Shown: positions 1-64,000 of the stretch, piece after piece | How the letters are laid out: the number at the start of each line of letters is the position of its first letter | Position numbering within the stretch: the first letter of the stretch is position 1 | Source: Arachnia propionica | GTDB lineage: Bacteria; Actinomycetota; Actinomycetes; Propionibacteriales; Propionibacteriaceae | Reading direction: 5' to 3' | Assembly (NCBI RefSeq): GCF_003932785.1 | Contig: NZ_RQYT01000001.1 | Span: forward strand, 1-64,000 | Length of the DNA: 64,000 nucleotides | Translations under genes and position numbers: made by a program | The notes under the pieces: generated by a model | What the model was told of the DNA's origin: nothing | Databases searched by the model: none | The model's input: only the letters and a program-made list of their open reading frames with translations

Positions 1-606
1 CGCAACCACGTGCAGGCCGAACTCGCCGAAAGCCATGGCGTGTCCCAGTCCACCATCAGCAGAGCCATCGCCACAGTCACCACCCTCCTGGCCAACACCC
101 TCGAGGAGGACATCCCCACCCTGGCAGACATCCCCACCAACACCGCCCTCCTGATCGACGGCACCATCCCGCCCAGTCACGACTGGGCCGACCAGCCCAG
201 CCTGTACTCGGTCAAGCACCACCACACCTGCGTCAACATCCAGGTCATCACCGACACCCCGGGACGACCCCACTGGATCTCCAACCCACTCCCCGGCAGC
301 ACCCCTGACGCGACAGCCCTCGACACCCACGACATCCTCACCCACCTCGACCCGACCAAGATCATCGCCGACAAGAGCTACATCGGACGAGGCCTCACCA
401 CACCAGTCAGAACCCCACCCCGCGAACACCGCACCTCGGACGACGAAGAACACAACCGAAACATCAACCACATCCGATGGTCCATCGAACGAGCCATCGC
501 CCACCTCAAAACATGGCACATCCTCAGCACCATCCACCGCCGCCCATACACGACATTCGAAACCACCATCAAAGCCGTACTCGGGATCATTTTTGGCATC
601 CTCTGA
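1..606 (+). CDS. IS transposase, DDE superfamily (5' end outside window)
   Basis: The reading frame is already open at base 1, so the gene begins upstream; a GTG at 10 is only an internal candidate start. The visible part has an N-terminal helix-turn-helix (HGVSQSTISRAI) and the three acidic catalytic positions of a DDE transposase: LLIDGTI, KIIADKSYIG and a C-terminal SIERAIAHLK. The SNPLPGST block and layout resemble the DDE_Tnp_4 type found in IS5-like elements. It should catalyse cut-and-paste movement of its own insertion sequence. It ends 17 bases before a second, decayed relative. Terminal inverted repeats cannot be defined because the left end is missing. Activity is unknown. Confidence 0.8.
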   Translation, partial: RNHVQAELAESHGVSQSTISRAIATVTTLLANTLEEDIPTLADIPTNTALLIDGTIPPSHDWADQPSLYSVKHHHTCVNIQVITDTPGRPHWISNPLPGSTPDATALDTHDILTHLDPTKIIADKSYIGRGLTTPVRTPPREHRTSDDEEHNRNINHIRWSIERAIAHLKTWHILSTIHRRPYTTFETTIKAVLGIIFGIL

Positions 607-622
607 ATAACCCTCCAGGCCT

Positions 623-1259
623 TTGCGAGGAACAATTGACAAGATCACCTGCCGTTTCGCTGACGTGATCGCGAGTCGTGGAATGGATCTGTCCAGATGC
701 CGTATCCCCTTACGCGATCAGATGGTGGTCTGCCTGCTGGTCCTTCGCCAGAACCTGCCCCAGATGGCGGTCTCCGGCCTCCTGGGAGTCTCCCAACCCA
801 CGATCTCCAGGATCTGGTGACGTAATCACCTCCCTCCTTGAGGCAGTCCTGGTCCTCCTCCCCTGCGGACTCACCGAGGCGATCCAGCAGGGGCACCTCC
901 TGCTGGTCGATGACACCTACATCCCGAGTGGGAACCACCCAGGCAGCGGACAGACAGCTGCGAGCCACTCCGGGAAACGCAAGATCCAGTGCCTCACATC
1001 CAGGTCGCCTCCACCGACCGGGGAGACCCCGTGGCGGTCTCCAACCCGTTGCCCGGATCCCGTCATGCCCCGAGAGTGATCCAAGAATGTGGTTGGAGTT
1101 CTCCTGGCTGAGGCACATGCCGACTGGATCGCCTACCCCACCACCGCTCTTACCCCGGTCAAGAAGAAATCCAACCAGCCCAGAGCCGACTGAGAGAAGA
1201 CATTCAACAAAACCATCTTGAGTCTCCGCGCCAACGCCGAGTACCGCATCGCACATCAT
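623..1259 (+). pseudogene. Decayed IS transposase, same superfamily as the upstream one
   Basis: No single frame spans this region, but consecutive fragments in different frames read as one DDE transposase. First comes an N-terminal HTH-like part ending in GVSQPTISRIW and a stop. A +1 frame then gives a part containing LLLVDDTYIPSG (first catalytic Asp). A further frame gives VASTDRGDPVAVSNPLPGSRHA, matching the SNPLPGS block of the first transposase. The last frame contains TALTPVKKKSNQPRAD, a stop, and RANAEYRIAH (the Glu region). At least two frameshifts and two in-frame stops make it non-functional. Its right side abuts the 3' end of the next minus-strand gene at 1256, so the element may be truncated there. 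It marks the edge of the toxin locus as a site of past insertion. Confidence 0.75.
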
Positions 1260-1741
1260 ATCCGCGAAGCCTCCGAGCTCGCTTCACTCAGGAGCTCCAC
1301 TTCGACCCACTCCCCGACCATGCGCCACCCCTCGTCCATGGTTTCCTCTGTCATAGTGACAATATGGCGAAGCGCTCGATGATAACCGAGGTAATGGAAC
1401 AAGCGAGCCTGCATCCACACCACCCAATAGTCACTCGAGGGCTCACGCAGGACCCGGAAAGCTTCAGGGACGATGAGTTCCGCCGCAGCATCAAATGGCA
1501 ATTTTCCGAGCAGCTTGCAGATCAACTCGTGAAGTACTTCGTCACGGGCCATGCGCACAAGATCTGGAATCAGCTCCATCAGCTCTCGAGAGGGAAGCTC
1601 CTGCGCCAGCTGAAGCCCGTCAACTATTTTCTCACCACTATTCAGAAGTGTCTGAACACATGACAGCACCTCAGCAGAAGGAAGTGCCGCAATTCCCTCC
1701 TTGGCCGAGCGAAGCATCGCAACAGCTTCAGTCAGACTCAT
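1256..1741 (-). CDS. Small helical protein, paralogue of the candidate RHS immunity protein
   Basis: This encodes 161 residues from ATG 1741, chosen over a longer frame because GGGGAAGG lies about 12 nt upstream. The protein looks all-helical with HEAT-like spacing. Its C-terminal two thirds aligns by eye with the product of 2328-2846: ELIPDLV versus ELLPLIY, AAELIVPEAFRVLREPSSDYW versus an equivalent helix ending LLDPDNNYDYY, then FHYLGY versus LQYCGF. It is the last of three minus-strand genes behind the RHS toxin gene, 19 bp after the preceding one, and its base composition is poorer in GC than the backbone. The inferred role is a duplicated or orphan immunity protein. No family was recognised with certainty. 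Confidence 0.6.
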   Translation of the reverse strand: MSLTEAVAMLRSAKEGIAALPSAEVLSCVQTLLNSGEKIVDGLQLAQELPSRELMELIPDLVRMARDEVLHELICKLLGKLPFDAAAELIVPEAFRVLREPSSDYWVVWMQARLFHYLGYHRALRHIVTMTEETMDEGWRMVGEWVEVELLSEASSEASRI

Positions 1742-1760
1742 CACGAAATAAAACCTTCCC

Positions 1761-2153
1761 CTAAATAGTGGCCATCGCGAGATCAAGCACACTGAATCCC
1801 GCGGGATAGAAGTCAATAGCCTTAAACTGGCGCCGAAATGCGACCTCGAGAACGCTCCGAGTGCAACAAAGAATCGGCCGCGTCATCGATGAAACTCTCA
1901 CCAAGACAACTGGCGGAGGCAGATTTATCCCATTGCTATCCAGCAGGAAAGCCAGCGGAAGTTCAACCCCCGCGACTACCTGCAACTCACCCGCTTTTCT
2001 CATTAGCACCCAATCTTCACCGGCACCCTCATCCCACTCCAAGACAAGTTCATTTTCTCTTGCGACTCTTTCGAGGACAGGAAGCCCAACGCTACTGCCC
2101 CACCCGTCTCTCCCCTGCTCCGCGTTTTCGAGGATCTTACCAATATCAATCAT
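1761..2153 (-). CDS. Hypothetical protein in the RHS toxin locus
   Basis: This encodes 130 residues from ATG 2153, with GAGG nine bases upstream; a start five codons earlier lacks a ribosome site. The sequence begins MIDIGKILENAEQ, has no signal peptide or convincing membrane segment, and includes an acidic stretch (LVLEWDEGAGEDWVLM) followed by hydrophobic strands, suggesting a small soluble alpha/beta protein. I do not recognise the family. It sits between two paralogous helical genes downstream of the RHS toxin, and its GC content is lower than the flanking housekeeping genes. A second immunity type or an accessory of the toxin cassette is the simplest inference. The 174 bases between it and the next gene upstream hold nothing I can name. 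Confidence 0.55.
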   Translation of the reverse strand: MIDIGKILENAEQGRDGWGSSVGLPVLERVARENELVLEWDEGAGEDWVLMRKAGELQVVAGVELPLAFLLDSNGINLPPPVVLVRVSSMTRPILCCTRSVLEVAFRRQFKAIDFYPAGFSVLDLAMATI

Positions 2154-2327
2154 AAAAGAAATCCTCAACTTGGCGGGTTACCCGGACACCCATGAACTAT
2201 ATTGCTTTGATTCCGGTAGACATTGATCCAATTCGTTGGTTCGCCGCCACTTGTTCCGACCGTCCCCGGAGGAAGGCCACATAGCATCCCTGCACGGCCC
2301 TGTATCCAAACACGTGAGCCAGCTGCA

Positions 2328-2846
2328 CTAACGTGAGGCCAACTCGGCGATGAGCTCTGCTCCAACTTCGCGCACCTCCGGGTCATCACTTGCCAAGGCA
2401 AGTACTGCGACTTGTTGAGCTTCCTCGTCAAACCCGCAGTACTGCAAGATTGAAACAGTCAGTCGCCAAGAGTAGTAGTCGTAGTTGTTGTCAGGGTCCA
2501 ACAGTCTTTCGAAGACCAGTGGAATCAAGGCGCGTCTCAGCTTTTTTGCCGGCACCATAGCCATCACCCTGAGGGCATCATAGTAATGGACGCTGACCTC
2601 GGTCAACCCGTAGATGAGGGGAAGCAGCTCTAGAATTTGCTTCGGATCAAAGTGGCGAAGAACGCGCAGAGCGGCTGCAACCTCCTTGACTTCTTTGCCT
2701 TCCATCATGCTTCGAAGGATTGCCGTGGCATCGCACTCCACAGAGAGAACACTGAGTTCTTTGCTGGCTTGACTCAGAGCATTGCAGGTGTCTTTGAATT
2801 TTTGAGTGATACCAACTTTGATGCTGTCACTTGATCTTTCGCTCAT
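2328..2846 (-). CDS. Candidate immunity protein to the RHS C-terminal toxin, HEAT-like
   Basis: This encodes 172 residues from ATG 2846, which lies inside the end of the RHS gene, giving a 20-base overlap and probable translational coupling; a start 14 codons further up is possible. The protein is a run of paired helices of about 35 residues (for example VAAALRVLRHF, ILELLPLIYGL, LRRALIPLVFERLL, VREVGAELIAELA), the pattern of HEAT-type immunity proteins. Position immediately behind the toxin domain is the classical place for the cognate immunity gene of polymorphic toxins. A paralogue lies at 1256-1741. Function is inferred from position and fold pattern only. Confidence 0.65.
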   Translation of the reverse strand: MSERSSDSIKVGITQKFKDTCNALSQASKELSVLSVECDATAILRSMMEGKEVKEVAAALRVLRHFDPKQILELLPLIYGLTEVSVHYYDALRVMAMVPAKKLRRALIPLVFERLLDPDNNYDYYSWRLTVSILQYCGFDEEAQQVAVLALASDDPEVREVGAELIAELASR

Positions 2847-3213
2847 ATCCCCATTCCATTGAACTGAACTTGCTGCTGAACTCATCAAAGGTCATAGGCT
2901 TGTCCGGGTAGACCGTTCTGTGCCCCCAGGGCATCTCTCCACCAACGTCTTTTCCGTCTGCATGAACTGCGAGCCCATCGGGCAGTTCACTTCCCTTGGG
3001 GAGTCGATGGGCTTGGCCATTTAAATTATCCGCCAGATCTTCATAGGACTTGAACGTCGAAGCCCCTTTCACTTCATCAGTCGGGACTGTGGGTTTTGGC
3101 CCTGACCCGACCATGTCTGTGCCATCCGCTACGCCAAAATCAGAGGTGCGTGGAGGACGTGGCGCAGCTCTGTTGCCAGCGGCCCATAGATCTTCTGTAG
3201 TGCATGCTCCATC
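2827..3213 (-). other. C-terminal toxin domain of the RHS protein (Tse2-like, tentative)
   Basis: This covers the last 128 residues after the Hint Asn. A linker of about 60 residues is followed by a compact end containing LPKGSELPDGLAVHADG, then DVGGEMPWGHRTVYP and MTFDEFSSKF...MEWGYERKIK. The motif order DG-DVGG-H-YP-MTxxEF-W near the C-terminus reminds me of Tse2-type ADP-ribosyltransferase-like toxins. That assignment is from memory of the family pattern and needs a profile search. The domain is preceded by the self-cleaving Hint domain and followed by an overlapping candidate immunity gene, both usual for a toxin payload. Confidence 0.5.
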
Positions 3214-6200
3214 GTTGTGGACCAGGACTGGGGTGTTGTCCGGGTTGTCCTTGGTGAGGACGTGGTAGTTGTGCCAGCCGGTGACCGTGATGTTGTACAC
3301 CGTTTCGGTGTGGCCGGTTGCTTGCAGGCTGATGATTTCGACGGTGGTGTCGGTTGTGCCGTCGGCGGGTCTGAGGCGGTCGCCTTCTTGGAGGTCGCCT
3401 GCTGGGAGCCAGCCCTTGTCCTCGACGTAGAACGGGTGGGTTGTTGTGGTGGTGATCTCGCCCGCCGTTGTGGTCAGTGTGAGCGTTGGCACGTCCTCGT
3501 GGACGTGGACCTGCTCGACGGTGCCCTCGACGTTGTTTCCCGACACCGGGTCGTGCGAGACCACACGATCGCCGACTGCGACCTCCTCGATCGGTGTGGT
3601 CGTGCCGTCGGCCATGAGCACCTGGGTGCCCGCGGTGAAGCAGCCGTACCGTGACACCCCGCTCACCTTGGACAGGGCACCACCAGCGCCGCCCATGACT
3701 CCGCCTTCGAGGCCTCCGCTGCCCGCGGCGGAGGCGAATCCGGCGACGGTGTGGGGGCCGGGGCCGGTGAGGTAGCTGAGTCCTCCGGAGACGGCTCCGT
3801 CGACTGCCGACTCCGCCGCCCCGGTGAGGATGTTCCTTCCCAGGCACGACGCTCCCTGCGCCGCACGGCCCACAGCGGCCGCCGCGCCGCCACCGGCCAG
3901 ACCAGAAACAGTACCGATGGCGCCATCAACAGCCACCTTGCCCCAGTCGACGGACCCGGTGGTGAACTTCTGGGTCGCGATGGAACTCCCGGCGCCCATG
4001 AGCGCGCCACCGATCATCGCGGCACCGATCGGCCCGCCGACACCGGTGCACATCACCGCAACCCCGGCGACGATCACCGCACCGGCGGCGATGTACTCCC
4101 AGTTGTTCTTCACCCAGGAGGTCGCCGCAGCAGCCGTGTTGGCCAGCCACCCGTTCGAGGCCTGCTGGTACACCTTGAGGTCGTCCTCGGACACCGGCCG
4201 CAGCCCCAGCGGATCCGACGCGCCCACCGGGTCGTTCCCGGCCCACGCATACGGGTTCCCTGCCCAACCCGACGCCGTCACCGGCAACAACGGATCGGGC
4301 GAGAGGAACGAACGGGTCGCGGGATCGTAGGCCCTCACCCCGGTCAGGGACAGCCCCTCCAGATTCAACGCACCCCACGGACCGATCCCCACCTCACCAG
4401 CCCCTTGCTGGGCGGCATCGCCGAACCCGGCGGCGCCGGGGACCTCGATCGAGGGGATCAGCCAGGCGTCCGCGCCGGCACCGTCGATCTCCGGCACCAG
4501 CCACGACCCTCCGCCGCTGCCCGCATCGGCCCGGCTCGGCTCCCCCGCCAGAGCAACGGCGGCCAGGGCATCAACCACGACCTGGCTGCCCACCTGCGCC
4601 AACGACGGTGCCGCCGCCGCGGAGTCCCAGTACACCTCCGCGCCATCCACCCGGGCCAGTTGCCCACCCGCATCGGTTTCGAGATCCCGACGCGAGGTCA
4701 CGCGCACACTGTCGCCGTCATGGACCACACTCGTCACCGACGCCAGGAAGCCGCGCGGGTCCCAGGTGAAGATGCGTTCCGCATCCGGGCCGACCTCACG
4801 GATCCGCTGCCCGTCCGCGTCATAGCTGAAGGTGGTCACCACCCCGCCGGGGCCGGTGGCGGAGACCAACTGACCAGCCACGTCATAGCTGAACTCGGAT
4901 CGGGCCCCTCCCACGACCTGCGAGACCAGACGGCCGCCCGCGTCCCATTCATAGGCACTGACCAGGCCCTCGCTGGTGACCGAGCCGACCAGACGCCCGG
5001 CATCGTCGTAGCTGAACTCCGTGCGCAACCCGTCGCTGACCTGGGCCACCACCCGGTCATCGTCGTCCCGCTCCAGCACCAGCTCCTGGATGAACCCACG
5101 CCGATTGACCCGGTTCCCGACCACGGCGCCGCCTCGCCACGTCCACGTGGCGTCCAGACCGTCCCCGACCACCCGGGTGATCCGCCCAATCGCGTCACGA
5201 CTGATCTCGATGCGTCCCGTCGCAGGATGCTCCACCGCGGCGAGACGGTTGTTGGCGTCGTAGTCATAGCGGGTGATGGACCCGTCCGGACGGCACATCG
5301 ACGAGCGTCTCCCCCCCTCGTCGTAGGTCCACCACACCCCGGCACCATCGCGCAGCCGCCGCAGCAGATGACCGCGCGCATCCCACGCCATCTCCACCCG
5401 GGTACCGCTGCCCTCGGTCAGCGTCATGGTCCGCGCCGAGAAGTCCCGCTCAAACCCCGACAGCAACCTGCCATCGGCCAACGTCCGCGACAGGCGGCCC
5501 TTCTCATCCCACTCCCAGGCCAGCACCTGCCCCGACGGCCGCACCGAACGCACCACCCGTCCGGCAGCATCCCGCGTCCACACGGTGGTGCGACCCAGCG
5601 GGTCGGTCTCGGAGGTGACCCGCCCCATCTGGTCGAAGGTGCGCCGGGTCACTCCCCCGGCAGGATCAATGACCTCGACCTGATGGGCCAACTCGTCATA
5701 GACGAACCGCGTCACCCCACCCAGGGCATCCACCGCCTCGACCAACTGCCCTGCGGCGTCGTAGCGGAACCTCCGGTGCCCATGCCACGGATCCCGGATG
5801 CTCACAATCCGGCCACAGCGGTCGTACCGGAACCGCACCGTGCCGCGCCCCGGCTGTCGACGCTCGATGATCCGACCCGCCTCGTCGAAGCGCGTCGTCA
5901 CACGCTCCCCGGTCGGCCACACCTCACCCACGACCCGAGAGTCCGCGTCGTGGATCAACTCGTAACGATCCCCACCCGTGGAGACGGTCGCCACCCACCG
6001 CCCGCACGCATCGTACTCGTACCGATAGGTGCCACCGGTGGGCTGAGTGACCGCGATCAGCCGCCCCGCGGCATCCCGCTGCATCCGGGTGACCGCACCA
6101 TCAGCCGCCACCTGCTCCACCAACCGACCACACAGGTCATAACGATTGACGACCTCCTGCCCGTCAGCACCCGCCATCGCGACGAGCCGCCCCTGCAGGT

Positions 6201-8826
6201 CATACCTCGCCGACAGATCATCGCCACCATCACACACCTTCGTCGGTGCACCGGAGGCATCACGCTCCACCAAACGCACCACACCCGTCGGATCCACGGT
6301 GCGGGCCAGCTCACCATCCTCACCGTAGGTCAGGGTGCGGGCCCCCTCGGCCGCGTCGGTCATGGTCACCAGCCGCGACAGGGCGTCGTAGCCGAAACGC
6401 CACGACGAACCATCCGGCAGTTCCACCGAGGCAAGGTTCCCCAAGTCGTCGTAGCTCTTCCGCAACCTCCGACCCAGCGGATCCACCGTCTCGGAATTCT
6501 CACCCGAATCGTCATAGGCCATCTCGGTGCGGGCACCCTCAGGATCGATGACAGCGATCAGACGCCCCGCCGAGCTGTGTTCAAAACTCCAACGCGCCCC
6601 CGTCGGGTCGGTACGCGAGGTCAACAGTCCTGTCGCCGGGTCGTAACGGAAGGTCGTCCGGTGCCCCAGCGGGGTGACCGCAGCAACAACCCGCCCCACC
6701 TCATCGCGCTCCAAACGGGCGGTGGCGCCCATGGCATCGGTGGAGGAAACCAGTTCCCCGTGCTCGTCGTAGGCGAAGTCCACACTCACCCCGCTCGGAT
6801 CAGTGATCCGCCGCAGCAGCCCGTTCTCCCACAACATCGCGGTGACCCCACCCTCGGCGTCCACCACCCGCGAAGGCGAACGATCCGTGCCCTCGTAGAA
6901 GTAACGGGTCACCGCATCCGGCTCCCCCTCCTCGGCGCGCACCCTCAGGCTGACCAGCCGATCCTGGTCATCCCACTGGCGCTCCTCCACCATTCCCGAG
7001 GGCAACTGCCTGATCACCAGACGTCCACGGGCGTCGTAACTGCTGACGGTCATCGCACCGTCACGCCGACGCACCATGACCGGGTTGCCCCACTGGTCAT
7101 AGGCGGTGGACTGGCGACGACCATCAGCATCGATCAGCCCGATCAGACGACCCCGCCGATCATGAATCCACGTGTTGGCCCGGGAACCATCCTCATCACT
7201 GGTCTCCGTGATCCCACCCGAGAGATACACAAACCTCGTGCTACGACCAAAAGGCGACAACTGCGTGACCACCCGCCCCCGATCGTCATAGGTGTTGCGC
7301 ACCTCAACGACCCCGTCGGCATCCCTCACCTCGACGATGCGACCCACATCATCCCAGCCGTAACGACGGATCCGCCCCGGCGCCCGAACCTCAACCAAAC
7401 GCCCGACCTCGTCATAGCCATAAGCGACGCTGCGGCCGTCCGTAGCGGCCACCGCCACCACACGCTCACCACTGCCATCCCAACAGACCTCGATGCCGCG
7501 CCCGAACTCGTGCCGCATCCCCACCAGCCGCCCATCCGCGTCGTGGTCAAAGATCACCCCGGTACCCGGACCCGACGAGATGCTCCGCACCCGGCCCGCA
7601 GCATCCAACAACCAACGCATCCCCCACGAGGAGGTCACCACGTGACCACTCGAAGTACTCTCCAACCACAGGTTCTCACCCCTGGCCCGACCCCAACCCT
7701 CACCAAGACGAGGAAACACAACAACGCGGCCATCGAACAAAGTCAACCGGGCCGTCTCCCCAGTGAACTCAAGCCCCGCCTCCGTCCACCACGACCAACC
7801 CGGCCCGAAAGCCCCAACCGCAGGATTCAAGGAACTGTAAGCCCTCGTCACCCCCAAGGACACCGCAGGACCAGTGAACGGAAGATCCTCCTCATTCTCA
7901 AGGAAACCACCCGAGGCAGCGTTCACCGGATCATTGGAATACCCAGTGGTGGGAGGCGAACCGTAAGCCGTCGGCGGATCAATCTGGATATCCGTGCGCT
8001 GATCCGCGACCCCCGCCGCCGCCAAAGCAGCATCCAAAGTGGCATCAGAGACCGAGACCGGCCCATCCCCACCCCCCGCCTCCTCAAAGGCCTGCGCCAC
8101 AGTATCAGCCCACACCGCATCCGTCTCATTCGCAGCCAACCACGCCTCGTAACCAGAGATCACACTCGAAGCATCCAACGTGGCCCACGAACACGACGTC
8201 GCAAACGACGAACAATGCGTCCGCAGCGTCCCCGGAGTCGACCTCACCTCCTCATCAGCGGCCCGCGAGTTCTTCGCGAAACTCCGCAGATTCGACGGCC
8301 TCGCCGACGACGTCGACCCAGCCCCCCGCCCCTCCAAAGGCGAACGCTCAACCGGAGCCGGCGGCGTCACCGACTCACTCGGCCCCTTCGAATCCTCATC
8401 GATCTCCGGGAAGGGCGGGGTCTCTCCGCACTGCCAGATGCCATCCCAAGTCTTCTGCAACAAATTACGGTTCGCCCGGCGCTCCGCCCACTCCCGGGCC
8501 TGACGACGGCGCTTGTTCTCCTCACGGGCCTTGACATCAACCTCCGCAACCCTCGTCGCAACCAGCCGCAGGTACCTCGCGATCTCATCCAGATCACTCA
8601 ACTGAGTGGCGCCATTGGCCTTGAACAGCGACGAGTAGTAGCCCTCGAAGTCGGTGAGACCGTTGGTCCGGTACGTCGAACGCGACCCACGCTGCCCCTC
8701 CAACACGGTTGCGGCATTCTTGAACGCCGTCTGCAAGCTCGACGAGACACTGAAGTCGTAGGCGACATCAGGCAAACCCTTGAGGTTGTCGAGGTTGGCA
8801 TCATCGAGCTTCACAGTCCCACCCAT
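2827..8826 (-). CDS. RHS/YD-repeat polymorphic toxin with Hint autoprocessing domain
   Basis: This is a 1999-residue secreted or surface toxin delivery protein. Residues 1-300 are a helical N-terminal region without a signal peptide. About 299-370 match the DUF6531 start of RHS proteins (NDPVNAASGGF). About 420-1430 are dozens of YD repeats forming the cocoon. About 1480-1560 are the RHS core-associated domain (YDPATRSFLSPDPLLP ... SDPLGL). About 1590-1720 are Gly/Ala-rich and hydrophobic. Residues 1729-1871 are an intein-like Hint domain with Cys1 (CFTAGT), a TTHPF block and a terminal VLVHN. Residues 1872-1999 are the toxin. The Hint domain should cut the toxin free. AGGAAG touches the ATG, so GTG 8814 is a possible alternative start. 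A candidate immunity gene overlaps the 3' end. The export route is not visible here. Confidence 0.9.
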   Translation of the reverse strand: MGGTVKLDDANLDNLKGLPDVAYDFSVSSSLQTAFKNAATVLEGQRGSRSTYRTNGLTDFEGYYSSLFKANGATQLSDLDEIARYLRLVATRVAEVDVKAREENKRRRQAREWAERRANRNLLQKTWDGIWQCGETPPFPEIDEDSKGPSESVTPPAPVERSPLEGRGAGSTSSARPSNLRSFAKNSRAADEEVRSTPGTLRTHCSSFATSCSWATLDASSVISGYEAWLAANETDAVWADTVAQAFEEAGGGDGPVSVSDATLDAALAAAGVADQRTDIQIDPPTAYGSPPTTGYSNDPVNAASGGFLENEEDLPFTGPAVSLGVTRAYSSLNPAVGAFGPGWSWWTEAGLEFTGETARLTLFDGRVVVFPRLGEGWGRARGENLWLESTSSGHVVTSSWGMRWLLDAAGRVRSISSGPGTGVIFDHDADGRLVGMRHEFGRGIEVCWDGSGERVVAVAATDGRSVAYGYDEVGRLVEVRAPGRIRRYGWDDVGRIVEVRDADGVVEVRNTYDDRGRVVTQLSPFGRSTRFVYLSGGITETSDEDGSRANTWIHDRRGRLIGLIDADGRRQSTAYDQWGNPVMVRRRDGAMTVSSYDARGRLVIRQLPSGMVEERQWDDQDRLVSLRVRAEEGEPDAVTRYFYEGTDRSPSRVVDAEGGVTAMLWENGLLRRITDPSGVSVDFAYDEHGELVSSTDAMGATARLERDEVGRVVAAVTPLGHRTTFRYDPATGLLTSRTDPTGARWSFEHSSAGRLIAVIDPEGARTEMAYDDSGENSETVDPLGRRLRKSYDDLGNLASVELPDGSSWRFGYDALSRLVTMTDAAEGARTLTYGEDGELARTVDPTGVVRLVERDASGAPTKVCDGGDDLSARYDLQGRLVAMAGADGQEVVNRYDLCGRLVEQVAADGAVTRMQRDAAGRLIAVTQPTGGTYRYEYDACGRWVATVSTGGDRYELIHDADSRVVGEVWPTGERVTTRFDEAGRIIERRQPGRGTVRFRYDRCGRIVSIRDPWHGHRRFRYDAAGQLVEAVDALGGVTRFVYDELAHQVEVIDPAGGVTRRTFDQMGRVTSETDPLGRTTVWTRDAAGRVVRSVRPSGQVLAWEWDEKGRLSRTLADGRLLSGFERDFSARTMTLTEGSGTRVEMAWDARGHLLRRLRDGAGVWWTYDEGGRRSSMCRPDGSITRYDYDANNRLAAVEHPATGRIEISRDAIGRITRVVGDGLDATWTWRGGAVVGNRVNRRGFIQELVLERDDDDRVVAQVSDGLRTEFSYDDAGRLVGSVTSEGLVSAYEWDAGGRLVSQVVGGARSEFSYDVAGQLVSATGPGGVVTTFSYDADGQRIREVGPDAERIFTWDPRGFLASVTSVVHDGDSVRVTSRRDLETDAGGQLARVDGAEVYWDSAAAAPSLAQVGSQVVVDALAAVALAGEPSRADAGSGGGSWLVPEIDGAGADAWLIPSIEVPGAAGFGDAAQQGAGEVGIGPWGALNLEGLSLTGVRAYDPATRSFLSPDPLLPVTASGWAGNPYAWAGNDPVGASDPLGLRPVSEDDLKVYQQASNGWLANTAAAATSWVKNNWEYIAAGAVIVAGVAVMCTGVGGPIGAAMIGGALMGAGSSIATQKFTTGSVDWGKVAVDGAIGTVSGLAGGGAAAAVGRAAQGASCLGRNILTGAAESAVDGAVSGGLSYLTGPGPHTVAGFASAAGSGGLEGGVMGGAGGALSKVSGVSRYGCFTAGTQVLMADGTTTPIEEVAVGDRVVSHDPVSGNNVEGTVEQVHVHEDVPTLTLTTTAGEITTTTTHPFYVEDKGWLPAGDLQEGDRLRPADGTTDTTVEIISLQATGHTETVYNITVTGWHNYHVLTKDNPDNTPVLVHNDGACTTEDLWAAGNRAAPRPPRTSDFGVADGTDMVGSGPKPTVPTDEVKGASTFKSYEDLADNLNGQAHRLPKGSELPDGLAVHADGKDVGGEMPWGHRTVYPDKPMTFDEFSSKFSSMEWGYERKIK

Positions 8827-8850
8827 CTTCCTGGAGTCTCACCAACGTTC

Positions 8851-8856
8851 ACTATA
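8851..8856 (-). promoter_or_regulatory. -10 box candidate for the RHS gene
   Basis: TATAGT on the minus strand lies 24 bases upstream of the ATG at 8826 and matches the TANNNT pattern common in actinobacterial promoters. No convincing -35 element is found 16-18 bases further upstream. Confidence 0.4.
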
Positions 8857-8948
8857 GGTGAGCGAGGTTCACCGCACGCGCGCTGCCCCACACGACCTCG
8901 AGCAGGGTCCGCCCCCCGTCGTCGCAATGGCGCCGTCACAACCTCTAA

Positions 8949-8954
8949 TACACT
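8949..8954 (+). promoter_or_regulatory. -10 box, probable leaderless promoter
   Basis: TACACT ends 7 bases before the ATG at 8962. Transcription would begin at or within a base of the start codon, and there is no ribosome-binding site between them. The -35 region is not recognisable. Confidence 0.5.
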
Positions 8955-8961
8955 GGCGGTC

Positions 8962-9498
8962 ATGCCCACTCCCGATTCCGTGCGACTCGCCCTTCCCTCC
9001 GAGGCCGTCGACGTGGCCCGTCTGCAGCGACGGTCCTGGTCCCGGATCAAGGGCATGGCACCAGCCTTGGCAGCGTTCACCGCCGACCAGGCGGTCCGCA
9101 CCTGGCACGAGGCCATCGTCAAACCCCCGCTGGCACACTGCCGGGTCCTCGTCGCCCTCCAGCAAGGGCAGGTCGTCGGTTTCGCCGTCACCGGCCCCAG
9201 CGACGACCCCGATGCCGCAGTTGATGACGGGATGATCGCCGAGTTCGTCGTGGACGGTGACGAACTCGGGGATGACGCCTCCCGGCTGCTCAACGCAGCG
9301 GTGGACACCCTCCGAGCGGACGGCTACGAGACCGCCACGTGGTGGGTGCGCAGCGAGGACGACGCCCTGCGTGGCTTCCTCGTCGAGTGCGGCTGGGCAG
9401 CGGACGGCGCCCATCGCAGCCTCGGATTCGAGGAGGAGACGGACGCCATCAAACAAGTACGGTTGATGACCAGGATCGGTTCAGATACCGAGGACTGA
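8962..9498 (+). CDS. GNAT-family N-acetyltransferase (GNAT fold), substrate unknown
   Basis: This encodes 178 residues from ATG 8962, the first start after the divergent RHS promoter. The order of elements is that of a GNAT acyltransferase: an N-terminal strand-helix (VRLALPSEAVDVARLQRRSW), a central beta hairpin (CRVLVALQQGQVVGFAV), an acetyl-CoA-binding region around residues 90-125 (MIAEFVVDGDELGDDASRLL) and a C-terminal FLVECGWAADGAHRSLGF. The canonical Q/RxxGxG/A loop is weak. The 3' end overlaps that of dapB by 18 bases in convergent orientation. A small-molecule or protein acetyltransferase is likely; the substrate cannot be told. Confidence 0.75.
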   Translation: MPTPDSVRLALPSEAVDVARLQRRSWSRIKGMAPALAAFTADQAVRTWHEAIVKPPLAHCRVLVALQQGQVVGFAVTGPSDDPDAAVDDGMIAEFVVDGDELGDDASRLLNAAVDTLRADGYETATWWVRSEDDALRGFLVECGWAADGAHRSLGFEEETDAIKQVRLMTRIGSDTED

Positions 9499-10221
9499 CT
9501 CGATCCCCAGGGTCAGGCCGTGATGGCCGACGACGTGCCGGATCCCCGCCAGGACCCCGGGCATGAAACTGGCCCGGTCATAGCTGTCGTGACGGATGGT
9601 GAGGGTCTCCCCTGACGCCCCGAGCAGCACCTCCTGATGGGCCACGAGCCCCATGAGCCGGACCCCATGGACGTGGATGCCGTCCACGACGGCCCCCCGA
9701 GCCCCGTCGTCGTGCACCGTCGCGTCCGGGACCGGACCGAGCCCGGCGGCCCGGCGGGCCTCGGCGATCCTGCCAGCCGTCGACACCGACGTCCCCGAGG
9801 GTGCGTCCGCCTTGTTCGGGTGGTGCAGTTCCACGATCTCCACGCTGGGGAAGAATGGGGCCGCCTTGGCGGCGAACTGCATCATGAGCACTGCCCCGAT
9901 CGAGAAGTTCGACGCGATGAGCACCCCCACCTCGGGGTGGGCGTCGCACAGTTCCCGTACCCGATCGAGCCGTTCCGGGGTGAACCCGGTGGTGCCGATG
10001 ACCATGTGGATGTCACGGCTGAGGCACCACTCGATGTTGTCCATCACCGAGTCGGGATGGGTGAAGTCGACGGCGACCTGGGCGCGCCCGATCTGCTCCC
10101 TCGGTTCCCCGATGTCCACCCCCGCGATGGCGTTCATGTCCTCGGCCTGGGTGACGGCCCGCACCACCTCGGAACCCATCCGCCCGCTGGACCCAAAGAT
10201 CCCCACCAGGATTCTGTCCAT
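9481..10221 (-). CDS. dapB: 4-Hydroxy-tetrahydrodipicolinate reductase
   Basis: This encodes 246 residues, close to the usual length for DapB. It reduces 4-hydroxy-tetrahydrodipicolinate to tetrahydrodipicolinate with NAD(P)H in the diaminopimelate/lysine pathway in the cytoplasm. The Rossmann motif GIFGSSGRMG lies at residues 8-17, and the catalytic signature ELHHPNKADAPSGT at 131-144 contains the conserved His and Lys. The ATG is preceded by AAGGAAGG. It follows pnp on the same strand across a 103-base gap holding a strong hairpin, so it may have its own transcription unit. The pnp-dapB neighbourhood is common in actinobacteria. Confidence 0.97.
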   Translation of the reverse strand: MDRILVGIFGSSGRMGSEVVRAVTQAEDMNAIAGVDIGEPREQIGRAQVAVDFTHPDSVMDNIEWCLSRDIHMVIGTTGFTPERLDRVRELCDAHPEVGVLIASNFSIGAVLMMQFAAKAAPFFPSVEIVELHHPNKADAPSGTSVSTAGRIAEARRAAGLGPVPDATVHDDGARGAVVDGIHVHGVRLMGLVAHQEVLLGASGETLTIRHDSYDRASFMPGVLAGIRHVVGHHGLTLGIESVLGI

Positions 10222-10283
10222 TGCTGCGCCCTTCCTTCCTCATTGATGGGACCAGTCAACCACTCTTCGGCCCGGGTGTGACA

Positions 10284-10312
10284 AACGGCCGGGGAGAACC
10301 TCCCCGGCCGTT
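10284..10312 (-). terminator. Strong hairpin after pnp
   Basis: This is a perfect 12-bp stem (aacggccgggga / tccccggccgtt) with a 5-base loop just downstream of the pnp stop codon. There is no clear U-tract, so it may be a GC-type actinobacterial terminator or a 3'-end stabiliser. Confidence 0.65.
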
Positions 10313-10324
10313 CACGTCATGGCA

Positions 10325-12547
10325 TCACTCCTGCTCGGAGTCCTCCGCCTTCTCCTCGGTCTCCTCGACCACGGGGATCAGGCTGAGCTTGCCACGGTCG
10401 TCGATCTCGGAGATCTCGACCTGCAGCTTCTGGCCGACGCTCACGACGTCCTCGACGTTCTCGACACGCTTACCCCCCGCCAAGGAACGCAGCTTGCTGA
10501 TGTGGAGCAGGCCGTCCTTGCCCGGCAGCAGAGACACGAAAGCACCGAAGGTGGTGGTCTTGACCACCGTGCCGAGGAAACGCTCGCCCTTCTCCGGCAT
10601 GTGCGGGTTCGCGATGGCGTTGATCGCGGCGACGGCGGCGTCCGCGGACTCTCCGGTCTCGGCGCCGACGTAGATCGTGCCGTCGTCCTCGATCGCGATG
10701 CTGGCGCCGGTGTCGTCCTGGATCTGGTTGATGACCTTGCCCTTGGGCCCGATGACCTCACCGATCTTGTCGACGGGGATGCGGATGGTCACGATCCGGG
10801 GAGCGTAGGGGCTCATCTCATCCGGGGTGTCGATGGCCTCACCCATCACTTCCAGCAGGGTGTGCCTGGCCTCCCGGGCCTGCAGGAGCGCCTTCTGGAG
10901 CTCCTCGGCCGGGATGCCGTTGAGCTTGGTGTCCAGCTGCAGCGCCGTGACGAAGTCCTTGGTCCCGGCCACCTTGAAGTCCATGTCGCCAAGGGCATCC
11001 TCGGCACCGAGGATGTCGGTGAGGGCCACGTACTTCGTCTCGCCGTCGATCTCCTCGCTCATGAGACCCATGGCGATACCCGCGACGGCGGCTTTGAGGG
11101 GCACACCGGCGTTGAGGAGGGACAGGGTCGACGCACACACCGAACCCATGGAGGTGGAGCCGTTGGAGCCGAGCGCCTCCGAGACCTGACGGATCGCGTA
11201 GGGGAACTCCTCGCGGGTCGGCAGCACCGGGAACAGGGCGCGCTCGGCGAGCGCCCCATGGCCGATCTCACGACGCTTGGGCGAACCCACGCGGCCGGTC
11301 TCGCCGGTCGAGAAGGGCGGGAAGTTGTAGTTGTGCATGTAGCGCTTGGTCGTCTCCGGCGAGAGGGAGTCGATCTTCTGCTCGAGGTCGAGCATGTTGA
11401 GGGTGGAGACGCCGAGGATCTGGGTCTCGCCCCGCTGGAACAGGGCCGAGCCGTGGACGCGCGGGATCACCGCGACCTCCGCGGACAGGGTCCGGATGTC
11501 ACGGGTGCCACGCCCGTCGATGCGGACGCCCTCGGTGAGGGTGCGGTGTCGAACGATCTTCTTGGTGAGCGCCTTCAGAGCGGCGGACACCTCGTTGCCG
11601 CGGCCCTCGAACTGCTCGGCGAGCTGCTCGACGACATCCGCGCGGATGGCGTGCGTGGCGTCGTCGCGGTCCTGCTTGCCGGGGATCTGCATGGCCTCCG
11701 CCACCCGATCCGCGGCCAGCTTCTCGACCGCGGCGTAGACGTCGTCCTCGTAGTCGCGGAAGACCGGGAAGTCGTAGGTCTCCTTCGGCAGCTTCGCCTT
11801 GAGCTCCGACTGGGCGTCGCAGAGGATCTTGATGAACGGCTTGGCCGCCTCGAGCCCCTGGCCGACAACCTCCTCCGTGGGCGCGGTGCGCCCGGCGCGG
11901 ACGTTCTCCCACGTCGACTCGGTACCGCCGGCCTCGACCATCATGATGGCGACGTCACCGTCAGCCAGGACACGCCCGGCGACCACCATCTGGAAGGAGG
12001 ACTTCGTCACCTGCTCGACGGTCGGGAAGCAGACCCAGGTGTCGTCGATGAGAGCGATGCGGATGCCGCCGATGGGGCCCGAGAACGGCAGGCCCGCCAG
12101 CGTGGTGGCCATGGAGGCCGCGTTGATGGCCACGACGTCGTAGTAGTGGGTCGGGTTGAGGGACAGGACGTCGACGATCACCTGGACCTCGTTGCGCAGC
12201 CCCTTGACGAAGGCGGGACGCAGCGGCCGGTCGATGAGGCGGGCGGCGAGGATGGCGGCCTCACCCGGACGTCCCTCGCGGCGGAAGAACGAGCCGGGGA
12301 TGCGCCCGGCGGCGTACATCCGCTCCTCGATGTCGACGGTGAGCGGGAAGAAGTCGATGGCGTCACGGGGCGCCTTCGCGGCGGTGGTGGCCGCCAGCAG
12401 CATGGTGTCGCCGTCGAGGTAGACGGCGGCTGATCCGTCGGCCTGCTGGGCGAGAATGCCGGATTCGAAGCGGATGACGTGACGGCCGTACTTGCCATTG
12501 TCGATGACGGCTTCGGTGAACTCGAGACCAGGTCCTTCCATGGACAA
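10325..12547 (-). CDS. pnp: Polyribonucleotide nucleotidyltransferase (PNPase)
   Basis: This encodes 740 residues. It is a phosphorolytic 3'-5' exoribonuclease that degrades and tails RNA. The order of domains is the family's: two RNase PH domains joined by a helical linker, with the active second copy around [12 protein letters not shown] and the conserved Asp region near [11 protein letters not shown]; then a KH domain ([12 protein letters not shown], about residue 600) and an S1 domain ending about 735. The TTG at 12547 has AAAGGAG at ideal spacing, while an ATG two codons later (12541) is the alternative start. It follows rpsO, as in most bacteria, with a strong terminator between them. 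Confidence 0.97.
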
Positions 12548-12750
12548 AGCTGGCTCCTTTCGGTGGTTGGCTACCCGCAGGACGCGGTCATGCCGCCAGT
12601 TCCACCGGCCTTCGATCGAGACCCGCGGGGCCGTTGTCCGAACCCGAGGGCCACTACCGAGGACCAGGTGAGAACCCCTGGGTGGCAGCGGGGAGATGAA
12701 TGATGAAGTTGTGTCGTGGGAATCCTACCGGCTTCCCACGAAAAGAACAC

Positions 12751-12782
12751 GAGGACAGCCCCGTGGGAGCGGGGCTGTCCTC
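12751..12782 (-). terminator. Rho-independent terminator after rpsO
   Basis: This is a perfect 12-bp stem (gaggacagcccc / ggggctgtcctc) with an 8-base loop, followed on the minus strand by GTGTTCTTTTCG. It lies 22 bases after the rpsO stop and should separate rpsO from pnp, at least partly. Confidence 0.85.
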
Positions 12783-12803
12783 AGGATACGTTTCGTTTGC
12801 AGA

Positions 12804-13067
12804 TCAGCGACGCAGGCCGAGGCGGGCGATCAGTTCGCGGTAGTGCTCGATGTCCTCACGCGCGACGTAGTTGAGCAGACGGCGGCGCTGGCCGACCATC
12901 AGCATGAGACCACGACGGCTGTGGTGGTCGCCCTTGTGGACCTTGAGGTGCTCGGTCAGGTGAGCGATCTTCTTGGTCAGCAGAGCGATCTGCACGTCCG
13001 GCGATCCGGTGTCACCCGGGGTCTTGGCGTACTCTTCGATGATCTTCTTCTTCTCGGCAGCATCCAT
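12804..13067 (-). CDS. rpsO: 30S ribosomal protein S15
   Basis: This encodes 87 residues, full length for S15, a primary 16S rRNA-binding protein of the small-subunit platform. Family hallmarks are visible: [15 protein letters not shown] near residue 20, the [22 protein letters not shown] central segment (in two parts of the helix-loop-helix) and a C-terminal [19 protein letters not shown] lies upstream of the ATG. A terminator follows, then pnp, the standard order; S15 commonly controls its own mRNA, and the 95-base leader could hold that site, though I see no specific structure. Confidence 0.98.
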
Positions 13068-13161
13068 GTCTGGGTTCCTCTCCGGTTCGCTGCACGGCGC
13101 CCCCGTTGCGGGTGCGGTTGGGGCTCTTACAGGGCCGTGGCCGATCTACGGCAACCTGAGG

Positions 13162-13191
13162 ATCCTAGCACCTCGGCGCCCCTGCCCCCAA
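13162..13191 (-). promoter_or_regulatory. rpsO: Promoter candidate for rpsO
   Basis: On the minus strand TTGGGG (13186-13191) and TAGGAT (13162-13167) are separated by 18 bases, giving a leader of about 90 bases to the rpsO ATG. Confidence 0.55.
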
Positions 13192-13318
13192 TCGGGAAAC
13201 AATCACCCCGGATGTGGACCCAACGGCTGTCCAAAGGATGACCGGATGGACCTCATCTCCACCTGATCTGCCGGGAGGCACTAGGGTGAGGCCAACGCTT
13301 CGCAGAGAGGACCATGCC

Positions 13319-13798
13319 ATGGCTGTCATCGTTCGCCCCGTCAACGAAGCCGATCTCCCCACGTTGCGGGAGCATCAGGCCCGCCCAGAGCTGGGCCTGG
13401 TCGACGAACACTTCGCGGCCGCCCAGGCCGGTACGCTCATCTTCGCCGTCGCCATCGAGGACGACGAGGTGCTGGGAACCGCGCTCCTGGACTTCGGCCC
13501 GGAGGCACTGGTACCTGAGTTGCGGAACATGTACGTCCACCCCCATGCACGCCGACGCGGTGCCGGCCGCGCGCTCACCCGGTGGGTGGAGGATCAGGCC
13601 CGCGCAGCCGGGTACCGGGAGGTCTTCCTCGCGGTCGACCCGAACAATGAGCGCGCCATCCCGCTCTACGTCTCGCTGGACTACCTCCCCACGGGCGAGC
13701 ACATCCTCGTCGACTCCCCCGAGGTTCCCCAGGTCAGCGGCGACTCACAGCCCAGCCGACACTACGCCATCTACCAGAAATCCCTGTTCACCATCTGA
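13319..13798 (+). CDS. GNAT-family N-acetyltransferase
   Basis: This encodes 159 residues from ATG 13319, chosen because GAGAGG lies about ten bases upstream; a frame extending further upstream has no support. The GNAT acetyl-CoA motif is clear at about residues 70-90: LRNMYVHPHARRRGAGRALT, with the R-R-G-A-G-R loop, followed by a long helix and AVDPNNERAIPLYVSLDYLP, the typical beta6-alpha4 end. The substrate is unknown. It runs divergently from rpsO and convergently toward ribF. TAGGGT at 13282-13287 is a possible -10 box. Confidence 0.85.
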   Translation: MAVIVRPVNEADLPTLREHQARPELGLVDEHFAAAQAGTLIFAVAIEDDEVLGTALLDFGPEALVPELRNMYVHPHARRRGAGRALTRWVEDQARAAGYREVFLAVDPNNERAIPLYVSLDYLPTGEHILVDSPEVPQVSGDSQPSRHYAIYQKSLFTI

Positions 13799-13827
13799 CC
13801 GGGAATCACCGGGTCCGGAGCCCGCCC

Positions 13828-14709
13828 TCACTCGACACCGAGGATCCGACGGCACTCCGCGACGTCGGTGCGCATCTGGCTGATGAGGCCCTCGACGCCG
13901 TCGAAACGCACCTGACCGCGCAGCCGGGCGACGAAGTCCACGTCCACCCGGACGCCGTACAGCTCGAGATCCGTGTGGTCGATGACATGGCTCTCGACCC
14001 GACGATCGGCACCCTCGAAGGTCGGGTTGGAGCCAACCGAGATCGCAGCGGGCAAGGGTTCACCACCCTGCGGGGTCAGCCACCCGGCGTAGACACCGTC
14101 CGCCGGCACCGCCATCTCCGAGGGAACCGTCAGGTTCGCCGTCGGGAACCCCAGTTCCCGGCCCCGCTGGTCCCCCACCACGACGAGCCCGCTGAAGCGG
14201 AACCAGCGTCCCAGGTGCTCCGCAGCGAGAGCGACATCACCCACCTCGAGGGCGTCCCGGATGAGGGTGGAGCACGTGGCCTGTTCAGCCACCGTCGCCA
14301 ATGCCAGGGCCCGCACCTCGAAGCGCCCCTGCGAGAGGGTCATCAGGGTCTCGACGTCGCCCGCCGCCCGATGCCCGAACCGGAAGTTCTCCCCCACCAC
14401 CACCACGCGTGGTTCCAATGGCGCCACGAACCGCTCGACGAACTCGGCCGGGCTCAGCTGCGCGACCTTCTCGTCGAAACGCACCACCCTCACCTCATGT
14501 GCCCCTGCATCCTTGAGCAGTTCGATCCGCGCCTCGAGGTCGGTCAGGAGTTTCGGCGCGGATTCGGGACGCAGCACCAGGAGCGGGTGGGGCCAGAAGG
14601 TGATGACCGCGAGTTCTCCATCACCTCTTTCGGCCTCGAGAACACTACGGTGTCCGAGATGGACACCGTCGAAGTTTCCGACGGCCACGACACGGGATCC
14701 CTGATTCAC
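13828..14709 (-). CDS. ribF: Bifunctional riboflavin kinase / FAD synthetase
   Basis: This encodes 293 residues. It phosphorylates riboflavin to FMN and adenylylates FMN to FAD. The N-terminal nucleotidyltransferase has GNFDGVHLGH at residues 11-20 and GENFRFGHR near 105; the C-terminal flavokinase has GRELGFPTANL and GVYAGWL. The start is GTG 14709: the frame continues upstream, but GNFDGVHLGH should lie within about 20 residues of the start. TAACGT (14717-14722) ends 7 bases before this GTG, suggesting a leaderless mRNA. In actinobacteria ribF usually follows truB directly; here a lactate cassette lies between them. Confidence 0.95.
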   Translation of the reverse strand: MNQGSRVVAVGNFDGVHLGHRSVLEAERGDGELAVITFWPHPLLVLRPESAPKLLTDLEARIELLKDAGAHEVRVVRFDEKVAQLSPAEFVERFVAPLEPRVVVVGENFRFGHRAAGDVETLMTLSQGRFEVRALALATVAEQATCSTLIRDALEVGDVALAAEHLGRWFRFSGLVVVGDQRGRELGFPTANLTVPSEMAVPADGVYAGWLTPQGGEPLPAAISVGSNPTFEGADRRVESHVIDHTDLELYGVRVDVDFVARLRGQVRFDGVEGLISQMRTDVAECRRILGVE

Positions 14710-14738
14710 GGCCCATACGTTAGCCGTGCACAACAAGG

Positions 14739-14779
14739 ATCGCACCCGCGACACCGGGCTGGCGGTGTGCGGGTGCGAT
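14739..14779 (-). terminator. Terminator of the lactate-utilisation operon
   Basis: A long stem (atcgcacccgc and acaccg pairing with cggtgt and gcgggtgcgat, one bulged base, 6-base loop) lies 16 bases after the lutC stop. The minus-strand sequence that follows is CCTTGTTG, a short U-containing tract. It isolates the lut genes from ribF. Confidence 0.8.
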
Positions 14780-14794
14780 ACCTCAGGGCTGGTG

Positions 14795-15445
14795 TCAGCC
14801 GTCCTCGAGGACGACGTAGAGCTGCCGGGGACCATGCACGCCCTCGACACGGCTCAACTCGATGTCACTCGTCGCGGAGCCACCGCTGATCCACGTGACG
14901 GGTCGACCCGCGACCACGGCCTCCTTCAGCCGGTGCACCGCCTCTGGGACATCGGAGACGACGGACTCGGCCCGAACGACGCACACGTGACGGTCCGGCA
15001 CCAGGGTCAGTGCACGACGTCCCTGATCGGCGGCGTGGTCGAGACAGATGGTTCCCGTCTCGGCCATCGAGACCGCGGAACCGGTCAGGACGGCGTCGAT
15101 GTCGTTGAGCTGCTGATGGCTCAGCTGCTCGTCCCGCACCACCTGCATCCCGGCCGCGGACACGGCCTCGACCCACGCCTGGGGTGCACCGTCCGGTACC
15201 ACCACGGTGCGGGCCCCCAACTCCTTCAACGCGGCGACGATCGCTCCGGGGGTCCCCGTGGCAGGGGTCCTCGTGATCCGCGCCTTGTAGTCGAGGATGT
15301 TCTCGACGAAGGTCTCGAGGACGTCCTCCAGCGGAGTCGGCTGGTTGTACTTCCACGTCACGGCGACGTCCTTGACGGGATCCTTCTCGACGACGTCCTT
15401 CGTCGCCTTGCGGATCCGCTCCAGGATCTCCTCTCGGGCGCTCAC
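14795..15445 (-). CDS. lutC: L-lactate dehydrogenase complex protein LutC
   Basis: This encodes 216 residues from GTG 15445, which overlaps the lutB stop as GTGA; GAGGAGG lies eight bases upstream. It belongs to the LutC/YkgG family, the third subunit of the LutABC iron-sulfur L-lactate oxidation system. Family features include the early helix REEILERIRKAT, the central GAIVAALKELGARTVVVPDG, and the end TGSAVSMAETGTICLDHA ... VWISGGSATSDIE-like segment (here TWISGGSATSDIE), which is strongly conserved in the family. Last gene of the lut operon, followed by a terminator. Confidence 0.93.
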   Translation of the reverse strand: MSAREEILERIRKATKDVVEKDPVKDVAVTWKYNQPTPLEDVLETFVENILDYKARITRTPATGTPGAIVAALKELGARTVVVPDGAPQAWVEAVSAAGMQVVRDEQLSHQQLNDIDAVLTGSAVSMAETGTICLDHAADQGRRALTLVPDRHVCVVRAESVVSDVPEAVHRLKEAVVAGRPVTWISGGSATSDIELSRVEGVHGPRQLYVVLEDG

Positions 15446-16938
15446 TTGGAGGCCTCCTCTCGCTCTCGTTCCTTCCACCAGTCGCGGAAGGTCTGTTTGG
15501 GTGGCACGGGCAGGTCGCGGGCGCTGCTCCATCCTGAGGCGGGCCACGGGAGCGCCCCGAAGTGACTGCGTTTACCGAACATCCGTCCCGCCATCTTCGT
15601 GAAGAACTGCACGAAGGCGAAGTTTCGGCTCTTCGCGAAGACCCAGGCGACGACCTTGAAGATGAGCGATTCAACGGTTGGGCGATGTTCCGTCTTCTTC
15701 TGCACCACCTTGTTCCGCATGTGGACGAGGATGTCGGCGATGGGGATCTTCACCGGGCAGACATCATTGCAGGCACCACAGAGACTGGACGCGTAGGGCA
15801 ACGACTTGTCCACGGCTGACGCGACGCCCCGCAGCTGGGGGGTGAGGATCGCCCCGATCGGCCCGGGGTAGACCGACCCGTAGGTGTGACCGCCGACCCG
15901 TTCGTAGACGGGGCAGACGTTCATGCATGCCGAGCAGCGGATGCAGCGCAGCGCCTCACGACCCACCGGATCCGCCAGCACGTTGGTGCGCCCGTTGTCG
16001 ACGAGGACGACATGCAGGTCCTGGGGACCATCACCCGGGGTGACACCGGTCCAGATGGAGGTGTAGGGGTTCATCCGCTCGCCGGTGGAGCTTCGGGGCA
16101 GCAACCGGAGGAAGACCTCCAGGTCCTCGAAGGTCGGCACCAGCTTCTCGATGCCCACCACCGAGATGAGCGTCTCGGGCAGCGTCAGACACATGCGCCC
16201 GTTGCCCTCGGACTCCACGATCACCAACGATCCGGTCTCCGCCACGATGAAGTTGCCACCGGACACGGCGACCTTGGCCCGGAGGAACTTCTCGCGGAGA
16301 TGGACGCGGGCCGCACCGGCGAGTTCCGGGGGGTTGTCGCTGATGCCCTGCGGCGCCGGCGTCCCCCACTGCCCCATCTCCTCGAGGAAGATCTCGCGCA
16401 CCTCGGAGCGGTTGCGGTGGATGGCCGGGACGAGGATGTGGGAGGGCCGATCGTGTCCGAGCTGGACGATGAGCTCGGCGAGGTCGGTCTCCCAGGCGGC
16501 GATGCCGGCCTCCTCCAGGGCCTCGTTGAGGTCGATCTCCTGCGTCGCCATCGACTTGATCTTGACGACCTCGGTGGTGTTCTTGCTCTTGACGAGGTCG
16601 ATGACGATCCGGTTGGCCTCCTCCGCGTCCCGGGCCCAGTGGACCTTGATCCCGGCGGCGGTCATGGCGGCCTCCGCCTGGACGAGGTACTGGTCGAGGT
16701 GACGGCCGACCCGATTCTTGATCTGTTCCCCGGCCTCACGCAGTTCCTCCCAGTTGGCGACCTCGGAGGCGCGGGTGGCCCGCTTGGCGCGGATCACCGA
16801 CGTGGCGTGGTGGAGGTTCTTGCGCAGCTGCTGGTTGTCCAGGGCGGCCTTCGCCGACTTGGGGAAGGCAGGCATCCCCAGATAGGTGCCGGACGGGGGC
16901 GCCGGGGTGAGGCGGCGACGGGACTCGGTGACGGTCAT
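15442..16938 (-). CDS. lutB: L-lactate oxidation iron-sulfur protein LutB
   Basis: This encodes 498 residues. It is the large iron-sulfur subunit of the LutABC complex, which oxidises L-lactate to pyruvate. The N-terminal two thirds is the LUD domain (VVKIKSMATQEIDLNEALEE; AVSGGNFIVAETGSLVIVES). Two [4Fe-4S] binding motifs follow: CIRCSACMNVCP at about 330-342 and CGACNDVCP at about 386-395. The C-terminal DUF3390-like tail contains HFGALPWPASGW. Its ATG overlaps the lutA stop (ATGA) and its stop overlaps lutC (GTGA), so the three genes are translationally coupled. Confidence 0.95.
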   Translation of the reverse strand: MTVTESRRRLTPAPPSGTYLGMPAFPKSAKAALDNQQLRKNLHHATSVIRAKRATRASEVANWEELREAGEQIKNRVGRHLDQYLVQAEAAMTAAGIKVHWARDAEEANRIVIDLVKSKNTTEVVKIKSMATQEIDLNEALEEAGIAAWETDLAELIVQLGHDRPSHILVPAIHRNRSEVREIFLEEMGQWGTPAPQGISDNPPELAGAARVHLREKFLRAKVAVSGGNFIVAETGSLVIVESEGNGRMCLTLPETLISVVGIEKLVPTFEDLEVFLRLLPRSSTGERMNPYTSIWTGVTPGDGPQDLHVVLVDNGRTNVLADPVGREALRCIRCSACMNVCPVYERVGGHTYGSVYPGPIGAILTPQLRGVASAVDKSLPYASSLCGACNDVCPVKIPIADILVHMRNKVVQKKTEHRPTVESLIFKVVAWVFAKSRNFAFVQFFTKMAGRMFGKRSHFGALPWPASGWSSARDLPVPPKQTFRDWWKEREREEASK

Positions 16939-17693
16939 GCTGCGTCTCCTTCCGTGTGGGCGAGGATCTCGGCCAGGTGGATGGGTTTCACTCCGGCCTT
17001 CATGCGGTGGAGAATGCCGGTGATGTGCATGAGACAGGCGTTGTCTCCCGTGACCACGAACTCAGCGCCCGTGGACTTCACGTTGCGGGCCTTGTCGGAC
17101 CCCATGGCGACGGAGACGTCGGGGTTCTTCACGGAGAAGGTGCCGCCGAAGCCGCAGCACTGGTCCGCGTCGGGCAGCGGCGCCAGGTCGATGCCACGGA
17201 CCGCCTGGAGCAGCTGGTAGGGACGATCGCCGACCTTCGCGACCCGTACCGAGTGGCAGGTCGGGTGGTAGGTGACCCGATGGGGGAAGTAGGCGCCCAC
17301 ATCGGTGACGCCGAGCACGTCGACGAGGAACTCCGTGAAGTCGTAGGACCTTCGGACCAGCGACTCGGCGGTTGCCTTGAGGCCCTCATCGCCCGCTCTC
17401 TCGGCCAGCATCGGGTGCTGGTGCCGAACCGCTCCGATGCAGGAGCCGGACGGGCCGACGATGTAGTCGTAGGGCTCGAAGGCCCTCGCGTAGCTCTTCA
17501 CGGAGGCCAAGGCCTCCTTGAAGTAGCCGGTGTTGGCGTGCATCTGTCCACAGCAGGTCTGTTCCTTCGGGAACACGACCTTGCAGCCGAGACGCTCCAA
17601 CACCTTCACCACCGCGATGGGGGTGCCGGGGAACATCGTGTCATTGATGCAGGTGGCGAACAGCGCCACCGTCTTTCCGGTTCCGGGTGCCAT
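16935..17693 (-). CDS. lutA: L-lactate oxidation protein LutA (CCG-domain subunit)
   Basis: This encodes 252 residues with two cysteine-rich CCG domains, the heterodisulfide-reductase-like motif: TCCGQMHANTGY near residue 47 and QCCGFGGTFSVK near 180, plus YHPTCHS between them. It is the small Fe-S subunit of the LutABC lactate oxidation complex. AAGGAGAG precedes the ATG. It follows the permease gene by 36 bases on the same strand and overlaps lutB by 4. Confidence 0.95.
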   Translation of the reverse strand: MAPGTGKTVALFATCINDTMFPGTPIAVVKVLERLGCKVVFPKEQTCCGQMHANTGYFKEALASVKSYARAFEPYDYIVGPSGSCIGAVRHQHPMLAERAGDEGLKATAESLVRRSYDFTEFLVDVLGVTDVGAYFPHRVTYHPTCHSVRVAKVGDRPYQLLQAVRGIDLAPLPDADQCCGFGGTFSVKNPDVSVAMGSDKARNVKSTGAEFVVTGDNACLMHITGILHRMKAGVKPIHLAEILAHTEGDAA

Positions 17694-17729
17694 GTCTCTC
17701 TCCTTTTCGACGAGGCAGTCCAGTGGGGG

Positions 17730-19427
17730 TCAGGGAAGCAGCCAGCTCAGGACCGGCGTCGACATGAGTCCTGAGATGAGGCACAGCAGGAAGAGCAGGA
17801 TGAAGCTCCAGGCGATGATGCGACGCAGGATGGCGGACTCGCTGCCCGCGAGCCCGATGGCGCTGGCCGCAATGGCCAAGGACTGGGGCGAGATCATCTT
17901 GCCCACGACGCCACCCGCGGCATTGGAGCCGACGAGGAGGGCCCGCATCTTCTCCACACCCAGCGCGGAGGCCTCTCCGATCTCGGTGCCGATGTTCGAC
18001 TGGAGACCGGAGAACAGGATGTTCGCCGAGGTGTCGGACCCGGTGACATAGGTACCGATCCAGCCGAGCACGGGAGCGAAGAACGGGTAGAGGACGCCAA
18101 CACCCGCGATGAAGGTTCCGAGGGCGAGGGTCTGCCCGGAGTCGCCCATCACGTAGGCCAGAGCGACGACCGAGCCGATGGTCAGCATCGCGAACTTCAT
18201 CTTCTTGACGTTGACCCACAGTTCCTTGAAAGCGTCGGCCAGGGAGACCCGGTAGACGAGCGCGGTGAGGAGTGCGACGAGCGCCAGGAGGATGCCGGGC
18301 GTGGAGGCCCATCCGAAGGTGTAGGTGATGTGCTTGGCAGGCTTGCCCGCGAAGTCGACAAGTCCCTCGAGGGCGGGCCAGGGGACGTTGACGTCCAGGC
18401 GCTTCATCGCGGCCTTCACCGCGGGAAGGGCCGCGAGGCTGAACACCACGATCACCATGATGTAGGGCACGAGGGCCATGAAGATGCGGCCCCCGGTGAG
18501 GTTGGAGGTGTCCGGCGTCTGCACCTCGACGGGCTCGGTTTCCAGCTCGGCATCGACGGGCTCGCCGATGCGTGGGATTGCCTCGGCCCCTCCCTGGGCC
18601 TTCCAGAAGCGGGTGAAGACGATGGCCACCCCGACGGTGACGACGGCGGCGATGAGCTCGGTCAGGTTGTACAACGGGGTGGCGGAGACGATCCACTTGA
18701 CCACACCGAAGGTGATGCCGACGACCAGTCCGACGGGCCAGCACTGCTTGACTCCTTGCTTGCCGTCCATGACGGCCAGCAGCAGGAACGGCACCACGAG
18801 GCAGAGCATCGCGGTGATCTGCCCCGTGATCGGGGAGATCGCCAGGACGTTGTCGCCGAAGTTGCCCTCCTTCGCCGCCTGGATGACGGGAAGGCCGACG
18901 GCACCGAAGGCCACGGGAACCGTGTTCGCCAGCAGGGCGATGAGGGCTGCCCTGATCTTGGAGAACCCGATGGCCACGAGCATCACGGCTGTGATGGCGA
19001 CCGGGGCACCGAACCCCGCCAGCGCCTCGAGCAGGCCGCCGAAGCAGAACGCGATGAGCAGGCCGAGCACGCGAGGATCGTCGCTGATGAGGAAGAACGT
19101 GTTGCGCAGGTCCTCGAAGCGGCCGGAGATCACCGTGACCTGGTACATCCAGATCGCCATGAGGAGGATCCACACGATCGGGAACAGGCCGTAGAGGAAG
19201 CCGTGCACGCTGGTCGACAGGGCCATGAGCACGGGCATCTTGAAGGCAAGGATCGCCACAAGGAAGGCGAGCGCCCAGGAGACGGCACCTGCCACGTGTG
19301 CCTTCCACCTGAGAGCTCCCAGGGTGATGAGCATGCAGGCGATCGGTATGAGCGCCACGAGCGCCGAGAGCCACTGGGTACCCAGCGGGTCAGCTATGGG
19401 CTGGAAGCCCTCGAGCGGGATGAACAT
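17730..19427 (-). CDS. lldP: L-lactate permease (LctP family)
   Basis: This encodes 565 residues from ATG 19427, which has GGAG nine bases upstream; a longer frame starts in the promoter region and is unlikely. It has about 12-14 hydrophobic segments of the lactate permease family, with conserved stretches GGLLEALAGFGAPVAITAVM and GSDTSANILFSGLQ ... SNAAGGVVGKMISPQSLAIA. It imports L-lactate, probably by proton symport, to supply LutABC encoded just downstream. A hydrophilic loop around 290-330 is rich in Glu, Pro and Thr. It is the first gene of the lut operon and divergent from a FadR-type regulator. Confidence 0.95.
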   Translation of the reverse strand: MFIPLEGFQPIADPLGTQWLSALVALIPIACMLITLGALRWKAHVAGAVSWALAFLVAILAFKMPVLMALSTSVHGFLYGLFPIVWILLMAIWMYQVTVISGRFEDLRNTFFLISDDPRVLGLLIAFCFGGLLEALAGFGAPVAITAVMLVAIGFSKIRAALIALLANTVPVAFGAVGLPVIQAAKEGNFGDNVLAISPITGQITAMLCLVVPFLLLAVMDGKQGVKQCWPVGLVVGITFGVVKWIVSATPLYNLTELIAAVVTVGVAIVFTRFWKAQGGAEAIPRIGEPVDAELETEPVEVQTPDTSNLTGGRIFMALVPYIMVIVVFSLAALPAVKAAMKRLDVNVPWPALEGLVDFAGKPAKHITYTFGWASTPGILLALVALLTALVYRVSLADAFKELWVNVKKMKFAMLTIGSVVALAYVMGDSGQTLALGTFIAGVGVLYPFFAPVLGWIGTYVTGSDTSANILFSGLQSNIGTEIGEASALGVEKMRALLVGSNAAGGVVGKMISPQSLAIAASAIGLAGSESAILRRIIAWSFILLFLLCLISGLMSTPVLSWLLP

Positions 19428-19467
19428 AGACAGAACTCCATCGTCCACCGGGCCCACCGCGAGCCCG

Positions 19468-19484
19468 AATTGGTCCGACCTTAA
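19468..19484. promoter_or_regulatory. Candidate FadR/PdhR-type operator between lldP and its regulator
   Basis: The sequence aattggtccgaccttaa is centred on a 9-base palindrome (ggtccgacc) and matches the AATTGGTNNNACCAATT pattern of PdhR/LldR-like regulators perfectly on the left arm and partly on the right. It lies 41 bases upstream of lldP. A minus-strand TAAGGT (19478-19483) overlaps it and could be the -10 box, so binding would block transcription. Confidence 0.55.
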
Positions 19485-19590
19485 CATCCACCCGTTCGCG
19501 ACACACTGTCGGGGTCGAAAAAGACTGCACAAACCTCAACTTCCCTGCGAGGTGTGGGCCGAAGTTCCGCAGGGGTGCCAGAATGGGCAC

Positions 19591-20289
19591 GTGGCCGGTG
19601 AAGACAGGAAAGCCCACCAGATCGCCCTCGATCACATCGAGAGCGAGCTGCTGACGGGGAACTACCCCGTCGGCACCAAACTGCCCTCGGAGCGGGAACT
19701 CGCCGAACATCTCGGGATCAGCCGAGGGGCAGTGCGTGAGGCGATCCGCGTCCTTCAGGCCCAGGGTATCCTCGAGTCCCTGCCCGGCCCCGGTCGCGGC
19801 ACCCGCACCATCGCGGGACACACCGAGGCGCTCAGCAAACTGCTCCGCCTCCACCTCGCGGTCACATCGACCTCCGCGGGCGATCTCACCGAGACGCGAC
19901 GGGCCCTGGAGCGTTCCACGGTCTCCCTCGCGGCCAGACATCGCGACGACCACGCTCTGCGTCGTCTGGAGGAACTCGTCACGCGCATGGATGAGGAGCA
20001 CCGCCTCGAGGAGTTCAACCTCCTCGACACGGACTTCCACCTGGAGATCGCTCAGGCGGCCCGCCACGCCTTCATCGGGGACCTGACGTGTGCCATCCGT
20101 GTCGCCCTGCGAGACCCCATCCACCGGGCCTCCGTGGCCATGCCGGACTGGCAGGCTCTCCGCACCAACCTCTGTGAACAGCACCGGGGCATCTTCGAGT
20201 CGATCGCCGACAGGGACGCCGATGCCGCCGCTGAACGCATGGACCAGCACATCCGGAGCGCCTACGCCATCCTCCGCCCGGAGCTGTGA
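19591..20289 (+). CDS. GntR-family (FadR subfamily) regulator, likely of lactate utilisation
   Basis: This encodes 232 residues from GTG 19591, selected because the GntR winged helix should start within about 20 residues. The N-terminal part has the GntR signature (GTKLPSERELAEHLGISRG, then AVREAIRVLQAQGILES). The C-terminal half is an all-helical FCD effector domain with the metal-ligand pattern DTDFHLEIAQAARH and a later EQHRGIFESI. It is divergent from lldP-lutABC with a FadR-type palindrome between them. A repressor released by lactate, like LldR or LutR, is the likely role. No Shine-Dalgarno sequence is seen; CAGAAT six bases upstream may be a -10 box of a leaderless mRNA. Confidence 0.85.
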   Translation: MAGEDRKAHQIALDHIESELLTGNYPVGTKLPSERELAEHLGISRGAVREAIRVLQAQGILESLPGPGRGTRTIAGHTEALSKLLRLHLAVTSTSAGDLTETRRALERSTVSLAARHRDDHALRRLEELVTRMDEEHRLEEFNLLDTDFHLEIAQAARHAFIGDLTCAIRVALRDPIHRASVAMPDWQALRTNLCEQHRGIFESIADRDADAAAERMDQHIRSAYAILRPEL

Positions 20290-20293
20290 CCCC

Positions 20294-21160
20294 TCACGGC
20301 ACGAGCACGGCGACGGGGCGGGCCCCCTCACCGTCGGGGCGGTAGAGTGCCAGCAGTTCCCCCTCCGGGGAGATCACTCCGGTCACCTCCGCGGGAACCG
20401 CATGGTCGATACGCCGCCCGAACCGGACATCCCGGGCCGTGACCTCGTCGACATCGATGCAGGGGAAACTGCGTCGGGCTGCGTCGGCCATCGACATCAG
20501 TTCGGGGGCCTCGTCGCCGAGTTGCACCGCGGCGGCGAGATCGAACCCACCGACCCTCGTGCGTCGCAGCGAGGTGAGATGCCCGCCCACACCGAGGGCG
20601 GCCCCCAGGTCGCGGGCGATCGCGCGGATGTAGGTACCTGAACTGCACTCCACGTCGACGTCCAGATCCACCACACCGTCGCCGACGCGCACGTCCAGCA
20701 CGTCCAACCGGGTGATCTCCACCCGCCGGGCCTTGAGTTCGACGTCCACGCCCTGCCGCACCAGGTCGTAGGCACGCCTGCCCTGCACCTTGATCGCCGA
20801 CACCGCCGACGGGGTCTGCCACACGGCTCCCCGCATCGGGGCAAGTGCCGCCTCGATCTCCTCGTGGGTGACCGCGGAGGCGTCGGCAACGGCCGTCACC
20901 TCACCGTCGGCATCATCGGTGTTCGACGACTCCCCCAGCCGGATCGTGGCCAGGTACCGCTTGTCGTGCAGTGCAAGATGACCGAGCAGCTTCGTCGCCC
21001 GGTTGACGCCGAGAATGAGCACCCCCGTGGCCATCGGATCGAGGGTGCCGGCATGACCGACCCTCCTGGTGCCCAACAGGCGACGGAGGCGCCCCACCAC
21101 CTGGTGTGAGGTCACCCCCGTCGCCTTGTCGACGACCACGAGGCCTGAGGCCGCGGTCAC
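20294..21160 (-). CDS. truB: tRNA pseudouridine-55 synthase
   Basis: This encodes 288 residues from GTG 21160, overlapping the rbfA stop (GTGA). It isomerises U55 of the tRNA T-loop. The catalytic motif RRVGHAGTLDPMATGVL holds the nucleophilic Asp at about residue 41; KRYLATIRLGESSNTDD and the later VECSSGTYIRAIARDLG are the other TruB motifs. A short C-terminal extension (EVTGVISPEGELLALYRP) is PUA-like. Its stop lies 4 bases from that of the convergent regulator gene. Confidence 0.97.
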   Translation of the reverse strand: MTAASGLVVVDKATGVTSHQVVGRLRRLLGTRRVGHAGTLDPMATGVLILGVNRATKLLGHLALHDKRYLATIRLGESSNTDDADGEVTAVADASAVTHEEIEAALAPMRGAVWQTPSAVSAIKVQGRRAYDLVRQGVDVELKARRVEITRLDVLDVRVGDGVVDLDVDVECSSGTYIRAIARDLGAALGVGGHLTSLRRTRVGGFDLAAAVQLGDEAPELMSMADAARRSFPCIDVDEVTARDVRFGRRIDHAVPAEVTGVISPEGELLALYRPDGEGARPVAVLVP

Positions 21161-21591
21161 TCGTCCTCGTCGGACTCGCGCGGCTTCTGGTACGGATCGG
21201 ACTCGCCCGCGAAGGTCTTGCCGACGGCCTGGGCCGCCACCTCCGCGTCCTGGGCGGCGGCCTTCGCGAGCAGATCCTCGATGCTGCGCGCCGCCTCGGG
21301 GGTGGCGTCCAGCACGAAGGTCAGCGAGGGGGTGTGCCGCAGCCCCAGCTGGGATCCCAGCGTGGAGCGCAGCATCCCCGTCGCGGAGGTCAGAGCCGCA
21401 GCAGTGCCCGCCCGCTCCGAATCGTCACCCATGACCGTGTAGAACACGGTCGCCTCGCGGTTGTCACCGGTCAGCCTCACATCGGTGAGCGTCACGAAGC
21501 CGAGCCTCGGGTCCTTCACCCGCCGCTCGATCGCAGAGGCGAGAATCACCTTGATCTGGTCAGCCAGCTTGGCATTCCTGGGATTGGCCAT
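21157..21591 (-). CDS. rbfA: 30S ribosome-binding factor A
   Basis: This encodes 144 residues, a 16S rRNA maturation and cold-adaptation factor. The KH-type fold is recognisable from ADQIKVILASAIERRVKDPR and LGFVTLTDVRLTGDNREATV, and the end is an acidic, disordered tail (ESDEDE). GGAAGGGAAG precedes the ATG. It lies 13 bases after infB and overlaps truB by 4, so infB-rbfA-truB are one transcription unit. Confidence 0.96.
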   Translation of the reverse strand: MANPRNAKLADQIKVILASAIERRVKDPRLGFVTLTDVRLTGDNREATVFYTVMGDDSERAGTAAALTSATGMLRSTLGSQLGLRHTPSLTFVLDATPEAARSIEDLLAKAAAQDAEVAAQAVGKTFAGESDPYQKPRESDEDE

Positions 21592-21604
21592 GTCTTCCCT
21601 TCCG

Positions 21605-24487
21605 TCAGGAGCGCTCGCGCTCGACCATCTCGAAGGTCTCGATGATGTCGCCGATGCGGATGTCGCCGTAGTTGGCCAGGGTCATACCGCACTCGAAGCC
21701 CTCACGGACCTCGGTGACGTCGTCCTTCTCACGCCTGAGCGACGCGATGGAGGTCTCCGCCACGACGATGCCGTCGCGCAGGAGCCGGGCCTTCTGGTTC
21801 CGCTTGATGGCACCGTCGATGATCATGCAGCCCGCGATGTTGCCGAACTTGGAGGAACGGAAGATCTCGCGGATCTCGGCCTGACCACGGATCTCCTCCG
21901 CGTAGATCGGCTTGAGCATGCCCTTGAGGGCTGCCTCGATCTCGTCGATGGCGGCGTAGATGACCGAGTGGTACCGGATGTCGACGTTCTCGCGGTCCGC
22001 GAGCTGGGCCGCATGGGCCGTGGCACGGACATTGAAGCCGATGATGACGGCCTTCGACGCGGCAGCCAGCGACACGTTGGTCTCGGTGATGGCACCCACA
22101 CCACGGTCGATGACGCGCAGGCTGACCTCGTCGCCGACATCGATCTGCGACAGGGCGTCCTCGAGGGCCTCGACGGAACCGGCGCCGTCGCCCTTGAGGA
22201 TGAGCAGCAGCTCCTGGGTCTCGCCCTTCTGCAGCTCGTCGAACAGCTGGTCCAAGGTCTTGCGGCGGCTCGTCTTGGCCTGCTGGGCCGCCCGCATGCG
22301 CGCCTCGCGCTTGTCGGCGATCTGCCGCGCCATGCGGTCGTCCTCGACGACCAGGAAGTTGTCGCCGGCGCCGGGGACCGAGGTGAGGCCGAGCACCTGG
22401 ACGGGCATCGACGGCGGGGCCTCCGTCACGTTGCGGCCCTGGTCGTCGATCAGCGCACGGACGCGGCCATGGGCCGACCCCGCGACGATCGAGTCGCCGA
22501 TGCGCAACGTGCCACGGTGCACCAGCACCGTCGCAACCGGACCACGTCCCTTGTCGAGGTGGGCCTCGATGGCCACGCCCTGCGCAGGCATGTCCGGGTT
22601 GGCGCGCAGGTCCAGGGCCGCATCCGCGGTCAGGACGATCGCCTCGAGCAGGTTGTCGAGGCCCTGCTTCGTCACGGCGGACACGTCGACGAACTGGGTG
22701 TCACCGCCGTACTCCTCCGGCACGACGCCGAACTCGGAGAGCTGGCCGCGCACCCGAACCGGGTCAGCGGTCGGCTTGTCGACCTTGTTGACGGCCACGA
22801 CGATCGGCACATCGGCCGCCTTCGCGTGGTTGAGCGCCTCGATGGTCTGGGGCATGACGCCGTCATCGGCCGCGACCACGAGCACCGCGATGTCGGTGGA
22901 CTTGGCGCCACGGGCCCGCATGGCCGTGAAGGCCTCGTGACCGGGGGTGTCGATGAACGTGATGGCACGTTCCTCGCCGTCGACCTCGGTCTCGACCTGG
23001 TAGGCACCGATGGCCTGCGTGATGCCACCGGCCTCGCCCGCGACGACGTTGGTGTGCCGCAGGGCATCCAGCAGCTTGGTCTTGCCGTGGTCGACGTGAC
23101 CCATGACGGTGACGACCGGCGGACGGGCCTCGAGGTCCTCCTCGCCACCGATGTTCTCGCCGAACTCGAGGTCGAAGGACTCCAGCAGCTCGCGGTCCTC
23201 GTCCTCGGGGGAGACGACCTCGATGTTGTAGTCGAGTTCCGCACCGAGCACCTCGAGAGTGTCGTCGGCGACGGACTGGGTGGCGGTGACCATCTCACCG
23301 AGGTGGAACAGCACCTGCACCAACGACGCCGGCTCGACGCCGATCTTCTCGGCCAGATCCGTCAGCGAGGCGCCACGGCGCAGGCGCACCGTCTGCCCGT
23401 CGCCCTTGCGGACGCGCACACCTCCGATGGAGGGGGCCTCCATCTGGTCGAACTCCTGCCTGCGCTGCTTCTTCGACTTGCGACCGCGTCGGCCACCGGC
23501 ACCACCGCGACCGAAGGCACCCTGCGTGGAGCCGCCACGACCGCGGCCACCGCCGCCGCCACGACCGCCACCACCGCCGCCGCCCATCGGGGGGCCGCCG
23601 AAGCCGCCGCCACCACCGGGACGACCGGGGCCACCGCCGCCGGGACGGCCACGGCCGGGGCCGGGGCGACCCGACCCACGCACGGCCGCCTGGCCGAGGT
23701 TCGAGTTCTGCGTCTTCGGCATCATGGCCGGGTTGGGGCGCGGCAGACCCCCGGTGCCACCGGGGCGGGGCATCCGCTGCCCGTCACCGGGTCGTGCACC
23801 ACCACCGGCGCCGCCCTCGGGGCGCCGCTGCGCACCGGGACGGCCGACACCCATGCCCTGGGACGCGGCGAAGGGGTTGTTCCCGGGACGAGGCGCTCCG
23901 GGACGGCGCGCCCCGGCTCCGGGAGCCTGACCGGGAACGGCGGGACGCGGGCCCGGACGTGCTCCGGAACCGGGACGAGGGGCCGCCTCGGAGGGACGCG
24001 GCGTCGTCTCACCGCCCTGACGCTGGGCGGGCGGGGTCGGCTTGGGTCCGGGGGCGGCAGGGCGTGCACCACCAGGACGCGGAGCACCACCGGGCCGCGG
24101 AGCACCACCGGGCCGCGGGGCACCCGGACGGGGCGCGGGGGTCGGACGCGACACCTCGGCGGGCTGGCTCACCGTCGGGGCACCGGGGGTGGCGACGGGA
24201 GCCGCCGGGGCGGACGGCTTCGGGGAGTTCGGGCGTGCCGCGGGCTTCGCCGGAGCAGGGTCCTTCTTCTCCTTGTCCTTGGGCGCTTCCTTCGCCGGGG
24301 CCTTCGCGGCCTCCTTCGGGGCCTCGGGGGCGGGCGCGTAGGCCTCTCGGATCCGTCGCACGACGGGGGCCTCGAGGGTCGATGACGGGCTGCTGACGAA
24401 TTCGCCCATCTCCTTGAGCTTTCCTAGAAGCTCCTTGCTTGTGATCCCGATCTCTTTTGCGATCTCGTGGACGCGGGGCTTGGCCAC
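21605..24487 (-). CDS. infB: Translation initiation factor IF-2
   Basis: This encodes 960 residues from GTG 24487, with GAAGGAG upstream. It is a GTPase that places initiator fMet-tRNA on the 30S subunit. An N-terminal IF2 helical domain (about 1-55) is followed by a very long low-complexity linker rich in Pro, Gly, Ala and Arg (about 60-350), typical of actinobacterial IF-2. The G domain begins near residue 457: [12 protein letters not shown] (G1), DTPGHEAF (G3), [10 protein letters not shown] (G4). Domains II-IV complete the protein, with the C-terminal initiator-tRNA domain around [15 protein letters not shown] small hairpin separates it from rnpM. Confidence 0.98.
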
Positions 24488-24599
24488 TTGTCTCCTTCGT
24501 CAGGGCCGCCGGACACGCATCCTCGGCCCACTAGCTGGTTTGCTGGGTCATCTCATGTACTCATCGAGTGGTCATGAGCGTTAACTCACTTTCTGGGGA

Positions 24600-24618
24600 G
24601 CGCGACTGGATGTCGCGC
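24600..24618 (-). other. Hairpin between rnpM and infB
   Basis: A 7-bp stem (gcgcgac / gtcgcgc) with a 5-base loop lies in the 191-base gap. It lacks a U-tract, so it is either a weak terminator/attenuator or chance in GC-rich DNA. Confidence 0.3.
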
Positions 24619-24678
24619 GGGTGATGGGCCACGCGGAATGGTCCGAGGGCCAACGGGCATCCTACCGCTCAGGGCACG

Positions 24679-24933
24679 TCAATATCCAACTGGCGCATCG
24701 CCTCGAAGCCTGCGTTCCAAGGCCTCCGAGAGCTTCGCTCCCCCACCGAGCACCCGACGCAGGGCCTGCCGTTTCATCGCGACGTCCAGACAACCCCTGT
24801 GGAGGTAGGCTCCACGCCCCTCCAGACGGGGTCGGGTGGCGTCGACGAGCACGTCGCCGATCCGCACGATGCGCACCAGCCGCGACTGGTCGTCACGGCG
24901 TCGACATCCGATGCAGGTGCGTTGGGGTTCCAC
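24679..24933 (-). CDS. rnpM: YlxR/RnpM-family RNA-binding protein
   Basis: This encodes 84 residues from GTG 24933. It is the DUF448 (YlxR) family, recently linked to RNase P modulation. The family signature is complete: RTCIGCRRRDDQSRLVRIV at the N-terminus, then GRGAYLHRGCLDVAMKRQAL in the middle. In most bacteria it follows nusA directly; here 678 bases and an opposite-strand gene separate them, so this gene and infB may depend on another promoter. I see no clear -10 box in the short stretch upstream. Confidence 0.92.
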   Translation of the reverse strand: MEPQRTCIGCRRRDDQSRLVRIVRIGDVLVDATRPRLEGRGAYLHRGCLDVAMKRQALRRVLGGGAKLSEALERRLRGDAPVGY

Positions 24934-25053
24934 GCCCCAAGGTTCTCACACCCTCATCGAATGCCCAGCATGGCCACAGGTTGCTGACAGTCACGGCTCC
25001 GAGAGTGGAACCCATCAGTTGGCAGAGACCGACTGGGAAAGGAAGAGAACACC

Positions 25054-25590
25054 ATGAGGAAACTCGCCCTCACGGGAGCGGCGACCCTGGCCAGTGCCGG
25101 ACTCCTTCTGGGGATTCCCCAGATCTCCCACGCCGAGACCGATCAACCGAGCGATGGCCCGAGCGCCTCCAGCTCATCGACGCCTCGTCCCGGCCCGGGC
25201 AAGGGCCCCCAGCACCTCGACCTGTCCGCCCTCGCGGAACGTCTCGGAGTCGAGGAATCGGCCCTCAAGGAGGCCTTCGAGGCGATCCGACCCTCGGCCC
25301 CCTCCTGGTCCGAGAAGGGACAACCCCCCTCGGCCGAGGCCCGGGAGCAACGGCACGAGGAACTCGCCAAGGCCCTGGCCGAGAAACTGGGGCTCGACAA
25401 GGCGACGGTCTCCTCGGCCCTCACGGAGATGCATGAGGCAAGGAACAGGGAGCACGCCGCCCGCCTCACCTCCGTACTGGAGCAGGCCGTGACCGACGGC
25501 ACCCTCACCCAGACCGAGGCCGACGCCGTGGCCAAGGCCGCAGCCGCCGGGTTGGTCGGCCCGGCCGGCCCAGGGGGTGGTCGCCGGTAG
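25054..25590 (+). CDS. Small secreted helical protein inserted between nusA and rnpM
   Basis: This encodes 178 residues with a good ribosome site (GGAAAGGAAG) before the ATG. A Sec signal peptide occupies about 1-27 (positively charged start, LALTGAATLASAGLLLGI core, cleavage after ISHA). A Ser/Pro/Gly linker follows, then two similar helical modules: LDLSALAERLGVEESALKEAFEA and EELAKALAEKLGLDKATVSSAL, each reading L-x-x-LA-x-xLG-(V/L)-x-x-x-x-(L/V)-x-x-A(L/F). The end is Gly-rich with GGGRR. The function is unknown; the modules resemble small HTH-like or cell-envelope repeat units. It lies on the strand opposite to the nusA operon it interrupts. Confidence 0.8.
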   Translation: MRKLALTGAATLASAGLLLGIPQISHAETDQPSDGPSASSSSTPRPGPGKGPQHLDLSALAERLGVEESALKEAFEAIRPSAPSWSEKGQPPSAEAREQRHEELAKALAEKLGLDKATVSSALTEMHEARNREHAARLTSVLEQAVTDGTLTQTEADAVAKAAAAGLVGPAGPGGGRR

Positions 25591-25611
25591 ACCTGACCGC
25601 AGAACCCCCTT

Positions 25612-26574
25612 TCAGGCGTCCGGCTGGATGTCGATCCGCCACCCGGTGAGTCGAGCAGCCAGCCGGGCGTTCTGCCCCTCCCGGCCGATGGCCAACGACA
25701 GCTGGTAGTCCGGAACGATCGCCCGACAGGCGTGGCCCGCCTCGTCGATCACCGTCACGGAGAGGACCTTGGCGGGGGACAGCGCTGCCGCCACGAACTT
25801 CGTGGGATCCTCCGACCAGTCGACGATGTCGATCTTCTCGTCGTTGAGTTCATTGGTGACGGCCCGGACCCGCTGGCCCATGGGACCGATGCAGGCCCCC
25901 TTGGCGGAGACGTCGGGGTTGCTGCTCACCACCGCGATCTTGGAACGGTGCCCCGCCTCACGGGCCACCTCCTTGATCTCGACGACGCCCTGGGCGATCT
26001 CCGGGACCTCCAGGGCGAAGAGTTTCCGCACCAGGTTGGGGTGGGTCCGGGAGACCAGGACCTGGGGACCGCGCGCCTCGCGCCTCACGCTGACGACGTA
26101 GACGCGGATGCGTTTGCCGTGGGAGTAGTCCTCCCCCGGCACCTGTTCCGACAGCGGCATGATCGCCTCGAGGGTTCCCAGATCGACCCGCACGGCCCGG
26201 GAATCCCGGTCCGCCTGGATGACCCCCGTGAGGATGTCTCCCTCGGACCCCGAGAAGTGCCCGTACTTCTGGTCGTCCTCCGCCTCGCGGATGCGCTGGA
26301 AGATCACCTGACGTGCCGTCGACGCCGCCACCCGCCCGAAGTCCTCCGGCGTGCAGTCGTAGTACCCGATCACGTTGTCGTCATCGTCGAACTCGGGGGC
26401 GAGCACCGCCACCTGCCCGGTCCTCTGGTTCAGTTCGACCTTCACGCCGCGCAATGGGTGATCGGTCTTCTGGTAGGCCCCGAGCAGGGCGGCCTCGAGC
26501 GTGTTGACCAGGTATTCGAAGGGAATCTCCTTGTCACGCTCGATGGCGCGCAGGGCAGCCATGTCGATGTCCAT
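25612..26574 (-). CDS. nusA: Transcription termination/antitermination protein NusA
   Basis: This encodes 320 residues, a normal length for the actinobacterial protein, which lacks the C-terminal acidic repeats of E. coli. It binds RNA polymerase and nascent RNA and influences pausing and termination. The order is an N-terminal RNAP-binding domain (1-110), an S1 domain (about 115-185, [22 protein letters not shown]), KH1 ([18 protein letters not shown]) and KH2 ([20 protein letters not shown]). It starts one base after the rimP stop. The usual next gene, rnpM, is displaced. Confidence 0.97.
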
Positions 26575-26575
26575 G

Positions 26576-27082
26576 TCAGGCCTCCTCGTCCTCGTTGTCG
26601 TGGTCCCCCGGGAGGGCGAACTCCTTGGGCGGATTCAGTTCGACCTGCACAACCGCCTTGCGGATGTCGCTCAGGGGGATCTCCCGTTCCGCCCCGTCGA
26701 TACCGAGGCGCACGACGTCGTCGGTCACGTCGAGAATGCGCGCGGTGAGTCCCTCCTCGGCGAGGCTCAGCTTGACGAGCCTGCCGCGATTGCGCCGGTA
26801 GTGCTTGCTCTCGGTCAACGGCGCGCCGACGCCTCGGCTCGACACCTCGAGGGTGTAGGGCGCGTTGCCGACCGCGTCACTGGCGTCGAGGGCGGCCGAG
26901 ATCCTCATCGAGGCCGCTGAGATGTCGTCGAGCAGGGGTCCACGCCCGACGGGTCCGTCGCCGTCGACGGTGATCCTGAGCAGGCGTCGTTTCCCGATGG
27001 GTGTCACCTCGAGGCTATCCAGCTCGAGTCCGGCCTCAGCCAGGATCGGCTCCACCAGCCGTGTGAGCTCTGTGTCCTGCAT
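26576..27082 (-). CDS. rimP: Ribosome maturation factor RimP
   Basis: This encodes 168 residues, required for 30S assembly. The N-terminal alpha/beta domain begins [20 protein letters not shown] and includes [11 protein letters not shown] and [15 protein letters not shown], the family signature; an SH3-like C-terminal domain follows and ends in an acidic tail. GGAGAG precedes the ATG. It is first in the rimP-nusA unit and divergent from a lipoprotein gene. Confidence 0.95.
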
Positions 27083-27122
27083 GTCGCTCTCCGATTCGAT
27101 TGTGGGTCAAGTTGTGCTGGCC

Positions 27123-27128
27123 ATACTA
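27123..27128 (-). promoter_or_regulatory. rimP: -10 box candidate for rimP-nusA
   Basis: TAGTAT on the minus strand lies 40 bases before the rimP ATG; no convincing -35 is seen. Confidence 0.4.
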
Positions 27129-27197
27129 CGTGGCCCGCGCATCCTGTCCGTCCGCCGTTCGGCCGAACCACCGAGAAGTGGGTGCGAAACCACTCAC

Positions 27198-27203
27198 TAC
27201 ACT
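27198..27203 (+). promoter_or_regulatory. -10 box, probable leaderless promoter
   Basis: TACACT ends six bases before ATG 27210, with no ribosome site in the gap (tccccc). The same hexamer precedes the GNAT gene at 8962. Confidence 0.5.
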
Positions 27204-27209
27204 TCCCCC

Positions 27210-28088
27210 ATGCGTCTCCCCCGCCGTCGCCTTCTGGCCGTCCTCGGTGTGTGCACCGTCTCGGCCTGTGTCCCCGACCCGACGATCCACGGGGTCCCCA
27301 CCGCCGCTTCCCCCTCCCCCGAGCCGACACAACCCTCCCATGTGGCTGACCTCACGGTCCGGCTCGTCGGGGTGCTCGCCGCGTTGCCGGGCCAGCCGGA
27401 TCCCTTCGCATCGGGCGCCACCGCGCAGGTCCAGGCGTGGCTCGGGCGGCTGCGTCGTCTCGATCCCCTCACCGCCGGTGAGCCGTTCTTCCCCGAACCA
27501 CCCGCCCCCTCCCCCGGCGACCTCTCCGAGGCCATCGCTGCGGCCGTGGCGGCGGCGTCCCGCTGCGTGGAGGCGTCCGGGACCCAGCCGGAACGGCTGC
27601 TCCATCTCTCGATCCTCGCGGGAAGCACCGGGCTGGCCAACACCTCCCTCGCCCCCTCACCCCGGGAGGCCGAGCCGGCCCCTTTCGAGGAGATGGCCCA
27701 GGATGAACTCGCCACCCGAGCCCTCACTCACGTCTGGGCGTTGCTCCAGGGGATCGAGCGGGGGCTCGGCGTGATCGCCACGGATGACCCGTTGCGTGAC
27801 GGGGTCCTCGCCCGACGGGAGGAGGTGCGGTTCCTGCGCAACGAGATCCTCACGACGTTGGGGACCCGACGCCCGTTGCAGGACGCCCACTACGAGTTCC
27901 CGGCCGTCGTCGACGCCGACTCGTTCCGCAGCACCTGGGTGACCCTTGAGCTCGCCGTGCTCGACGCGGTCACGGCGCTGGCGGCGGCGACACCCGATCC
28001 GTGGCGGGACCGCATGACCGCCCAGGTCGGGAAGGTCCAGGCGGCGGGGGGCGGGTTGCCGACCTGGCCCGGATGGGTCACGCCGTGA
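27210..28088 (+). CDS. DUF4439-like (ferritin-like) lipoprotein
   Basis: This encodes 292 residues. The N-terminus is a lipoprotein signal: MRLPRRRLL, a hydrophobic core and a lipobox VSAC with Cys at residue 20; a Pro/Ser linker follows. The C-terminal 130 residues resemble the DUF4439 ferritin-like helical domain of actinobacteria: ALLQGIERGLGVI, LARREEVRFLRNEILTTLG, YEFPAVVDADSFRSTWVTLE. A DUF4439-type gene near rimP also occurs in mycobacteria, as far as I recall. Its 3' end overlaps that of the microcompartment gene eutN by 11 bases. The function is unknown; a membrane-anchored helical-bundle protein is as far as the sequence goes. Confidence 0.75.
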   Translation: MRLPRRRLLAVLGVCTVSACVPDPTIHGVPTAASPSPEPTQPSHVADLTVRLVGVLAALPGQPDPFASGATAQVQAWLGRLRRLDPLTAGEPFFPEPPAPSPGDLSEAIAAAVAAASRCVEASGTQPERLLHLSILAGSTGLANTSLAPSPREAEPAPFEEMAQDELATRALTHVWALLQGIERGLGVIATDDPLRDGVLARREEVRFLRNEILTTLGTRRPLQDAHYEFPAVVDADSFRSTWVTLELAVLDAVTALAAATPDPWRDRMTAQVGKVQAAGGGLPTWPGWVTP

Positions 28089-28359
28089 CCCCGGCCTCCA
28101 CCTCGACCGTGTCGACGATCCCCACGATGGTGGCGTCGAGTGGGGCGTGCTGACTGTCGACGGCGACGCGGGCCGAACTGCCCTTCGTGATGATGACCGT
28201 CTCGCCCACCCCGGCACCGACCGTGTCGACGGCGACCTCCTGGTTGCCGACCCTGGTGCCGTCGTCCTCCACCCGCTGGGTGAGCAGCAGCTTGAACCCG
28301 ACGAGGCGTTGGTCCTTGCTGGTGGACACCACGGTGCCGACAACCTTGGCCAGGTACAT
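28078..28359 (-). CDS. eutN: Bacterial microcompartment vertex protein, EutN/CcmL family
   Basis: This encodes 93 residues. It forms the pentamers that cap the vertices of a microcompartment shell. Family features are MYLAKVVGTVVSTSKDQRL at the start, a central VAVDTVGAGVGETVIITKGSSAR, and ATIVGIVDTVEV at the end. It starts 2 bases after the stop of the flavoprotein gene, so the two are one unit, divergent from the eutS operon. Confidence 0.92.
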   Translation of the reverse strand: MYLAKVVGTVVSTSKDQRLVGFKLLLTQRVEDDGTRVGNQEVAVDTVGAGVGETVIITKGSSARVAVDSQHAPLDATIVGIVDTVEVEAGVTA

Positions 28360-28361
28360 GT

Positions 28362-29054
28362 TCAGTTCTCCTCGCGGTGGGTCAGGACGATGCCCCGGGA
28401 TCGGGCGGCCTCGCGTGCGAGCGGTGTCACGACGGTTCCGGGCTCGAGGCGCACCGTGGCCCCGTCCGGCAGCCCCGCCACCGTCGTGGCGGTCACCAGC
28501 TGGGCGTGGTGGTCGACGACGGCCGCCCCGTGCGGTTGCGCCGTCGTGTCCAGGGCGCGGAGCATGGCGGCGTCGAGACGGCCGGGTGTGGCCAGGTGCA
28601 CGCCGAAGGCCCTCAGCCGAGCCAGGTTGCCCCTCAGCATCTCGGCGTAGCCCTCCGGCATCGTCGGGAACCAGCCGCGCTTCTCCGGCGCATCGGGACA
28701 GGAACCCGCCACGGAGGCCACGATCGTCTTGTTCGTCATGATGAACTCGGCCATGAGGTTGGAGGCGAGACAGTCACCGATGCCGTGGGCCACCTTGGCG
28801 GCCACGTTGACGGTCATGGTGGGGATGAGGAGCACCTCATGGTTGCGCACCAGTTCGGGACCGGCGGGGGTCATCCCGATGGACTCGATGGCCCCTTGGT
28901 CGAGGATGCGACTTGCCGCCGGGGTCTGCCGCCAGTCGAGCACCCATCCATCGGAGACGAGCCTGCGGAGACTCGCCACGGAGTCCTCGAATCCGAGCAG
29001 GGCCCCGGTGAACAGCACGAGGACGTTCGGTCTGTCGGCGGAAGCGGTGTTCAT
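28362..29054 (-). CDS. Flavoprotein of the microcompartment locus
   Basis: This encodes 230 residues from ATG 29054 with GAGGGAAC upstream; a longer frame is unsupported. The N-terminal 170 residues look like the flavoprotein fold of the PF02441 type that is found in several microcompartment loci of unknown function: VLVLFTGALLGFEDSV, then HEVLLIPTMTVNVAAKVAHGI and NLMAEFIMTNKTIVAS, a pattern of the FMN-binding Rossmann-like core. The C-terminal part (LVTATTVAGLPDGATVRLEPG) is a short beta domain. It may bind FMN and take part in redox chemistry inside or at the shell. Its exact substrate is unknown. Confidence 0.7.
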   Translation of the reverse strand: MNTASADRPNVLVLFTGALLGFEDSVASLRRLVSDGWVLDWRQTPAASRILDQGAIESIGMTPAGPELVRNHEVLLIPTMTVNVAAKVAHGIGDCLASNLMAEFIMTNKTIVASVAGSCPDAPEKRGWFPTMPEGYAEMLRGNLARLRAFGVHLATPGRLDAAMLRALDTTAQPHGAAVVDHHAQLVTATTVAGLPDGATVRLEPGTVVTPLAREAARSRGIVLTHREEN

Positions 29055-29231
29055 CTGGCCAGTTCCCTCACGTCCTCGTCGGCTCCGACCCGGGATCCGC
29101 ACCGCTGCGGCCCTTGGGGTCGGGTCCACTGTAGCCCGGCGGGGAGACGTCGGGGAACCACCTGCCGGGGGACCACTTAGCACGGAAAGGAGGGACCACC
29201 CCCGGGCCCCGGATCAGGAGCCGTCGCCTCA

Positions 29232-29260
29232 TTGCGCGCGTGTGGGTGGGGCCCTAGTGT
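29232..29260 (+). promoter_or_regulatory. eutS: Promoter of the eutS operon
   Basis: TTGCGC (29232-29237) and TAGTGT (29255-29260) are separated by exactly 17 bases. The start site would lie about 32 bases upstream of the eutS ATG, which has GGAG before it. Confidence 0.6.
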
Positions 29261-29298
29261 GGTGAGCGTCCGGACAGCGTTGTGAGACGGAGTGGTCA

Positions 29299-29652
29299 AT
29301 GGCGGAGTGGAGCGACAAACAGCGGATCATCCAGGAGTTCGTCCCCGGCAAGCAGGTGACGCTCGCGCACATCATCGCGAACCCGGATCCCCACCTCTAC
29401 CCGAAGATCGGCCTGCCCTCCGGAACCCGCGGGGCCATCGGGGTGCTCACCATCACCCCCGGCGAGGCCGCCGTCATCGCCGCGGACATCGCCACCAAGT
29501 CCGCAGGGGTGGAGCTCGCCTTCGTCGACCGTTTCTCGGGCTCCCTCATCGTCACCGGTCAGGTCGCCGACGTCGAGGCCGCGGTCTCCGGCATCGTCAC
29601 CACCCTCCAGTCCGTGCTGTCGTTCACGCCGGCCCCCATCACGCAGACATGA
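29299..29652 (+). CDS. eutS: Microcompartment shell protein EutS/PduU (permuted BMC domain)
   Basis: This encodes 117 residues. It is a circularly permuted BMC-domain hexamer of a microcompartment shell. The match to EutS is extensive: KQRIIQEFVPGKQVTLAHII at the start, then GAIGVLTITPGEAAVIAADIA, FVDRFSGSLIVTGQVADVEAA and the usual short end. First gene of a four-gene plus-strand unit; its stop overlaps the eutP ATG by four bases. The common single-BMC hexamers (EutM/PduA type) are not in this window. Confidence 0.95.
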   Translation: MAEWSDKQRIIQEFVPGKQVTLAHIIANPDPHLYPKIGLPSGTRGAIGVLTITPGEAAVIAADIATKSAGVELAFVDRFSGSLIVTGQVADVEAAVSGIVTTLQSVLSFTPAPITQT

Positions 29653-30101
29653 GGAAGATCCTGCTCGTCGGCAGCATCGGCGCCGGGAAGACCACCTTCA
29701 TGCAGCGCCTGAAGGGCATGCCCATCGAGTACGCCAAGACCCAGGCCATTGAGACCTTCGGCACCACCATCGACACCCCGGGGGAGTACCTGGAGGTGGG
29801 GCGCTACAAGCACGCCCTCATGCTCGCCTCCTACGACGTGGACACCGTGGTCCTGATCCAGGCCGCCGACGTGGAGGAGACCCGCTACCCGCCGGGCTTC
29901 GCCACCTCGTTCAACCGGGAGGTCATCGGCATCGTCACGAAGACGGGGCTCGCCACCGAGCACCAGGTCCACCAGGCGATCCTTCACCTGAAACGCGCCG
30001 GCGCTGATCCCGTGATCGCTGTCGACTCGATCAGCGGCAAGGGCTTCGGCCGCGTCAGGGAGGTCCTGGGCACCCATCACGAACTGGATCCGGTGACGTG
30101 A
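29649..30101 (+). CDS. eutP: EutP/PduV-family GTPase-like protein
   Basis: This encodes 150 residues. It is a small P-loop protein of the EutP/PduV family associated with microcompartments, with proposed roles in compartment positioning or as an acetate-kinase-like enzyme. The P-loop is GSIGAGKTT at 8-16; DTPGEYLE is the G3-like motif and TKTGLA the G4-like region, where the canonical NKxD is altered (VTKTGL), as is usual in this family. It overlaps eutS by four bases and precedes an alcohol dehydrogenase gene by 37. Confidence 0.93.
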   Translation: MRKILLVGSIGAGKTTFMQRLKGMPIEYAKTQAIETFGTTIDTPGEYLEVGRYKHALMLASYDVDTVVLIQAADVEETRYPPGFATSFNREVIGIVTKTGLATEHQVHQAILHLKRAGADPVIAVDSISGKGFGRVREVLGTHHELDPVT

Positions 30102-30138
30102 CCGGCGCCTCGAACCACGGCACACAAGGAAGAAGGCC

Positions 30139-31242
30139 ATGAAAGAGTTCCGTCTGAGCACCCTGGTCCGGCTGGGGCCGGAGGCCCTCACCGCCCTCAC
30201 CCGGTACCGCGGCGAGTCGGTGTTCATGGTGACCGACGAGTTCCTCACCACCACGCCGGTGTTCAAGGAGGCCCTCGGCCACCTGGGTGATCGGGTGACG
30301 CTGTTCACGGGCGTCCTGCCGAATCCGGGGACCCACGAGATCGGGCTCGGGGTCGCCGAGTACCTCCGCGCGAAACCGCACGTCGTCGTCGCCTACGGCG
30401 GAGGTTCCGTCATGGATGCCGCGAAGGTGATGCACAAGGCGGCCCTGGATGCGGGTTTCGGGGCACCGGAGGGGATCGTCGCGATCCCCACGACGAGCGG
30501 CTCCGGCTCCGAGGTCACGTCCTTCGCGGTCGTCACCGACGAGGAGACGCACGTGAAGATCCCCATCGTCTCGGCCGACATGGTGGCGAGGCTGGCGATC
30601 CTGGATCCCCGCGCCGTCATGGGGGCCCCGGCCCACATCACCGCCGATTCCGGGATGGACACCCTCACCCACGCCGTAGAGGCCTACGTGGCTCGCACGG
30701 CGTGCGACTTCTCCGACGCCCTCGCCGAGAAGGCCGTGGAACTCACGGTCCGGTACCTGCCGCGCTGTCACAGCCACGGCGATGACCTCGAGGCCCGGGA
30801 ACACATGCACAACGCCTCCTGCATGGCCGCGATGGCCTTCGACAACGTCGGGCTCGGGATCACCCATTCCCTGGCCCACGCCCTCGGCGGCCACTACCCC
30901 ATCGCCCACGGCCGTCTCAACGCCATGCTGCTGCCCCACGTCATCGAGTTCAACGCGGAACGCTCCCAGCACGCCTTCGACCGTTACGTCCGGCTGGGCC
31001 GCCTCGTCTCCCCGTCGGCGACGGGTCGGGCGGCGATCACCTCACTCATCAGCACCGTGCGTCGCCTCCAGGAACAGCTCGGGATGCCCTCCCGTCTCGG
31101 GGAGGCCGGGGTGGCCAGGCAGGACCTCTTCCAGGACATCCCGGAACTCGTTGCGGCGGCCCTCGCGGACGGCTGCACCCCACCGAACCCCGTCGCCGTG
31201 ACGGCCGACGATCTCACCGGCATCCTGCGCCGGGTGGCCTGA
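30139..31242 (+). CDS. Iron-containing alcohol dehydrogenase (EutG/PduQ-like)
   Basis: This encodes 367 residues, the group III alcohol dehydrogenase family. The NAD-binding motif VVAYGGGSVMDAAKVM lies near residue 90, and PTTSGSGSEVTSFAV follows. The metal ligands are in DSGMDTLTHAVEAY and GITHSLAHALGGHYPIAHG. Beside shell genes it most likely regenerates NAD+ by reducing an aldehyde made inside the compartment, as PduQ and EutG do. ADH alone does not identify the substrate. The usual partner CoA-acylating aldehyde dehydrogenase is absent from the window. Confidence 0.9.
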   Translation: MKEFRLSTLVRLGPEALTALTRYRGESVFMVTDEFLTTTPVFKEALGHLGDRVTLFTGVLPNPGTHEIGLGVAEYLRAKPHVVVAYGGGSVMDAAKVMHKAALDAGFGAPEGIVAIPTTSGSGSEVTSFAVVTDEETHVKIPIVSADMVARLAILDPRAVMGAPAHITADSGMDTLTHAVEAYVARTACDFSDALAEKAVELTVRYLPRCHSHGDDLEAREHMHNASCMAAMAFDNVGLGITHSLAHALGGHYPIAHGRLNAMLLPHVIEFNAERSQHAFDRYVRLGRLVSPSATGRAAITSLISTVRRLQEQLGMPSRLGEAGVARQDLFQDIPELVAAALADGCTPPNPVAVTADDLTGILRRVA

Positions 31243-31251
31243 GGAGAGGAC

Positions 31252-32061
31252 ATGACCGACGATCTCAGACTCAATGACGGCTCGCTGCTCCCGGCCATCG
31301 GATTCGGGCTGTTCCAGGTACCCGCCGAGATCACCGAGCAGGTGGTGCGGGACGGCCTTGCCGCCGGGTATCGCCTCCTCGACGGGGCGGAGTTCTACGC
31401 CAACGAGGTCGAGGCGGGCCGGGCGCTGGCCGTGGCCGACCGCAGCGATCTAAGAGTGGCGTCGAAGTTCTGGGGTGAGGAGAGTCAGGACCGCGACGCG
31501 GTGCTGCGATCCTTCGACGCCTCGGAACGGGCCCTGGACGGACTGGACATCTATCTCATCCACTGGCCGCGGGCCAGCAGGAACCAGTACGTCGATGTGT
31601 GGCGCACCCTCATCGAGCTGCGGGACGCTGGCCGAGTGCGCACCATCGGTGTGAGCAACTTCACCGAGGCCCACCTGCAGCGCCTCATCGATGAGACCGG
31701 GGTGGCTCCGGCGATCAACCAGGTGGAGACCCACCCGTGGCTGCCCCAGCACGAGCTGCGGGCCTTCCACGCGAGGCACGGCATCGTCACGCAGGCCTGG
31801 AGTCCGCTGGGTCGTGGTCGGCTGTTGGAGGACCCCGTCCTTGGGGCCGTGGCGAGACGTCACGGGGTGTCCACCGCCCAGGTCATCGTGAGATGGCATG
31901 TCCAGCTCGGCGGGGCGGTGCTCCCCCGCTCGACGAACCCGGATCGGCTGCGGAGCAACCGGCAGATCGAGGGTTTCGTCCTCGACGACCGGGACATGGC
32001 CGAGATCGCGACCCTCAACTGCGGACGCCGCACTGGATCGCATCCTGACGATCGTCAGTGA
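31252..32061 (+). CDS. Aldo/keto reductase
   Basis: This encodes 269 residues, an NADPH-dependent carbonyl reductase of the AKR TIM-barrel family. The catalytic tetrad is visible: Asp and Tyr in DGAEFYANE, Lys in ASKFWGEE, His in LIHWP. The end has the cofactor motif AVLPRSTNPDRLRSN. It begins 9 bases after the alcohol dehydrogenase, so it is probably co-transcribed with the microcompartment genes and could reduce a toxic aldehyde that leaks from the shell. That link is inferred from position. Confidence 0.92.
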   Translation: MTDDLRLNDGSLLPAIGFGLFQVPAEITEQVVRDGLAAGYRLLDGAEFYANEVEAGRALAVADRSDLRVASKFWGEESQDRDAVLRSFDASERALDGLDIYLIHWPRASRNQYVDVWRTLIELRDAGRVRTIGVSNFTEAHLQRLIDETGVAPAINQVETHPWLPQHELRAFHARHGIVTQAWSPLGRGRLLEDPVLGAVARRHGVSTAQVIVRWHVQLGGAVLPRSTNPDRLRSNRQIEGFVLDDRDMAEIATLNCGRRTGSHPDDRQ

Positions 32062-32096
32062 CGACCCGGAGTCGAACAGGGATCACGACGTGGGAG

Positions 32097-32687
32097 TCAC
32101 CACACCACTTCGAAGAGGTACCAGCTGTCCCCGATCTCCTTGAACCGGTACCCCTCATTCTGCAAGTGTGAGCGGGTCAACAGCTCCGCGGCGACCTCGG
32201 GGTCCGCGATGTGGGCCCAACCCCCGGATACCAGGAAGCCGTCATTCCTGATGTGGAAGGCGGTGGCCCTGTCGCCGAGGGAGACGCAGCGGCTCACGGG
32301 GACAGGACCTGCCCAGCCGGGGCAGGTGCCCTCCGCGACCGCATGTTCCAGGCTCGGGCGGGCCAGCTCCCAGCCGAGGTTCCTCACCACGCCGACCCGG
32401 GTCGCCCCGAGGGCGAGGAGAAGGGTCAGCGGCAGGGCGACCAGGCCGGGATGGAAGCGTGACCGTCGAATGCACTGAATGAGCAACCACAGCCAGGCGG
32501 GCGCAGCCACGGCGAGGGCGCCCAGCCCGAGCAGGGAGGCCTCGAAGTTCCCGTGGGGATGAAAGCCGGACCACACCACGAGGAGTGACGCCACGCCCAC
32601 GGAAACCGCACCGACGACGAGGGGAAATCGGTGCGGCCGTGACTTCTTCGGCCCCGAGGCTCTCGTCGCGACGGGTTCAGCGTTCAT
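32097..32687 (-). CDS. Hypothetical membrane protein
   Basis: This encodes 196 residues from ATG 32687; TAGCCT lies eight bases upstream, so the mRNA may be leaderless. A basic N-terminus (ATRASGPKKSRPHR) leads to three hydrophobic segments: FPLVVGAVSVGVASLLVV (about 25-42), ASLLGLGALAVAAPAWLWLLI (about 50-71) and LVALPLTLLLALGATRVGVV (about 84-103). A soluble domain of about 90 residues follows with two cysteines (EGTCPGWAGP, SRCVSLGDRAT) that could pair outside the cell, and a Tyr/Trp-rich end. No family is recognised. It lies between the AKR gene (convergent) and proS. Confidence 0.65.
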   Translation of the reverse strand: MNAEPVATRASGPKKSRPHRFPLVVGAVSVGVASLLVVWSGFHPHGNFEASLLGLGALAVAAPAWLWLLIQCIRRSRFHPGLVALPLTLLLALGATRVGVVRNLGWELARPSLEHAVAEGTCPGWAGPVPVSRCVSLGDRATAFHIRNDGFLVSGGWAHIADPEVAAELLTRSHLQNEGYRFKEIGDSWYLFEVVW

Positions 32688-32714
32688 GACTCCCAAGGCT
32701 AGGCCCTGGGAAGG

Positions 32715-34472
32715 TCACCGCGCGGCGAGTTCCCTCACCGCGCCGACGACCTCCGCGACCGGGAGATCCCGCCGCTCCCCCGTCGCCCGGTTGCGCACCT
32801 CGACGACGCCTTCGGCGAGACCACGCCCCACGACGACGGTGATGGGCATGCCCAGCAGTTCGGCATCGGCGAACTTCACGCCGGGGCTGGCCTTTCGGTC
32901 GTCGAGGAGGACGTCGAGTCCGGCCTCGGAGAGCTGGCCGGCGAGTTCCTCGGCCGCCCCGAACAGCTCCTCTCCCTTGCCCGTGACCACGAGGTGGACC
33001 TGGAACGGCGCCAGGTCAACGGGCCAGGCGAGGCCCTTGTCGTCGCAGGTGGCCTCGGCGACGGCGGCCACCGCACGCGAGACCCCGATCCCGTAGGAGC
33101 CCATCGTCACCGTGACGAGCTTGCCGTTGCTGTCCAGCACCTTGAGGTCCAGGGCCTCGGCGTACTTGCGGCCGAGCTGGAAGATGTGGCCCATCTCGAT
33201 GCCCCTGGCAAGGGTGAGGGGACCGGAACCGTCCGGAGCCGGGTCGCCCTCGCGGACCTCCGCGACGTCGATGGTCCCGTCGGGGGTGAAGTCACGACCG
33301 CAGACGAGATGGGCGACGTGCCGGTTCACCTCATCGGTCCCGGTGACCCAGGCGGTCCCGGTGACGACGCGCGGGTCGACGAGGTACCTCACCTTGGAGA
33401 CCGACTTCTCTCCCAGCACCCGAGGACCGATGTACCCCTTCACCAGGCTCGGGTGCTCATTGAAGTCCTTCTCCTCGAACGGGGCGGCCTCCGCGGGCGC
33501 CAGAGCCGCCTCCAGGCGCTTGGGGTCGACCTCACGGTCACCGGGCAGTCCGATGACCAGCGGCCAGCTGGAGCCGTCCGGGTCGGTGACCTTGAGCACG
33601 ACGTTCTTGAGGGTGTCCGCCGCAGTCCAGGGACGGTCCTCACGGGGGTGTTCGGCGTTGAGAAGATCCACCAGCGTCGCGATGGTCGGGGTGTCCGGGG
33701 TGTCCAGCACCACGGCCTCCGGCTCGGCGGAGAAGTCGCGGGACTCGGGGGCGGGCGTGGCGACGGCCTCGACGTTGGCCGCATACCCTCCCGGCGAGCG
33801 CACGAAGGTGTCCTCACCGGCGGGCAGCACCGCCAGGAACTCCTCCGATGCGGAGCCACCCATCGCGCCCGAGGTCGCCTGCACGATGACGTAGTCGAGG
33901 CCCAGCCTGTCAAAGATCCGGATGTAGGCCTGGCGGTGGGCGTCGTAGCTGGCCTGGAGTCCGGCCTCGTCGACATCGAACGAGTACGAGTCCTTCATGA
34001 TGAACTCGCGGCCGCGGAGGATGCCCGCGCGGGGCCGGGCCTCATCGCGGTACTTGGTCTGGATCTGGTAGAGCGACAGCGGCAGGTCCTTGTAGGAGCT
34101 GTACATGTCCTTGACCATGAGGGTGAACATCTCCTCATGGGTGGGGCCGAGCAGCATGTCGGTGCCCTTGCGATCCTTGAGACGGAACAGGTTGTCTCCG
34201 TACTCGGTCCACCGCTGGGTGGCCTCGTAGGGGTCGCGCGGCAGCAGGGCCGGGAACCGCACCTCCTGGGCCCCCATCGCGTCCATCTCCTCGCGGACGA
34301 CGGACTCGACCTTCTGCAGCACCTTCAGTCCAAGAGGCAGCCACGAGTACACCCCCGGGGCCACGCGACGGATGTACCCGGCGCGCACGAGCCAGCGGTG
34401 GCTGGCGACTTCGGCGTCGGCCGGGTCGTCGCGGAGGGTCCGGACGAACAGCTGGCTGAGACGAGTGATCAC
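32715..34472 (-). CDS. proS: Prolyl-tRNA synthetase
   Basis: This encodes 585 residues from GTG 34472, with AGGAAGG upstream. It charges tRNA-Pro. It is the bacterial form with an inserted editing domain: class II motif 1 near [21 protein letters not shown], motif 2 in [23 protein letters not shown] (two parts), a long insertion (about 225-400, [18 protein letters not shown] ...) corresponding to the editing domain, motif 3 in [17 protein letters not shown] and an anticodon-binding C-terminus. TAGGAT at 34504-34509 is a likely -10 box. In mycobacteria proS lies near rimP-nusA, as here, but a microcompartment locus has entered between them. Confidence 0.97.
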
Positions 34473-34798
34473 TGCGGAGGTCCTTCCTGACGGGCTGCAC
34501 CGCATCCTACTCGCCCCGCCTCCTGCCCGAACGGCGGTTTCTCCCGCGTTGTGTCCGAGCGGGCCATCTCCTGAAGGTGTTATCCACGCCCTTCTTCTCC
34601 GCGGCTCACATCGGACTGCGTGCGCCAGCGCGCCGTCCGTGGCGAGACTTCTGGCACACGGTGCTGGAACTCGAGTTGAGCGGGAGTCCAACGGGGTCTC
34701 GACACGGGTCCTCCGCAAGCTCGGGACCCGGCTCGGCCAGCGGAGGGCAGGAGAACCACGCCGTCATGAACAACTCCCTCACCCCCATGAACAACGCC
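34473..34798. other. Intergenic region upstream of proS
   Basis: These 326 bases hold the proS leader and a minus-strand -10 candidate (TAGGAT, 34504-34509). I see no tRNA, no T-box specifier structure and no terminator. Near 34765 the nonamer atgaacaac occurs twice, 23 bases apart, with no evident function. Confidence 0.4.
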
Positions 34799-36199
34799 CT
34801 ACCCGTCTGAAATCCCGAACCCCTCCCCCTTCTTCCACTCTCCAACTTGTCGCCCCAATTCCCTCCACGTCAACAGAAGTGTACGCTCCGCCCTTTTGCG
34901 CTTTAGATAGGGCGTGGCCCACAGCCGTCGGAGGACCACGAGATCTCTGGCCTCCATCCACCCGATCGAGCTCTCAGAATCATCCACAGCCTCCCATCGC
35001 AGCCACATTCGTCGCTGCATGGCTACGTCGTCTCGACGAACCCACGATCCAGCTAGCGCCACCAAGTGGAAAACCAAGAGAAGCCAACAAAAACCCACGA
35101 GGAGCGCCATAAGCCCGGAAACCCAAGGGCGGGAAACAAGGCCTGATGCGTTATCAACAGTAGGCGAAAAGAAGGTCAAAGAAGACAACACCAAGGCACC
35201 CCACAGCAGGATAGCCCCCAAAACTCGAAACCCGCTCAGAACTGAAGTTGATGAGAGCGCAACGAGCATCCTCACCCTCGCCCTGAACTCGGCCCTACAA
35301 CTCCGGTACAGCATGAGCGAGAAGCCAAAACCAACAAAGATCAAAGCAGCATGAGCGGGAAGGCGCGCGATGAACGCCACGCAGATGGCAACCATCACCA
35401 AGGCAACGTGAAGCCACCACGCCCAGACCCCGAGAGTCGGCAGCCACTTTCTTCTCTCTCCGCTCTCCAACTCCCACGGAGGCAAGGGTTGAAACCCTCC
35501 CTCCACCGAAAATGACACCCCATCCAACCCTTGAGAGAGCCAGTCCGACTGAGATTGGAACGATCGGGAATCTTGAAAAGAGATACCGGATGAACATCCC
35601 AAAAAAACAGCCAGCCGAAACACACGATCCCGCCGACTTTCGATAATTCTCGCCCGCTCATCAGCCACCCCTCGACTGACCACAACCCGAGATCCAAGCA
35701 TCAGCAAAAAATAGCCGGAAGCGAAAGAGAGAACAGCCGTCAATATCCCCATCTTGTCAACCAGGACATCCGAACTGACAAAACGCCCCCAGTTCACTAC
35801 GAAGACCAGAAAGGTAGCCAGCCCGGTCCAAAAGAGCAGGATTGTGAGCATGAGCAGGATGGAGCGGCACATTTCCACGACCTCCCCCACTACCCGGCGA
35901 TCCAGTCTCTTCGTGACGGTGGAGCCTGAAAAAACCACGCCGACAAATAATCCGACGCCTATAGTCACCACTCCCAACACAAAATCCAGTCCGGGCTGAC
36001 GCCCTCGGTCTACCCAAAGCAGAAAGGCAGTCCCCCATTCCTTGGGCTCGAGAGCATGCACCCCAAAGACAAAGTAGAACTCCATGAACTGCAAGATGAA
36101 GGCTGAAACCACCGCCATTGTAAGATCAGATCGGAAGTTGTCCTGCGGCAAGTTACTGTACACACCAACTTCCCGCTCCCTCGCGCTATCCTTTGCCAC
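34799..36199 (-). CDS. Hypothetical multi-pass membrane protein, low-GC
   Basis: This encodes 466 residues from GTG 36199, where GAAGGGG has proper spacing; GTG 36205 is an alternative. It has about eight hydrophobic segments in two sets: four in residues 30-190 (for example FILQFMEFYFVFGVHAL, FVLGVVTIGVGLFVGVVF, LLMLTILLFWTGLATFLVFV) and four in 260-400 (WWLHVALVMVAICVAFIA, LIFVGFGFSLMLY, ILLWGALVLSSLTFF, LMALLVGFCWLLLVFHLV), with a soluble loop between. The duplicated 4+4 layout suggests two similar halves. Base composition is clearly less GC-rich than neighbours, suggesting recent acquisition. No family is recognised. Confidence 0.7.
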   Translation of the reverse strand: MAKDSAREREVGVYSNLPQDNFRSDLTMAVVSAFILQFMEFYFVFGVHALEPKEWGTAFLLWVDRGRQPGLDFVLGVVTIGVGLFVGVVFSGSTVTKRLDRRVVGEVVEMCRSILLMLTILLFWTGLATFLVFVVNWGRFVSSDVLVDKMGILTAVLSFASGYFLLMLGSRVVVSRGVADERARIIESRRDRVFRLAVFLGCSSGISFQDSRSFQSQSDWLSQGLDGVSFSVEGGFQPLPPWELESGERRKWLPTLGVWAWWLHVALVMVAICVAFIARLPAHAALIFVGFGFSLMLYRSCRAEFRARVRMLVALSSTSVLSGFRVLGAILLWGALVLSSLTFFSPTVDNASGLVSRPWVSGLMALLVGFCWLLLVFHLVALAGSWVRRDDVAMQRRMWLRWEAVDDSESSIGWMEARDLVVLRRLWATPYLKRKRAERTLLLTWRELGRQVGEWKKGEGFGISDG

Positions 36200-36228
36200 G
36201 ACCACCCCTTCCCGAGGCTCCGGGCGGG

Positions 36229-37062
36229 TCAGTAGTGCACCGTCGCCAAGGAGCCGACCTCCTGGAAGCCCAGTTTTTCATAGACCCGGATGGCGGGGGT
36301 GTTGAAGTCGTTGACGTAGAGGCTGATCACGGGGAAGCGCTGCTGGGCCTGGACGAGCATGCCGGCCAGGAGTGAGGCCGAGAGTCCCTGGCCCCGGAGT
36401 CTCGGGTCGAGCCACACTCCTTGGAGCTGGGTCTGGTTGGCGTAGCGGGGGCCGATGTCGGCCTTGAAGATCACCTCGCCGTTCTCGACCACCCCCCAGG
36501 CGTCGCCCGCCTCGACGCGGGCCCGGACGAAGGACCCGTAGCCGGGGCCGTGCCGGAACGGGGACGAGCCAATCTCGTCGGTGTACATGGCCACCGAAGC
36601 CGCCAGGTAGGACTCGAAGTCCCGCATCCCGATGGGGCGGACCCTGGGATCGGGGGCGACGGCCGGCGCCGAGGTCAGCACCATGAGTGGTTGCCGACGA
36701 CGGATGTTGACCTCCCTCGCCCAGGCACCGCGGAAACGCGACGACAGCCCCAGGTGCACGCCCAGCGCCATGAGGCAGTTGCCGAGGATGGACGCGCAGT
36801 GCCGGGTCCTCCCGATCGCAGCCACGAAGTGCGGGATGGCCTCCGCATCGAGTCCCGCAGGAAACAACGTGCCCCCGTCGAGGCAGGCGGCGGTGAGGAT
36901 CCCGTTACGTTCGAAGCCGTGGACGGTGCCGAGACAACGCTCATCCATGCCGCACTGGTCGAGCCTGGAGGCGAAGAACAGGTTCTCGACGGGACGTTGC
37001 GCGAGAAAGGCACGGAGAGCGTCGGCGTCCTTCGGGCCGAGGGTGCGCAGCCGCACCGTCAT
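36229..37062 (-). CDS. GNAT acetyltransferase with N-terminal DUF4081-like domain
   Basis: This encodes 277 residues from ATG 37062, one base after the ispG stop. The N-terminal half (LRAFLAQRPVENLFFASRLDQ) is the DUF4081-type domain; the C-terminal half is a GNAT domain with GVWLDPRLRGQGLSASLLAG at about residue 222 as the acetyl-CoA loop and VNDFNTPAIRVYEKLGF at the end. The same pair, ispG followed by this acetyltransferase, occurs in mycobacteria (Rv2868c-Rv2867c). The substrate is unknown. Confidence 0.88.
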   Translation of the reverse strand: MTVRLRTLGPKDADALRAFLAQRPVENLFFASRLDQCGMDERCLGTVHGFERNGILTAACLDGGTLFPAGLDAEAIPHFVAAIGRTRHCASILGNCLMALGVHLGLSSRFRGAWAREVNIRRRQPLMVLTSAPAVAPDPRVRPIGMRDFESYLAASVAMYTDEIGSSPFRHGPGYGSFVRARVEAGDAWGVVENGEVIFKADIGPRYANQTQLQGVWLDPRLRGQGLSASLLAGMLVQAQQRFPVISLYVNDFNTPAIRVYEKLGFQEVGSLATVHY

Positions 37063-37063
37063 G

Positions 37064-38206
37064 TCAGGAGACCGAGACCTGGGGCTCGCCGACCTCGCCC
37101 ATCTCAGCGGCGAGACGCCGGGCCTCGACGAGCAGGGTTTCGACGATCTGATCCTCGGGGACGGTCCTGATGACCTCACCCTTGACGAAGATCTGACCCT
37201 TGCCGTTGCCCGAGGCCACTCCGAGGTCGGCCTCGCGGGCCTCGCCCGGTCCGTTGACGACGCACCCCATCACAGCGACCCGCAACGGAGCGGTCATACC
37301 CTCCAGACCCTTGGTCACCTGCTCAGCGAGGGTGTAGACATCCACCTGGGCGCGACCGCAGGAGGGGCAGGACACGATGTCGAGCTTGCGGGGCCGCAGA
37401 TTGAGGGATTCGAGGATCTTGTTGCCCACCTTCACCTCCTCGGCGGGCGGGGCGGACAGGGACACCCGGATGGTGTCGCCGATCCCCTGGCTGAGAAGCG
37501 CGCCGAAGGCCACCGCCGACTTGATGGTCCCCTGGAAGGCGGGCCCGGCCTCGGTGACGCCGAGGTGGAGCGGGTACTCGCACTTCTCGGAGAGCATCTC
37601 GTAGGCGCGGACCATGACGACGGGGTCGTTGTGCTTGACGGAGATCTTGAAGTCGTGGAAGCCGACCTCCTCGAACAACGAGGCCTCCCAGAGCGCCGAC
37701 TCGACGAGGGCCTCCGGAGTGGGTGAACCGTACTTGGCCAGGAGTCGCTTGTCGAGGGAACCGGCGTTGACGCCGATCCTGAGGCTCACCCCCGCCTCGG
37801 ACGCGGCCTTGGCGATCTCGGCGACCTTGTCGTCGAACTGCTTGATGTTGCCGGGGTTGACCCGGACCGCAGCGCATCCGGCGTCGATGGCGGCGAAGAC
37901 GTACTTGGGCTGGAAGTGGATGTCGGCGATGACCGGGATCTTCGCCTTCATGGCGATGATGGGCAGCGCCTGGGCGTCGTCGGCGGAGGGGACGGCGACC
38001 CGCACGATGTCGCAGCCGCTGGCGGTGAGTTCGGCGATCTGCTGGAGGGTGCCGTTGATGTCCGTGGTCTTCGTGGTGGTCATGGACTGCACGGCGATGG
38101 GGGCGTCTCCACCGACCCACGTGGTGCCGACCTTGATCTTGCGGGTCTTCCGACGCGGGGCCAACACCTTGGCGGCGGGCGCGGGCATGCCGAGGCTCAC
38201 AGTCAT
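37064..38206 (-). CDS. ispG: 4-Hydroxy-3-methylbut-2-enyl diphosphate synthase
   Basis: This encodes 380 residues from ATG 38206; TAGTCT ends seven bases before it, so translation is probably leaderless. It is an iron-sulfur enzyme of the MEP isoprenoid pathway that converts MEcPP to HMBPP. The N-terminal TIM barrel has [19 protein letters not shown] and [10 protein letters not shown] (here [13 protein letters not shown]). The C-terminal [4Fe-4S] domain has [15 protein letters not shown] and [16 protein letters not shown], which carry the cluster cysteines and the catalytic Glu. Divergent from cobK. Confidence 0.97.
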
Positions 38207-38252
38207 GGGGCCCAGACTACTGGGCGCGACCGGGTGCGGTTGAATGGCGATC

Positions 38253-38981
38253 ATGAAGGTTCTCATCCTTGGTGGCACCCGCGAGGGACGTGACCTGGCC
38301 ACACGGCTGACCGACGGCGGCCATCACGTCGTCACGTCGCTGGCCGGCCGCGTCTCGGCACCGGCGAGGATCGCGGGGACGGTGCGGGTCGGCGGGTTCG
38401 GTGGCGTGGCGGGGCTCGAGGCCTATCTCGCGACGGAGGGGGTGCAGGCGGTGGTGGATGCCACGCACCCGTTCGCGGAGCGGATCAGCGCCAACGCTGC
38501 GGCGGCCTGCCACAGTTCGGGCACGCCGCTGCTGCGCATCGAGCGTCCGAGCTGGCGTGACCACCCCTTGGCGGATCGGTGGCTGTGGGTGGCGGATCAC
38601 GACGAGGCCGCCCGTGCGGCTGCCGGGTACGAGCGGGTGCTGCTGACGGTGGGACGTCAGGCACTGGAGCACTACCGGGAGCTCACAGGGGTGGTTGCGC
38701 GGATGGTGGAACTGCCGGAGCATCCGCTGCCGAACACGTGGGAGGTCCGGCTGGACCGGGGCCCCTTCGACATCGACTCGGAGCGGCGGCTGCTGGAGAC
38801 GACGCGGGTCACCGCGTTGGTCACGAAGGACTCGGGTGGCCGCCTCACCGAACCGAAGCTGCGGGCCGCCGCTGAACTGGACGTCGCCGTCATCGTCATC
38901 GGCCGCTCCCCCACCCCGGAGGGGGTCCCGGCGGTCGCCACCGCCGAGGAGGCCATCACCTGGCTGCGGGAACAGCGCTGA
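38253..38981 (+). CDS. cobK: Precorrin-6A reductase
   Basis: This encodes 242 residues from ATG 38253; an ATG three codons earlier is possible. It reduces the corrin ring precursor with NADPH in B12 synthesis (CobK/CbiJ). Signatures: [46 protein letters not shown] and [15 protein letters not shown](R). It stands alone, about 22 kb from the cobO-cobB-cobA operon at the window end. The adjacent ispG gene is divergent, so both promoters lie in the 46 bases between. Confidence 0.94.
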
Positions 38982-39115
38982 CAAGGGCCGGACCGTGGTA
39001 GCCTCGTGACGGTGCCCGTGGGACCTCTGGGTGATTACCGAGCTTCCCTAGACTGGAATACCTTCCACATCACCCTGCTCCTCCCCGGGCACCCCGAATG
39101 TCTCCAGGAGGACCC

Positions 39116-40489
39116 ATGCGCAGCGCGGACGAGGTGGCCCGCGAGGATCTGTTGACCTTCCTCAACGCCGCCTTCGTCTCGACGGGGCAGGCCGAGTTCG
39201 CCTCGACGGCTGAGGAACAACGACTGGGCATCGACTTCCTCCACGAGTACGTTCGGGGCAACTACCGGCGGCTCTACGCGCGGTTGCTCGCCGTCGGCAT
39301 CAACGACTTCCACACGGCGGAGATCCTCCGCGGTCTCCTCGCGACGGGGCGAGAGACCCCTGAAGACTTCCGGGAGGAGGAGAACGCGCTGATCCGTGCC
39401 GGTGCCCGTCGCCTCCCGCCACAGCGGTTCTGGAAGCTCACCGCCAGGCTCCGCCGGGAGGGGGTGAACAACCGCCGGGCCCGAGCGATGATCCGGCACT
39501 GGTTCGACACGCATCCGGACCCGACCTTCCAGGCGGTGAAATACCGTCGCAAGGTGGCCGGGGCCTTCCGCCACGCCCACATCCATCCCGACGGGGAACT
39601 GGCCGAGTTCCTGTTCGGGGACCACCGTTCCCCGTTCGGGACCGAACTGCTCGAGACGTACCGTCAGGCGAGGTACAGCCAGCAGGCGGTGCTGCGGCTG
39701 CCCTACTCCGTTGCCCAGGGCCTCGCAGCGAAGCACGGCATGGCCCCCGAGACGCTGGCCTCCCGGATGAAGACCCGGCTCACGGACAAGGAACGTCTTC
39801 GGGTGGCTGGCCGCACCGAGGACGTGGAGATCCGTCCCGAACGGTTGTCGTTGACGGAACTCACGTCGTGGCTGCTCAGCCGGAAGGAACTCGACGAGCA
39901 GGCCGACCAGTGGCTGGACCGAGCCGCCACGGCGGTGCTGCACCGCAGCGGCCCACTGGCCCTGACGGGCCGGGTGGCCGCTGTGCTGGACAACTCGTTC
40001 TCGGCCTCGGCGTCGAGGGAGCGACGGGGGCGTCCCCTCGCCATCGCCTTCGCCGCGGACCGGCTGCTGCGACTCGGCCACGCCGACTACCGGGGCTTCT
40101 GGACCTCCCCGTTCGAGGGGAGGCCCCGTCCTGAGGGGCAGTCGAACCTGTCGGAGCGGCTGTTGGATGCCTTGGATTGGGGAGCGACGACGGTGCTGGT
40201 GATCTCGGATGGGGTGGAGAACGACCCTGCCGGGGCCTTCCGCAGCATCATGGCACGGCTCCCAGCCGAGGTGCAGGTGCTGCACCTCAACCCGGTGTTC
40301 GACCCGCAGCAGCTGGAGGTGGCGAACCTCACCACGCATGCCCGCGCACTGGGGCTGCATCGGGCGGAAGATCTGCCGACGGCCCTCGGGTTCGCCCGAT
40401 ACGTCGTCGGCGACGGGACACTCGCCGAACTGGAGGGGAACCTCGCAGGGCAGGTCCGTCGTTTCATCGAGGGAGGTCACGATGCGTGA
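39116..40489 (+). CDS. TROVE-like / von Willebrand A domain protein (Ro60-like)
   Basis: This encodes 457 residues from ATG 39116, four bases after AGGAGG; an ATG at 39098 lies before that site. The N-terminal 270 residues are helical with the pattern of the TROVE ring, including RARAMIRHWFDTHPDPTFQ and AVKYRRKVAGAFRHAHIHPD (compare the KYR...R..AH motif of Ro60 proteins). The C-terminal vWA domain has a metal-binding MIDAS: DNSFSAS near 292 (DxSxS) and VISDGVEND near 364. TROVE proteins bind small structured RNAs and misfolded RNA. It overlaps the next gene by 8 bases. A TROVE assignment is probable, not certain; the vWA is secure. Confidence 0.7.
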   Translation: MRSADEVAREDLLTFLNAAFVSTGQAEFASTAEEQRLGIDFLHEYVRGNYRRLYARLLAVGINDFHTAEILRGLLATGRETPEDFREEENALIRAGARRLPPQRFWKLTARLRREGVNNRRARAMIRHWFDTHPDPTFQAVKYRRKVAGAFRHAHIHPDGELAEFLFGDHRSPFGTELLETYRQARYSQQAVLRLPYSVAQGLAAKHGMAPETLASRMKTRLTDKERLRVAGRTEDVEIRPERLSLTELTSWLLSRKELDEQADQWLDRAATAVLHRSGPLALTGRVAAVLDNSFSASASRERRGRPLAIAFAADRLLRLGHADYRGFWTSPFEGRPRPEGQSNLSERLLDALDWGATTVLVISDGVENDPAGAFRSIMARLPAEVQVLHLNPVFDPQQLEVANLTTHARALGLHRAEDLPTALGFARYVVGDGTLAELEGNLAGQVRRFIEGGHDA

Positions 40490-41603
40490 GCTCGCAGCAC
40501 CGCTGTCCCTGACGGGGCTGACCCCGGCACCGTCCCAGGTGTGCGGTACGTTCCGACTTGTCCCGTTGCTGCGGGACCGGGACTGCGAGGACGTCCGGCT
40601 CGTCGACGCGGGATGGGAGCCGGGGAACCGTTTCGTCATCGACGGGGATCGGTTGAGCTTCGGTTTCGTCCCGCACGCCTACCATCTGGACTGGGGAATC
40701 GCCCTCGGCACCCAGGTGTTCAAGGACCCGAAGGATCGGGGTCGGAACTGGCTGGTCACGCATCGGGCTCGGAAGCGACTGTCGCCGGGCCGGTTGCGGT
40801 TCCTGCCCCAACACCTCGCCATCGAGGGGCTGCTCAGCATGCACTTCAACCCGCCGACGATCGCATGGCCGGAACTCTCGCAGACCTTCATGCGTGACGG
40901 TCTGGGCATGCGGATGGAGAGTTTCGAGCCCGGCACGGAGATCCCCGGTTTCGACACCGCGCTCAGGACCTTCGAGATCCATCCGCGACAGGTCGGGGTG
41001 CTTGTCTTCGTCTCCGACGCTCTCGCCGCGGCCTTCGTCGTTCCCTCTCCCCGGGACTATCGGAGACTGCACCTCGGACTGCTGGACAGCCTCTACTGCG
41101 ACCTCATGATCACCTACGCGTGCCACCATCCCACCCGGTGGATCGTGGATCCCGCTCCGCACTTCGAGGGCGCGAGCACCGTCACAGAGCTCCGGGAAGG
41201 ACTGGCCTCACTCCGAAGGGAGTGGGCCCAGGTGACCAACGAGGTGCTGCTGGGTGATCTGACGCACCGCGGGTTGCGCACCGAGACGATCTACTCGCTG
41301 CCCGGGATGCGACTGGAACGTTTCGTCACCTCACTGGAACTGGGGGCGGCCAACCACATCGGGGAGCGGATCCTGCGTGACGACGGAGAGGTGCTGCACC
41401 TCAACACACTGCGACTCACGGCGTCGCAGACCCGCCGCGCCCACCTGCTCTCCGTCCTCGGAGAGCACGACTGGCACCTCCCCTCCGCCGCCGAGGCCCT
41501 CCGCATCGACGTCCCCTCGGTCGTCGCGCGACTGGAGGCGCAGGGATTCGGTCATCTCATCAACCACAACTTCAGGGAACAGGCCGCCAAGGCACGTCGT
41601 TGA
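40482..41603 (+). CDS. Unrecognised partner of the TROVE/vWA protein with C-terminal HTH
   Basis: This encodes 373 residues from ATG 40482, inside the end of the preceding gene, with GGGAGG upstream. The protein is soluble. The first 280 residues are mixed alpha/beta with many Trp, Phe and His residues (DWGIALGTQVFKDPKDRG, LSMHFNPPTIAWPELSQTF). The last 50 residues form a Fis/HTH_8-like helix-turn-helix: HDWHLPSAAEALRIDVPSVV followed by ARLEAQGFGHLI. This layout loosely recalls the ARPP-2 proteins of actinobacteria, a tentative memory. The strict coupling says it works with the TROVE/vWA protein, perhaps as an RNA- or DNA-sensing partner. The 3' end overlaps modC by 32 bases, convergently. 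Confidence 0.6.
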   Translation: MRELAAPLSLTGLTPAPSQVCGTFRLVPLLRDRDCEDVRLVDAGWEPGNRFVIDGDRLSFGFVPHAYHLDWGIALGTQVFKDPKDRGRNWLVTHRARKRLSPGRLRFLPQHLAIEGLLSMHFNPPTIAWPELSQTFMRDGLGMRMESFEPGTEIPGFDTALRTFEIHPRQVGVLVFVSDALAAAFVVPSPRDYRRLHLGLLDSLYCDLMITYACHHPTRWIVDPAPHFEGASTVTELREGLASLRREWAQVTNEVLLGDLTHRGLRTETIYSLPGMRLERFVTSLELGAANHIGERILRDDGEVLHLNTLRLTASQTRRAHLLSVLGEHDWHLPSAAEALRIDVPSVVARLEAQGFGHLINHNFREQAAKARR

Positions 41604-42660
41604 GCTGGCCGCCCCCACCGGGGTGCAGGGTGACCTCACTGGCCTTGACCACCGCCACGAGACTCATCCCCTCGACGATCCCGAGTTCCGCGGCCGCAGC
41701 AGCGGTGATGTCCGCGGCGAAACGTTGCCCGCAGACCTCCAGGCTGATTCGCTGGCCGAAGGGGCGGTCCTCCACCCCGACCACCCGTGCCGCCAGTTGA
41801 TTCCGGGGGCTGCCGTGGGGAGCCTCCTCGAACAACCCCACCGCCGACGGCGAGAACACCGCGCGAGCCGGACCCGCGGTCACCTCCCCCATGCCGGTGA
41901 TGACCGTCGTCGCGTCCAGCCGGACCCGTTTCCCCTCGCCCTGACCGTGCAGGAGGTTCATCCCGACGAAGTCGGCGAGGAAGGGGGTCGAGGGGGCCTG
42001 CACCAGTTCATCCACGGGACCATCGGCGACCACCCGCCCGCGGGCCAGCTCGACGACATGATCGGCGAGGGCGACGACATCGACGAGATCATGGGTGACC
42101 AGGATGGCTGTCTGTCCCACGAGCCGCGCTCTCAGCAGCTGCCGCAACTCCGGGGTGACCGTGGCGTCGAGTGCGGCGAAGGGCTCATCCAGCAGGACGA
42201 TGTCCGGATCGACGGCCAAGGCCCTCGCCACGGCGACGCGCTGGGCCTGCCCACCCGAGAGCTCGGTGGCCCGGCACCCGGCCAGATCGAGGCAGTTCAC
42301 GGCGGCGAGTTCGTCGAGGGCTCGTTGCCGGGCGACCTTCGCCGGCACCCCCCGGGACCGGGGACCGAAGGTCACGTTGCCGAGGACGTCGAGATGGGGG
42401 AACAACAGGGCCCGCTGCTCCACGTAGGAGATGCGACGTCGGTACGGCAGCAGGTGCCGATGCGGTCCGGACACCTCCTCACCCCGCAGCCGGACCGTTC
42501 CGGAGCTGGGTCGCAGCACCCCGGCGATGAGATCCAGCAGGGTCGACTTCCCCGCCCCGTTGGGCCCCACGACGGCGAGGGTCCGGCCCTCCGGGACGTG
42601 GAGCCGCACACTGACGTCCCGCTCCCGGACGGAGGCGTCGAGGCACAGCAAGTCACCCAT
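41572..42660 (-). CDS. modC: Molybdate ABC transporter ATP-binding protein
   Basis: This encodes 362 residues from ATG 42660, overlapping the modB stop by 8 bases. Walker A is GPNGAGKST (about 34-42), the ABC signature ELSGGQAQRVAVARAL (about 131-146), Walker B IVLLDEPFAALD, and the switch His in ILVTHD. A C-terminal TOBE/Mop domain (about 290-355, AARVVGVEDRPFGQRISLEV) is typical of ModC and binds molybdate. It powers import through ModB. Confidence 0.95.
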   Translation of the reverse strand: MGDLLCLDASVRERDVSVRLHVPEGRTLAVVGPNGAGKSTLLDLIAGVLRPSSGTVRLRGEEVSGPHRHLLPYRRRISYVEQRALLFPHLDVLGNVTFGPRSRGVPAKVARQRALDELAAVNCLDLAGCRATELSGGQAQRVAVARALAVDPDIVLLDEPFAALDATVTPELRQLLRARLVGQTAILVTHDLVDVVALADHVVELARGRVVADGPVDELVQAPSTPFLADFVGMNLLHGQGEGKRVRLDATTVITGMGEVTAGPARAVFSPSAVGLFEEAPHGSPRNQLAARVVGVEDRPFGQRISLEVCGQRFAADITAAAAAELGIVEGMSLVAVVKASEVTLHPGGGGQLNDVPWRPVP

Positions 42661-43435
42661 GGCCACCCCACTTCCTGAGCCGGGTCGACAGTGCGACGAT
42701 GAGCACGGCGATGACGATGAGCACCAGGGACAGGGCCAGGGCGATGTCGGAATCGGACTCCCTCAGGAGGTAGATCTCCAGGGGGAGGGTCCTCGTCACC
42801 CCCTGGAGCGAGCCGGCGAAGGTGAGCGTCGCCCCGAACTCGCCGAGGGATCGCGCGAAGGACAGCGCCACCCCCGAGGCGAGGGCCGGTGCCATCACCG
42901 GAACGGTGATCCACCAGAACACGCGGCTCGGGGTCGCGCCCAGGTTCGCCGCCACCCGCTCGTACCGTCCCCCGAAGGACCGCAGGGCCCCCTCGAGGGA
43001 GACCACCAGGAACGGGAGGGACACGAATGCCTGGGCGACGATGACCGCGAGGGTGCTGAAACCGATCTCGATGCCCACGGCCGCCAACGGCCCTCCCACC
43101 GGTCCACGCCGTCCGAAGGTGACCAGGAGGGCCAGACCGGCGACGACCGGGGGCAACACCATCGGCACCGTCACGAAGGTGCGGATCGCCGATGCCCACC
43201 ACCCACGGCTGCGTGCCAGGACCACCGCGAGAGGGACACCCACGATGACGACCGTCAGGGTGGACAGGGAGCAGGTGGTCATGCTGAGCCGCAGGGCGTC
43301 CAGGGCCCGCTGCGAGGTCAGCAGTTCCGGAAGCCTGACCCAGTCAACCCGGGTGACCATCCCCAGCAACGGAGCGACCAAGAGCAGGATCCCTGCCGCG
43401 AAGGGAGCCCACAGCCATCGAGGGAACTGGTTCAC
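42653..43435 (-). CDS. modB: Molybdate ABC transporter permease
   Basis: This encodes 260 residues from GTG 43435, overlapping the modA stop (GTGA). It has five to six transmembrane segments and the EAA loop of binding-protein-dependent permeases (ERVAANLGATPSRVFWWITVP, in two parts). SFARSLGEFGATLTFAGS is the strongly conserved ModB stretch. Confidence 0.95.
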   Translation of the reverse strand: MNQFPRWLWAPFAAGILLLVAPLLGMVTRVDWVRLPELLTSQRALDALRLSMTTCSLSTLTVVIVGVPLAVVLARSRGWWASAIRTFVTVPMVLPPVVAGLALLVTFGRRGPVGGPLAAVGIEIGFSTLAVIVAQAFVSLPFLVVSLEGALRSFGGRYERVAANLGATPSRVFWWITVPVMAPALASGVALSFARSLGEFGATLTFAGSLQGVTRTLPLEIYLLRESDSDIALALSLVLIVIAVLIVALSTRLRKWGGHG

Positions 43436-44226
43436 CGTGCGGGTCCGAACCCGTACTTCGCGAGTACGGCAGTTCCCTCTCCCGTGATCCTTGCGATGAA
43501 GGCGTCCGCGCCCTCGGTGTTCCCAGCACCCTTGACCTTCGCGATCCAGTAGGTGTTCGGCTCCTCGTCGGCACCGGGGATCTGGAAGGTCTTGACCGCA
43601 TCGCCCGCACTGGTGGCGTCGGTGGCGTAGACAAGGCCGGCGTCGGCCTCACCGGAGGAGACCTTGCCGAGCACATCGGTGACCTTGGACTCCTCGGAGA
43701 CCGGGGCCAGCGTCACCCCCGCCTTCTCCGCGACCTTCAGCGTGGCCGCCCCACAGGGCACCTCGGCGGCACAGATGACGAGTTTCCTCCCTTCGAGGGA
43801 GGAGTCGAGTCCGGTGATCCCGCCGGGATTGTCCGCCGGGGTGATGAGCACGAGATGGTTGGTGGCGAACATGACCGGTTCACCGTCGATCAATCCCGCC
43901 TCGATGGCCTTGTCCATGTTCTTGCGGTCCGCAGAGGCGAAGACCTCCGCCGGGGCGCCGCCCTTGAGCTGATCCACCAGCCCCGATGAGCCGTCGAAGG
44001 AGTAGGCCGCCGGGGCGATCTCGGGGAACACCTTGTTCAGCGAAGCGGCGGCGAAGACGACGACCCCGGCGGTGTCGACATCGCCGACCGACTGCGAGGC
44101 CGGGGCGGCCATCGACTCCGCAGGGCTGCCGGGAACCGATGTCGCTCCCCCGCCCTGAACCGCGGAGGCACAGGAACAGAGAACCAGGGCGGCCAGGACC
44201 GCGAGGCAGCGCCTCACCTGCGGCAT
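43432..44226 (-). CDS. modA: Molybdate-binding lipoprotein
   Basis: This encodes 264 residues from ATG 44226, overlapping the regulator gene by 13 bases. The signal ends in a lipobox LCSC with Cys at residue 19, so the protein is tethered to the outer face of the membrane. The ligand-binding motifs of ModA are present: VVFAAASLNKVFPEIAP, YSFDGSSGLVDQLKGGAPAEVFASAD and GEADAGLVYATDATSAG. Confidence 0.95.
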   Translation of the reverse strand: MPQVRRCLAVLAALVLCSCASAVQGGGATSVPGSPAESMAAPASQSVGDVDTAGVVVFAAASLNKVFPEIAPAAYSFDGSSGLVDQLKGGAPAEVFASADRKNMDKAIEAGLIDGEPVMFATNHLVLITPADNPGGITGLDSSLEGRKLVICAAEVPCGAATLKVAEKAGVTLAPVSEESKVTDVLGKVSSGEADAGLVYATDATSAGDAVKTFQIPGADEEPNTYWIAKVKGAGNTEGADAFIARITGEGTAVLAKYGFGPAR

Positions 44227-44621
44227 CCCTCGATGGTCACGTTGGTGGCCTTGATGACGGCCGTCGCCACCGAACCGGGCTCCAGACCAAGCTCCTGGAC
44301 CGCCTCGGTCGAGATCAACGACACGATCCGGTAACGACCACACTGCAACTCCACCTGGCTCATGACCTTGTCGGAGACGACCTTGGTGACCAAGCCGGTC
44401 AGGTGGTTCCGGGCGGACCTGCGTCCGACACCGTCGTCCATCGCATCGAGGGAGTCGTCAGCCAACTCGACGGCCAGATCTGCCAGGGCAGCTCCGTCCA
44501 CGACCTGCCTGCCGGCATCGTCCCGGTCAGCGGTGAGACGGCCCGCCTCGATCCACCTGCGCACGGTGTCATCGCTCACTCCGAGCAAAGCGGCAGCACC
44601 GGAAACACGAATTCTCTCCAT
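44214..44621 (-). CDS. Molybdate regulator with HTH and single TOBE domain
   Basis: This encodes 135 residues from ATG 44621; TAAAGT (44629-44634) ends seven bases before, pointing to a leaderless mRNA. The N-terminal 45 residues are a MerR/excisionase-like helix-turn-helix (RVSGAAALLGVSDDTVRRWIEAG). The C-terminal 65 residues are a TOBE/Mop domain (NHLTGLVTKVVSDKVMSQVEL ... GSVATAVIKATNV), the molybdate-binding unit of ModE. It is the first gene of the mod operon and overlaps modA, so it is likely a molybdate-responsive autoregulator of modABC. The HTH-TOBE layout is shorter than E. coli ModE. Confidence 0.85.
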   Translation of the reverse strand: MERIRVSGAAALLGVSDDTVRRWIEAGRLTADRDDAGRQVVDGAALADLAVELADDSLDAMDDGVGRRSARNHLTGLVTKVVSDKVMSQVELQCGRYRIVSLISTEAVQELGLEPGSVATAVIKATNVTIEGCRR

Positions 44622-44628
44622 GAATTGG

Positions 44629-44634
44629 ACTTTA
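44629..44634 (-). promoter_or_regulatory. -10 box of the mod operon, probable leaderless promoter
   Basis: TAAAGT on the minus strand lies seven bases before the ATG of the HTH-TOBE regulator. Confidence 0.5.
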
Positions 44635-44708
44635 TCACCGCAGAAGCGGAAGCGCTCCGTCTTCCCTCCCCCATGGGGTGGAACAGACATCAACGCTAGA
44701 GTGACGAC

Positions 44709-45215
44709 ATGACACGAGCTGCCGTCATCACCTGTTCGGATCGGGCCTCCCGCGACATCTACGAGGACCGCTCCGGACCGATCCTCCGCGACGCCCTGAC
44801 CGAGCTCGGTTTCGAGGTCGCCGAGCCCGTCATCGTCCCGGATGATGCGGCACGGATCCGGGAGGCTGTCCTGGCGGCGCAACGCGAGGGCAGCCGCGTC
44901 ATCCTCACCACGGGCGGCACCGGCGTGGGTCCCCGCGACGTGACGGTCGAGGCGGTGCGGGAGCTGATCTCCCTCGAGTTGCCCGGGCTCATGGAGGCCG
45001 TGCGTCGACTGGGAGCGGAGAAGGAGCCGAGAGCGCTCCTCTCCCGGGGGCTGGCCGGCGTGATGGAGGGCACCCCACGGGTGGTCATCATCAACGCCCC
45101 CGGGTCACGGGGCGGGGCCCGCGACACCATCGCCGTGGTCGGACCCCTGCTCCAGCACCTGGTCGAGCAGTTGGACGGCGCCGACCACGATCTCAGCCGT
45201 CCCCCGTCACTCTGA
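44709..45215 (+). CDS. mogA: Molybdopterin adenylyltransferase (MogA/MoaB family)
   Basis: This encodes 168 residues. It adenylylates molybdopterin before molybdenum insertion. Signatures: AAVITCSDRASRDIYEDRSG at the start, ILTTGGTGVGPRDVTVEAV near residue 66 (the MPT-binding GGTG), and a later PRVVIINAPGSRGGARDTI. TAGAGT ends six bases before the ATG, again a leaderless arrangement. Its 3' end overlaps that of moaC by 9 bases. Only member of the cofactor pathway on the plus strand here. Confidence 0.93.
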   Translation: MTRAAVITCSDRASRDIYEDRSGPILRDALTELGFEVAEPVIVPDDAARIREAVLAAQREGSRVILTTGGTGVGPRDVTVEAVRELISLELPGLMEAVRRLGAEKEPRALLSRGLAGVMEGTPRVVIINAPGSRGGARDTIAVVGPLLQHLVEQLDGADHDLSRPPSL

Positions 45216-45680
45216 CGGGCGGACCCAGTCGCCGGAGCGTCCCCCGGACTTCGCCACCACCCTGGCGGAGGTGATCTCGGCCAGACGATCACTGCCCTTG
45301 ATCATGTCCACAACGGCCAGAGCGGCGACGGTCACGGCTGTCAGGGCCTCCATCTCCACCCCGGTCCGGTCCGCGGTCCGCACCGTCGCCGAGATGGTCA
45401 CTCCGTCGTCGACCACCACCAGGTCGACCGTCACCCCGTGCACACCGATGACATGGGCCAGCGGGAGCAGATCGGGTACCTTCTTCGCCGCCGCGATACC
45501 GGCGACCCGGGCCACGGCCAGCACGTCGCCCTTCGGCACCGTTCCCTCCCGCAGCGCGGCCACGACCCGGGGGGAGCACGAGACGACGGCCTCCGCCGAT
45601 GCCTCCCGCACCGTGGGCTGCTTCGCCGTGACATCGACCATGCGGGCCTGGCCACGTTCGTCGAGGTGGGTGAACTTCAT
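45207..45680 (-). CDS. moaC: Cyclic pyranopterin monophosphate synthase MoaC
   Basis: This encodes 157 residues from ATG 45680, 4 bases after the moeA stop. With MoaA it converts GTP to cyclic pyranopterin monophosphate. Signatures: MVDVTAKQPTVREASAEA, GDVLAVARVAGIAAAKKVPD (the LIPLCHPL-equivalent follows as LLPLAHVIG), then GVEMEALTAVTVAALAVVDM and a C-terminal KSGG. The usual CHP of LIPLCHP is AHV here, a common variation at the Cys but unusual at Pro. Confidence 0.93.
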   Translation of the reverse strand: MKFTHLDERGQARMVDVTAKQPTVREASAEAVVSCSPRVVAALREGTVPKGDVLAVARVAGIAAAKKVPDLLPLAHVIGVHGVTVDLVVVDDGVTISATVRTADRTGVEMEALTAVTVAALAVVDMIKGSDRLAEITSARVVAKSGGRSGDWVRPSE

Positions 45681-45684
45681 GGCA

Positions 45685-46887
45685 TCACACCCTAAGGCAC
45701 CTGACCCGGTCCCCGGGACGCACCTCAGCCACCCCCGCCGGCACGATGGCCAGCCCCTCAGCGGAGGCCAGACTCGCCACCAGATGGGAACCGGACCCGA
45801 GCCGGTGGAGCGGCACCACCCCCTCCGGGGTGAAGGCGACGGGGATGTACTGGCACCGGTCCGGCGGCCCGCTCCATCCCTGCGCTGCGACGGTCTCCAC
45901 GATGTCGTCGGCCGCATCCACACCCCCCAGCACCGCGATCAGGGGGCGCACGAACACCCAGGCCGAGACGAAGACGCTGACCGGGTTGCCGGGCAGGCCG
46001 ATCATCGGAACCTGCCGCCCATCGTCGGTGTGCAGCAGGCCGCAGGCCTGGGGTTTCCCGGGCTGCATCGAGACCTTCACGAAATCCAGGTCTCCCTGGG
46101 TGACCTGCCGCACGACCTCGAAGGCACCCACCGAGACCCCCCCGGTGGTCAGCACCAGGTCGGCCCGTCCCGCCGCCGCCAAGGCGTGGGCGAACTCCTC
46201 CGGATCGTCGCCGACCCTCCCGGCGCTCAGCACGTGGGCACCGAACTGACGCACGAGGCCACCCAACAGCAAGGAGTTCGAGTCCGGGATCTGACCGGTA
46301 CCCAGTTCCTGGCCCGCCTCGACGAGTTCCGACCCCGTCGCGAGGACCGCCACGCGGGGACGCCGGATCAACGGGACCTCGGAGTACCCGATGGAGGCAG
46401 CCGCTGACGCAGCAGCAGGACTCCACCGCAGGCCCTTGGGGAGTGCCACCGCTCCGGCGGGGAGATCCTCGCCACGACGACGTACGTGCCGCCCCGGGGT
46501 CACGGGCTCCACGATGCGTACCGCATCCGGCAGGGGCGCGGCCCCGGGAGGTTGATCCGTGAGCTCCACCGGCACCACGGTGTCGGCCCCCTCCGGCATC
46601 GGCGCCCCGGTCATGATCCGGGCCGACTCCCCCACGCCGACCGTCGGCAGTGTGGCCGCGCCGGCGGGGATGTCCCCCACCACCCGCAGCACCACCCCCG
46701 GGGCGAGGTCCGCGGCCCGGACCGCGAACCCATCCATGGCTGAGTTGTCGAACGGCGGCACCGGAACCCTGGCGCTCAGGTCCTCGGCCAGCCCCCTGCC
46801 GTCCCCCTCCCCGATCGGGCAGGGTTCCGCCTCCAGCCGGCTACCCAACCCCACCACGTGGGCGAGGTGTTCCTCGACGGTTCTCAA
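45685..46887 (-). CDS. moeA: Molybdopterin molybdotransferase MoeA
   Basis: This encodes 400 residues from TTG 46887, where GGAGG sits five bases upstream and TTGA overlaps the moeB stop. It inserts molybdate into adenylylated molybdopterin. Signatures: VPPFDNSAMDGFAVRA near residue 45, IMTGAPMPEGADTVVPVE, ATGSELVEAGQELGTGQIPDSN (in two parts), TTGGVSVGAFEVV and GLPGNPVSVFVSA. Confidence 0.94.
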   Translation of the reverse strand: MRTVEEHLAHVVGLGSRLEAEPCPIGEGDGRGLAEDLSARVPVPPFDNSAMDGFAVRAADLAPGVVLRVVGDIPAGAATLPTVGVGESARIMTGAPMPEGADTVVPVELTDQPPGAAPLPDAVRIVEPVTPGRHVRRRGEDLPAGAVALPKGLRWSPAAASAAASIGYSEVPLIRRPRVAVLATGSELVEAGQELGTGQIPDSNSLLLGGLVRQFGAHVLSAGRVGDDPEEFAHALAAAGRADLVLTTGGVSVGAFEVVRQVTQGDLDFVKVSMQPGKPQACGLLHTDDGRQVPMIGLPGNPVSVFVSAWVFVRPLIAVLGGVDAADDIVETVAAQGWSGPPDRCQYIPVAFTPEGVVPLHRLGSGSHLVASLASAEGLAIVPAGVAEVRPGDRVRCLRV

Positions 46888-47618
46888 CGTGACCTCCGTA
46901 ACAGCAGGTGATCCCAACGGCAACGCAGGGCGTCGAACACCGCAACCCTGCCGACCAGGGGTTCGCCGAGGCCGGCGAGCAGTTTGATGGCCTCCGTCGC
47001 CTGCAGCGTCCCGATCTGTCCCACGACGGCCCCCAGGACCCCCACCTCCGCCGCCCTCGGATAGGTGCCCTCCGGCGGTTCGTCGGGGATGAGATCCCTG
47101 AGGTGCAGCACATCCCCGTGGGCATCCGGGACGCCGAACACGCTGCACTGCCCCTGCATCCCGACGGCGGACGCCCACACCACGGGTCTGCCCGCCGCCG
47201 AGGCGGCATCGGCGATGAGGAACTTGGCCTCGAAGGTGTCACAGCAGTCCAGCACCAGATCGAACCGGGGGAACAGTTCGAGTGCGCGTTGGGAGTTCAG
47301 GTGCTCGGGGAACACCTCCACGACGACGCCCGGATTGAGTGCGGACAACCGCTCCCCCGCCGACACGGCCTTTGACGCCCCGAGCTCGGTGTGCAGTACC
47401 TGTCGCTGCATGTTGCCCAGTTCCACGACGTCGCCGTCGACGACGCCGATCCTTCCCACCCCGGCGGCCGCGAGGTACGGCAGGGCGGCCGAGCCGAGCC
47501 CACCGGCCCCGATCACCAGGACGGATGAGGCCAGCAGCCGCTCCTGACCTGCCACCCCGAGACCGACCACGTCGATGTTGCGGGCGTATCTCTCCCATTG
47601 CTCCCGGCTCAGGGGCAT
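46884..47618 (-). CDS. moeB: MoeB/ThiF-family adenylyltransferase lacking the zinc cysteines
   Basis: This encodes 244 residues from ATG 47618, overlapping the moaE stop by 10 bases; GTG 47627 is an alternative. It activates the C-terminal Gly-Gly of MoaD by adenylation. The nucleotide loop VIGAGGLGSAALPYLAAAGVG, DGDVVELGNMQRQ and DCCDTFEAKFLI are present. The zinc-binding CxxC of MoeB is replaced (HLRDLIPDEPP) and the second CxxC near the C-terminus is absent; the normal Cys-Glu-Ala-Gly-Val motif reads AAEVGVLGAVVG. There is no rhodanese domain. It still sits in a full cofactor operon, so function is likely retained. Confidence 0.9.
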   Translation of the reverse strand: MPLSREQWERYARNIDVVGLGVAGQERLLASSVLVIGAGGLGSAALPYLAAAGVGRIGVVDGDVVELGNMQRQVLHTELGASKAVSAGERLSALNPGVVVEVFPEHLNSQRALELFPRFDLVLDCCDTFEAKFLIADAASAAGRPVVWASAVGMQGQCSVFGVPDAHGDVLHLRDLIPDEPPEGTYPRAAEVGVLGAVVGQIGTLQATEAIKLLAGLGEPLVGRVAVFDALRCRWDHLLLRRSR

Positions 47619-48019
47619 TGGGACCACTCATACCCTCCGTCGGCGAGGAACTGCTTCTTCCAGATGGGGACTCTCGCCTTGATCTCGTCGATCAACTCGT
47701 CGAGACAGCGGATGGCCTCCTTGCGGTGGGAGGCCGCAACCGCCACGTACAACGCGACCCCGCCCACGTCGAGCCAGCCGATGCGGTGCTGGACCGCCAC
47801 GTGGTGGACCCTCGGAGCGAACTCGGCGACCACCTCCTGCAGGACCTGCTCCGCGGAGGGGTGCGCGACGTACTCGATGCCGGTGACCGCGACCCCGTGG
47901 TCGTGGTTGCGCACCACCCCGGAGAAGCTGATCACCGCGCCGGCCCGCTCGTCCTCGACGAGCCGCAGCACGGACCCGCCATCGATGTCCGTGTCCACCA
48001 CGGATGCGTGATACGTCAC
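47609..48019 (-). CDS. moaE: Molybdopterin synthase catalytic subunit MoaE
   Basis: This encodes 136 residues from GTG 48019. With MoaD thiocarboxylate it forms molybdopterin from cyclic pyranopterin. Signatures: AGAVISFSGVVRNHDHG, GIEYVAHPSAEQVLQEV, VQHRIGWLDVGGVALYVAVA and the end RVPIWKKQFLADGGYEW with the catalytic lysines. It lies 7 bases after narK2. Confidence 0.95.
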   Translation of the reverse strand: MTYHASVVDTDIDGGSVLRLVEDERAGAVISFSGVVRNHDHGVAVTGIEYVAHPSAEQVLQEVVAEFAPRVHHVAVQHRIGWLDVGGVALYVAVAASHRKEAIRCLDELIDEIKARVPIWKKQFLADGGYEWSQCP

Positions 48020-48026
48020 GGCGTCC

Positions 48027-49403
48027 TCAGCTGGGCTTCGCCGCGCCCTTGCGGGCGTAGCGCCACCACGTGATCCCGATGCAGACGAGACACCACACCA
48101 CGCCGATCCAGTAGAACACCACCGGGCCGAGCATGGACAGGCCGACGCCGAAGAGGAACGGGCCGAAGGCAGCCACCGCCGCGGTCCATCCGATCACCCC
48201 ACCGGCCTGGCGCCGCTCGAAGATCATGGGCATCTGCTTGAAGGTCGACGCGTTTCCGATCCCCGAGAACAGGAAGATGGCGAGCATCCCCCACAGGAAC
48301 TGGCTGAATCCGGCCTGGAGGGCCGCAGCGCTCGACGTGTCGGGGGTCAGGGCGGGGATGGTGAAGCCGATGGCGGCCACCAGCCCGACACCGGAGATGA
48401 GGGTCCAGATGGCGCCTCCCATCCGGTCCGTCAACGGCGCGAACAGCACCCTCGCCCCCGCCCCGACGAGGGGCCCGAGGAAGACGAAGGCCACCGGGTC
48501 CGGAACCGAGTACCCGTCCACGAGCACCGTCCCTCCGTCGACGATCGCGGAGTTGCCGGAACCGTAGAGATTCCCCATGAGCAGACCGAACTGCGCCGAG
48601 AGCCCCGAGAACGTGCCGAAGGTCATGATGTAGAGCAGCGTCATCCACCAGGTGTCCTGGTTGCCGAAGATGTCGAACTGCTGCCGGATGTTGGCCTTCA
48701 CGGGCACGGAACGCAGTACCACGTAGGCCCAGATCGCCACCGCGAGGGCGATGGGGACGTAGACCAGGGCGGCGTTCTGGTAGAAGACCTCCCGGGTCCC
48801 GCCGGAGGGCTGCGGAATGACCTGGGCCGCACCGATCATGCCGAAACCGATGAGCCACGGGGTCAACAGCTGCACCAGCGAGACCCCGAAGTTGCCGATC
48901 CCCGCCTGGATGCCGAGGGCGGTGCCCTGGGCCTTGCGGGGGAAGAAGAAGGATGTGGAGGGCATGAATCCAGAGAACGCGCCACCGCCGATCCCGGCCA
49001 GGAAGGCCAGGATCATCAGCACCCAGTAGGGCGTCTGGTTGTTCTGGATGGCGAAGGCCCACCCCAGCAGCGGCAGAACCAGCGCAGCCGTGGTGAGGGT
49101 GACCAGTTTCCGGGTGCCCATGATCGGCGGGAGGACCATCCACACCAGCCGCATGAGACCGCCCGAGAGTCCGGGCATCGCCGCCAGCCAGTACAACCCG
49201 GTCTTGTCGATGTCATACCCGAGGGCCTTGAGCTTGGGTACGTAGGCGCTGGGCAGGAACCAGGCCGCGAAGCAGAGGGTCAGACTGATCGTCGTCACCG
49301 TGAGGGTGGTCCATGCGAGACCGCGATCCCACGTGGCCTCGTCCTCGGGATCCCAGTGCTTGAGCCAGTCACCGCTGGTCTCGATCTTGGGGCCCATCGT
49401 CAC
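48027..49403 (-). CDS. narK: Nitrate/nitrite transporter, NarK2 type
   Basis: This encodes 458 residues from GTG 49403 (or ATG two codons later), overlapping the previous transporter's stop. About 12 transmembrane segments of the MFS nitrate/nitrite porter family. The first signature is in AGIGGGAFSGFMPSTSFFFP, followed by GTALGIQAGIGNFGVSLVQL; a second nitrate signature region is GSGNSAIVDG ... GGVIGWTAAVAAFGPFL. A long hydrophilic N-terminal tail (WLKHWDPEDEATWDRGLAW) is typical of the NarK2 subtype, usually a nitrate/nitrite antiporter. Confidence 0.9.
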   Translation of the reverse strand: MTMGPKIETSGDWLKHWDPEDEATWDRGLAWTTLTVTTISLTLCFAAWFLPSAYVPKLKALGYDIDKTGLYWLAAMPGLSGGLMRLVWMVLPPIMGTRKLVTLTTAALVLPLLGWAFAIQNNQTPYWVLMILAFLAGIGGGAFSGFMPSTSFFFPRKAQGTALGIQAGIGNFGVSLVQLLTPWLIGFGMIGAAQVIPQPSGGTREVFYQNAALVYVPIALAVAIWAYVVLRSVPVKANIRQQFDIFGNQDTWWMTLLYIMTFGTFSGLSAQFGLLMGNLYGSGNSAIVDGGTVLVDGYSVPDPVAFVFLGPLVGAGARVLFAPLTDRMGGAIWTLISGVGLVAAIGFTIPALTPDTSSAAALQAGFSQFLWGMLAIFLFSGIGNASTFKQMPMIFERRQAGGVIGWTAAVAAFGPFLFGVGLSMLGPVVFYWIGVVWCLVCIGITWWRYARKGAAKPS

Positions 49404-50731
49404 TCACTTTCCTTGTCGATCTTGTTCGCCAGTTCCGGGGTGGCCTCGTGGAGCATCCGGTGGATCGTCACGTGCATCCACACGGCACAGATCGCCACCA
49501 GGACGAAGATGCAGAAGAAGGTGCTGCTCGGGAACCCGGACCAAGTCTTGGTGTAGGCGAACAGCGGCGGCAGCACGAAGCCTCCGAGTCCGCCCAGCAT
49601 CCCGACGAGTCCTCCGACCGACCCGACGTTGTCCGGGAAGTACTCAGGGATGTGCTTGTAGACCGCGGCCTTCCCGATGCCCATCGCGCAGCCGAGGATG
49701 AAGACCAGGATGACGAACCACGGCAGTTGCATCGCGTAGTGCATGTGATGGCTCTCGTGACCGTCCGGATGAACGATGGTCAGGTATCCGCTGGGCATCA
49801 TGAGGATGCCGCTGGTCAACAGCATCAGGCCGAAGGTCCAGTACATCACCCGACGCGCTCCCCAGCGGTCACTGAACCAGCCGCCGAGCGGCCGCAGCAG
49901 GGATGCGGGGAAGATGAAGGTCGCGGTGAGCAGGGCTGCCGTCCCGAGGTCCACCGAGAAGTTGTCCGTGTAGTACTTGGGCAGCCAGGCCGACAGGGCG
50001 ACGTAGGCACCGAACACGGCCACGTAGTAGAGGCTGAACCGCCACACCCGCATGTGACGCAGGGGCTGCAGCATCTCCCGGATCGGCTTGGCGGTTCCGG
50101 GGGCGCGGTCCACCTTCGGCACGACGAACCACGTGATGACACCCACCAGGACGAGCAGGATCGCGTAGATCACCGGGATGAGACGCCAGCCGCCCTGGAT
50201 GCCGAGGACATAGGTGCTGCCCGCCGTCGCCGCGATGAGCCCGGGGCCGATGAACTTCGTCACGGAGGCACCGACGTTGCCCGCCCCGAAGACGCCCAGC
50301 GCCAGCCCCTGCCGTTCCTTGGAGAACCACGCGGAGTTCCACGCGGTCCCCACCGAGAAGAGGTTGCCCGCGAAGCCGACGAGGAACGCCAACACGAGCA
50401 GCATCATGTAGTTCTGCGCGAAGGAGACGAAGAACGCGGGGATCGCGGTCGCGAACAACATGAACAGGGTGACCCTGCGGCCACCCATGCGATCCGCGAG
50501 AATGCCCGCGGGTAGCCGCCACATGGAACCGTTCAACACGGCCACGGCGGAGATCCACGCCAACTGCTCGTCGCTCAGTCCCAGTTCCTTCTGGATCGGG
50601 ATGCCCAGGATCCCGAACATCAGCCACACCGCGAACATCAGGGTGAAGGCGATGGTGGAGATCGTGAGGACCCGCCCGGCCCCCTTGCCGGTGTCATGGA
50701 TGGGCGCGACCTCGATCAGGTGCTTGCTCAA
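49400..50731 (-). CDS. narK: Nitrate/nitrite transporter, NarK1 type
   Basis: This encodes 443 residues from TTG 50731, with AAGGAA about ten bases upstream. It is an MFS nitrate porter with about 12 transmembrane segments. The MFS motif AGILADRMGGRRVTLFML and the NNP motifs GNLFSVGTAWNSAWFSKERQG and GSVGGLVGMLGGLGGFVLPP identify it. It lies 34 bases after narI. The two transporters are separate, overlapping genes; in some bacteria they are fused. NarK1 types are usually proton-nitrate symporters used when nitrite has not yet accumulated. Confidence 0.92.
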   Translation of the reverse strand: MSKHLIEVAPIHDTGKGAGRVLTISTIAFTLMFAVWLMFGILGIPIQKELGLSDEQLAWISAVAVLNGSMWRLPAGILADRMGGRRVTLFMLFATAIPAFFVSFAQNYMMLLVLAFLVGFAGNLFSVGTAWNSAWFSKERQGLALGVFGAGNVGASVTKFIGPGLIAATAGSTYVLGIQGGWRLIPVIYAILLVLVGVITWFVVPKVDRAPGTAKPIREMLQPLRHMRVWRFSLYYVAVFGAYVALSAWLPKYYTDNFSVDLGTAALLTATFIFPASLLRPLGGWFSDRWGARRVMYWTFGLMLLTSGILMMPSGYLTIVHPDGHESHHMHYAMQLPWFVILVFILGCAMGIGKAAVYKHIPEYFPDNVGSVGGLVGMLGGLGGFVLPPLFAYTKTWSGFPSSTFFCIFVLVAICAVWMHVTIHRMLHEATPELANKIDKESE

Positions 50732-50765
50732 CTTGGTGATTCCTTACTGTGACGGGGCTGCAGGG

Positions 50766-51563
50766 TCAGCGTTGACTGCGATGGTTGTCAGGGGTGCCGA
50801 CCGGATCCCAGCCCCGCCCCTGTGTGGTGGCGGAGGCACGATCCCGAGGGCTGTGGGAACGGTAGACGATGTAGGGACGGAACAGATAATGGATCGGCGC
50901 CGAGAAGGCGTGGATGAGACGGGTGAAGGGTATGGAGGCGATGAGCACCAGCCCCAGCACCACATGGGTCTGGAACTGCCACGTGGCGGATTTCATCGCA
51001 CCGAGGTCGGGCTGCAGCACGAACAGCGACCGGAACCACACCGACACGGTCTCCCGGTAGTTGTGGTGCTCACCCGTCGGTGTGTGATCCCCGGTCAACG
51101 TGGCCACCATGCCCACACCGATCACCGTGGCCATGAGAACGTACATGAGCGTGTCGTTGAGGGTCGTCGCGCGGGTCACCGCCCGGTTCGAGAACCGGCG
51201 CCACAGCAGCAGCACGAGTCCCACCACCAGGGCGAGACCGGCCAGGCCACCGCCGTACAGGGCCCCCGCGTGGTACATCTCCTGGCTGATGCCGATCCAG
51301 TCGGTGAGCGCCTTGGGGATCAACAACCCGACGACGTGTCCCATGAAAACGGCGAGCATCGCGAAGTGGAACAGCGGGGAGGCAATCCTCAACAACTTCG
51401 ATTCGTACAGCTGTGAGGAGCGGGTGGTCCAGCCGAACTGGTCGTAGCGGGCCCGCCAGATGGTGCCACCGATGAGCACGGCAGCCACCAGATAGGGAAG
51501 GACACCCCACAGGAAGATGTCGAGGCCGGTCACGGGATTCTCGGTCTTGAGCAGAACATGCAT
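50766..51563 (-). CDS. narI: Respiratory nitrate reductase gamma subunit (cytochrome b)
   Basis: This encodes 265 residues with five transmembrane helices. It anchors NarGH to the membrane and passes electrons from menaquinol through two b hemes. Conserved histidine-bearing segments are LFHFAMLAVFMGHVVGL, and FQTHVVLGLVLIASIPFTRLIHAFSAP near the end. It starts one base after narJ. Confidence 0.96.
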   Translation of the reverse strand: MHVLLKTENPVTGLDIFLWGVLPYLVAAVLIGGTIWRARYDQFGWTTRSSQLYESKLLRIASPLFHFAMLAVFMGHVVGLLIPKALTDWIGISQEMYHAGALYGGGLAGLALVVGLVLLLWRRFSNRAVTRATTLNDTLMYVLMATVIGVGMVATLTGDHTPTGEHHNYRETVSVWFRSLFVLQPDLGAMKSATWQFQTHVVLGLVLIASIPFTRLIHAFSAPIHYLFRPYIVYRSHSPRDRASATTQGRGWDPVGTPDNHRSQR

Positions 51564-51564
51564 C

Positions 51565-52182
51565 TCAGTGTCCTAGGAACTGGGGGTAGGGAAGCAGATC
51601 GGCGCCGAGGCCGACGGTTTCGGTTGGTGGCCCCTGGAGGAGCTTGGCGACCTCGGCCCGGGTCCGTGGCGACGGACCGCCGAGCACCCGACACACCGCG
51701 TCGACGACCCCGGCCTGGGGAAGCCCGTCCTCAGTGAGTCCGATGCGCAACAACTCCAACGAGACCCGGTACTCGTCCAGCAGGCGGCGCCCCGCCGTCG
51801 GGTCACCCTCGGCGGCGAACTCGAGGACCACCGGAAGGTGGTCGGGAAGTTCCCCGGCCAGGTGCACGACGAGGCCGGAATCGCGGTAGGCCCGCTTGAA
51901 GTGGAGCAGGGACTCACCCCGTCGACGGGTGTCCCCGTCCGTCCAGTAGGTGAGGTGGAGGGCATGACGGCGCGACAGGTCGAACTCCTGGACGTGCCAG
52001 GCCTGCAGCTCCATCAGCGGAGCGGATCGGAGGTGTTCCAGCGTCGGCGCGAAGAACTCCGCCGCGTCCGCGCGGGCCACCGCGTCCTCGATCGCGTCGA
52101 GTCGACCGAGGAGTTCCTCCTCCGGATAGCTGAGGACGAGGGCGGCCGCGCTGAAGACCACTGAGGCATCCATCGGCGTCAC
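51565..52182 (-). CDS. narJ: Nitrate reductase molybdenum cofactor assembly chaperone
   Basis: This encodes 205 residues from GTG 52182, overlapping narH by GTGA. It is a helical chaperone that loads Mo-bisMGD into NarG before membrane attachment. The family pattern is seen in ELQAWHVQEFDLSRRHALHL and YWTDGDTRRRGESLLHFK. It is not part of the final enzyme. Confidence 0.95.
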   Translation of the reverse strand: MTPMDASVVFSAAALVLSYPEEELLGRLDAIEDAVARADAAEFFAPTLEHLRSAPLMELQAWHVQEFDLSRRHALHLTYWTDGDTRRRGESLLHFKRAYRDSGLVVHLAGELPDHLPVVLEFAAEGDPTAGRRLLDEYRVSLELLRIGLTEDGLPQAGVVDAVCRVLGGPSPRTRAEVAKLLQGPPTETVGLGADLLPYPQFLGH

Positions 52183-53747
52183 TCCCCGCGCCTGGCCTTG
52201 GCCGAGGCATAGCTCTCGATGGTGACGGGGACCACGTTGCCCATCGTGCTGGCATAGGGTCCGGTCCCGCCCGCTCCCGGTCCGCCCTCGAAGTCCAGCG
52301 AGCAGGCCATCTCCTCCAGGCTGTGGGCCCGCTCGTAGTGGGCCTGCGGGATGACGTACCTCTCGTCGTACTTGGCGATGGCGAGCAGCCGGTACATCTG
52401 CTCCATGGCCTCCGGGGTCATCCCCACCGCATGGGCGAGTTCGGGTTGGGGTTCCCGGTTCAGCGTGATGTCCCGCATGTAGGAACGCATGGCGGCGAGC
52501 CGCTGCAGCACGAGGGTCACCACCTCGGTGTCACCCGCCGTGAAGAGCTCGGCCAGGTATTCCACGGGAATCCTGAGGGCGTCGATGGCCCCGAACAGGT
52601 TGCCCCCCGCCTCGGAATCATGGCCCTGCGACTTGAGCAGGTCCACGACGGGGGACAGCGGCGGCACGTACCAGACCATGGGCATGGTCCGGTACTCCGG
52701 ATGCAGCGGCAGGGCGACCTTGAAGTGCTTGATGAGTGCGTACACGGGGGAACGCTGTGCCGCGAGGATCCAGTCGGCGGGAATGCCGCTCTCACGGGCA
52801 TCCGCGATGACCTGCGGGTCGTTCGGGTCCAGCATCACGTCGAGCTGCGCCTCGTAGAGGTCCTTGTCGTCAGCCAGGGCCGCCTTGGTGACCTGATCCG
52901 GGTCGTAGAGGATGATGCCGATGTAGCGGAGCCGACCGACGCAGGTCTCGGAGCACACCGTCGGCATGCCCACCTCGAGCCGGGGATAGCACAGGGTGCA
53001 CTTCTCCGCCTTGCCCGTGCGGTGGTTGAAGTAGATCTTCTTGTAGGGGCAGCCGGTGATGCACTGCCTCCAGCCCCGGCACTTGTCCTGGTCGACGAGC
53101 ACGATGCCGTCCTCGACCCGCTTGTAGATGGCGCCGGAAGGACACGAGGCCATGCACGACGGGTTGAGGCAGTGCTCGCAGATCCTCGGTACGTAGAACA
53201 TGAAGGTCTTCTCGTACTCGAACTTGATCTGCAGGTTGGCCTCCTCGCGGAGCTTCCTCACGATGGGGTCGTCGTGACCCGTCTCGTGGATACCGCCCAG
53301 GGAGTCGTCCCAGTTGGCCGACATCGTGATGGCCATGTCCTTGCCGGTGACGAGCGACTTCGGCCGCGCGACCGGGAAGTCGTCCCCCAGCGGGGCCCGG
53401 GTGAGGTTCTCGTAGTCGTAGGTCCACGGCTCGTAGTAGTCGCCGATCTCGGGATGGGCCGGCGAGGCGAAGATGCTCAACAGCTTCTTGAACCGGCCAC
53501 CGGAACGCAGCTTGAGCCGTCCCGACCGGGTGCGCACCCACCCGCCCTGCCACTTCTCCTGGTCCTCGTAGGTTCGCGGATAGCCCTGTCCGGGGCGGGT
53601 CTCCACGTTGTTGAACCACACGTACTCCGTGCCCGCCCGGTTCGTCCAGGCCTGCTTGCAGGTCACCGAACAGGTGTGGCAGCCGATGCACTTGTCCAGA
53701 TTCATCACCATGGCCACCTGGGCCATGACACGACGACGCTTGGGCAT
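52179..53747 (-). CDS. narH: Respiratory nitrate reductase beta subunit
   Basis: This encodes 522 residues from an ATG sharing its first A with the narG stop. It carries three [4Fe-4S] and one [3Fe-4S] clusters linking NarI to NarG. The four cysteine motifs are CIGCHTCSVTCK (about 20), CEHCLNPSCMASCPSG (about 190), CRGWRQCITGCPY with Trp at the usual Cys position of the [3Fe-4S] cluster, and CTLCYPRLE ... CSETCVGR. Confidence 0.97.
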   Translation of the reverse strand: MPKRRRVMAQVAMVMNLDKCIGCHTCSVTCKQAWTNRAGTEYVWFNNVETRPGQGYPRTYEDQEKWQGGWVRTRSGRLKLRSGGRFKKLLSIFASPAHPEIGDYYEPWTYDYENLTRAPLGDDFPVARPKSLVTGKDMAITMSANWDDSLGGIHETGHDDPIVRKLREEANLQIKFEYEKTFMFYVPRICEHCLNPSCMASCPSGAIYKRVEDGIVLVDQDKCRGWRQCITGCPYKKIYFNHRTGKAEKCTLCYPRLEVGMPTVCSETCVGRLRYIGIILYDPDQVTKAALADDKDLYEAQLDVMLDPNDPQVIADARESGIPADWILAAQRSPVYALIKHFKVALPLHPEYRTMPMVWYVPPLSPVVDLLKSQGHDSEAGGNLFGAIDALRIPVEYLAELFTAGDTEVVTLVLQRLAAMRSYMRDITLNREPQPELAHAVGMTPEAMEQMYRLLAIAKYDERYVIPQAHYERAHSLEEMACSLDFEGGPGAGGTGPYASTMGNVVPVTIESYASAKARRGE

Positions 53748-56700
53748 CAGTAGGTCACCTCCTGCGAGCGACGGCGCACCGTCGAGACGATGTCACGTTG
53801 GACCCCACTCGGCCCGAGGTAGTTGAAGGCGTAGGCCAGGTGGGCGTATCCACCGATGAGATGGGTGGCCTTCAGGAGAATGCGGGTCACCGAGTTGTGG
53901 ATGCCCCCTCGACGTCCGGTTGCCTGGGACTTGGGCGTGTCCACCACGCGTTCCTGGGCGTGCTGCACGTAGGCGACCCCGGTGGGCAGTTTCGGGGAGA
54001 CGATCGCCCGGGCGACGAAGACGCCGTTGGCGTTGGTCAACTCCACCCAGTCGTTGTCCGCTACACCGATGGCTGCGGCATCCTCGACACTCAACCAGGC
54101 CTGGGACCCACCGCGACCGAGCGTCAGCATGAAGGGGTTGTCCTGGTACTGCGAGTGGATGGCCCACTTGTTGTGCACGGTCAGGTAGCGCACGGTGATG
54201 GCTCGCTCCCCCGTGCTGCCCACGGCGGGCTCACCGTAGTCACGCACCATGTCGAGCGGCGGGCGGAAGATGGGGAGGTTCTCCCCGGCATCCGAGATCC
54301 AGTCGTGATCGAGGAAGAAGTGCATCCGGCCGGACAACGTGTGCCAGGGCTTGAGCCGCTCCGTGTTGATGGTGAACGCGGCGTAGCGCCGCCCTCCCGT
54401 CTCGGATCCCGACCACTCGGGCGAGGTGATGACCGACTGGGGAGCCTGCTGGGTCTGGATGTAGGTGACCCGCTTCTCCTCGGCACCGGCGGCGTAGTCG
54501 ACGAGGTCGCGCCCCGTCTTGCGTTCCAGGTTCTTGAACCCCTGGACCGCCAGTTCACCGTTGGTGGTCCCGGAGAAGGTCAGGATGGCCTCGGCGAGTC
54601 GCTCGTCGGTGTCGATGGCCGGACGTCCGGCTGCGGCCCCGGAGGGGAAGACGCCGTGCTGCCTGGCCAGACGTTCCACCTCGTGCGAGACGTCGTAGGT
54701 GATGTTCTTGGTCGTGAAGCCCAGCTGATCCGCCAGGGGCCCCACCGTCAACAGCTTGTCGGCGATCGCCGTGTAGTCACGCTCGACGATGGCCAGGACG
54801 GGCAGGTTCTTCCCGGCGACCGCGGGCAGATCCGTCCCCCGCCAGTCGGGGACGGTGCCACCGGGCTGGGCGATCTGGCCGGGGGTGTCGTGCTGCATGG
54901 GCACGGCCACCAGGTCCTTGCGGACATCGAGTCGTCCCTTGGCCAGTTCCCCGATCTTCCGGGCGAGATCGGTGAACATCCGGAAGTCCGTCCTGGCCTC
55001 CCAGGGCGGTGGGATCGCAGGGGTGAACGCATGGACGAAGGGGTGCATGTCCGTCGAGCTGAGGTCGTACTTCTCGTACCACGTGGCGGCGGGCAGCACG
55101 ATGTCGCTGAGCAGGGTGGAGGAGGTCATGCGGAAGTCGGAGACGATGAGGAGATCCAGCTTCCCCTCCGGCGCCTCGTCCCGCCAGGCCACCACCTCGG
55201 GACGTCGGTCCGCACCGTGCCCGTTCTCCATGACGTTGTTGTGGGTGCCGAGCAGGTGCTTGCTGAAGTACTCGGCTCCCTTGGCCGAGGAACCGAAGAG
55301 GTTGGAGCGCCAGAGAATCATGGTCCTCGGCCAGTTCTCCGGGGCGTCGATGTCCTCCAGGGCGCTCTTCAGGTCCCCCGACTTCAGTCGGGCCGCCACG
55401 TACTCCTGCGGCGTCGCGTACTCGCCACGGTCCACGGCGGCCAGCGCCTCGTCCGCGAGATCGAGCGGGTTCATGTCGAATGACGGGTAGAACGGCATCC
55501 AGCCGAGCCGCTGGGCCATCGCGATGGAGTCCGCCGCGTGCATCCCGTCCAGCTTCCCCTTCGACAGGGGCGAGGTGATGCGGTCGGCCGAGTACCCGTC
55601 GGTACGCCACTGGTCGGTGTGCATGTACCAGTAGGCGGTGCCGATCATGGTGCGCGGCGGCCGCGTCCAGTCGGTCGCGTTGGCCATGTTGAACCACCCG
55701 GTCATGGGGCGGCACTTCTCCTGGCCGACGTAGTGGGCCCAGCCACCACCGTTGCGGCCGATGCAGCCGCACATCATGAGCAGCGCCATGATCGAGCGGT
55801 ACGTGACGTCGGCGTGGAACCAGTGGCAGATGCCTGCGCCGATGATGACCATGCTGCGCCCCTCGGACTCCTCCGCGTTGGCGGCGAACTCCCGGGCGGC
55901 ACGGAGGCAGGCCTCGGCCGGCACCGAGGTGATGGTCTCCTGCCATGCCGGGGTGTAGGGGGTCTCCGCGTCGTCGTAGCCGCTCGGCCAGACGCCCGGA
56001 AGCCCGTCACGCTGCACGCCGTACTGGGCCAGCATGAGGTCGAGGACGGTGGTGACGAGCCTGCCGTCCACACGGCGGGCGGGAACACCCCGTCGGATGA
56101 TCGTCCCCTGTCCCCTGGGATCCTCGAAGCACGGCAACGCGATCTCGACGGCTTCCGTGCCCGGGAGCCCGTGCAGGGTCAGGGCCGGGTCGATGTCCCC
56201 CAGATCGAGGTTCCACCTGCCCTCCCCGTCGGCGGAGTAGCGGAATCCCATCGACCCGTTGGGGACGGCCGGCGAGCCCGTCGCCAGATCCCACATCACG
56301 GTCTTGAAGTTGGCGTCGGAGTCCCGACGACGAGCCGCCAGATCCGCGGCGGTGAGGAACTTCGACGCGGTGAGGCCATGACCGTCCGGATGCTCCTCCA
56401 GGGTCACGAGCATGCCCATGTCCGTGTAGTGCTTGACGTAGTTGTCGAAGTAGTCGACCTTGCGATCGACGAAGTTCTCCTTGAGGATCACGTGCCCCAT
56501 CGCCATGGCGAGGGCGGCATCCGTGCCCGCCTGGGCGGGCAGCCACTCGTCGGCGAACTTGACGTTGTCCGCGTAGTCAGGGCTGACGGTGACGACCTTG
56601 GTCCCGCGGTAGCGGACCTCCGCCATCCAGTGCGCGTCGGGGGTCCGGGTCACGGGCACGTTGGAGCCCCACATCATGAGATAGGTGGCGTCCCACCAGT

Positions 56701-57460
56701 CCCCGGACTCGCAGACATCCGTCTGGTCCCCGAACACCTGGGGACTGGCGACGGGGAGGTCCGCGTACCAGTCGTAGAAGCTGGTCATGGCCCCACCGAT
56801 GAGGTGCGTGAAGCGGGTACCGATGGCGTGGGAGACCATGCTCATCGCCGGGATCGGTGAGAAGGAGACGCAGCGGTCCGGGCCGTAGTGCTGGATCGTG
56901 TTGACGTAGCTGGCGGCCGCGATCTCCAACGCCTCCTCCCAGGAGATGCGCACCAGTCCGCCCTTGCCGCGGGCCTGCTGGTAGCGGCGCCGCCTGACCG
57001 GATCGTTGACGACGTCACGAAAGGCCTCCACGGGGTCGCCGAGGCGGGCCTTCGCCTCCCGGTACATCTCGACGAGCACACCGCGGGCATAGGGGTACCG
57101 CACCCGGGTGGGCGAGTAGGTGTACCAGGAGAAGGAGGCCCCACGCGGGCAGCCGCGCGGCTCGTACTCGGGGCGATCGGGTCCGGTGGAGGGGTAGTCG
57201 GTCTGCTGGGACTCCCAGGTGATCAGTCCGTCCTTGACGTAGACCTTCCAGGAGCAGGACCCGGTGCAGTTGACGCCATGGGTGGAACGGACAACCTTGT
57301 CGTGACTCCAGCGGTCCCGGTAGAAGACGTCCCCGGCCCGATCTCCCTCGCGAAAGACGGCCCTGCCATCGTCGGTCTGTTCCCACCGGGTGAAGAACTT
57401 CCCTACCTTCAACAGGGCCTCTGAGGCGGGGCCGTCCAAGCGTGCTGCATCGGTGCTCAT
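53747..57460 (-). CDS. narG: Respiratory nitrate reductase alpha subunit
   Basis: This encodes 1237 residues from ATG 57460. It is the Mo-bisMGD catalytic subunit reducing nitrate to nitrite on the cytoplasmic side. The N-terminal [4Fe-4S] cluster site is STHGVNCTGSCSW with the His ligand typical of NarG, continued by RGCPRG. Further on are GDQTDVCESGDWWDATYL, the molybdenum region, and the C-terminal cofactor-binding domain. No Tat twin-arginine signal is present, as expected. It follows mobA by 66 bases, so cofactor genes and enzyme are probably co-transcribed. Confidence 0.97.
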   Translation of the reverse strand: MSTDAARLDGPASEALLKVGKFFTRWEQTDDGRAVFREGDRAGDVFYRDRWSHDKVVRSTHGVNCTGSCSWKVYVKDGLITWESQQTDYPSTGPDRPEYEPRGCPRGASFSWYTYSPTRVRYPYARGVLVEMYREAKARLGDPVEAFRDVVNDPVRRRRYQQARGKGGLVRISWEEALEIAAASYVNTIQHYGPDRCVSFSPIPAMSMVSHAIGTRFTHLIGGAMTSFYDWYADLPVASPQVFGDQTDVCESGDWWDATYLMMWGSNVPVTRTPDAHWMAEVRYRGTKVVTVSPDYADNVKFADEWLPAQAGTDAALAMAMGHVILKENFVDRKVDYFDNYVKHYTDMGMLVTLEEHPDGHGLTASKFLTAADLAARRRDSDANFKTVMWDLATGSPAVPNGSMGFRYSADGEGRWNLDLGDIDPALTLHGLPGTEAVEIALPCFEDPRGQGTIIRRGVPARRVDGRLVTTVLDLMLAQYGVQRDGLPGVWPSGYDDAETPYTPAWQETITSVPAEACLRAAREFAANAEESEGRSMVIIGAGICHWFHADVTYRSIMALLMMCGCIGRNGGGWAHYVGQEKCRPMTGWFNMANATDWTRPPRTMIGTAYWYMHTDQWRTDGYSADRITSPLSKGKLDGMHAADSIAMAQRLGWMPFYPSFDMNPLDLADEALAAVDRGEYATPQEYVAARLKSGDLKSALEDIDAPENWPRTMILWRSNLFGSSAKGAEYFSKHLLGTHNNVMENGHGADRRPEVVAWRDEAPEGKLDLLIVSDFRMTSSTLLSDIVLPAATWYEKYDLSSTDMHPFVHAFTPAIPPPWEARTDFRMFTDLARKIGELAKGRLDVRKDLVAVPMQHDTPGQIAQPGGTVPDWRGTDLPAVAGKNLPVLAIVERDYTAIADKLLTVGPLADQLGFTTKNITYDVSHEVERLARQHGVFPSGAAAGRPAIDTDERLAEAILTFSGTTNGELAVQGFKNLERKTGRDLVDYAAGAEEKRVTYIQTQQAPQSVITSPEWSGSETGGRRYAAFTINTERLKPWHTLSGRMHFFLDHDWISDAGENLPIFRPPLDMVRDYGEPAVGSTGERAITVRYLTVHNKWAIHSQYQDNPFMLTLGRGGSQAWLSVEDAAAIGVADNDWVELTNANGVFVARAIVSPKLPTGVAYVQHAQERVVDTPKSQATGRRGGIHNSVTRILLKATHLIGGYAHLAYAFNYLGPSGVQRDIVSTVRRRSQEVTY

Positions 57461-57526
57461 GGGCTTAGCTTGGCATGACTTCCACACAATTTCACATAGT
57501 TTTGGTCAAATCCGCATCCGCGGGCT

Positions 57527-58129
57527 TCACGGCGCCATGAACCCGTATCTGCGGGCCAAATCGGGGGTGTCGAGGTCCATCGTCACAGAATTTGAAACGT
57601 TTTTTCTTTCCAAATTCAGCGGTTTCAGAACGCGCCGAACGGACAGGCCCCGCGCATGTCCCCATGCCTCGAGGACTCGGCGCAGGGAAAGGAGCCGATA
57701 CCGTGCGGCGAGGTACTGCGGCCAGCCCTCCTCGTCCTCCAGCACCACCCCGTCTCCGCCGAACGCGGCGTCCGTCAGGGCACCCACCACGGCGGCGGGA
57801 TCGACGAGGTCCCCCGCAAGAACAAGGACCTCGGTGTCATCGGGAGATCCCTCGAGCGTTGCCACCGCGGCCGCCAGACCGGCAGCCGGGCCGCCGTGCG
57901 GAGGATCCTCCAGCAGGAAGTCGACGCGGTCGTCACGGAACCCGGGGCGGTCCGGGGACACGATCAGGACACGCTCGCACACGTCGAGAGCGGCCGTCAC
58001 GCACCCCTGGAGCAGGGTCTCCCCCTCCCGACTCAGCTCGAGCTTGTCGACGCCCATCCGGGAGGACCGCCCCCCGGCGAGCACCACACCGATCCGGGAC
58101 TCACCCGCCCGCGAAGGGAGGCAGCACAT
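57527..58129 (-). CDS. mobA: Molybdenum cofactor guanylyltransferase
   Basis: This encodes 200 residues from ATG 58129, seven bases after AGGAG, inside the end of moaD (29-base overlap). It attaches GMP to molybdopterin, the form needed by NarG. The nucleotide motif GVVLAGGRSSRMGVDKLEL lies near residue 13; DPPHGGPAAGLAAAV and LVLAGDLVDPAAV follow, the second equivalent to the usual ACDMP motif. A Val-rich, less conserved C-terminus completes it. Confidence 0.88.
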   Translation of the reverse strand: MCCLPSRAGESRIGVVLAGGRSSRMGVDKLELSREGETLLQGCVTAALDVCERVLIVSPDRPGFRDDRVDFLLEDPPHGGPAAGLAAAVATLEGSPDDTEVLVLAGDLVDPAAVVGALTDAAFGGDGVVLEDEEGWPQYLAARYRLLSLRRVLEAWGHARGLSVRRVLKPLNLERKNVSNSVTMDLDTPDLARRYGFMAP

Positions 58130-58340
58130 CCATCTGCTCCTCGTCACCCAGACGAACGGTCGCATCGCTGACGCGCCTGCCGTCAACCAACATGGAGCTC
58201 ACCGCGAGGACCTCGGACAGCCGTGAATTGCCCTCCCCCAGGCGTTGCTGCACCTCGGCCAGCGTCAAACCGGTGGCATCAAGCTCCGTCTCATCCGTAC
58301 CCGCCGCCTCCGCCGCCGCCGCGAAGAACCGAACCTTCAT
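58101..58340 (-). CDS. moaD: Molybdopterin synthase sulfur-carrier subunit MoaD
   Basis: This encodes 79 residues from the third of three consecutive start codons, preceded by GAGAGGAA (58343 or 58346 possible). It is a ubiquitin-like fold ending in the required Gly-Gly (PPFAGG), which is adenylated by MoeB and converted to a thiocarboxylate. LTLAEVQQRLGEGNSRLSEV and MLVDGRRV are the family core. Confidence 0.92.
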   Translation of the reverse strand: MKVRFFAAAAEAAGTDETELDATGLTLAEVQQRLGEGNSRLSEVLAVSSMLVDGRRVSDATVRLGDEEQMDVLPPFAGG

Positions 58341-58359
58341 CATCACTTCCTCTCTCCTC

Positions 58360-58384
58360 CATGACCGCCGGGTGACGGGTCATG
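58360..58384. repeat. Inverted repeat between moaA and moaD
   Basis: The arms catgacc and ggtcatg (7 bp, 11-base spacer) lie about 20 bases upstream of moaD in the 98-base moaA-moaD gap. It could be an operator or an mRNA hairpin. Confidence 0.35.
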
Positions 58385-58438
58385 TTCACCCCATCGTGTC
58401 AGGGCCCCGCGAGCGCCGGATGTCCCCGCCACCTCGGG

Positions 58439-59458
58439 CTAGCCACCGATCGCACTCATCGTCCGCTCGGGCGGAACGAACCCCGCCTCGTCGATCCCAT
58501 GGGCCCGGGGCTTGGCGAGGTGGGCCCCCACCCAGGCGGCGACGATGTCGTCGTCACCGCCACCACCACGCAGGATTCCCCGCAGGTCGGTCTCCGTCCG
58601 GGCGAAGAGGCAGGTCCTCACCTGACCGTCCGATGTGATCCGGGTGCGGTCACACGCCCCGCAGAAAGGGTTGGTGACCGAGGCGATCACCCCCAGCCTC
58701 CCGCCCGGCTGTTCGGCATCGGGCTCAACCCGCCAGATCTCGGCGGGCGAACTCCCCCGGGACCCGCCCTCCGGGACCATCGCGAACCGGCCCCCCAGGA
58801 CCGCCAGGATCTCCTCGGCGGCCACCATGTCCTCACGGCGCCAGCCATCCCTCGGCCCGATGGGCATCTGCTCGATGAAACGCAGTTCATGGCCCCGCTG
58901 CAGGGCGAACAGGGCGAGCGGGAGGATGTCGTCCTCATTGAGTCCGCGCATGATGACCGAGTTCAGTTTCAGGGGGCGAAGCCCCTTCCGTTCGATGGCC
59001 TCGATGCTGCGCATCAGGTCCGGCAGCCGATCGCGCCGGGTCAGCCGGGCGTAGCGGACCGGGTCCAGGGAGTCGACGGAGATGTTGACCCTGTCCAGTC
59101 CGGCGCGGACCAGGCCGTCGATCCGTTTGTCCAGGCCGAGTCCGTTGGTGGTCAGCGAGACCTCCGGCCTTCCGTCGGGGCCGTGCATCGCGCTGGTCGC
59201 GGCGACGATGTCCTCCAGCCCTCCTCGCAACAAGGGTTCACCGCCGGTGAATCGGACACTCCGGACCCCGAGGCGTGACACCGCCACCCGGATCAGTCGG
59301 ATCACCTCGTCGTCGGTCAGCGTCTGCTCCGTGGGCAACCACTGCATTCCTTCCGCGGGCATGCAGTAGGTGCACCGGAGGTTGCAGCGATCGGTGAGCG
59401 ACACCCGCAGGTCCTCGGCGACACGACCGTGAGCGTCGAGCAATTTCACCAAGCGCAT
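58439..59458 (-). CDS. moaA: GTP 3',8-cyclase MoaA
   Basis: This encodes 339 residues from ATG 59458; TAGCAT ends seven bases before it, so the mRNA is probably leaderless. It is a radical-SAM enzyme starting molybdopterin synthesis. The N-terminal [4Fe-4S] motif CNLRCTYC (Cys 25, 29, 32), the SAM-binding VRFTGGEPLLRGGL, the second cluster NPFCGACDRTRITSDGQVRTC and the C-terminal Gly-Gly (SAIGG) are all intact. It is the first gene of the minus-strand nar/moa group and divergent from an HTH regulator. Confidence 0.97.
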   Translation of the reverse strand: MRLVKLLDAHGRVAEDLRVSLTDRCNLRCTYCMPAEGMQWLPTEQTLTDDEVIRLIRVAVSRLGVRSVRFTGGEPLLRGGLEDIVAATSAMHGPDGRPEVSLTTNGLGLDKRIDGLVRAGLDRVNISVDSLDPVRYARLTRRDRLPDLMRSIEAIERKGLRPLKLNSVIMRGLNEDDILPLALFALQRGHELRFIEQMPIGPRDGWRREDMVAAEEILAVLGGRFAMVPEGGSRGSSPAEIWRVEPDAEQPGGRLGVIASVTNPFCGACDRTRITSDGQVRTCLFARTETDLRGILRGGGGDDDIVAAWVGAHLAKPRAHGIDEAGFVPPERTMSAIGG

Positions 59459-59500
59459 GGTGAAAATGCTACATGGCCCCCGACTTGCAACAATGGACCC

Positions 59501-60145
59501 GTGACGAGACTCGCCCATGGGCTGGGACCAACGCGCGCCAAGGTGCTGGCCGTGCTCCAGACCTCCGCGGCACCGGTGACCATCACCGAGGTCGCGGGGC
59601 GGCTCGACCTGCACCCGAACTCCTCACGTTTCCACCTCGAGGCCCTCGTCTCCTCCGGTTACGCCGCCCGAGGCCCGGCGGCGACGGAGGGTCCCGGACG
59701 CCCACCGACGCTCTACCATGCGACGACCCGGGCCCCGGAGTTGCAGCACACCCATTTCGTCGAACTGACCGAGACCCTGTTGGGCCAGATCAGGGAAACC
59801 GCCCCGGAACCGGAGGAGTCGGCCAAACAGGCCGGGCAGCTGTGGGGACGCCGCCTGGCCTCGAGGGACTCCTCAGCCGAGCAGCAGCCGGAGGAGACCA
59901 TCACGGATCTGGTGACCCTACTCGGACAACGGGGGTTCACGGCCTTCCAGGACGAGGGGACCCTGTGCTTCCTGCGCTGCCCGTTCCGCAACAACGTCGA
60001 TCCGGAGCTCCTGCCCCTGGTGTGCGCCGTGCATCAGGGCCTTCTCGAGGGTTTCCTCAGCGGTTCACGTGTGGCCTGCGGTGAGTTGGTCGTCGGCGAG
60101 GACGTCTGCCATGTGCCCTTGCGGGTCGAGGCCACGGGGGTCTGA
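59501..60145 (+). CDS. Winged-helix regulator with C-terminal cysteine cluster (possible Fe-S sensor)
   Basis: This encodes 214 residues from GTG 59501, which places the DNA-binding domain at the N-terminus. The HTH is seen in VTITEVAGRLDLHPNSSRFHLEAL, followed by a wing GRPPTLYHAT. The C-terminal part has CFLRCPFRNNVDPELLPLVC and AVHQGLLEGFLSGSRVACGE, a C-x3-CPF-x10-VC...H pattern like SufR-type and other [4Fe-4S] HTH proteins. A further Cys lies in EDVCHVPL. It is divergent from moaA with 42 bases between, so it probably controls the nar/molybdenum-cofactor genes. An analogous repressor of nar genes, ArnR, is known in Corynebacterium; orthology is not shown. Confidence 0.8.
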   Translation: MTRLAHGLGPTRAKVLAVLQTSAAPVTITEVAGRLDLHPNSSRFHLEALVSSGYAARGPAATEGPGRPPTLYHATTRAPELQHTHFVELTETLLGQIRETAPEPEESAKQAGQLWGRRLASRDSSAEQQPEETITDLVTLLGQRGFTAFQDEGTLCFLRCPFRNNVDPELLPLVCAVHQGLLEGFLSGSRVACGELVVGEDVCHVPLRVEATGV

Positions 60146-60274
60146 CACCACGCCGGGGCAGCCCGTCGCCCATCCGACGGACAGCATCCCTCGTTTGCGA
60201 CTCGCGCGAGGCGTTCTCCTCGTCGGTGGGGCCTCGTAGTGTCCTGCACCTGACGAGTCGAGGGAGGCGATGAT

Positions 60275-60508
60275 GTGTGTGACGCCCCCAAGGTCCTCAT
60301 GCAGGCGGCCAGCATCATCTGGCTGATCAGCGGAATCATCTTCCTCGTTGGAAGTCTCATCTGGTTCCCTCGGTTCCTCCTTCCTCCGTGGTACCGCCGC
60401 GCCGTCAAGGCAGGCAGCCACACCCAACACAGGCGAACCCGGGACAAGACAGGCGAAACCGGAATAGGGCCGGCGAACCGAAACACCGGCGCGGTCAAGG
60501 GCGGCTGA
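60275..60508 (+). CDS. Small single-pass membrane protein, hypothetical
   Basis: This encodes 77 residues from GTG 60275, about eight bases after AGGGAGG. One transmembrane segment (about 12-36, SIIWLISGIIFLVGSLIWFP) is followed by a basic tail. In the DNA of the tail ggcgaa recurs three times at about 20-base spacing (ggcgaaccc, ggcgaaacc, ggcgaaccg), giving a low-complexity polar end. No family is recognised. Confidence 0.5.
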   Translation: MCDAPKVLMQAASIIWLISGIIFLVGSLIWFPRFLLPPWYRRAVKAGSHTQHRRTRDKTGETGIGPANRNTGAVKGG

Positions 60509-60526
60509 AGCGGAACCCCCCGCCGA

Positions 60527-61252
60527 TCAGCCCGACAGACCCGCGACCTGCCCGATGATCGTCACCGCGGGCGGTTGGACCTTCGCCTCCTCGGCGACCT
60601 GCGGCAGCTCGGTGATCGGGGCACGGAGCACCCGCATCGACGGCAGGCCGGCGTTCTCGATGATGGCGGCCGGGGTGTCGGCGGCGAGCCCGGCACCCAC
60701 GAGGTGCTGCGCGATGACCGGTAGGTTCTGCACCCCCATCATGACCACAATCGTCAGCCCCGACGTGGCGAGGTGGTCCCAGTCGATGTCGCACCGGGGA
60801 TCCGACGGCGGCACATGCCCGCTGACGACGGTGTAGCCCTGCACCGCACCCCGATGGGTGACGGGGATGCCCGCGAGCCCGGCACCGGCGATCGAGGAGG
60901 AGATCCCCGGGATGTAGGTCACCGGGATCCCGGCCCGTTCGCAGGCCTGCCACTCCTCGAAACCACGCCCGAAGACGAACGGGTCGCCGCCCTTGAACCG
61001 CACGACGTGGCGCCCGGCCAGGGCGTGATCCACGAGCAGTTGGTTGATGGTCTCCTGGGGGGTGAACTCGCCGCGCGGGATCTTCCCGACGTGGATCACC
61101 TCCGCACCCTCACGGACCTCCGTCAACAACTCCAGGGGAACCAGCCGATCCGTGACCACCACGTCCGCCTCACGCAGCGCCTTCAGACCGGCGACGGTGA
61201 TGAGATCGGGATCACCCGGCCCGGCTCCCACCAGGACCACGCGTCCGCTCAT
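60527..61252 (-). CDS. cobA: Uroporphyrinogen-III C-methyltransferase
   Basis: This encodes 241 residues. It makes precorrin-2 from uroporphyrinogen III using two SAM molecules, the first step specific to B12 and siroheme. Signatures: VVLVGAGPGDPDLITVAG at the start, VIHVGKIPRGEFTPQETIN and RFKGGDPFVFGRGFEEW, then GIPVTHRG. No CysG-like dehydrogenase/ferrochelatase extension. The ATG overlaps the preceding stop by four bases. Confidence 0.96.
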   Translation of the reverse strand: MSGRVVLVGAGPGDPDLITVAGLKALREADVVVTDRLVPLELLTEVREGAEVIHVGKIPRGEFTPQETINQLLVDHALAGRHVVRFKGGDPFVFGRGFEEWQACERAGIPVTYIPGISSSIAGAGLAGIPVTHRGAVQGYTVVSGHVPPSDPRCDIDWDHLATSGLTIVVMMGVQNLPVIAQHLVGAGLAADTPAAIIENAGLPSMRVLRAPITELPQVAEEAKVQPPAVTIIGQVAGLSG

Positions 61253-63651
61253 GCCAGTTCCTCCTTCACGACGTCAAGCAATCGGGTGCGGAGTTCGGCT
61301 CCGGGAATCCGCACCCGGAACCAGCCCTCACCCAGCCCCGGGAAGGTATCACCCCTCCGAAGCCCCAGACCACGCGCCCTCACCCTCTCGCGCAGCCCGA
61401 CCGGCCCCTTCACCAGGAGGAAGGGGGCTGCGGAGTCCACCACGTGGAGCCCGAGGCCGCGAAGCCCATCGACGAGTGCGTCACGATCACGACCCAGCTG
61501 CTCCCGCCACCGGGAGACCTCGTCGTGGGCCTCCGTCGAGCACACGGCGGTCATGGCCGCCAGAGCCGGGGAGCTCACCGCCCATGGGGTCTGCACCCGC
61601 CGCAGTTGGGCGACCAGATCCGCATCCCCGATGACACAGCCGACCCGCAGCCCCGCCAGCCCCCACGTCTTGGTCAGCGACCGCAGCACGAGCACCCCCG
61701 TCAGCCCGCCGACGAGCATCGACTCGGACTCCCCCGGCACCGCATCCATGAAGGCCTCGTCCACGACGACGACCCGGCCGGGTCGGCAGATCCGCCGGAT
61801 CGTCTCGGCCGGATGCAGCACCCCCGTGGGGTTCGTCGGGTTGCCGATCATCACGAGGTCAGCACCGGGCGGGATCCGGTCGGCATGGAGCCGGAACCCG
61901 TCCTCCGGCCAGGTGAGGACCCGTTGCGGGACGGCACCGGCCGCCCGCAATGCCGCCTCGGGTTCGGTGAACTGCGGGTGGACGACGACGGGATGCCGGT
62001 ACGTGAGTCCCCGCGCGATGAGGGTGAACGCCTCGGCCACCCCGGCGACCGGCAGCACGCTCTCCTCATCGACGCCGTGCCAGGTGGCGAGGGTGGCAGT
62101 CGCCTCGCGGCTGTCCGGGTAGGGGGCCAGCGGGGTCGCCTGGATCCGCGCCAGCAGCCAGCTCGGGGGTTCGGGGAGTCGCACGTTCACGGCCAGGTCC
62201 ACCACGCCGGGGCTCAGCTCGGCGTCGCCGTGGTGGTGGAGGTCCGGTTCGACGGCTCGCTGCGGGGCCGCCGCCGACTCCACCGAGGGGACCACTCCCC
62301 GGAACGCGTGGACAGCGTCGGCGAATCGCTGGGCCAGGTGCGGTTGCCCGGCCCAGTGGACGTGCAGGTAGGAGGCGTGGACGTTCCCGCTGGCCCAACC
62401 GTCGACCCAGGAGCCGTTCGGTCCGGTCCACGCCCAGCCACCGGGGTCGCCCGGGGGAAACTGTGTGGTGGTGCGGTGGAACTCGTGCCCGGTGATCTCC
62501 TCCCCCTCCCGGGCATAAAAGCCGTCCGTGACCGCCGTGGCCCGGCGGTACCCGAGGGTGAGACGGGGCCCCATCGCCGCGACCCCCGGGACGGCGCCGA
62601 CCATCGGGGAACCGTCGACGCTGCGCGACAGGTAGAGCATTCCGGCGCACTCCGCGACGACGGGGACCCCCGCGGCGATGTGGGCACGGATGTCGGCCAG
62701 CAGGCTCTCCCGGGAACTGATGGCCGCGGCGTGCACTTCAGGGAAGCCACCCCCGAGATAGATGCCCGCGGTCCCCTCCGGCAGCTGCTGGTCCACCGCG
62801 GGGTCGAAGATCACGGGGCGGCAGCCCGCCGCCTCCAGCAGTTCCACGGTCTCGGCGTAACGGAAGGTGAAGGCCCGTCCGCCCGCCACCGCCACGACGG
62901 GGCGTCGCGGTGAGGGTGGGGTGACCACCGCGTGCGGGCGCCAGGGCTCGACGTCCAGCTCCAGCGCCGTCCCGGCCGCCTCGATGAGGGCGTCGAGGTC
63001 GATGTGGGCCGCCACCTGCTCGGCGAGACGACGCATGGTCGCCTCGGCGTCACCCCGTTCCTCGACGGGGACGAGGCCGAGGTGCCGTGAGGGTGCCTCG
63101 ATGGCGGCGTCCCGGGGCAGCACCCCCAGGATCGGCAGGCCCAGCCCGTCAAGAGCGGAGAGGACCTCAGCGCGGTGCCGGGGCGTGGCGACCTTGTTGA
63201 CGATGACGCCGGCGAACCGCAGCGACGGATCGTAGTGGGTCAGCCCGAGCGCGACGGCCGCGATGGACCGGGAGGTGGCGGAGGCGTCGAGACACAGGAC
63301 GATCGGCGAGGAGGTCAGCGCGGCGACGTGGGCCGTGGAGCCGAGTCCGAACGTGCCGAGCTGGCCGTCGAAGAGCCCCATGACCCCCTCGATGACGCTG
63401 ATGTCCGCGCCGCCGGCCCCGTGGGCGAGCAGCGGGGCGATGCGCTCCTCGCCGGTCAGGAAGGGGTCGAGGTTGCGACCGACCCGCCCGGAGGCCATGG
63501 CGTGGTATCCGGGGTCGATGAAGTCGGGGCCGACCTTGAAGCCCTGGACGGTCACCCCTCGCGCTGCCAGGGCGGCGATGATCCCGGTGGTGATGGTGGT
63601 CTTTCCCTGACCTGAGGCGGCCGCGGCCACCACGAACCGGGGCAGGGTCAC
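61249..63651 (-). CDS. cobB: Fusion of cobyrinate a,c-diamide synthase and CobC-type PLP decarboxylase
   Basis: This encodes 800 residues from GTG 63651, overlapping the cobO stop by GTGA. Residues 1 to about 460 are CobB: the ATP loop VAAAASGQGKTTITTGI near residue 8, GPDFIDPGYHAM, EGVMGLFDGQLG and a glutamine amidotransferase part with GIYLGGGFPEVHA and VVAECAGMLYL (the Cys nucleophile). After a linker, residues from about 475 to 800 are a CobC/CobD-like aminotransferase-fold enzyme: GNPTNPTGVLH, VDEAFMDAV and the PLP-binding LRSLTKTWGLAGLRVG. CobC provides aminopropanol phosphate for corrinoid assembly. No stop separates the parts. Confidence 0.9.
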   Translation of the reverse strand: MTLPRFVVAAAASGQGKTTITTGIIAALAARGVTVQGFKVGPDFIDPGYHAMASGRVGRNLDPFLTGEERIAPLLAHGAGGADISVIEGVMGLFDGQLGTFGLGSTAHVAALTSSPIVLCLDASATSRSIAAVALGLTHYDPSLRFAGVIVNKVATPRHRAEVLSALDGLGLPILGVLPRDAAIEAPSRHLGLVPVEERGDAEATMRRLAEQVAAHIDLDALIEAAGTALELDVEPWRPHAVVTPPSPRRPVVAVAGGRAFTFRYAETVELLEAAGCRPVIFDPAVDQQLPEGTAGIYLGGGFPEVHAAAISSRESLLADIRAHIAAGVPVVAECAGMLYLSRSVDGSPMVGAVPGVAAMGPRLTLGYRRATAVTDGFYAREGEEITGHEFHRTTTQFPPGDPGGWAWTGPNGSWVDGWASGNVHASYLHVHWAGQPHLAQRFADAVHAFRGVVPSVESAAAPQRAVEPDLHHHGDAELSPGVVDLAVNVRLPEPPSWLLARIQATPLAPYPDSREATATLATWHGVDEESVLPVAGVAEAFTLIARGLTYRHPVVVHPQFTEPEAALRAAGAVPQRVLTWPEDGFRLHADRIPPGADLVMIGNPTNPTGVLHPAETIRRICRPGRVVVVDEAFMDAVPGESESMLVGGLTGVLVLRSLTKTWGLAGLRVGCVIGDADLVAQLRRVQTPWAVSSPALAAMTAVCSTEAHDEVSRWREQLGRDRDALVDGLRGLGLHVVDSAAPFLLVKGPVGLRERVRARGLGLRRGDTFPGLGEGWFRVRIPGAELRTRLLDVVKEELA

Positions 63652-64000
63652 CACTCGATGCCCTTCTGGCCCTTCTGGCCCTCGTCGAAGGGATGCTTGA
63701 TCTTGGTCATGTTGGTCACGAGCTGCGCCACCTCGAGGATCGGTTCGGGACAGCGCCTGCCGGTGATGACGACGTGCTGGAAGCCGGGTCGCTCCGCCAG
63801 CACCCGGGCCACCTCCTCGGGATCGATCCACCCCCATTCCATGGGGTAGGTGAACTCGTCGAGGATGTAGAGGGTGTGGGTCTGTTCCGCGAGGCGACGT
63901 CTCACCTCGGCCCAGCCGTCACGGGCGGCCTCGGCGGGGTCCTCGTCGGCGGCCTTGCGGGTCCAGGACCAGCCGGATCCCATCTTGTTCCACTCGACGG
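63648..64000 (-). CDS. cobO: Cob(I)yrinic acid a,c-diamide adenosyltransferase (5' end outside window)
   Basis: The C-terminal 117 or so residues are visible and the frame is open at base 64000. It transfers the adenosyl group from ATP to cobalt. Recognisable motifs are EWNKMGSGWSWT, the TLYILDEFTYP loop, HVVITGRRCPEPI and the C-terminal DLVTNMTKIKHPFDEG-type end (here QLVTNMTKIKHPFDEGQ). It heads the cobO-cobB/C-cobA operon. Confidence 0.93.
   Translation of the reverse strand, partial: VEWNKMGSGWSWTRKAADEDPAEAARDGWAEVRRRLAEQTHTLYILDEFTYPMEWGWIDPEEVARVLAERPGFQHVVITGRRCPEPILEVAQLVTNMTKIKHPFDEGQKGQKGIEW

What the first reader, a model, noticed from the sequence alone, without database searches (positions are those of the whole stretch)
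39116..41603. Two-gene TROVE-like/vWA plus HTH-partner module, possibly an undescribed RNA-linked system
The first protein joins a helical ring region with the KYRRK...AH motif of TROVE to an intact MIDAS vWA domain, the architecture of Ro60. The second is coupled by an 8-base overlap and ends in a Fis-like HTH; the rest of it is unrecognised. Known bacterial Ro systems pair with PNPase, Y RNAs or RtcB; this pairing is different and could be a stress or conflict module that senses damaged RNA.
Basis: partly seen in the sequence, partly recalled or inferred. Interest (0 to 1): 0.8.

Follow-up and report, generated by a model that had tools for sequence, protein, structure and literature searches.

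The report
Overlooked bacterial Ro60–Y RNA-like system
Beside two bacterial genes of unknown role we found a conserved small RNA, and together they look like an unrecognised relative of the Ro60–Y RNA particle that handles RNA in animals and bacteria, present in many bacterial groups and, in a more distant form, in large phages.

Summary
Gene 1 (39116-40489) is a strongly diverged TROVE/Ro60 protein: Pfam misses it, but profile-profile comparison finds ring and vWA in order, far above 60 shuffles, and the nine best PDB folds are Ro60 (weak scores). Gene 2 (40482-41603) is Pfam ARPP-2 (6e-80). New is an 83-nt RNA at 39011-39093, 22 nt before gene 1: covarying outer stem, one bulged pyrimidine, internal loop, inner stem; 18 of 23 pairs show compensatory changes. 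No Rfam family matches it. A covariance model finds it upstream of gene 1 in 84 of 87 loci from seven bacterial lineages and nowhere else in 1.14 Mb; in one Nostoc it stands alone on another contig. Large viral contigs carry a distant version with ARPP-1. Best reading: a new Ro RNP variant. RNA binding and function are untested. The paper that describes ARPP names other partners, not TROVE; two other likely papers were not held.

The parts
39011..39093 (+). Y-RNA-like noncoding RNA: 8-bp outer stem, bulged pyrimidine, GGGA/UCCC, asymmetric internal loop, inner stem, small apical hairpin
   Evidence: model R1 62 bits, E 4.2e-11 (this copy is one of the 54 in the model); only match in the genome; covariation in 54 copies; no Rfam family
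39116..40489 (+). diverged TROVE/Ro60-type protein (called V here), 457 aa; AGGAGG just before the ATG
   Evidence: profile-profile to Ro60; Foldseek
39116..39955 (+). helical ring (TROVE-like) part, residues 1-280, with invariant NNRR and KYR...H
   Evidence: ring-only hhalign 85%, score 48.5 against at most 24.6 in 60 shuffles; invariant columns
39956..40486 (+). vWA domain, residues 281-457, MIDAS DNSFS (292-296) and SDG (364-366)
   Evidence: vWA-only hhalign 92%, score 46.6 against at most 22.1 in 60 shuffles; MIDAS residues invariant in 66
40482..41603 (+). ARPP-2 protein, 373 aa, overlapping the V gene by 8 bases
   Evidence: Pfam PF22549 E 6e-80
41430..41561 (+). C-terminal Fis-like HTH of the ARPP-2 protein (approximate bounds); the region is absent from the phage partners
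   Evidence: HTH_8 in 6 of 37 relatives; alignment; helices from residue 314 in a low-confidence model

Best explanation
A three-part ribonucleoprotein locus of the Ro60/Y RNA kind. Shown by sequence: an 83-nt structured RNA, a diverged Ro60-type ring-plus-vWA protein (V) and an ARPP-family protein are kept together across bacterial phyla. Inferred: the RNA binds V through its bulged lower stem, as Y RNAs do with Ro60, and so gates or directs which RNAs V takes up; V captures an RNA substrate such as misfolded or cut RNA; ARPP-2 takes the place that PNPase or RtcB have beside known bacterial Ro proteins, perhaps recognising or acting on a sugar or ADP-ribose group, with its HTH in cellular versions adding nucleic-acid contact or self-regulation.
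For: Ro60 homology of V with shuffle, reversal and cross-domain controls; the nine best PDB matches are all Ro60, one of them at E<=0.001. RNA: 95.7% of cells paired; covariation score 0.540 against 0.103 at most when slid; 0 of 500 shuffles as high. Found in 84 of 87 pair loci, 30 of 33 of those outside the model (many close kin of model rows), and no other place in 1.14 Mb. In 296 class genomes the RNA is in 8 and ARPP-2 in 8, 7 shared (Fisher p 1.7e-12). One bulged pyrimidine after the outer helix (37 C, 17 T of 54) recalls the vertebrate Ro60 site (PMC4726728, passages). A copy in trans, without the pair, in Nostoc. Two tandem copies in 7 loci.
Against: No Pfam TROVE match in 66 members. 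The model behind the fold match is weak (mean pLDDT 66.6; TM 0.23-0.40 for the nine Ro60 hits). No Rfam kinship to known Y RNAs, and the internal loop is not the three-nucleotide bulge of vertebrate Y RNAs. The RNA usually lies close before V (4-303 nt, median 39, in 72 loci), so a leader role is possible. No expression or binding data. The ARPP-2 model is poor (pLDDT 49), and no cysteine is invariant across the cellular ARPP-2 proteins, while one is kept in the phage ARPP-1 partners (my reading).
Confidence: 0.72

Rival explanations
1. The RNA is a cis-acting leader (riboswitch, or autoregulatory binding site for V or for the HTH of ARPP-2) and not a free RNA.
For: Same strand and upstream of V in 84 of 87 loci; median 39 nt from V; cellular ARPP-2 has a likely HTH; no promoter-like and no terminator-like site was found near it in the window.
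Against: Stand-alone copy on another contig in Nostoc sp. 106C, with no V or ARPP-2 in the 10 kb read; two tandem copies in 7 loci; distance to V up to 303 nt.
Confidence: 0.2
2. A vWA/helical chaperone-type module not concerned with RNA, with the RNA a mere regulator. PMC9503650 (passages) describes vWA proteins near ADP-ribosylglycohydrolase systems as peptide-binding chaperones.
For: The only repeated Pfam hints of a known domain in V are weak vWA ones: CoxE-type vWA in 5 of 66, best 0.014.
Against: Ring-only homology to Ro60; Ro60 as top folds; close RNA co-occurrence. A MoxR ATPase partner was not looked for specifically.
Confidence: 0.05
3. An ADP-ribose-linked RNA system: the ARPP partner recognises or processes a ribose or ADP-ribose group on RNA that V holds. 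This is a finer version of the best explanation.
For: PMC9503650 proposes that ARPP acts on ribose moieties from ADP-ribose (passages); phage partners match ARPP-1 in 13 of 13 distinct loci; V-free ARPP-1 loci L233 and L234 hold proteins that I read as ADP-ribosylglycohydrolase-like (motif recalled, no Pfam run); one pair neighbour matches ADP_ribosyl_GH, probably in L103.
Against: ADP_ribosyl_GH in only 1 of 83 neighbours in one batch and not among the 25 families shown for the 79 of the other; no cysteine is invariant across the cellular ARPP-2 proteins (my reading).
Confidence: 0.22

Closest known systems
Rsr-Y RNA-PNPase (RYPER) of Deinococcus radiodurans
   Same: Ro60-type protein with a partner Y RNA
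   Different: V is outside Pfam TROVE, its RNA is no Rfam family, and the gene partner is ARPP-2 (facts on RYPER from PMC4726728 and PMC7790460, passages)
rsr-yrlBA-rtcBA RNA repair operon of Salmonella
   Same: Ro60-like gene beside Y-like RNAs
   Different: RtcB is not among the neighbour families shown (top 25 of 84 and 108 families); the cellular RNA here has no tRNA match; operon facts from PMC7790460, passages
ARPP of ADP-ribosylglycohydrolase/rhodanese-phosphatase systems (PF20208, PF22549)
   Same: ARPP domain; two-gene partnerships are typical
   Different: PMC9503650 (passages) names partners with HIRAN, WYL and a deacetylase and has no word TROVE or Ro60; here the partner is a Ro60 relative with an RNA
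ROT/TROVE proteins reported in jumbo phages
   Same: TROVE protein, said to work with a tRNA-like partner, in large phages
   Different: PMC7824862 (passages) has neither the word rhodanese nor ADP-ribosylglycohydrolase; whether its proteins include this subfamily was not checked

Membership tests
TROVE/Ro60 (PF05731) | Match above the Pfam gathering score | tested here: not met
   no TROVE match among 66 relatives at E<=1; 1 of 66 matches vWA_Ro60 at 0.13
TROVE/Ro60 (PF05731) | Homology of both the ring and the vWA, in order | tested here: met
   hhalign 97.4%, E 1.3e-11, 287 columns; ring and vWA alone each far above 60 shuffles; cross-domain none
TROVE/Ro60 (PF05731) | Ro60 fold | tested here: inconclusive
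   best nine PDB hits all Ro60, but E 5.6e-4 to 0.02 and TM at most 0.40 on a pLDDT 66.6 model
TROVE/Ro60 (PF05731) | Binds RNA | not testable with these tools
   no binding data
Y RNA | End-paired stem with a seven-bp helix, a single bulged C and a three-nt bulge opposite (vertebrate Ro60 site) | tested here: inconclusive
   here 8 bp, one bulged C or U, 4 bp, then an asymmetric internal loop: alike in plan, not identical; description from PMC4726728
Y RNA | Match to an Rfam Y RNA family | tested here: not met
   none at the element in the window or in 11 cellular loci
Y RNA | Gene near a Ro60-type gene (bacterial systems) | tested here: met
   84 of 87 loci
Bacterial Y RNA of the YrlA kind | tRNA-like head | tested here: not met
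   no tRNA match at the element in 11 cellular loci; tRNA-like heads inside paired stems in phage loci L123, L125, L131 and L133
ARPP-2 (PF22549) | Match above the gathering score | tested here: met
   268.7 bits against 27

The most novel reading that the evidence does not exclude
A separate branch of Ro ribonucleoproteins, with its own RNA family and an ARPP partner, used by bacteria and, in diverged form, by large phages to recognise RNA ends or ribose/ADP-ribose marks left on RNA by toxins or defence enzymes.
Probability: 0.25. Interest if true: 0.95.

Novelty: new variant of a known kind. Interest (0 to 1): 0.83.

Why it matters
Bacterial Ro RNPs are known beside PNPase or RtcB. Here a diverged Ro60 branch that Pfam does not recognise, with a conserved neighbouring RNA that Rfam 15 does not hold, turns up at 381 confirmed places in a collection of named genomes (the RNA was checked at 80 of them), among them Cyanobacteria, Myxococcota, Actinomycetota and Planctomycetota. 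It gives RNA biologists a defined RNA-protein pair to test, and it links Ro60-like RNA handling to a protein family described so far in ADP-ribose settings. If confirmed, it shows a Ro ring joined to a different kind of partner.

Tried and rejected
Direct searches with V found nothing significant in Pfam, NCBIfam, PADLOC or PDB sequences (the best Pfam hints were weak, vWA among them). A shallow V alignment against two Ro60-type sequences alone gave no homology; the mixed TROVE set matched only the stretch around the start of the vWA and the vWA itself; the phage V set alone gave 88%; the deeper set with phage bridges gave 97%. The ARPP-2 model is unusable. The first genome-contig scan with the single protein found no relative.

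A special link of the phage pairs to tRNA genes is not claimed: ARAGORN finds tRNAs in 13 of 13 distinct phage loci, but these contigs are tRNA-rich (2-36 matches each). My own detector of Y-like elements upstream of 13 phage V genes found 7 against about 3.7 expected from shuffles, which proves nothing; model R1 found none upstream of phage V (best match anywhere E 0.11). The phage elements rest on reading five of 13 loci (L123, L125, L128, L131, L133) and on repeated motifs in two. Spacers between V and ARPP-2 in cyanobacteria hold repeats or unrelated sequence. Two motif hunts for an ADP-ribosylglycohydrolase did not find one; a looser one pointed to L103.

Rows left out: A5 holds 66 of the 87 loci, chosen by eye (L077 dropped for one stop). 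A13 holds 54 of the 76 elements that a pattern extracted from 84 loci; of the pattern's eight misses R1 later found five in full and one in part. The Ro60 set A9 left out L199 (two stops) and also L202 and L215 without a test, besides loci never chosen. Of 17 phage loci 13 were used as distinct. Alignments A6, A7 and A11 are containers of unrelated neighbours (79, 83 and 129 proteins; A6 and A7 are 162 of the 378 listed) for batch Pfam scans, of which only the 25 commonest families were shown. One search used stricter filters.

Full report
Observation. The two ORFs, the 8-base overlap, the KYRRK...H motif and the MIDAS are in the sequence as stated. The second protein is Pfam ARPP-2 over residues 8-272 (6e-80); its C-terminal HTH is weakly supported. 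The nearest relatives of gene 1 in named genomes are in Arachnia propionica and an unnamed Propionibacteriaceae bacterium (79% and 80% identity).

Distribution of the pair. In 296 genomes of the class, ARPP-2 occurs in 8. Of the seven besides this genome, six have a V homologue directly upstream and one (G153) has an ARPP-2-like frame with no V found in the 5.5 kb read. In named genomes 381 places encode a V relative; the best 80 were held, from Actinomycetota, Cyanobacteria, Myxococcota, Planctomycetota, Armatimonadota, Gammaproteobacteria and Sericytochromatia (record titles; placement of genera recalled). ARPP-2 lies downstream in 77 of 80, mostly next to V and up to about 2 kb away in some cyanobacteria; of the other three, the held DNA of L077 ends 0.2 kb after V, and L066 and L079 show none in about 6 kb. 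IMG/VR holds 17 distant relatives (best segments 22-26% identical, contigs of 16-429 kb), all 17 with a diverged partner downstream on the same strand (E 7e-10 to 0.003 with the ARPP-2 profile). Thirteen proteins of the neighbour batch from the 13 distinct phage loci match ARPP-1, and the phage partners lack the HTH region.

V is a Ro60 relative. Pfam does not see it. A profile of 28 cellular and 13 phage V sequences against 30 Ro60 sequences gives hhalign probability 97.4%, E 1.3e-11, over 287 columns, setting its QAVKYRRK against QAVKYRQR of Ro60. Ring against ring alone scores 48.5 and vWA against vWA 46.6, while 60 column shuffles reach at most 24.6 and 22.1, reversal 16.0 and 20.2, and cross-domain comparisons 15.0 and 13.4. 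The predicted model is modest (pLDDT 66.6); its nine best PDB matches are all Ro60 (E 5.6e-4 to 0.02, TM 0.23-0.40), and the tenth is unrelated at E 0.096. Among viral models the second match is a Ro-like phage protein at E 4e-3, the first has no name, and none reaches 0.001. The same genome also holds an ordinary Ro60-type TROVE on another contig.

The RNA. Reading the sequence upstream of V across phyla showed a shared element. In 54 aligned copies 23 pairs were predicted, 18 with changes on both sides; 95.7% of cells pair, covariation is 0.540 against at most 0.103 when partners are slid, and no shuffle of 500 came as high on any of five measures. Part of this excess is expected because the structure came from the same alignment. 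GGGAC and UCCCC are invariant, with a bulged C (37) or U (17) at column 9. Model R1 finds it in 84 of 87 pair loci, 91 copies in all with seven loci having two, and nowhere else in 1.14 Mb at E<=1; 54 of those loci built the model, so the figure for unseen loci is 30 of 33, many of them close kin of model rows. The three misses: the held DNA of L040 starts inside the element (partial match, E 0.19); L043 starts near V, and its genome has the element near the end of another contig; and the genome of L058 has the best-scoring copy, 92 bits, alone on another contig with no V or ARPP-2 in the 10 kb read. In 31 of the named genomes searched whole, 29 show the RNA, 28 once and one twice in tandem; the two without are those of L040 and of L064, whose weak copy (41.7 bits) the whole-genome search did not report. 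In the 296 class genomes it is in 8, of which 7 have ARPP-2; the eighth, G283, carries V- and ARPP-2-like sequence in separate reading frames. Rfam 15 has no family for it at the gathering score in 11 cellular loci nor, in the window and one cyanobacterial copy, above chance. The window stretch of 116 nt folds at -43.4 kcal/mol, z -2.3, with 6 of 200 shuffles as good: modest alone.

Phage RNA. Upstream of V, L133 has three copies of CCGGAACTAG and L128 three of a GACTGC-CGTCA motif, neither expected by chance, at the 5' side of predicted stem-loops. In L123, L125, L131 and L133 a tRNA-like cloverleaf sits inside a paired stem, which recalls YrlA. In the other eight of 13 loci I saw no clear element, the general test was negative and R1 does not match upstream of V. 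This part is suggestive only.

Function. A Ro60-like ring with a neighbouring RNA whose lower stem resembles, in part, the vertebrate Ro60 site (PMC4726728, passages) argues for an RNP. ARPP as the effector is inferred. PMC9503650 (passages) describes ARPP as a likely enzyme with a conserved cysteine and glutamine that may act on ribose from ADP-ribose, and lists two-gene partners (HIRAN, WYL, a deacetylase), not TROVE. In my alignment a cysteine is kept in the 13 phage ARPP-1 partners, but no cysteine is invariant across the 24 cellular ARPP-2 proteins, while Q19 is invariant in all 37 (my reading): cellular ARPP-2 may bind and not cut, or use other residues. V-free ARPP-1 loci contain genes that I read as ADP-ribosylglycohydrolase, Nudix and phosphatase-like (recalled motifs). 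A leader RNA is the main alternative, weakened by the copy in trans and the tandem copies.

Prior work. Nine searches of the held library (listings only) showed no title or abstract start on this pair or RNA. I saw passages of five papers: PMC7790460, PMC4726728, PMC7824862, PMC7159879 (its one 'trove' is an ordinary word in a reference) and PMC9503650 (no TROVE or Ro60). The Burroughs and Aravind papers of 2016 and 2023 (recalled) and the bacterial Y RNA papers (Chen 2014; Sim 2020) were not held, so earlier notice of the protein pair is possible; novelty of the RNA rests on Rfam 15 and these searches.

Noticed in passing
own genome contig C14, 41910-43478 (L216, L019): An ordinary Ro60-type TROVE protein in the same genome, upstream of an enolase-like gene (my reading); so two Ro branches coexist.
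   Followed up: partly
L013, L014, L015: The pair sits beside a glutamine-synthetase-like gene (my reading) in three genomes of one genus.
   Followed up: no
neighbour batch A6: NACHT, EAD4 and NCC-H domains each match in four of 79 neighbours; which loci was not resolved.
   Followed up: no
IMG/VR, L136-L215: Ordinary Ro60 proteins are common in viral contigs: 125 confirmed, 80 held.
   Followed up: no
L245 (G283): RNA intact by the model, while V and ARPP-2 similarity lies in separate open frames: decayed or misassembled.
   Followed up: partly
L236 (G131): A diverged V with an ARPP partner in an actinobacterium, possibly intermediate between cellular and phage types.
   Followed up: partly
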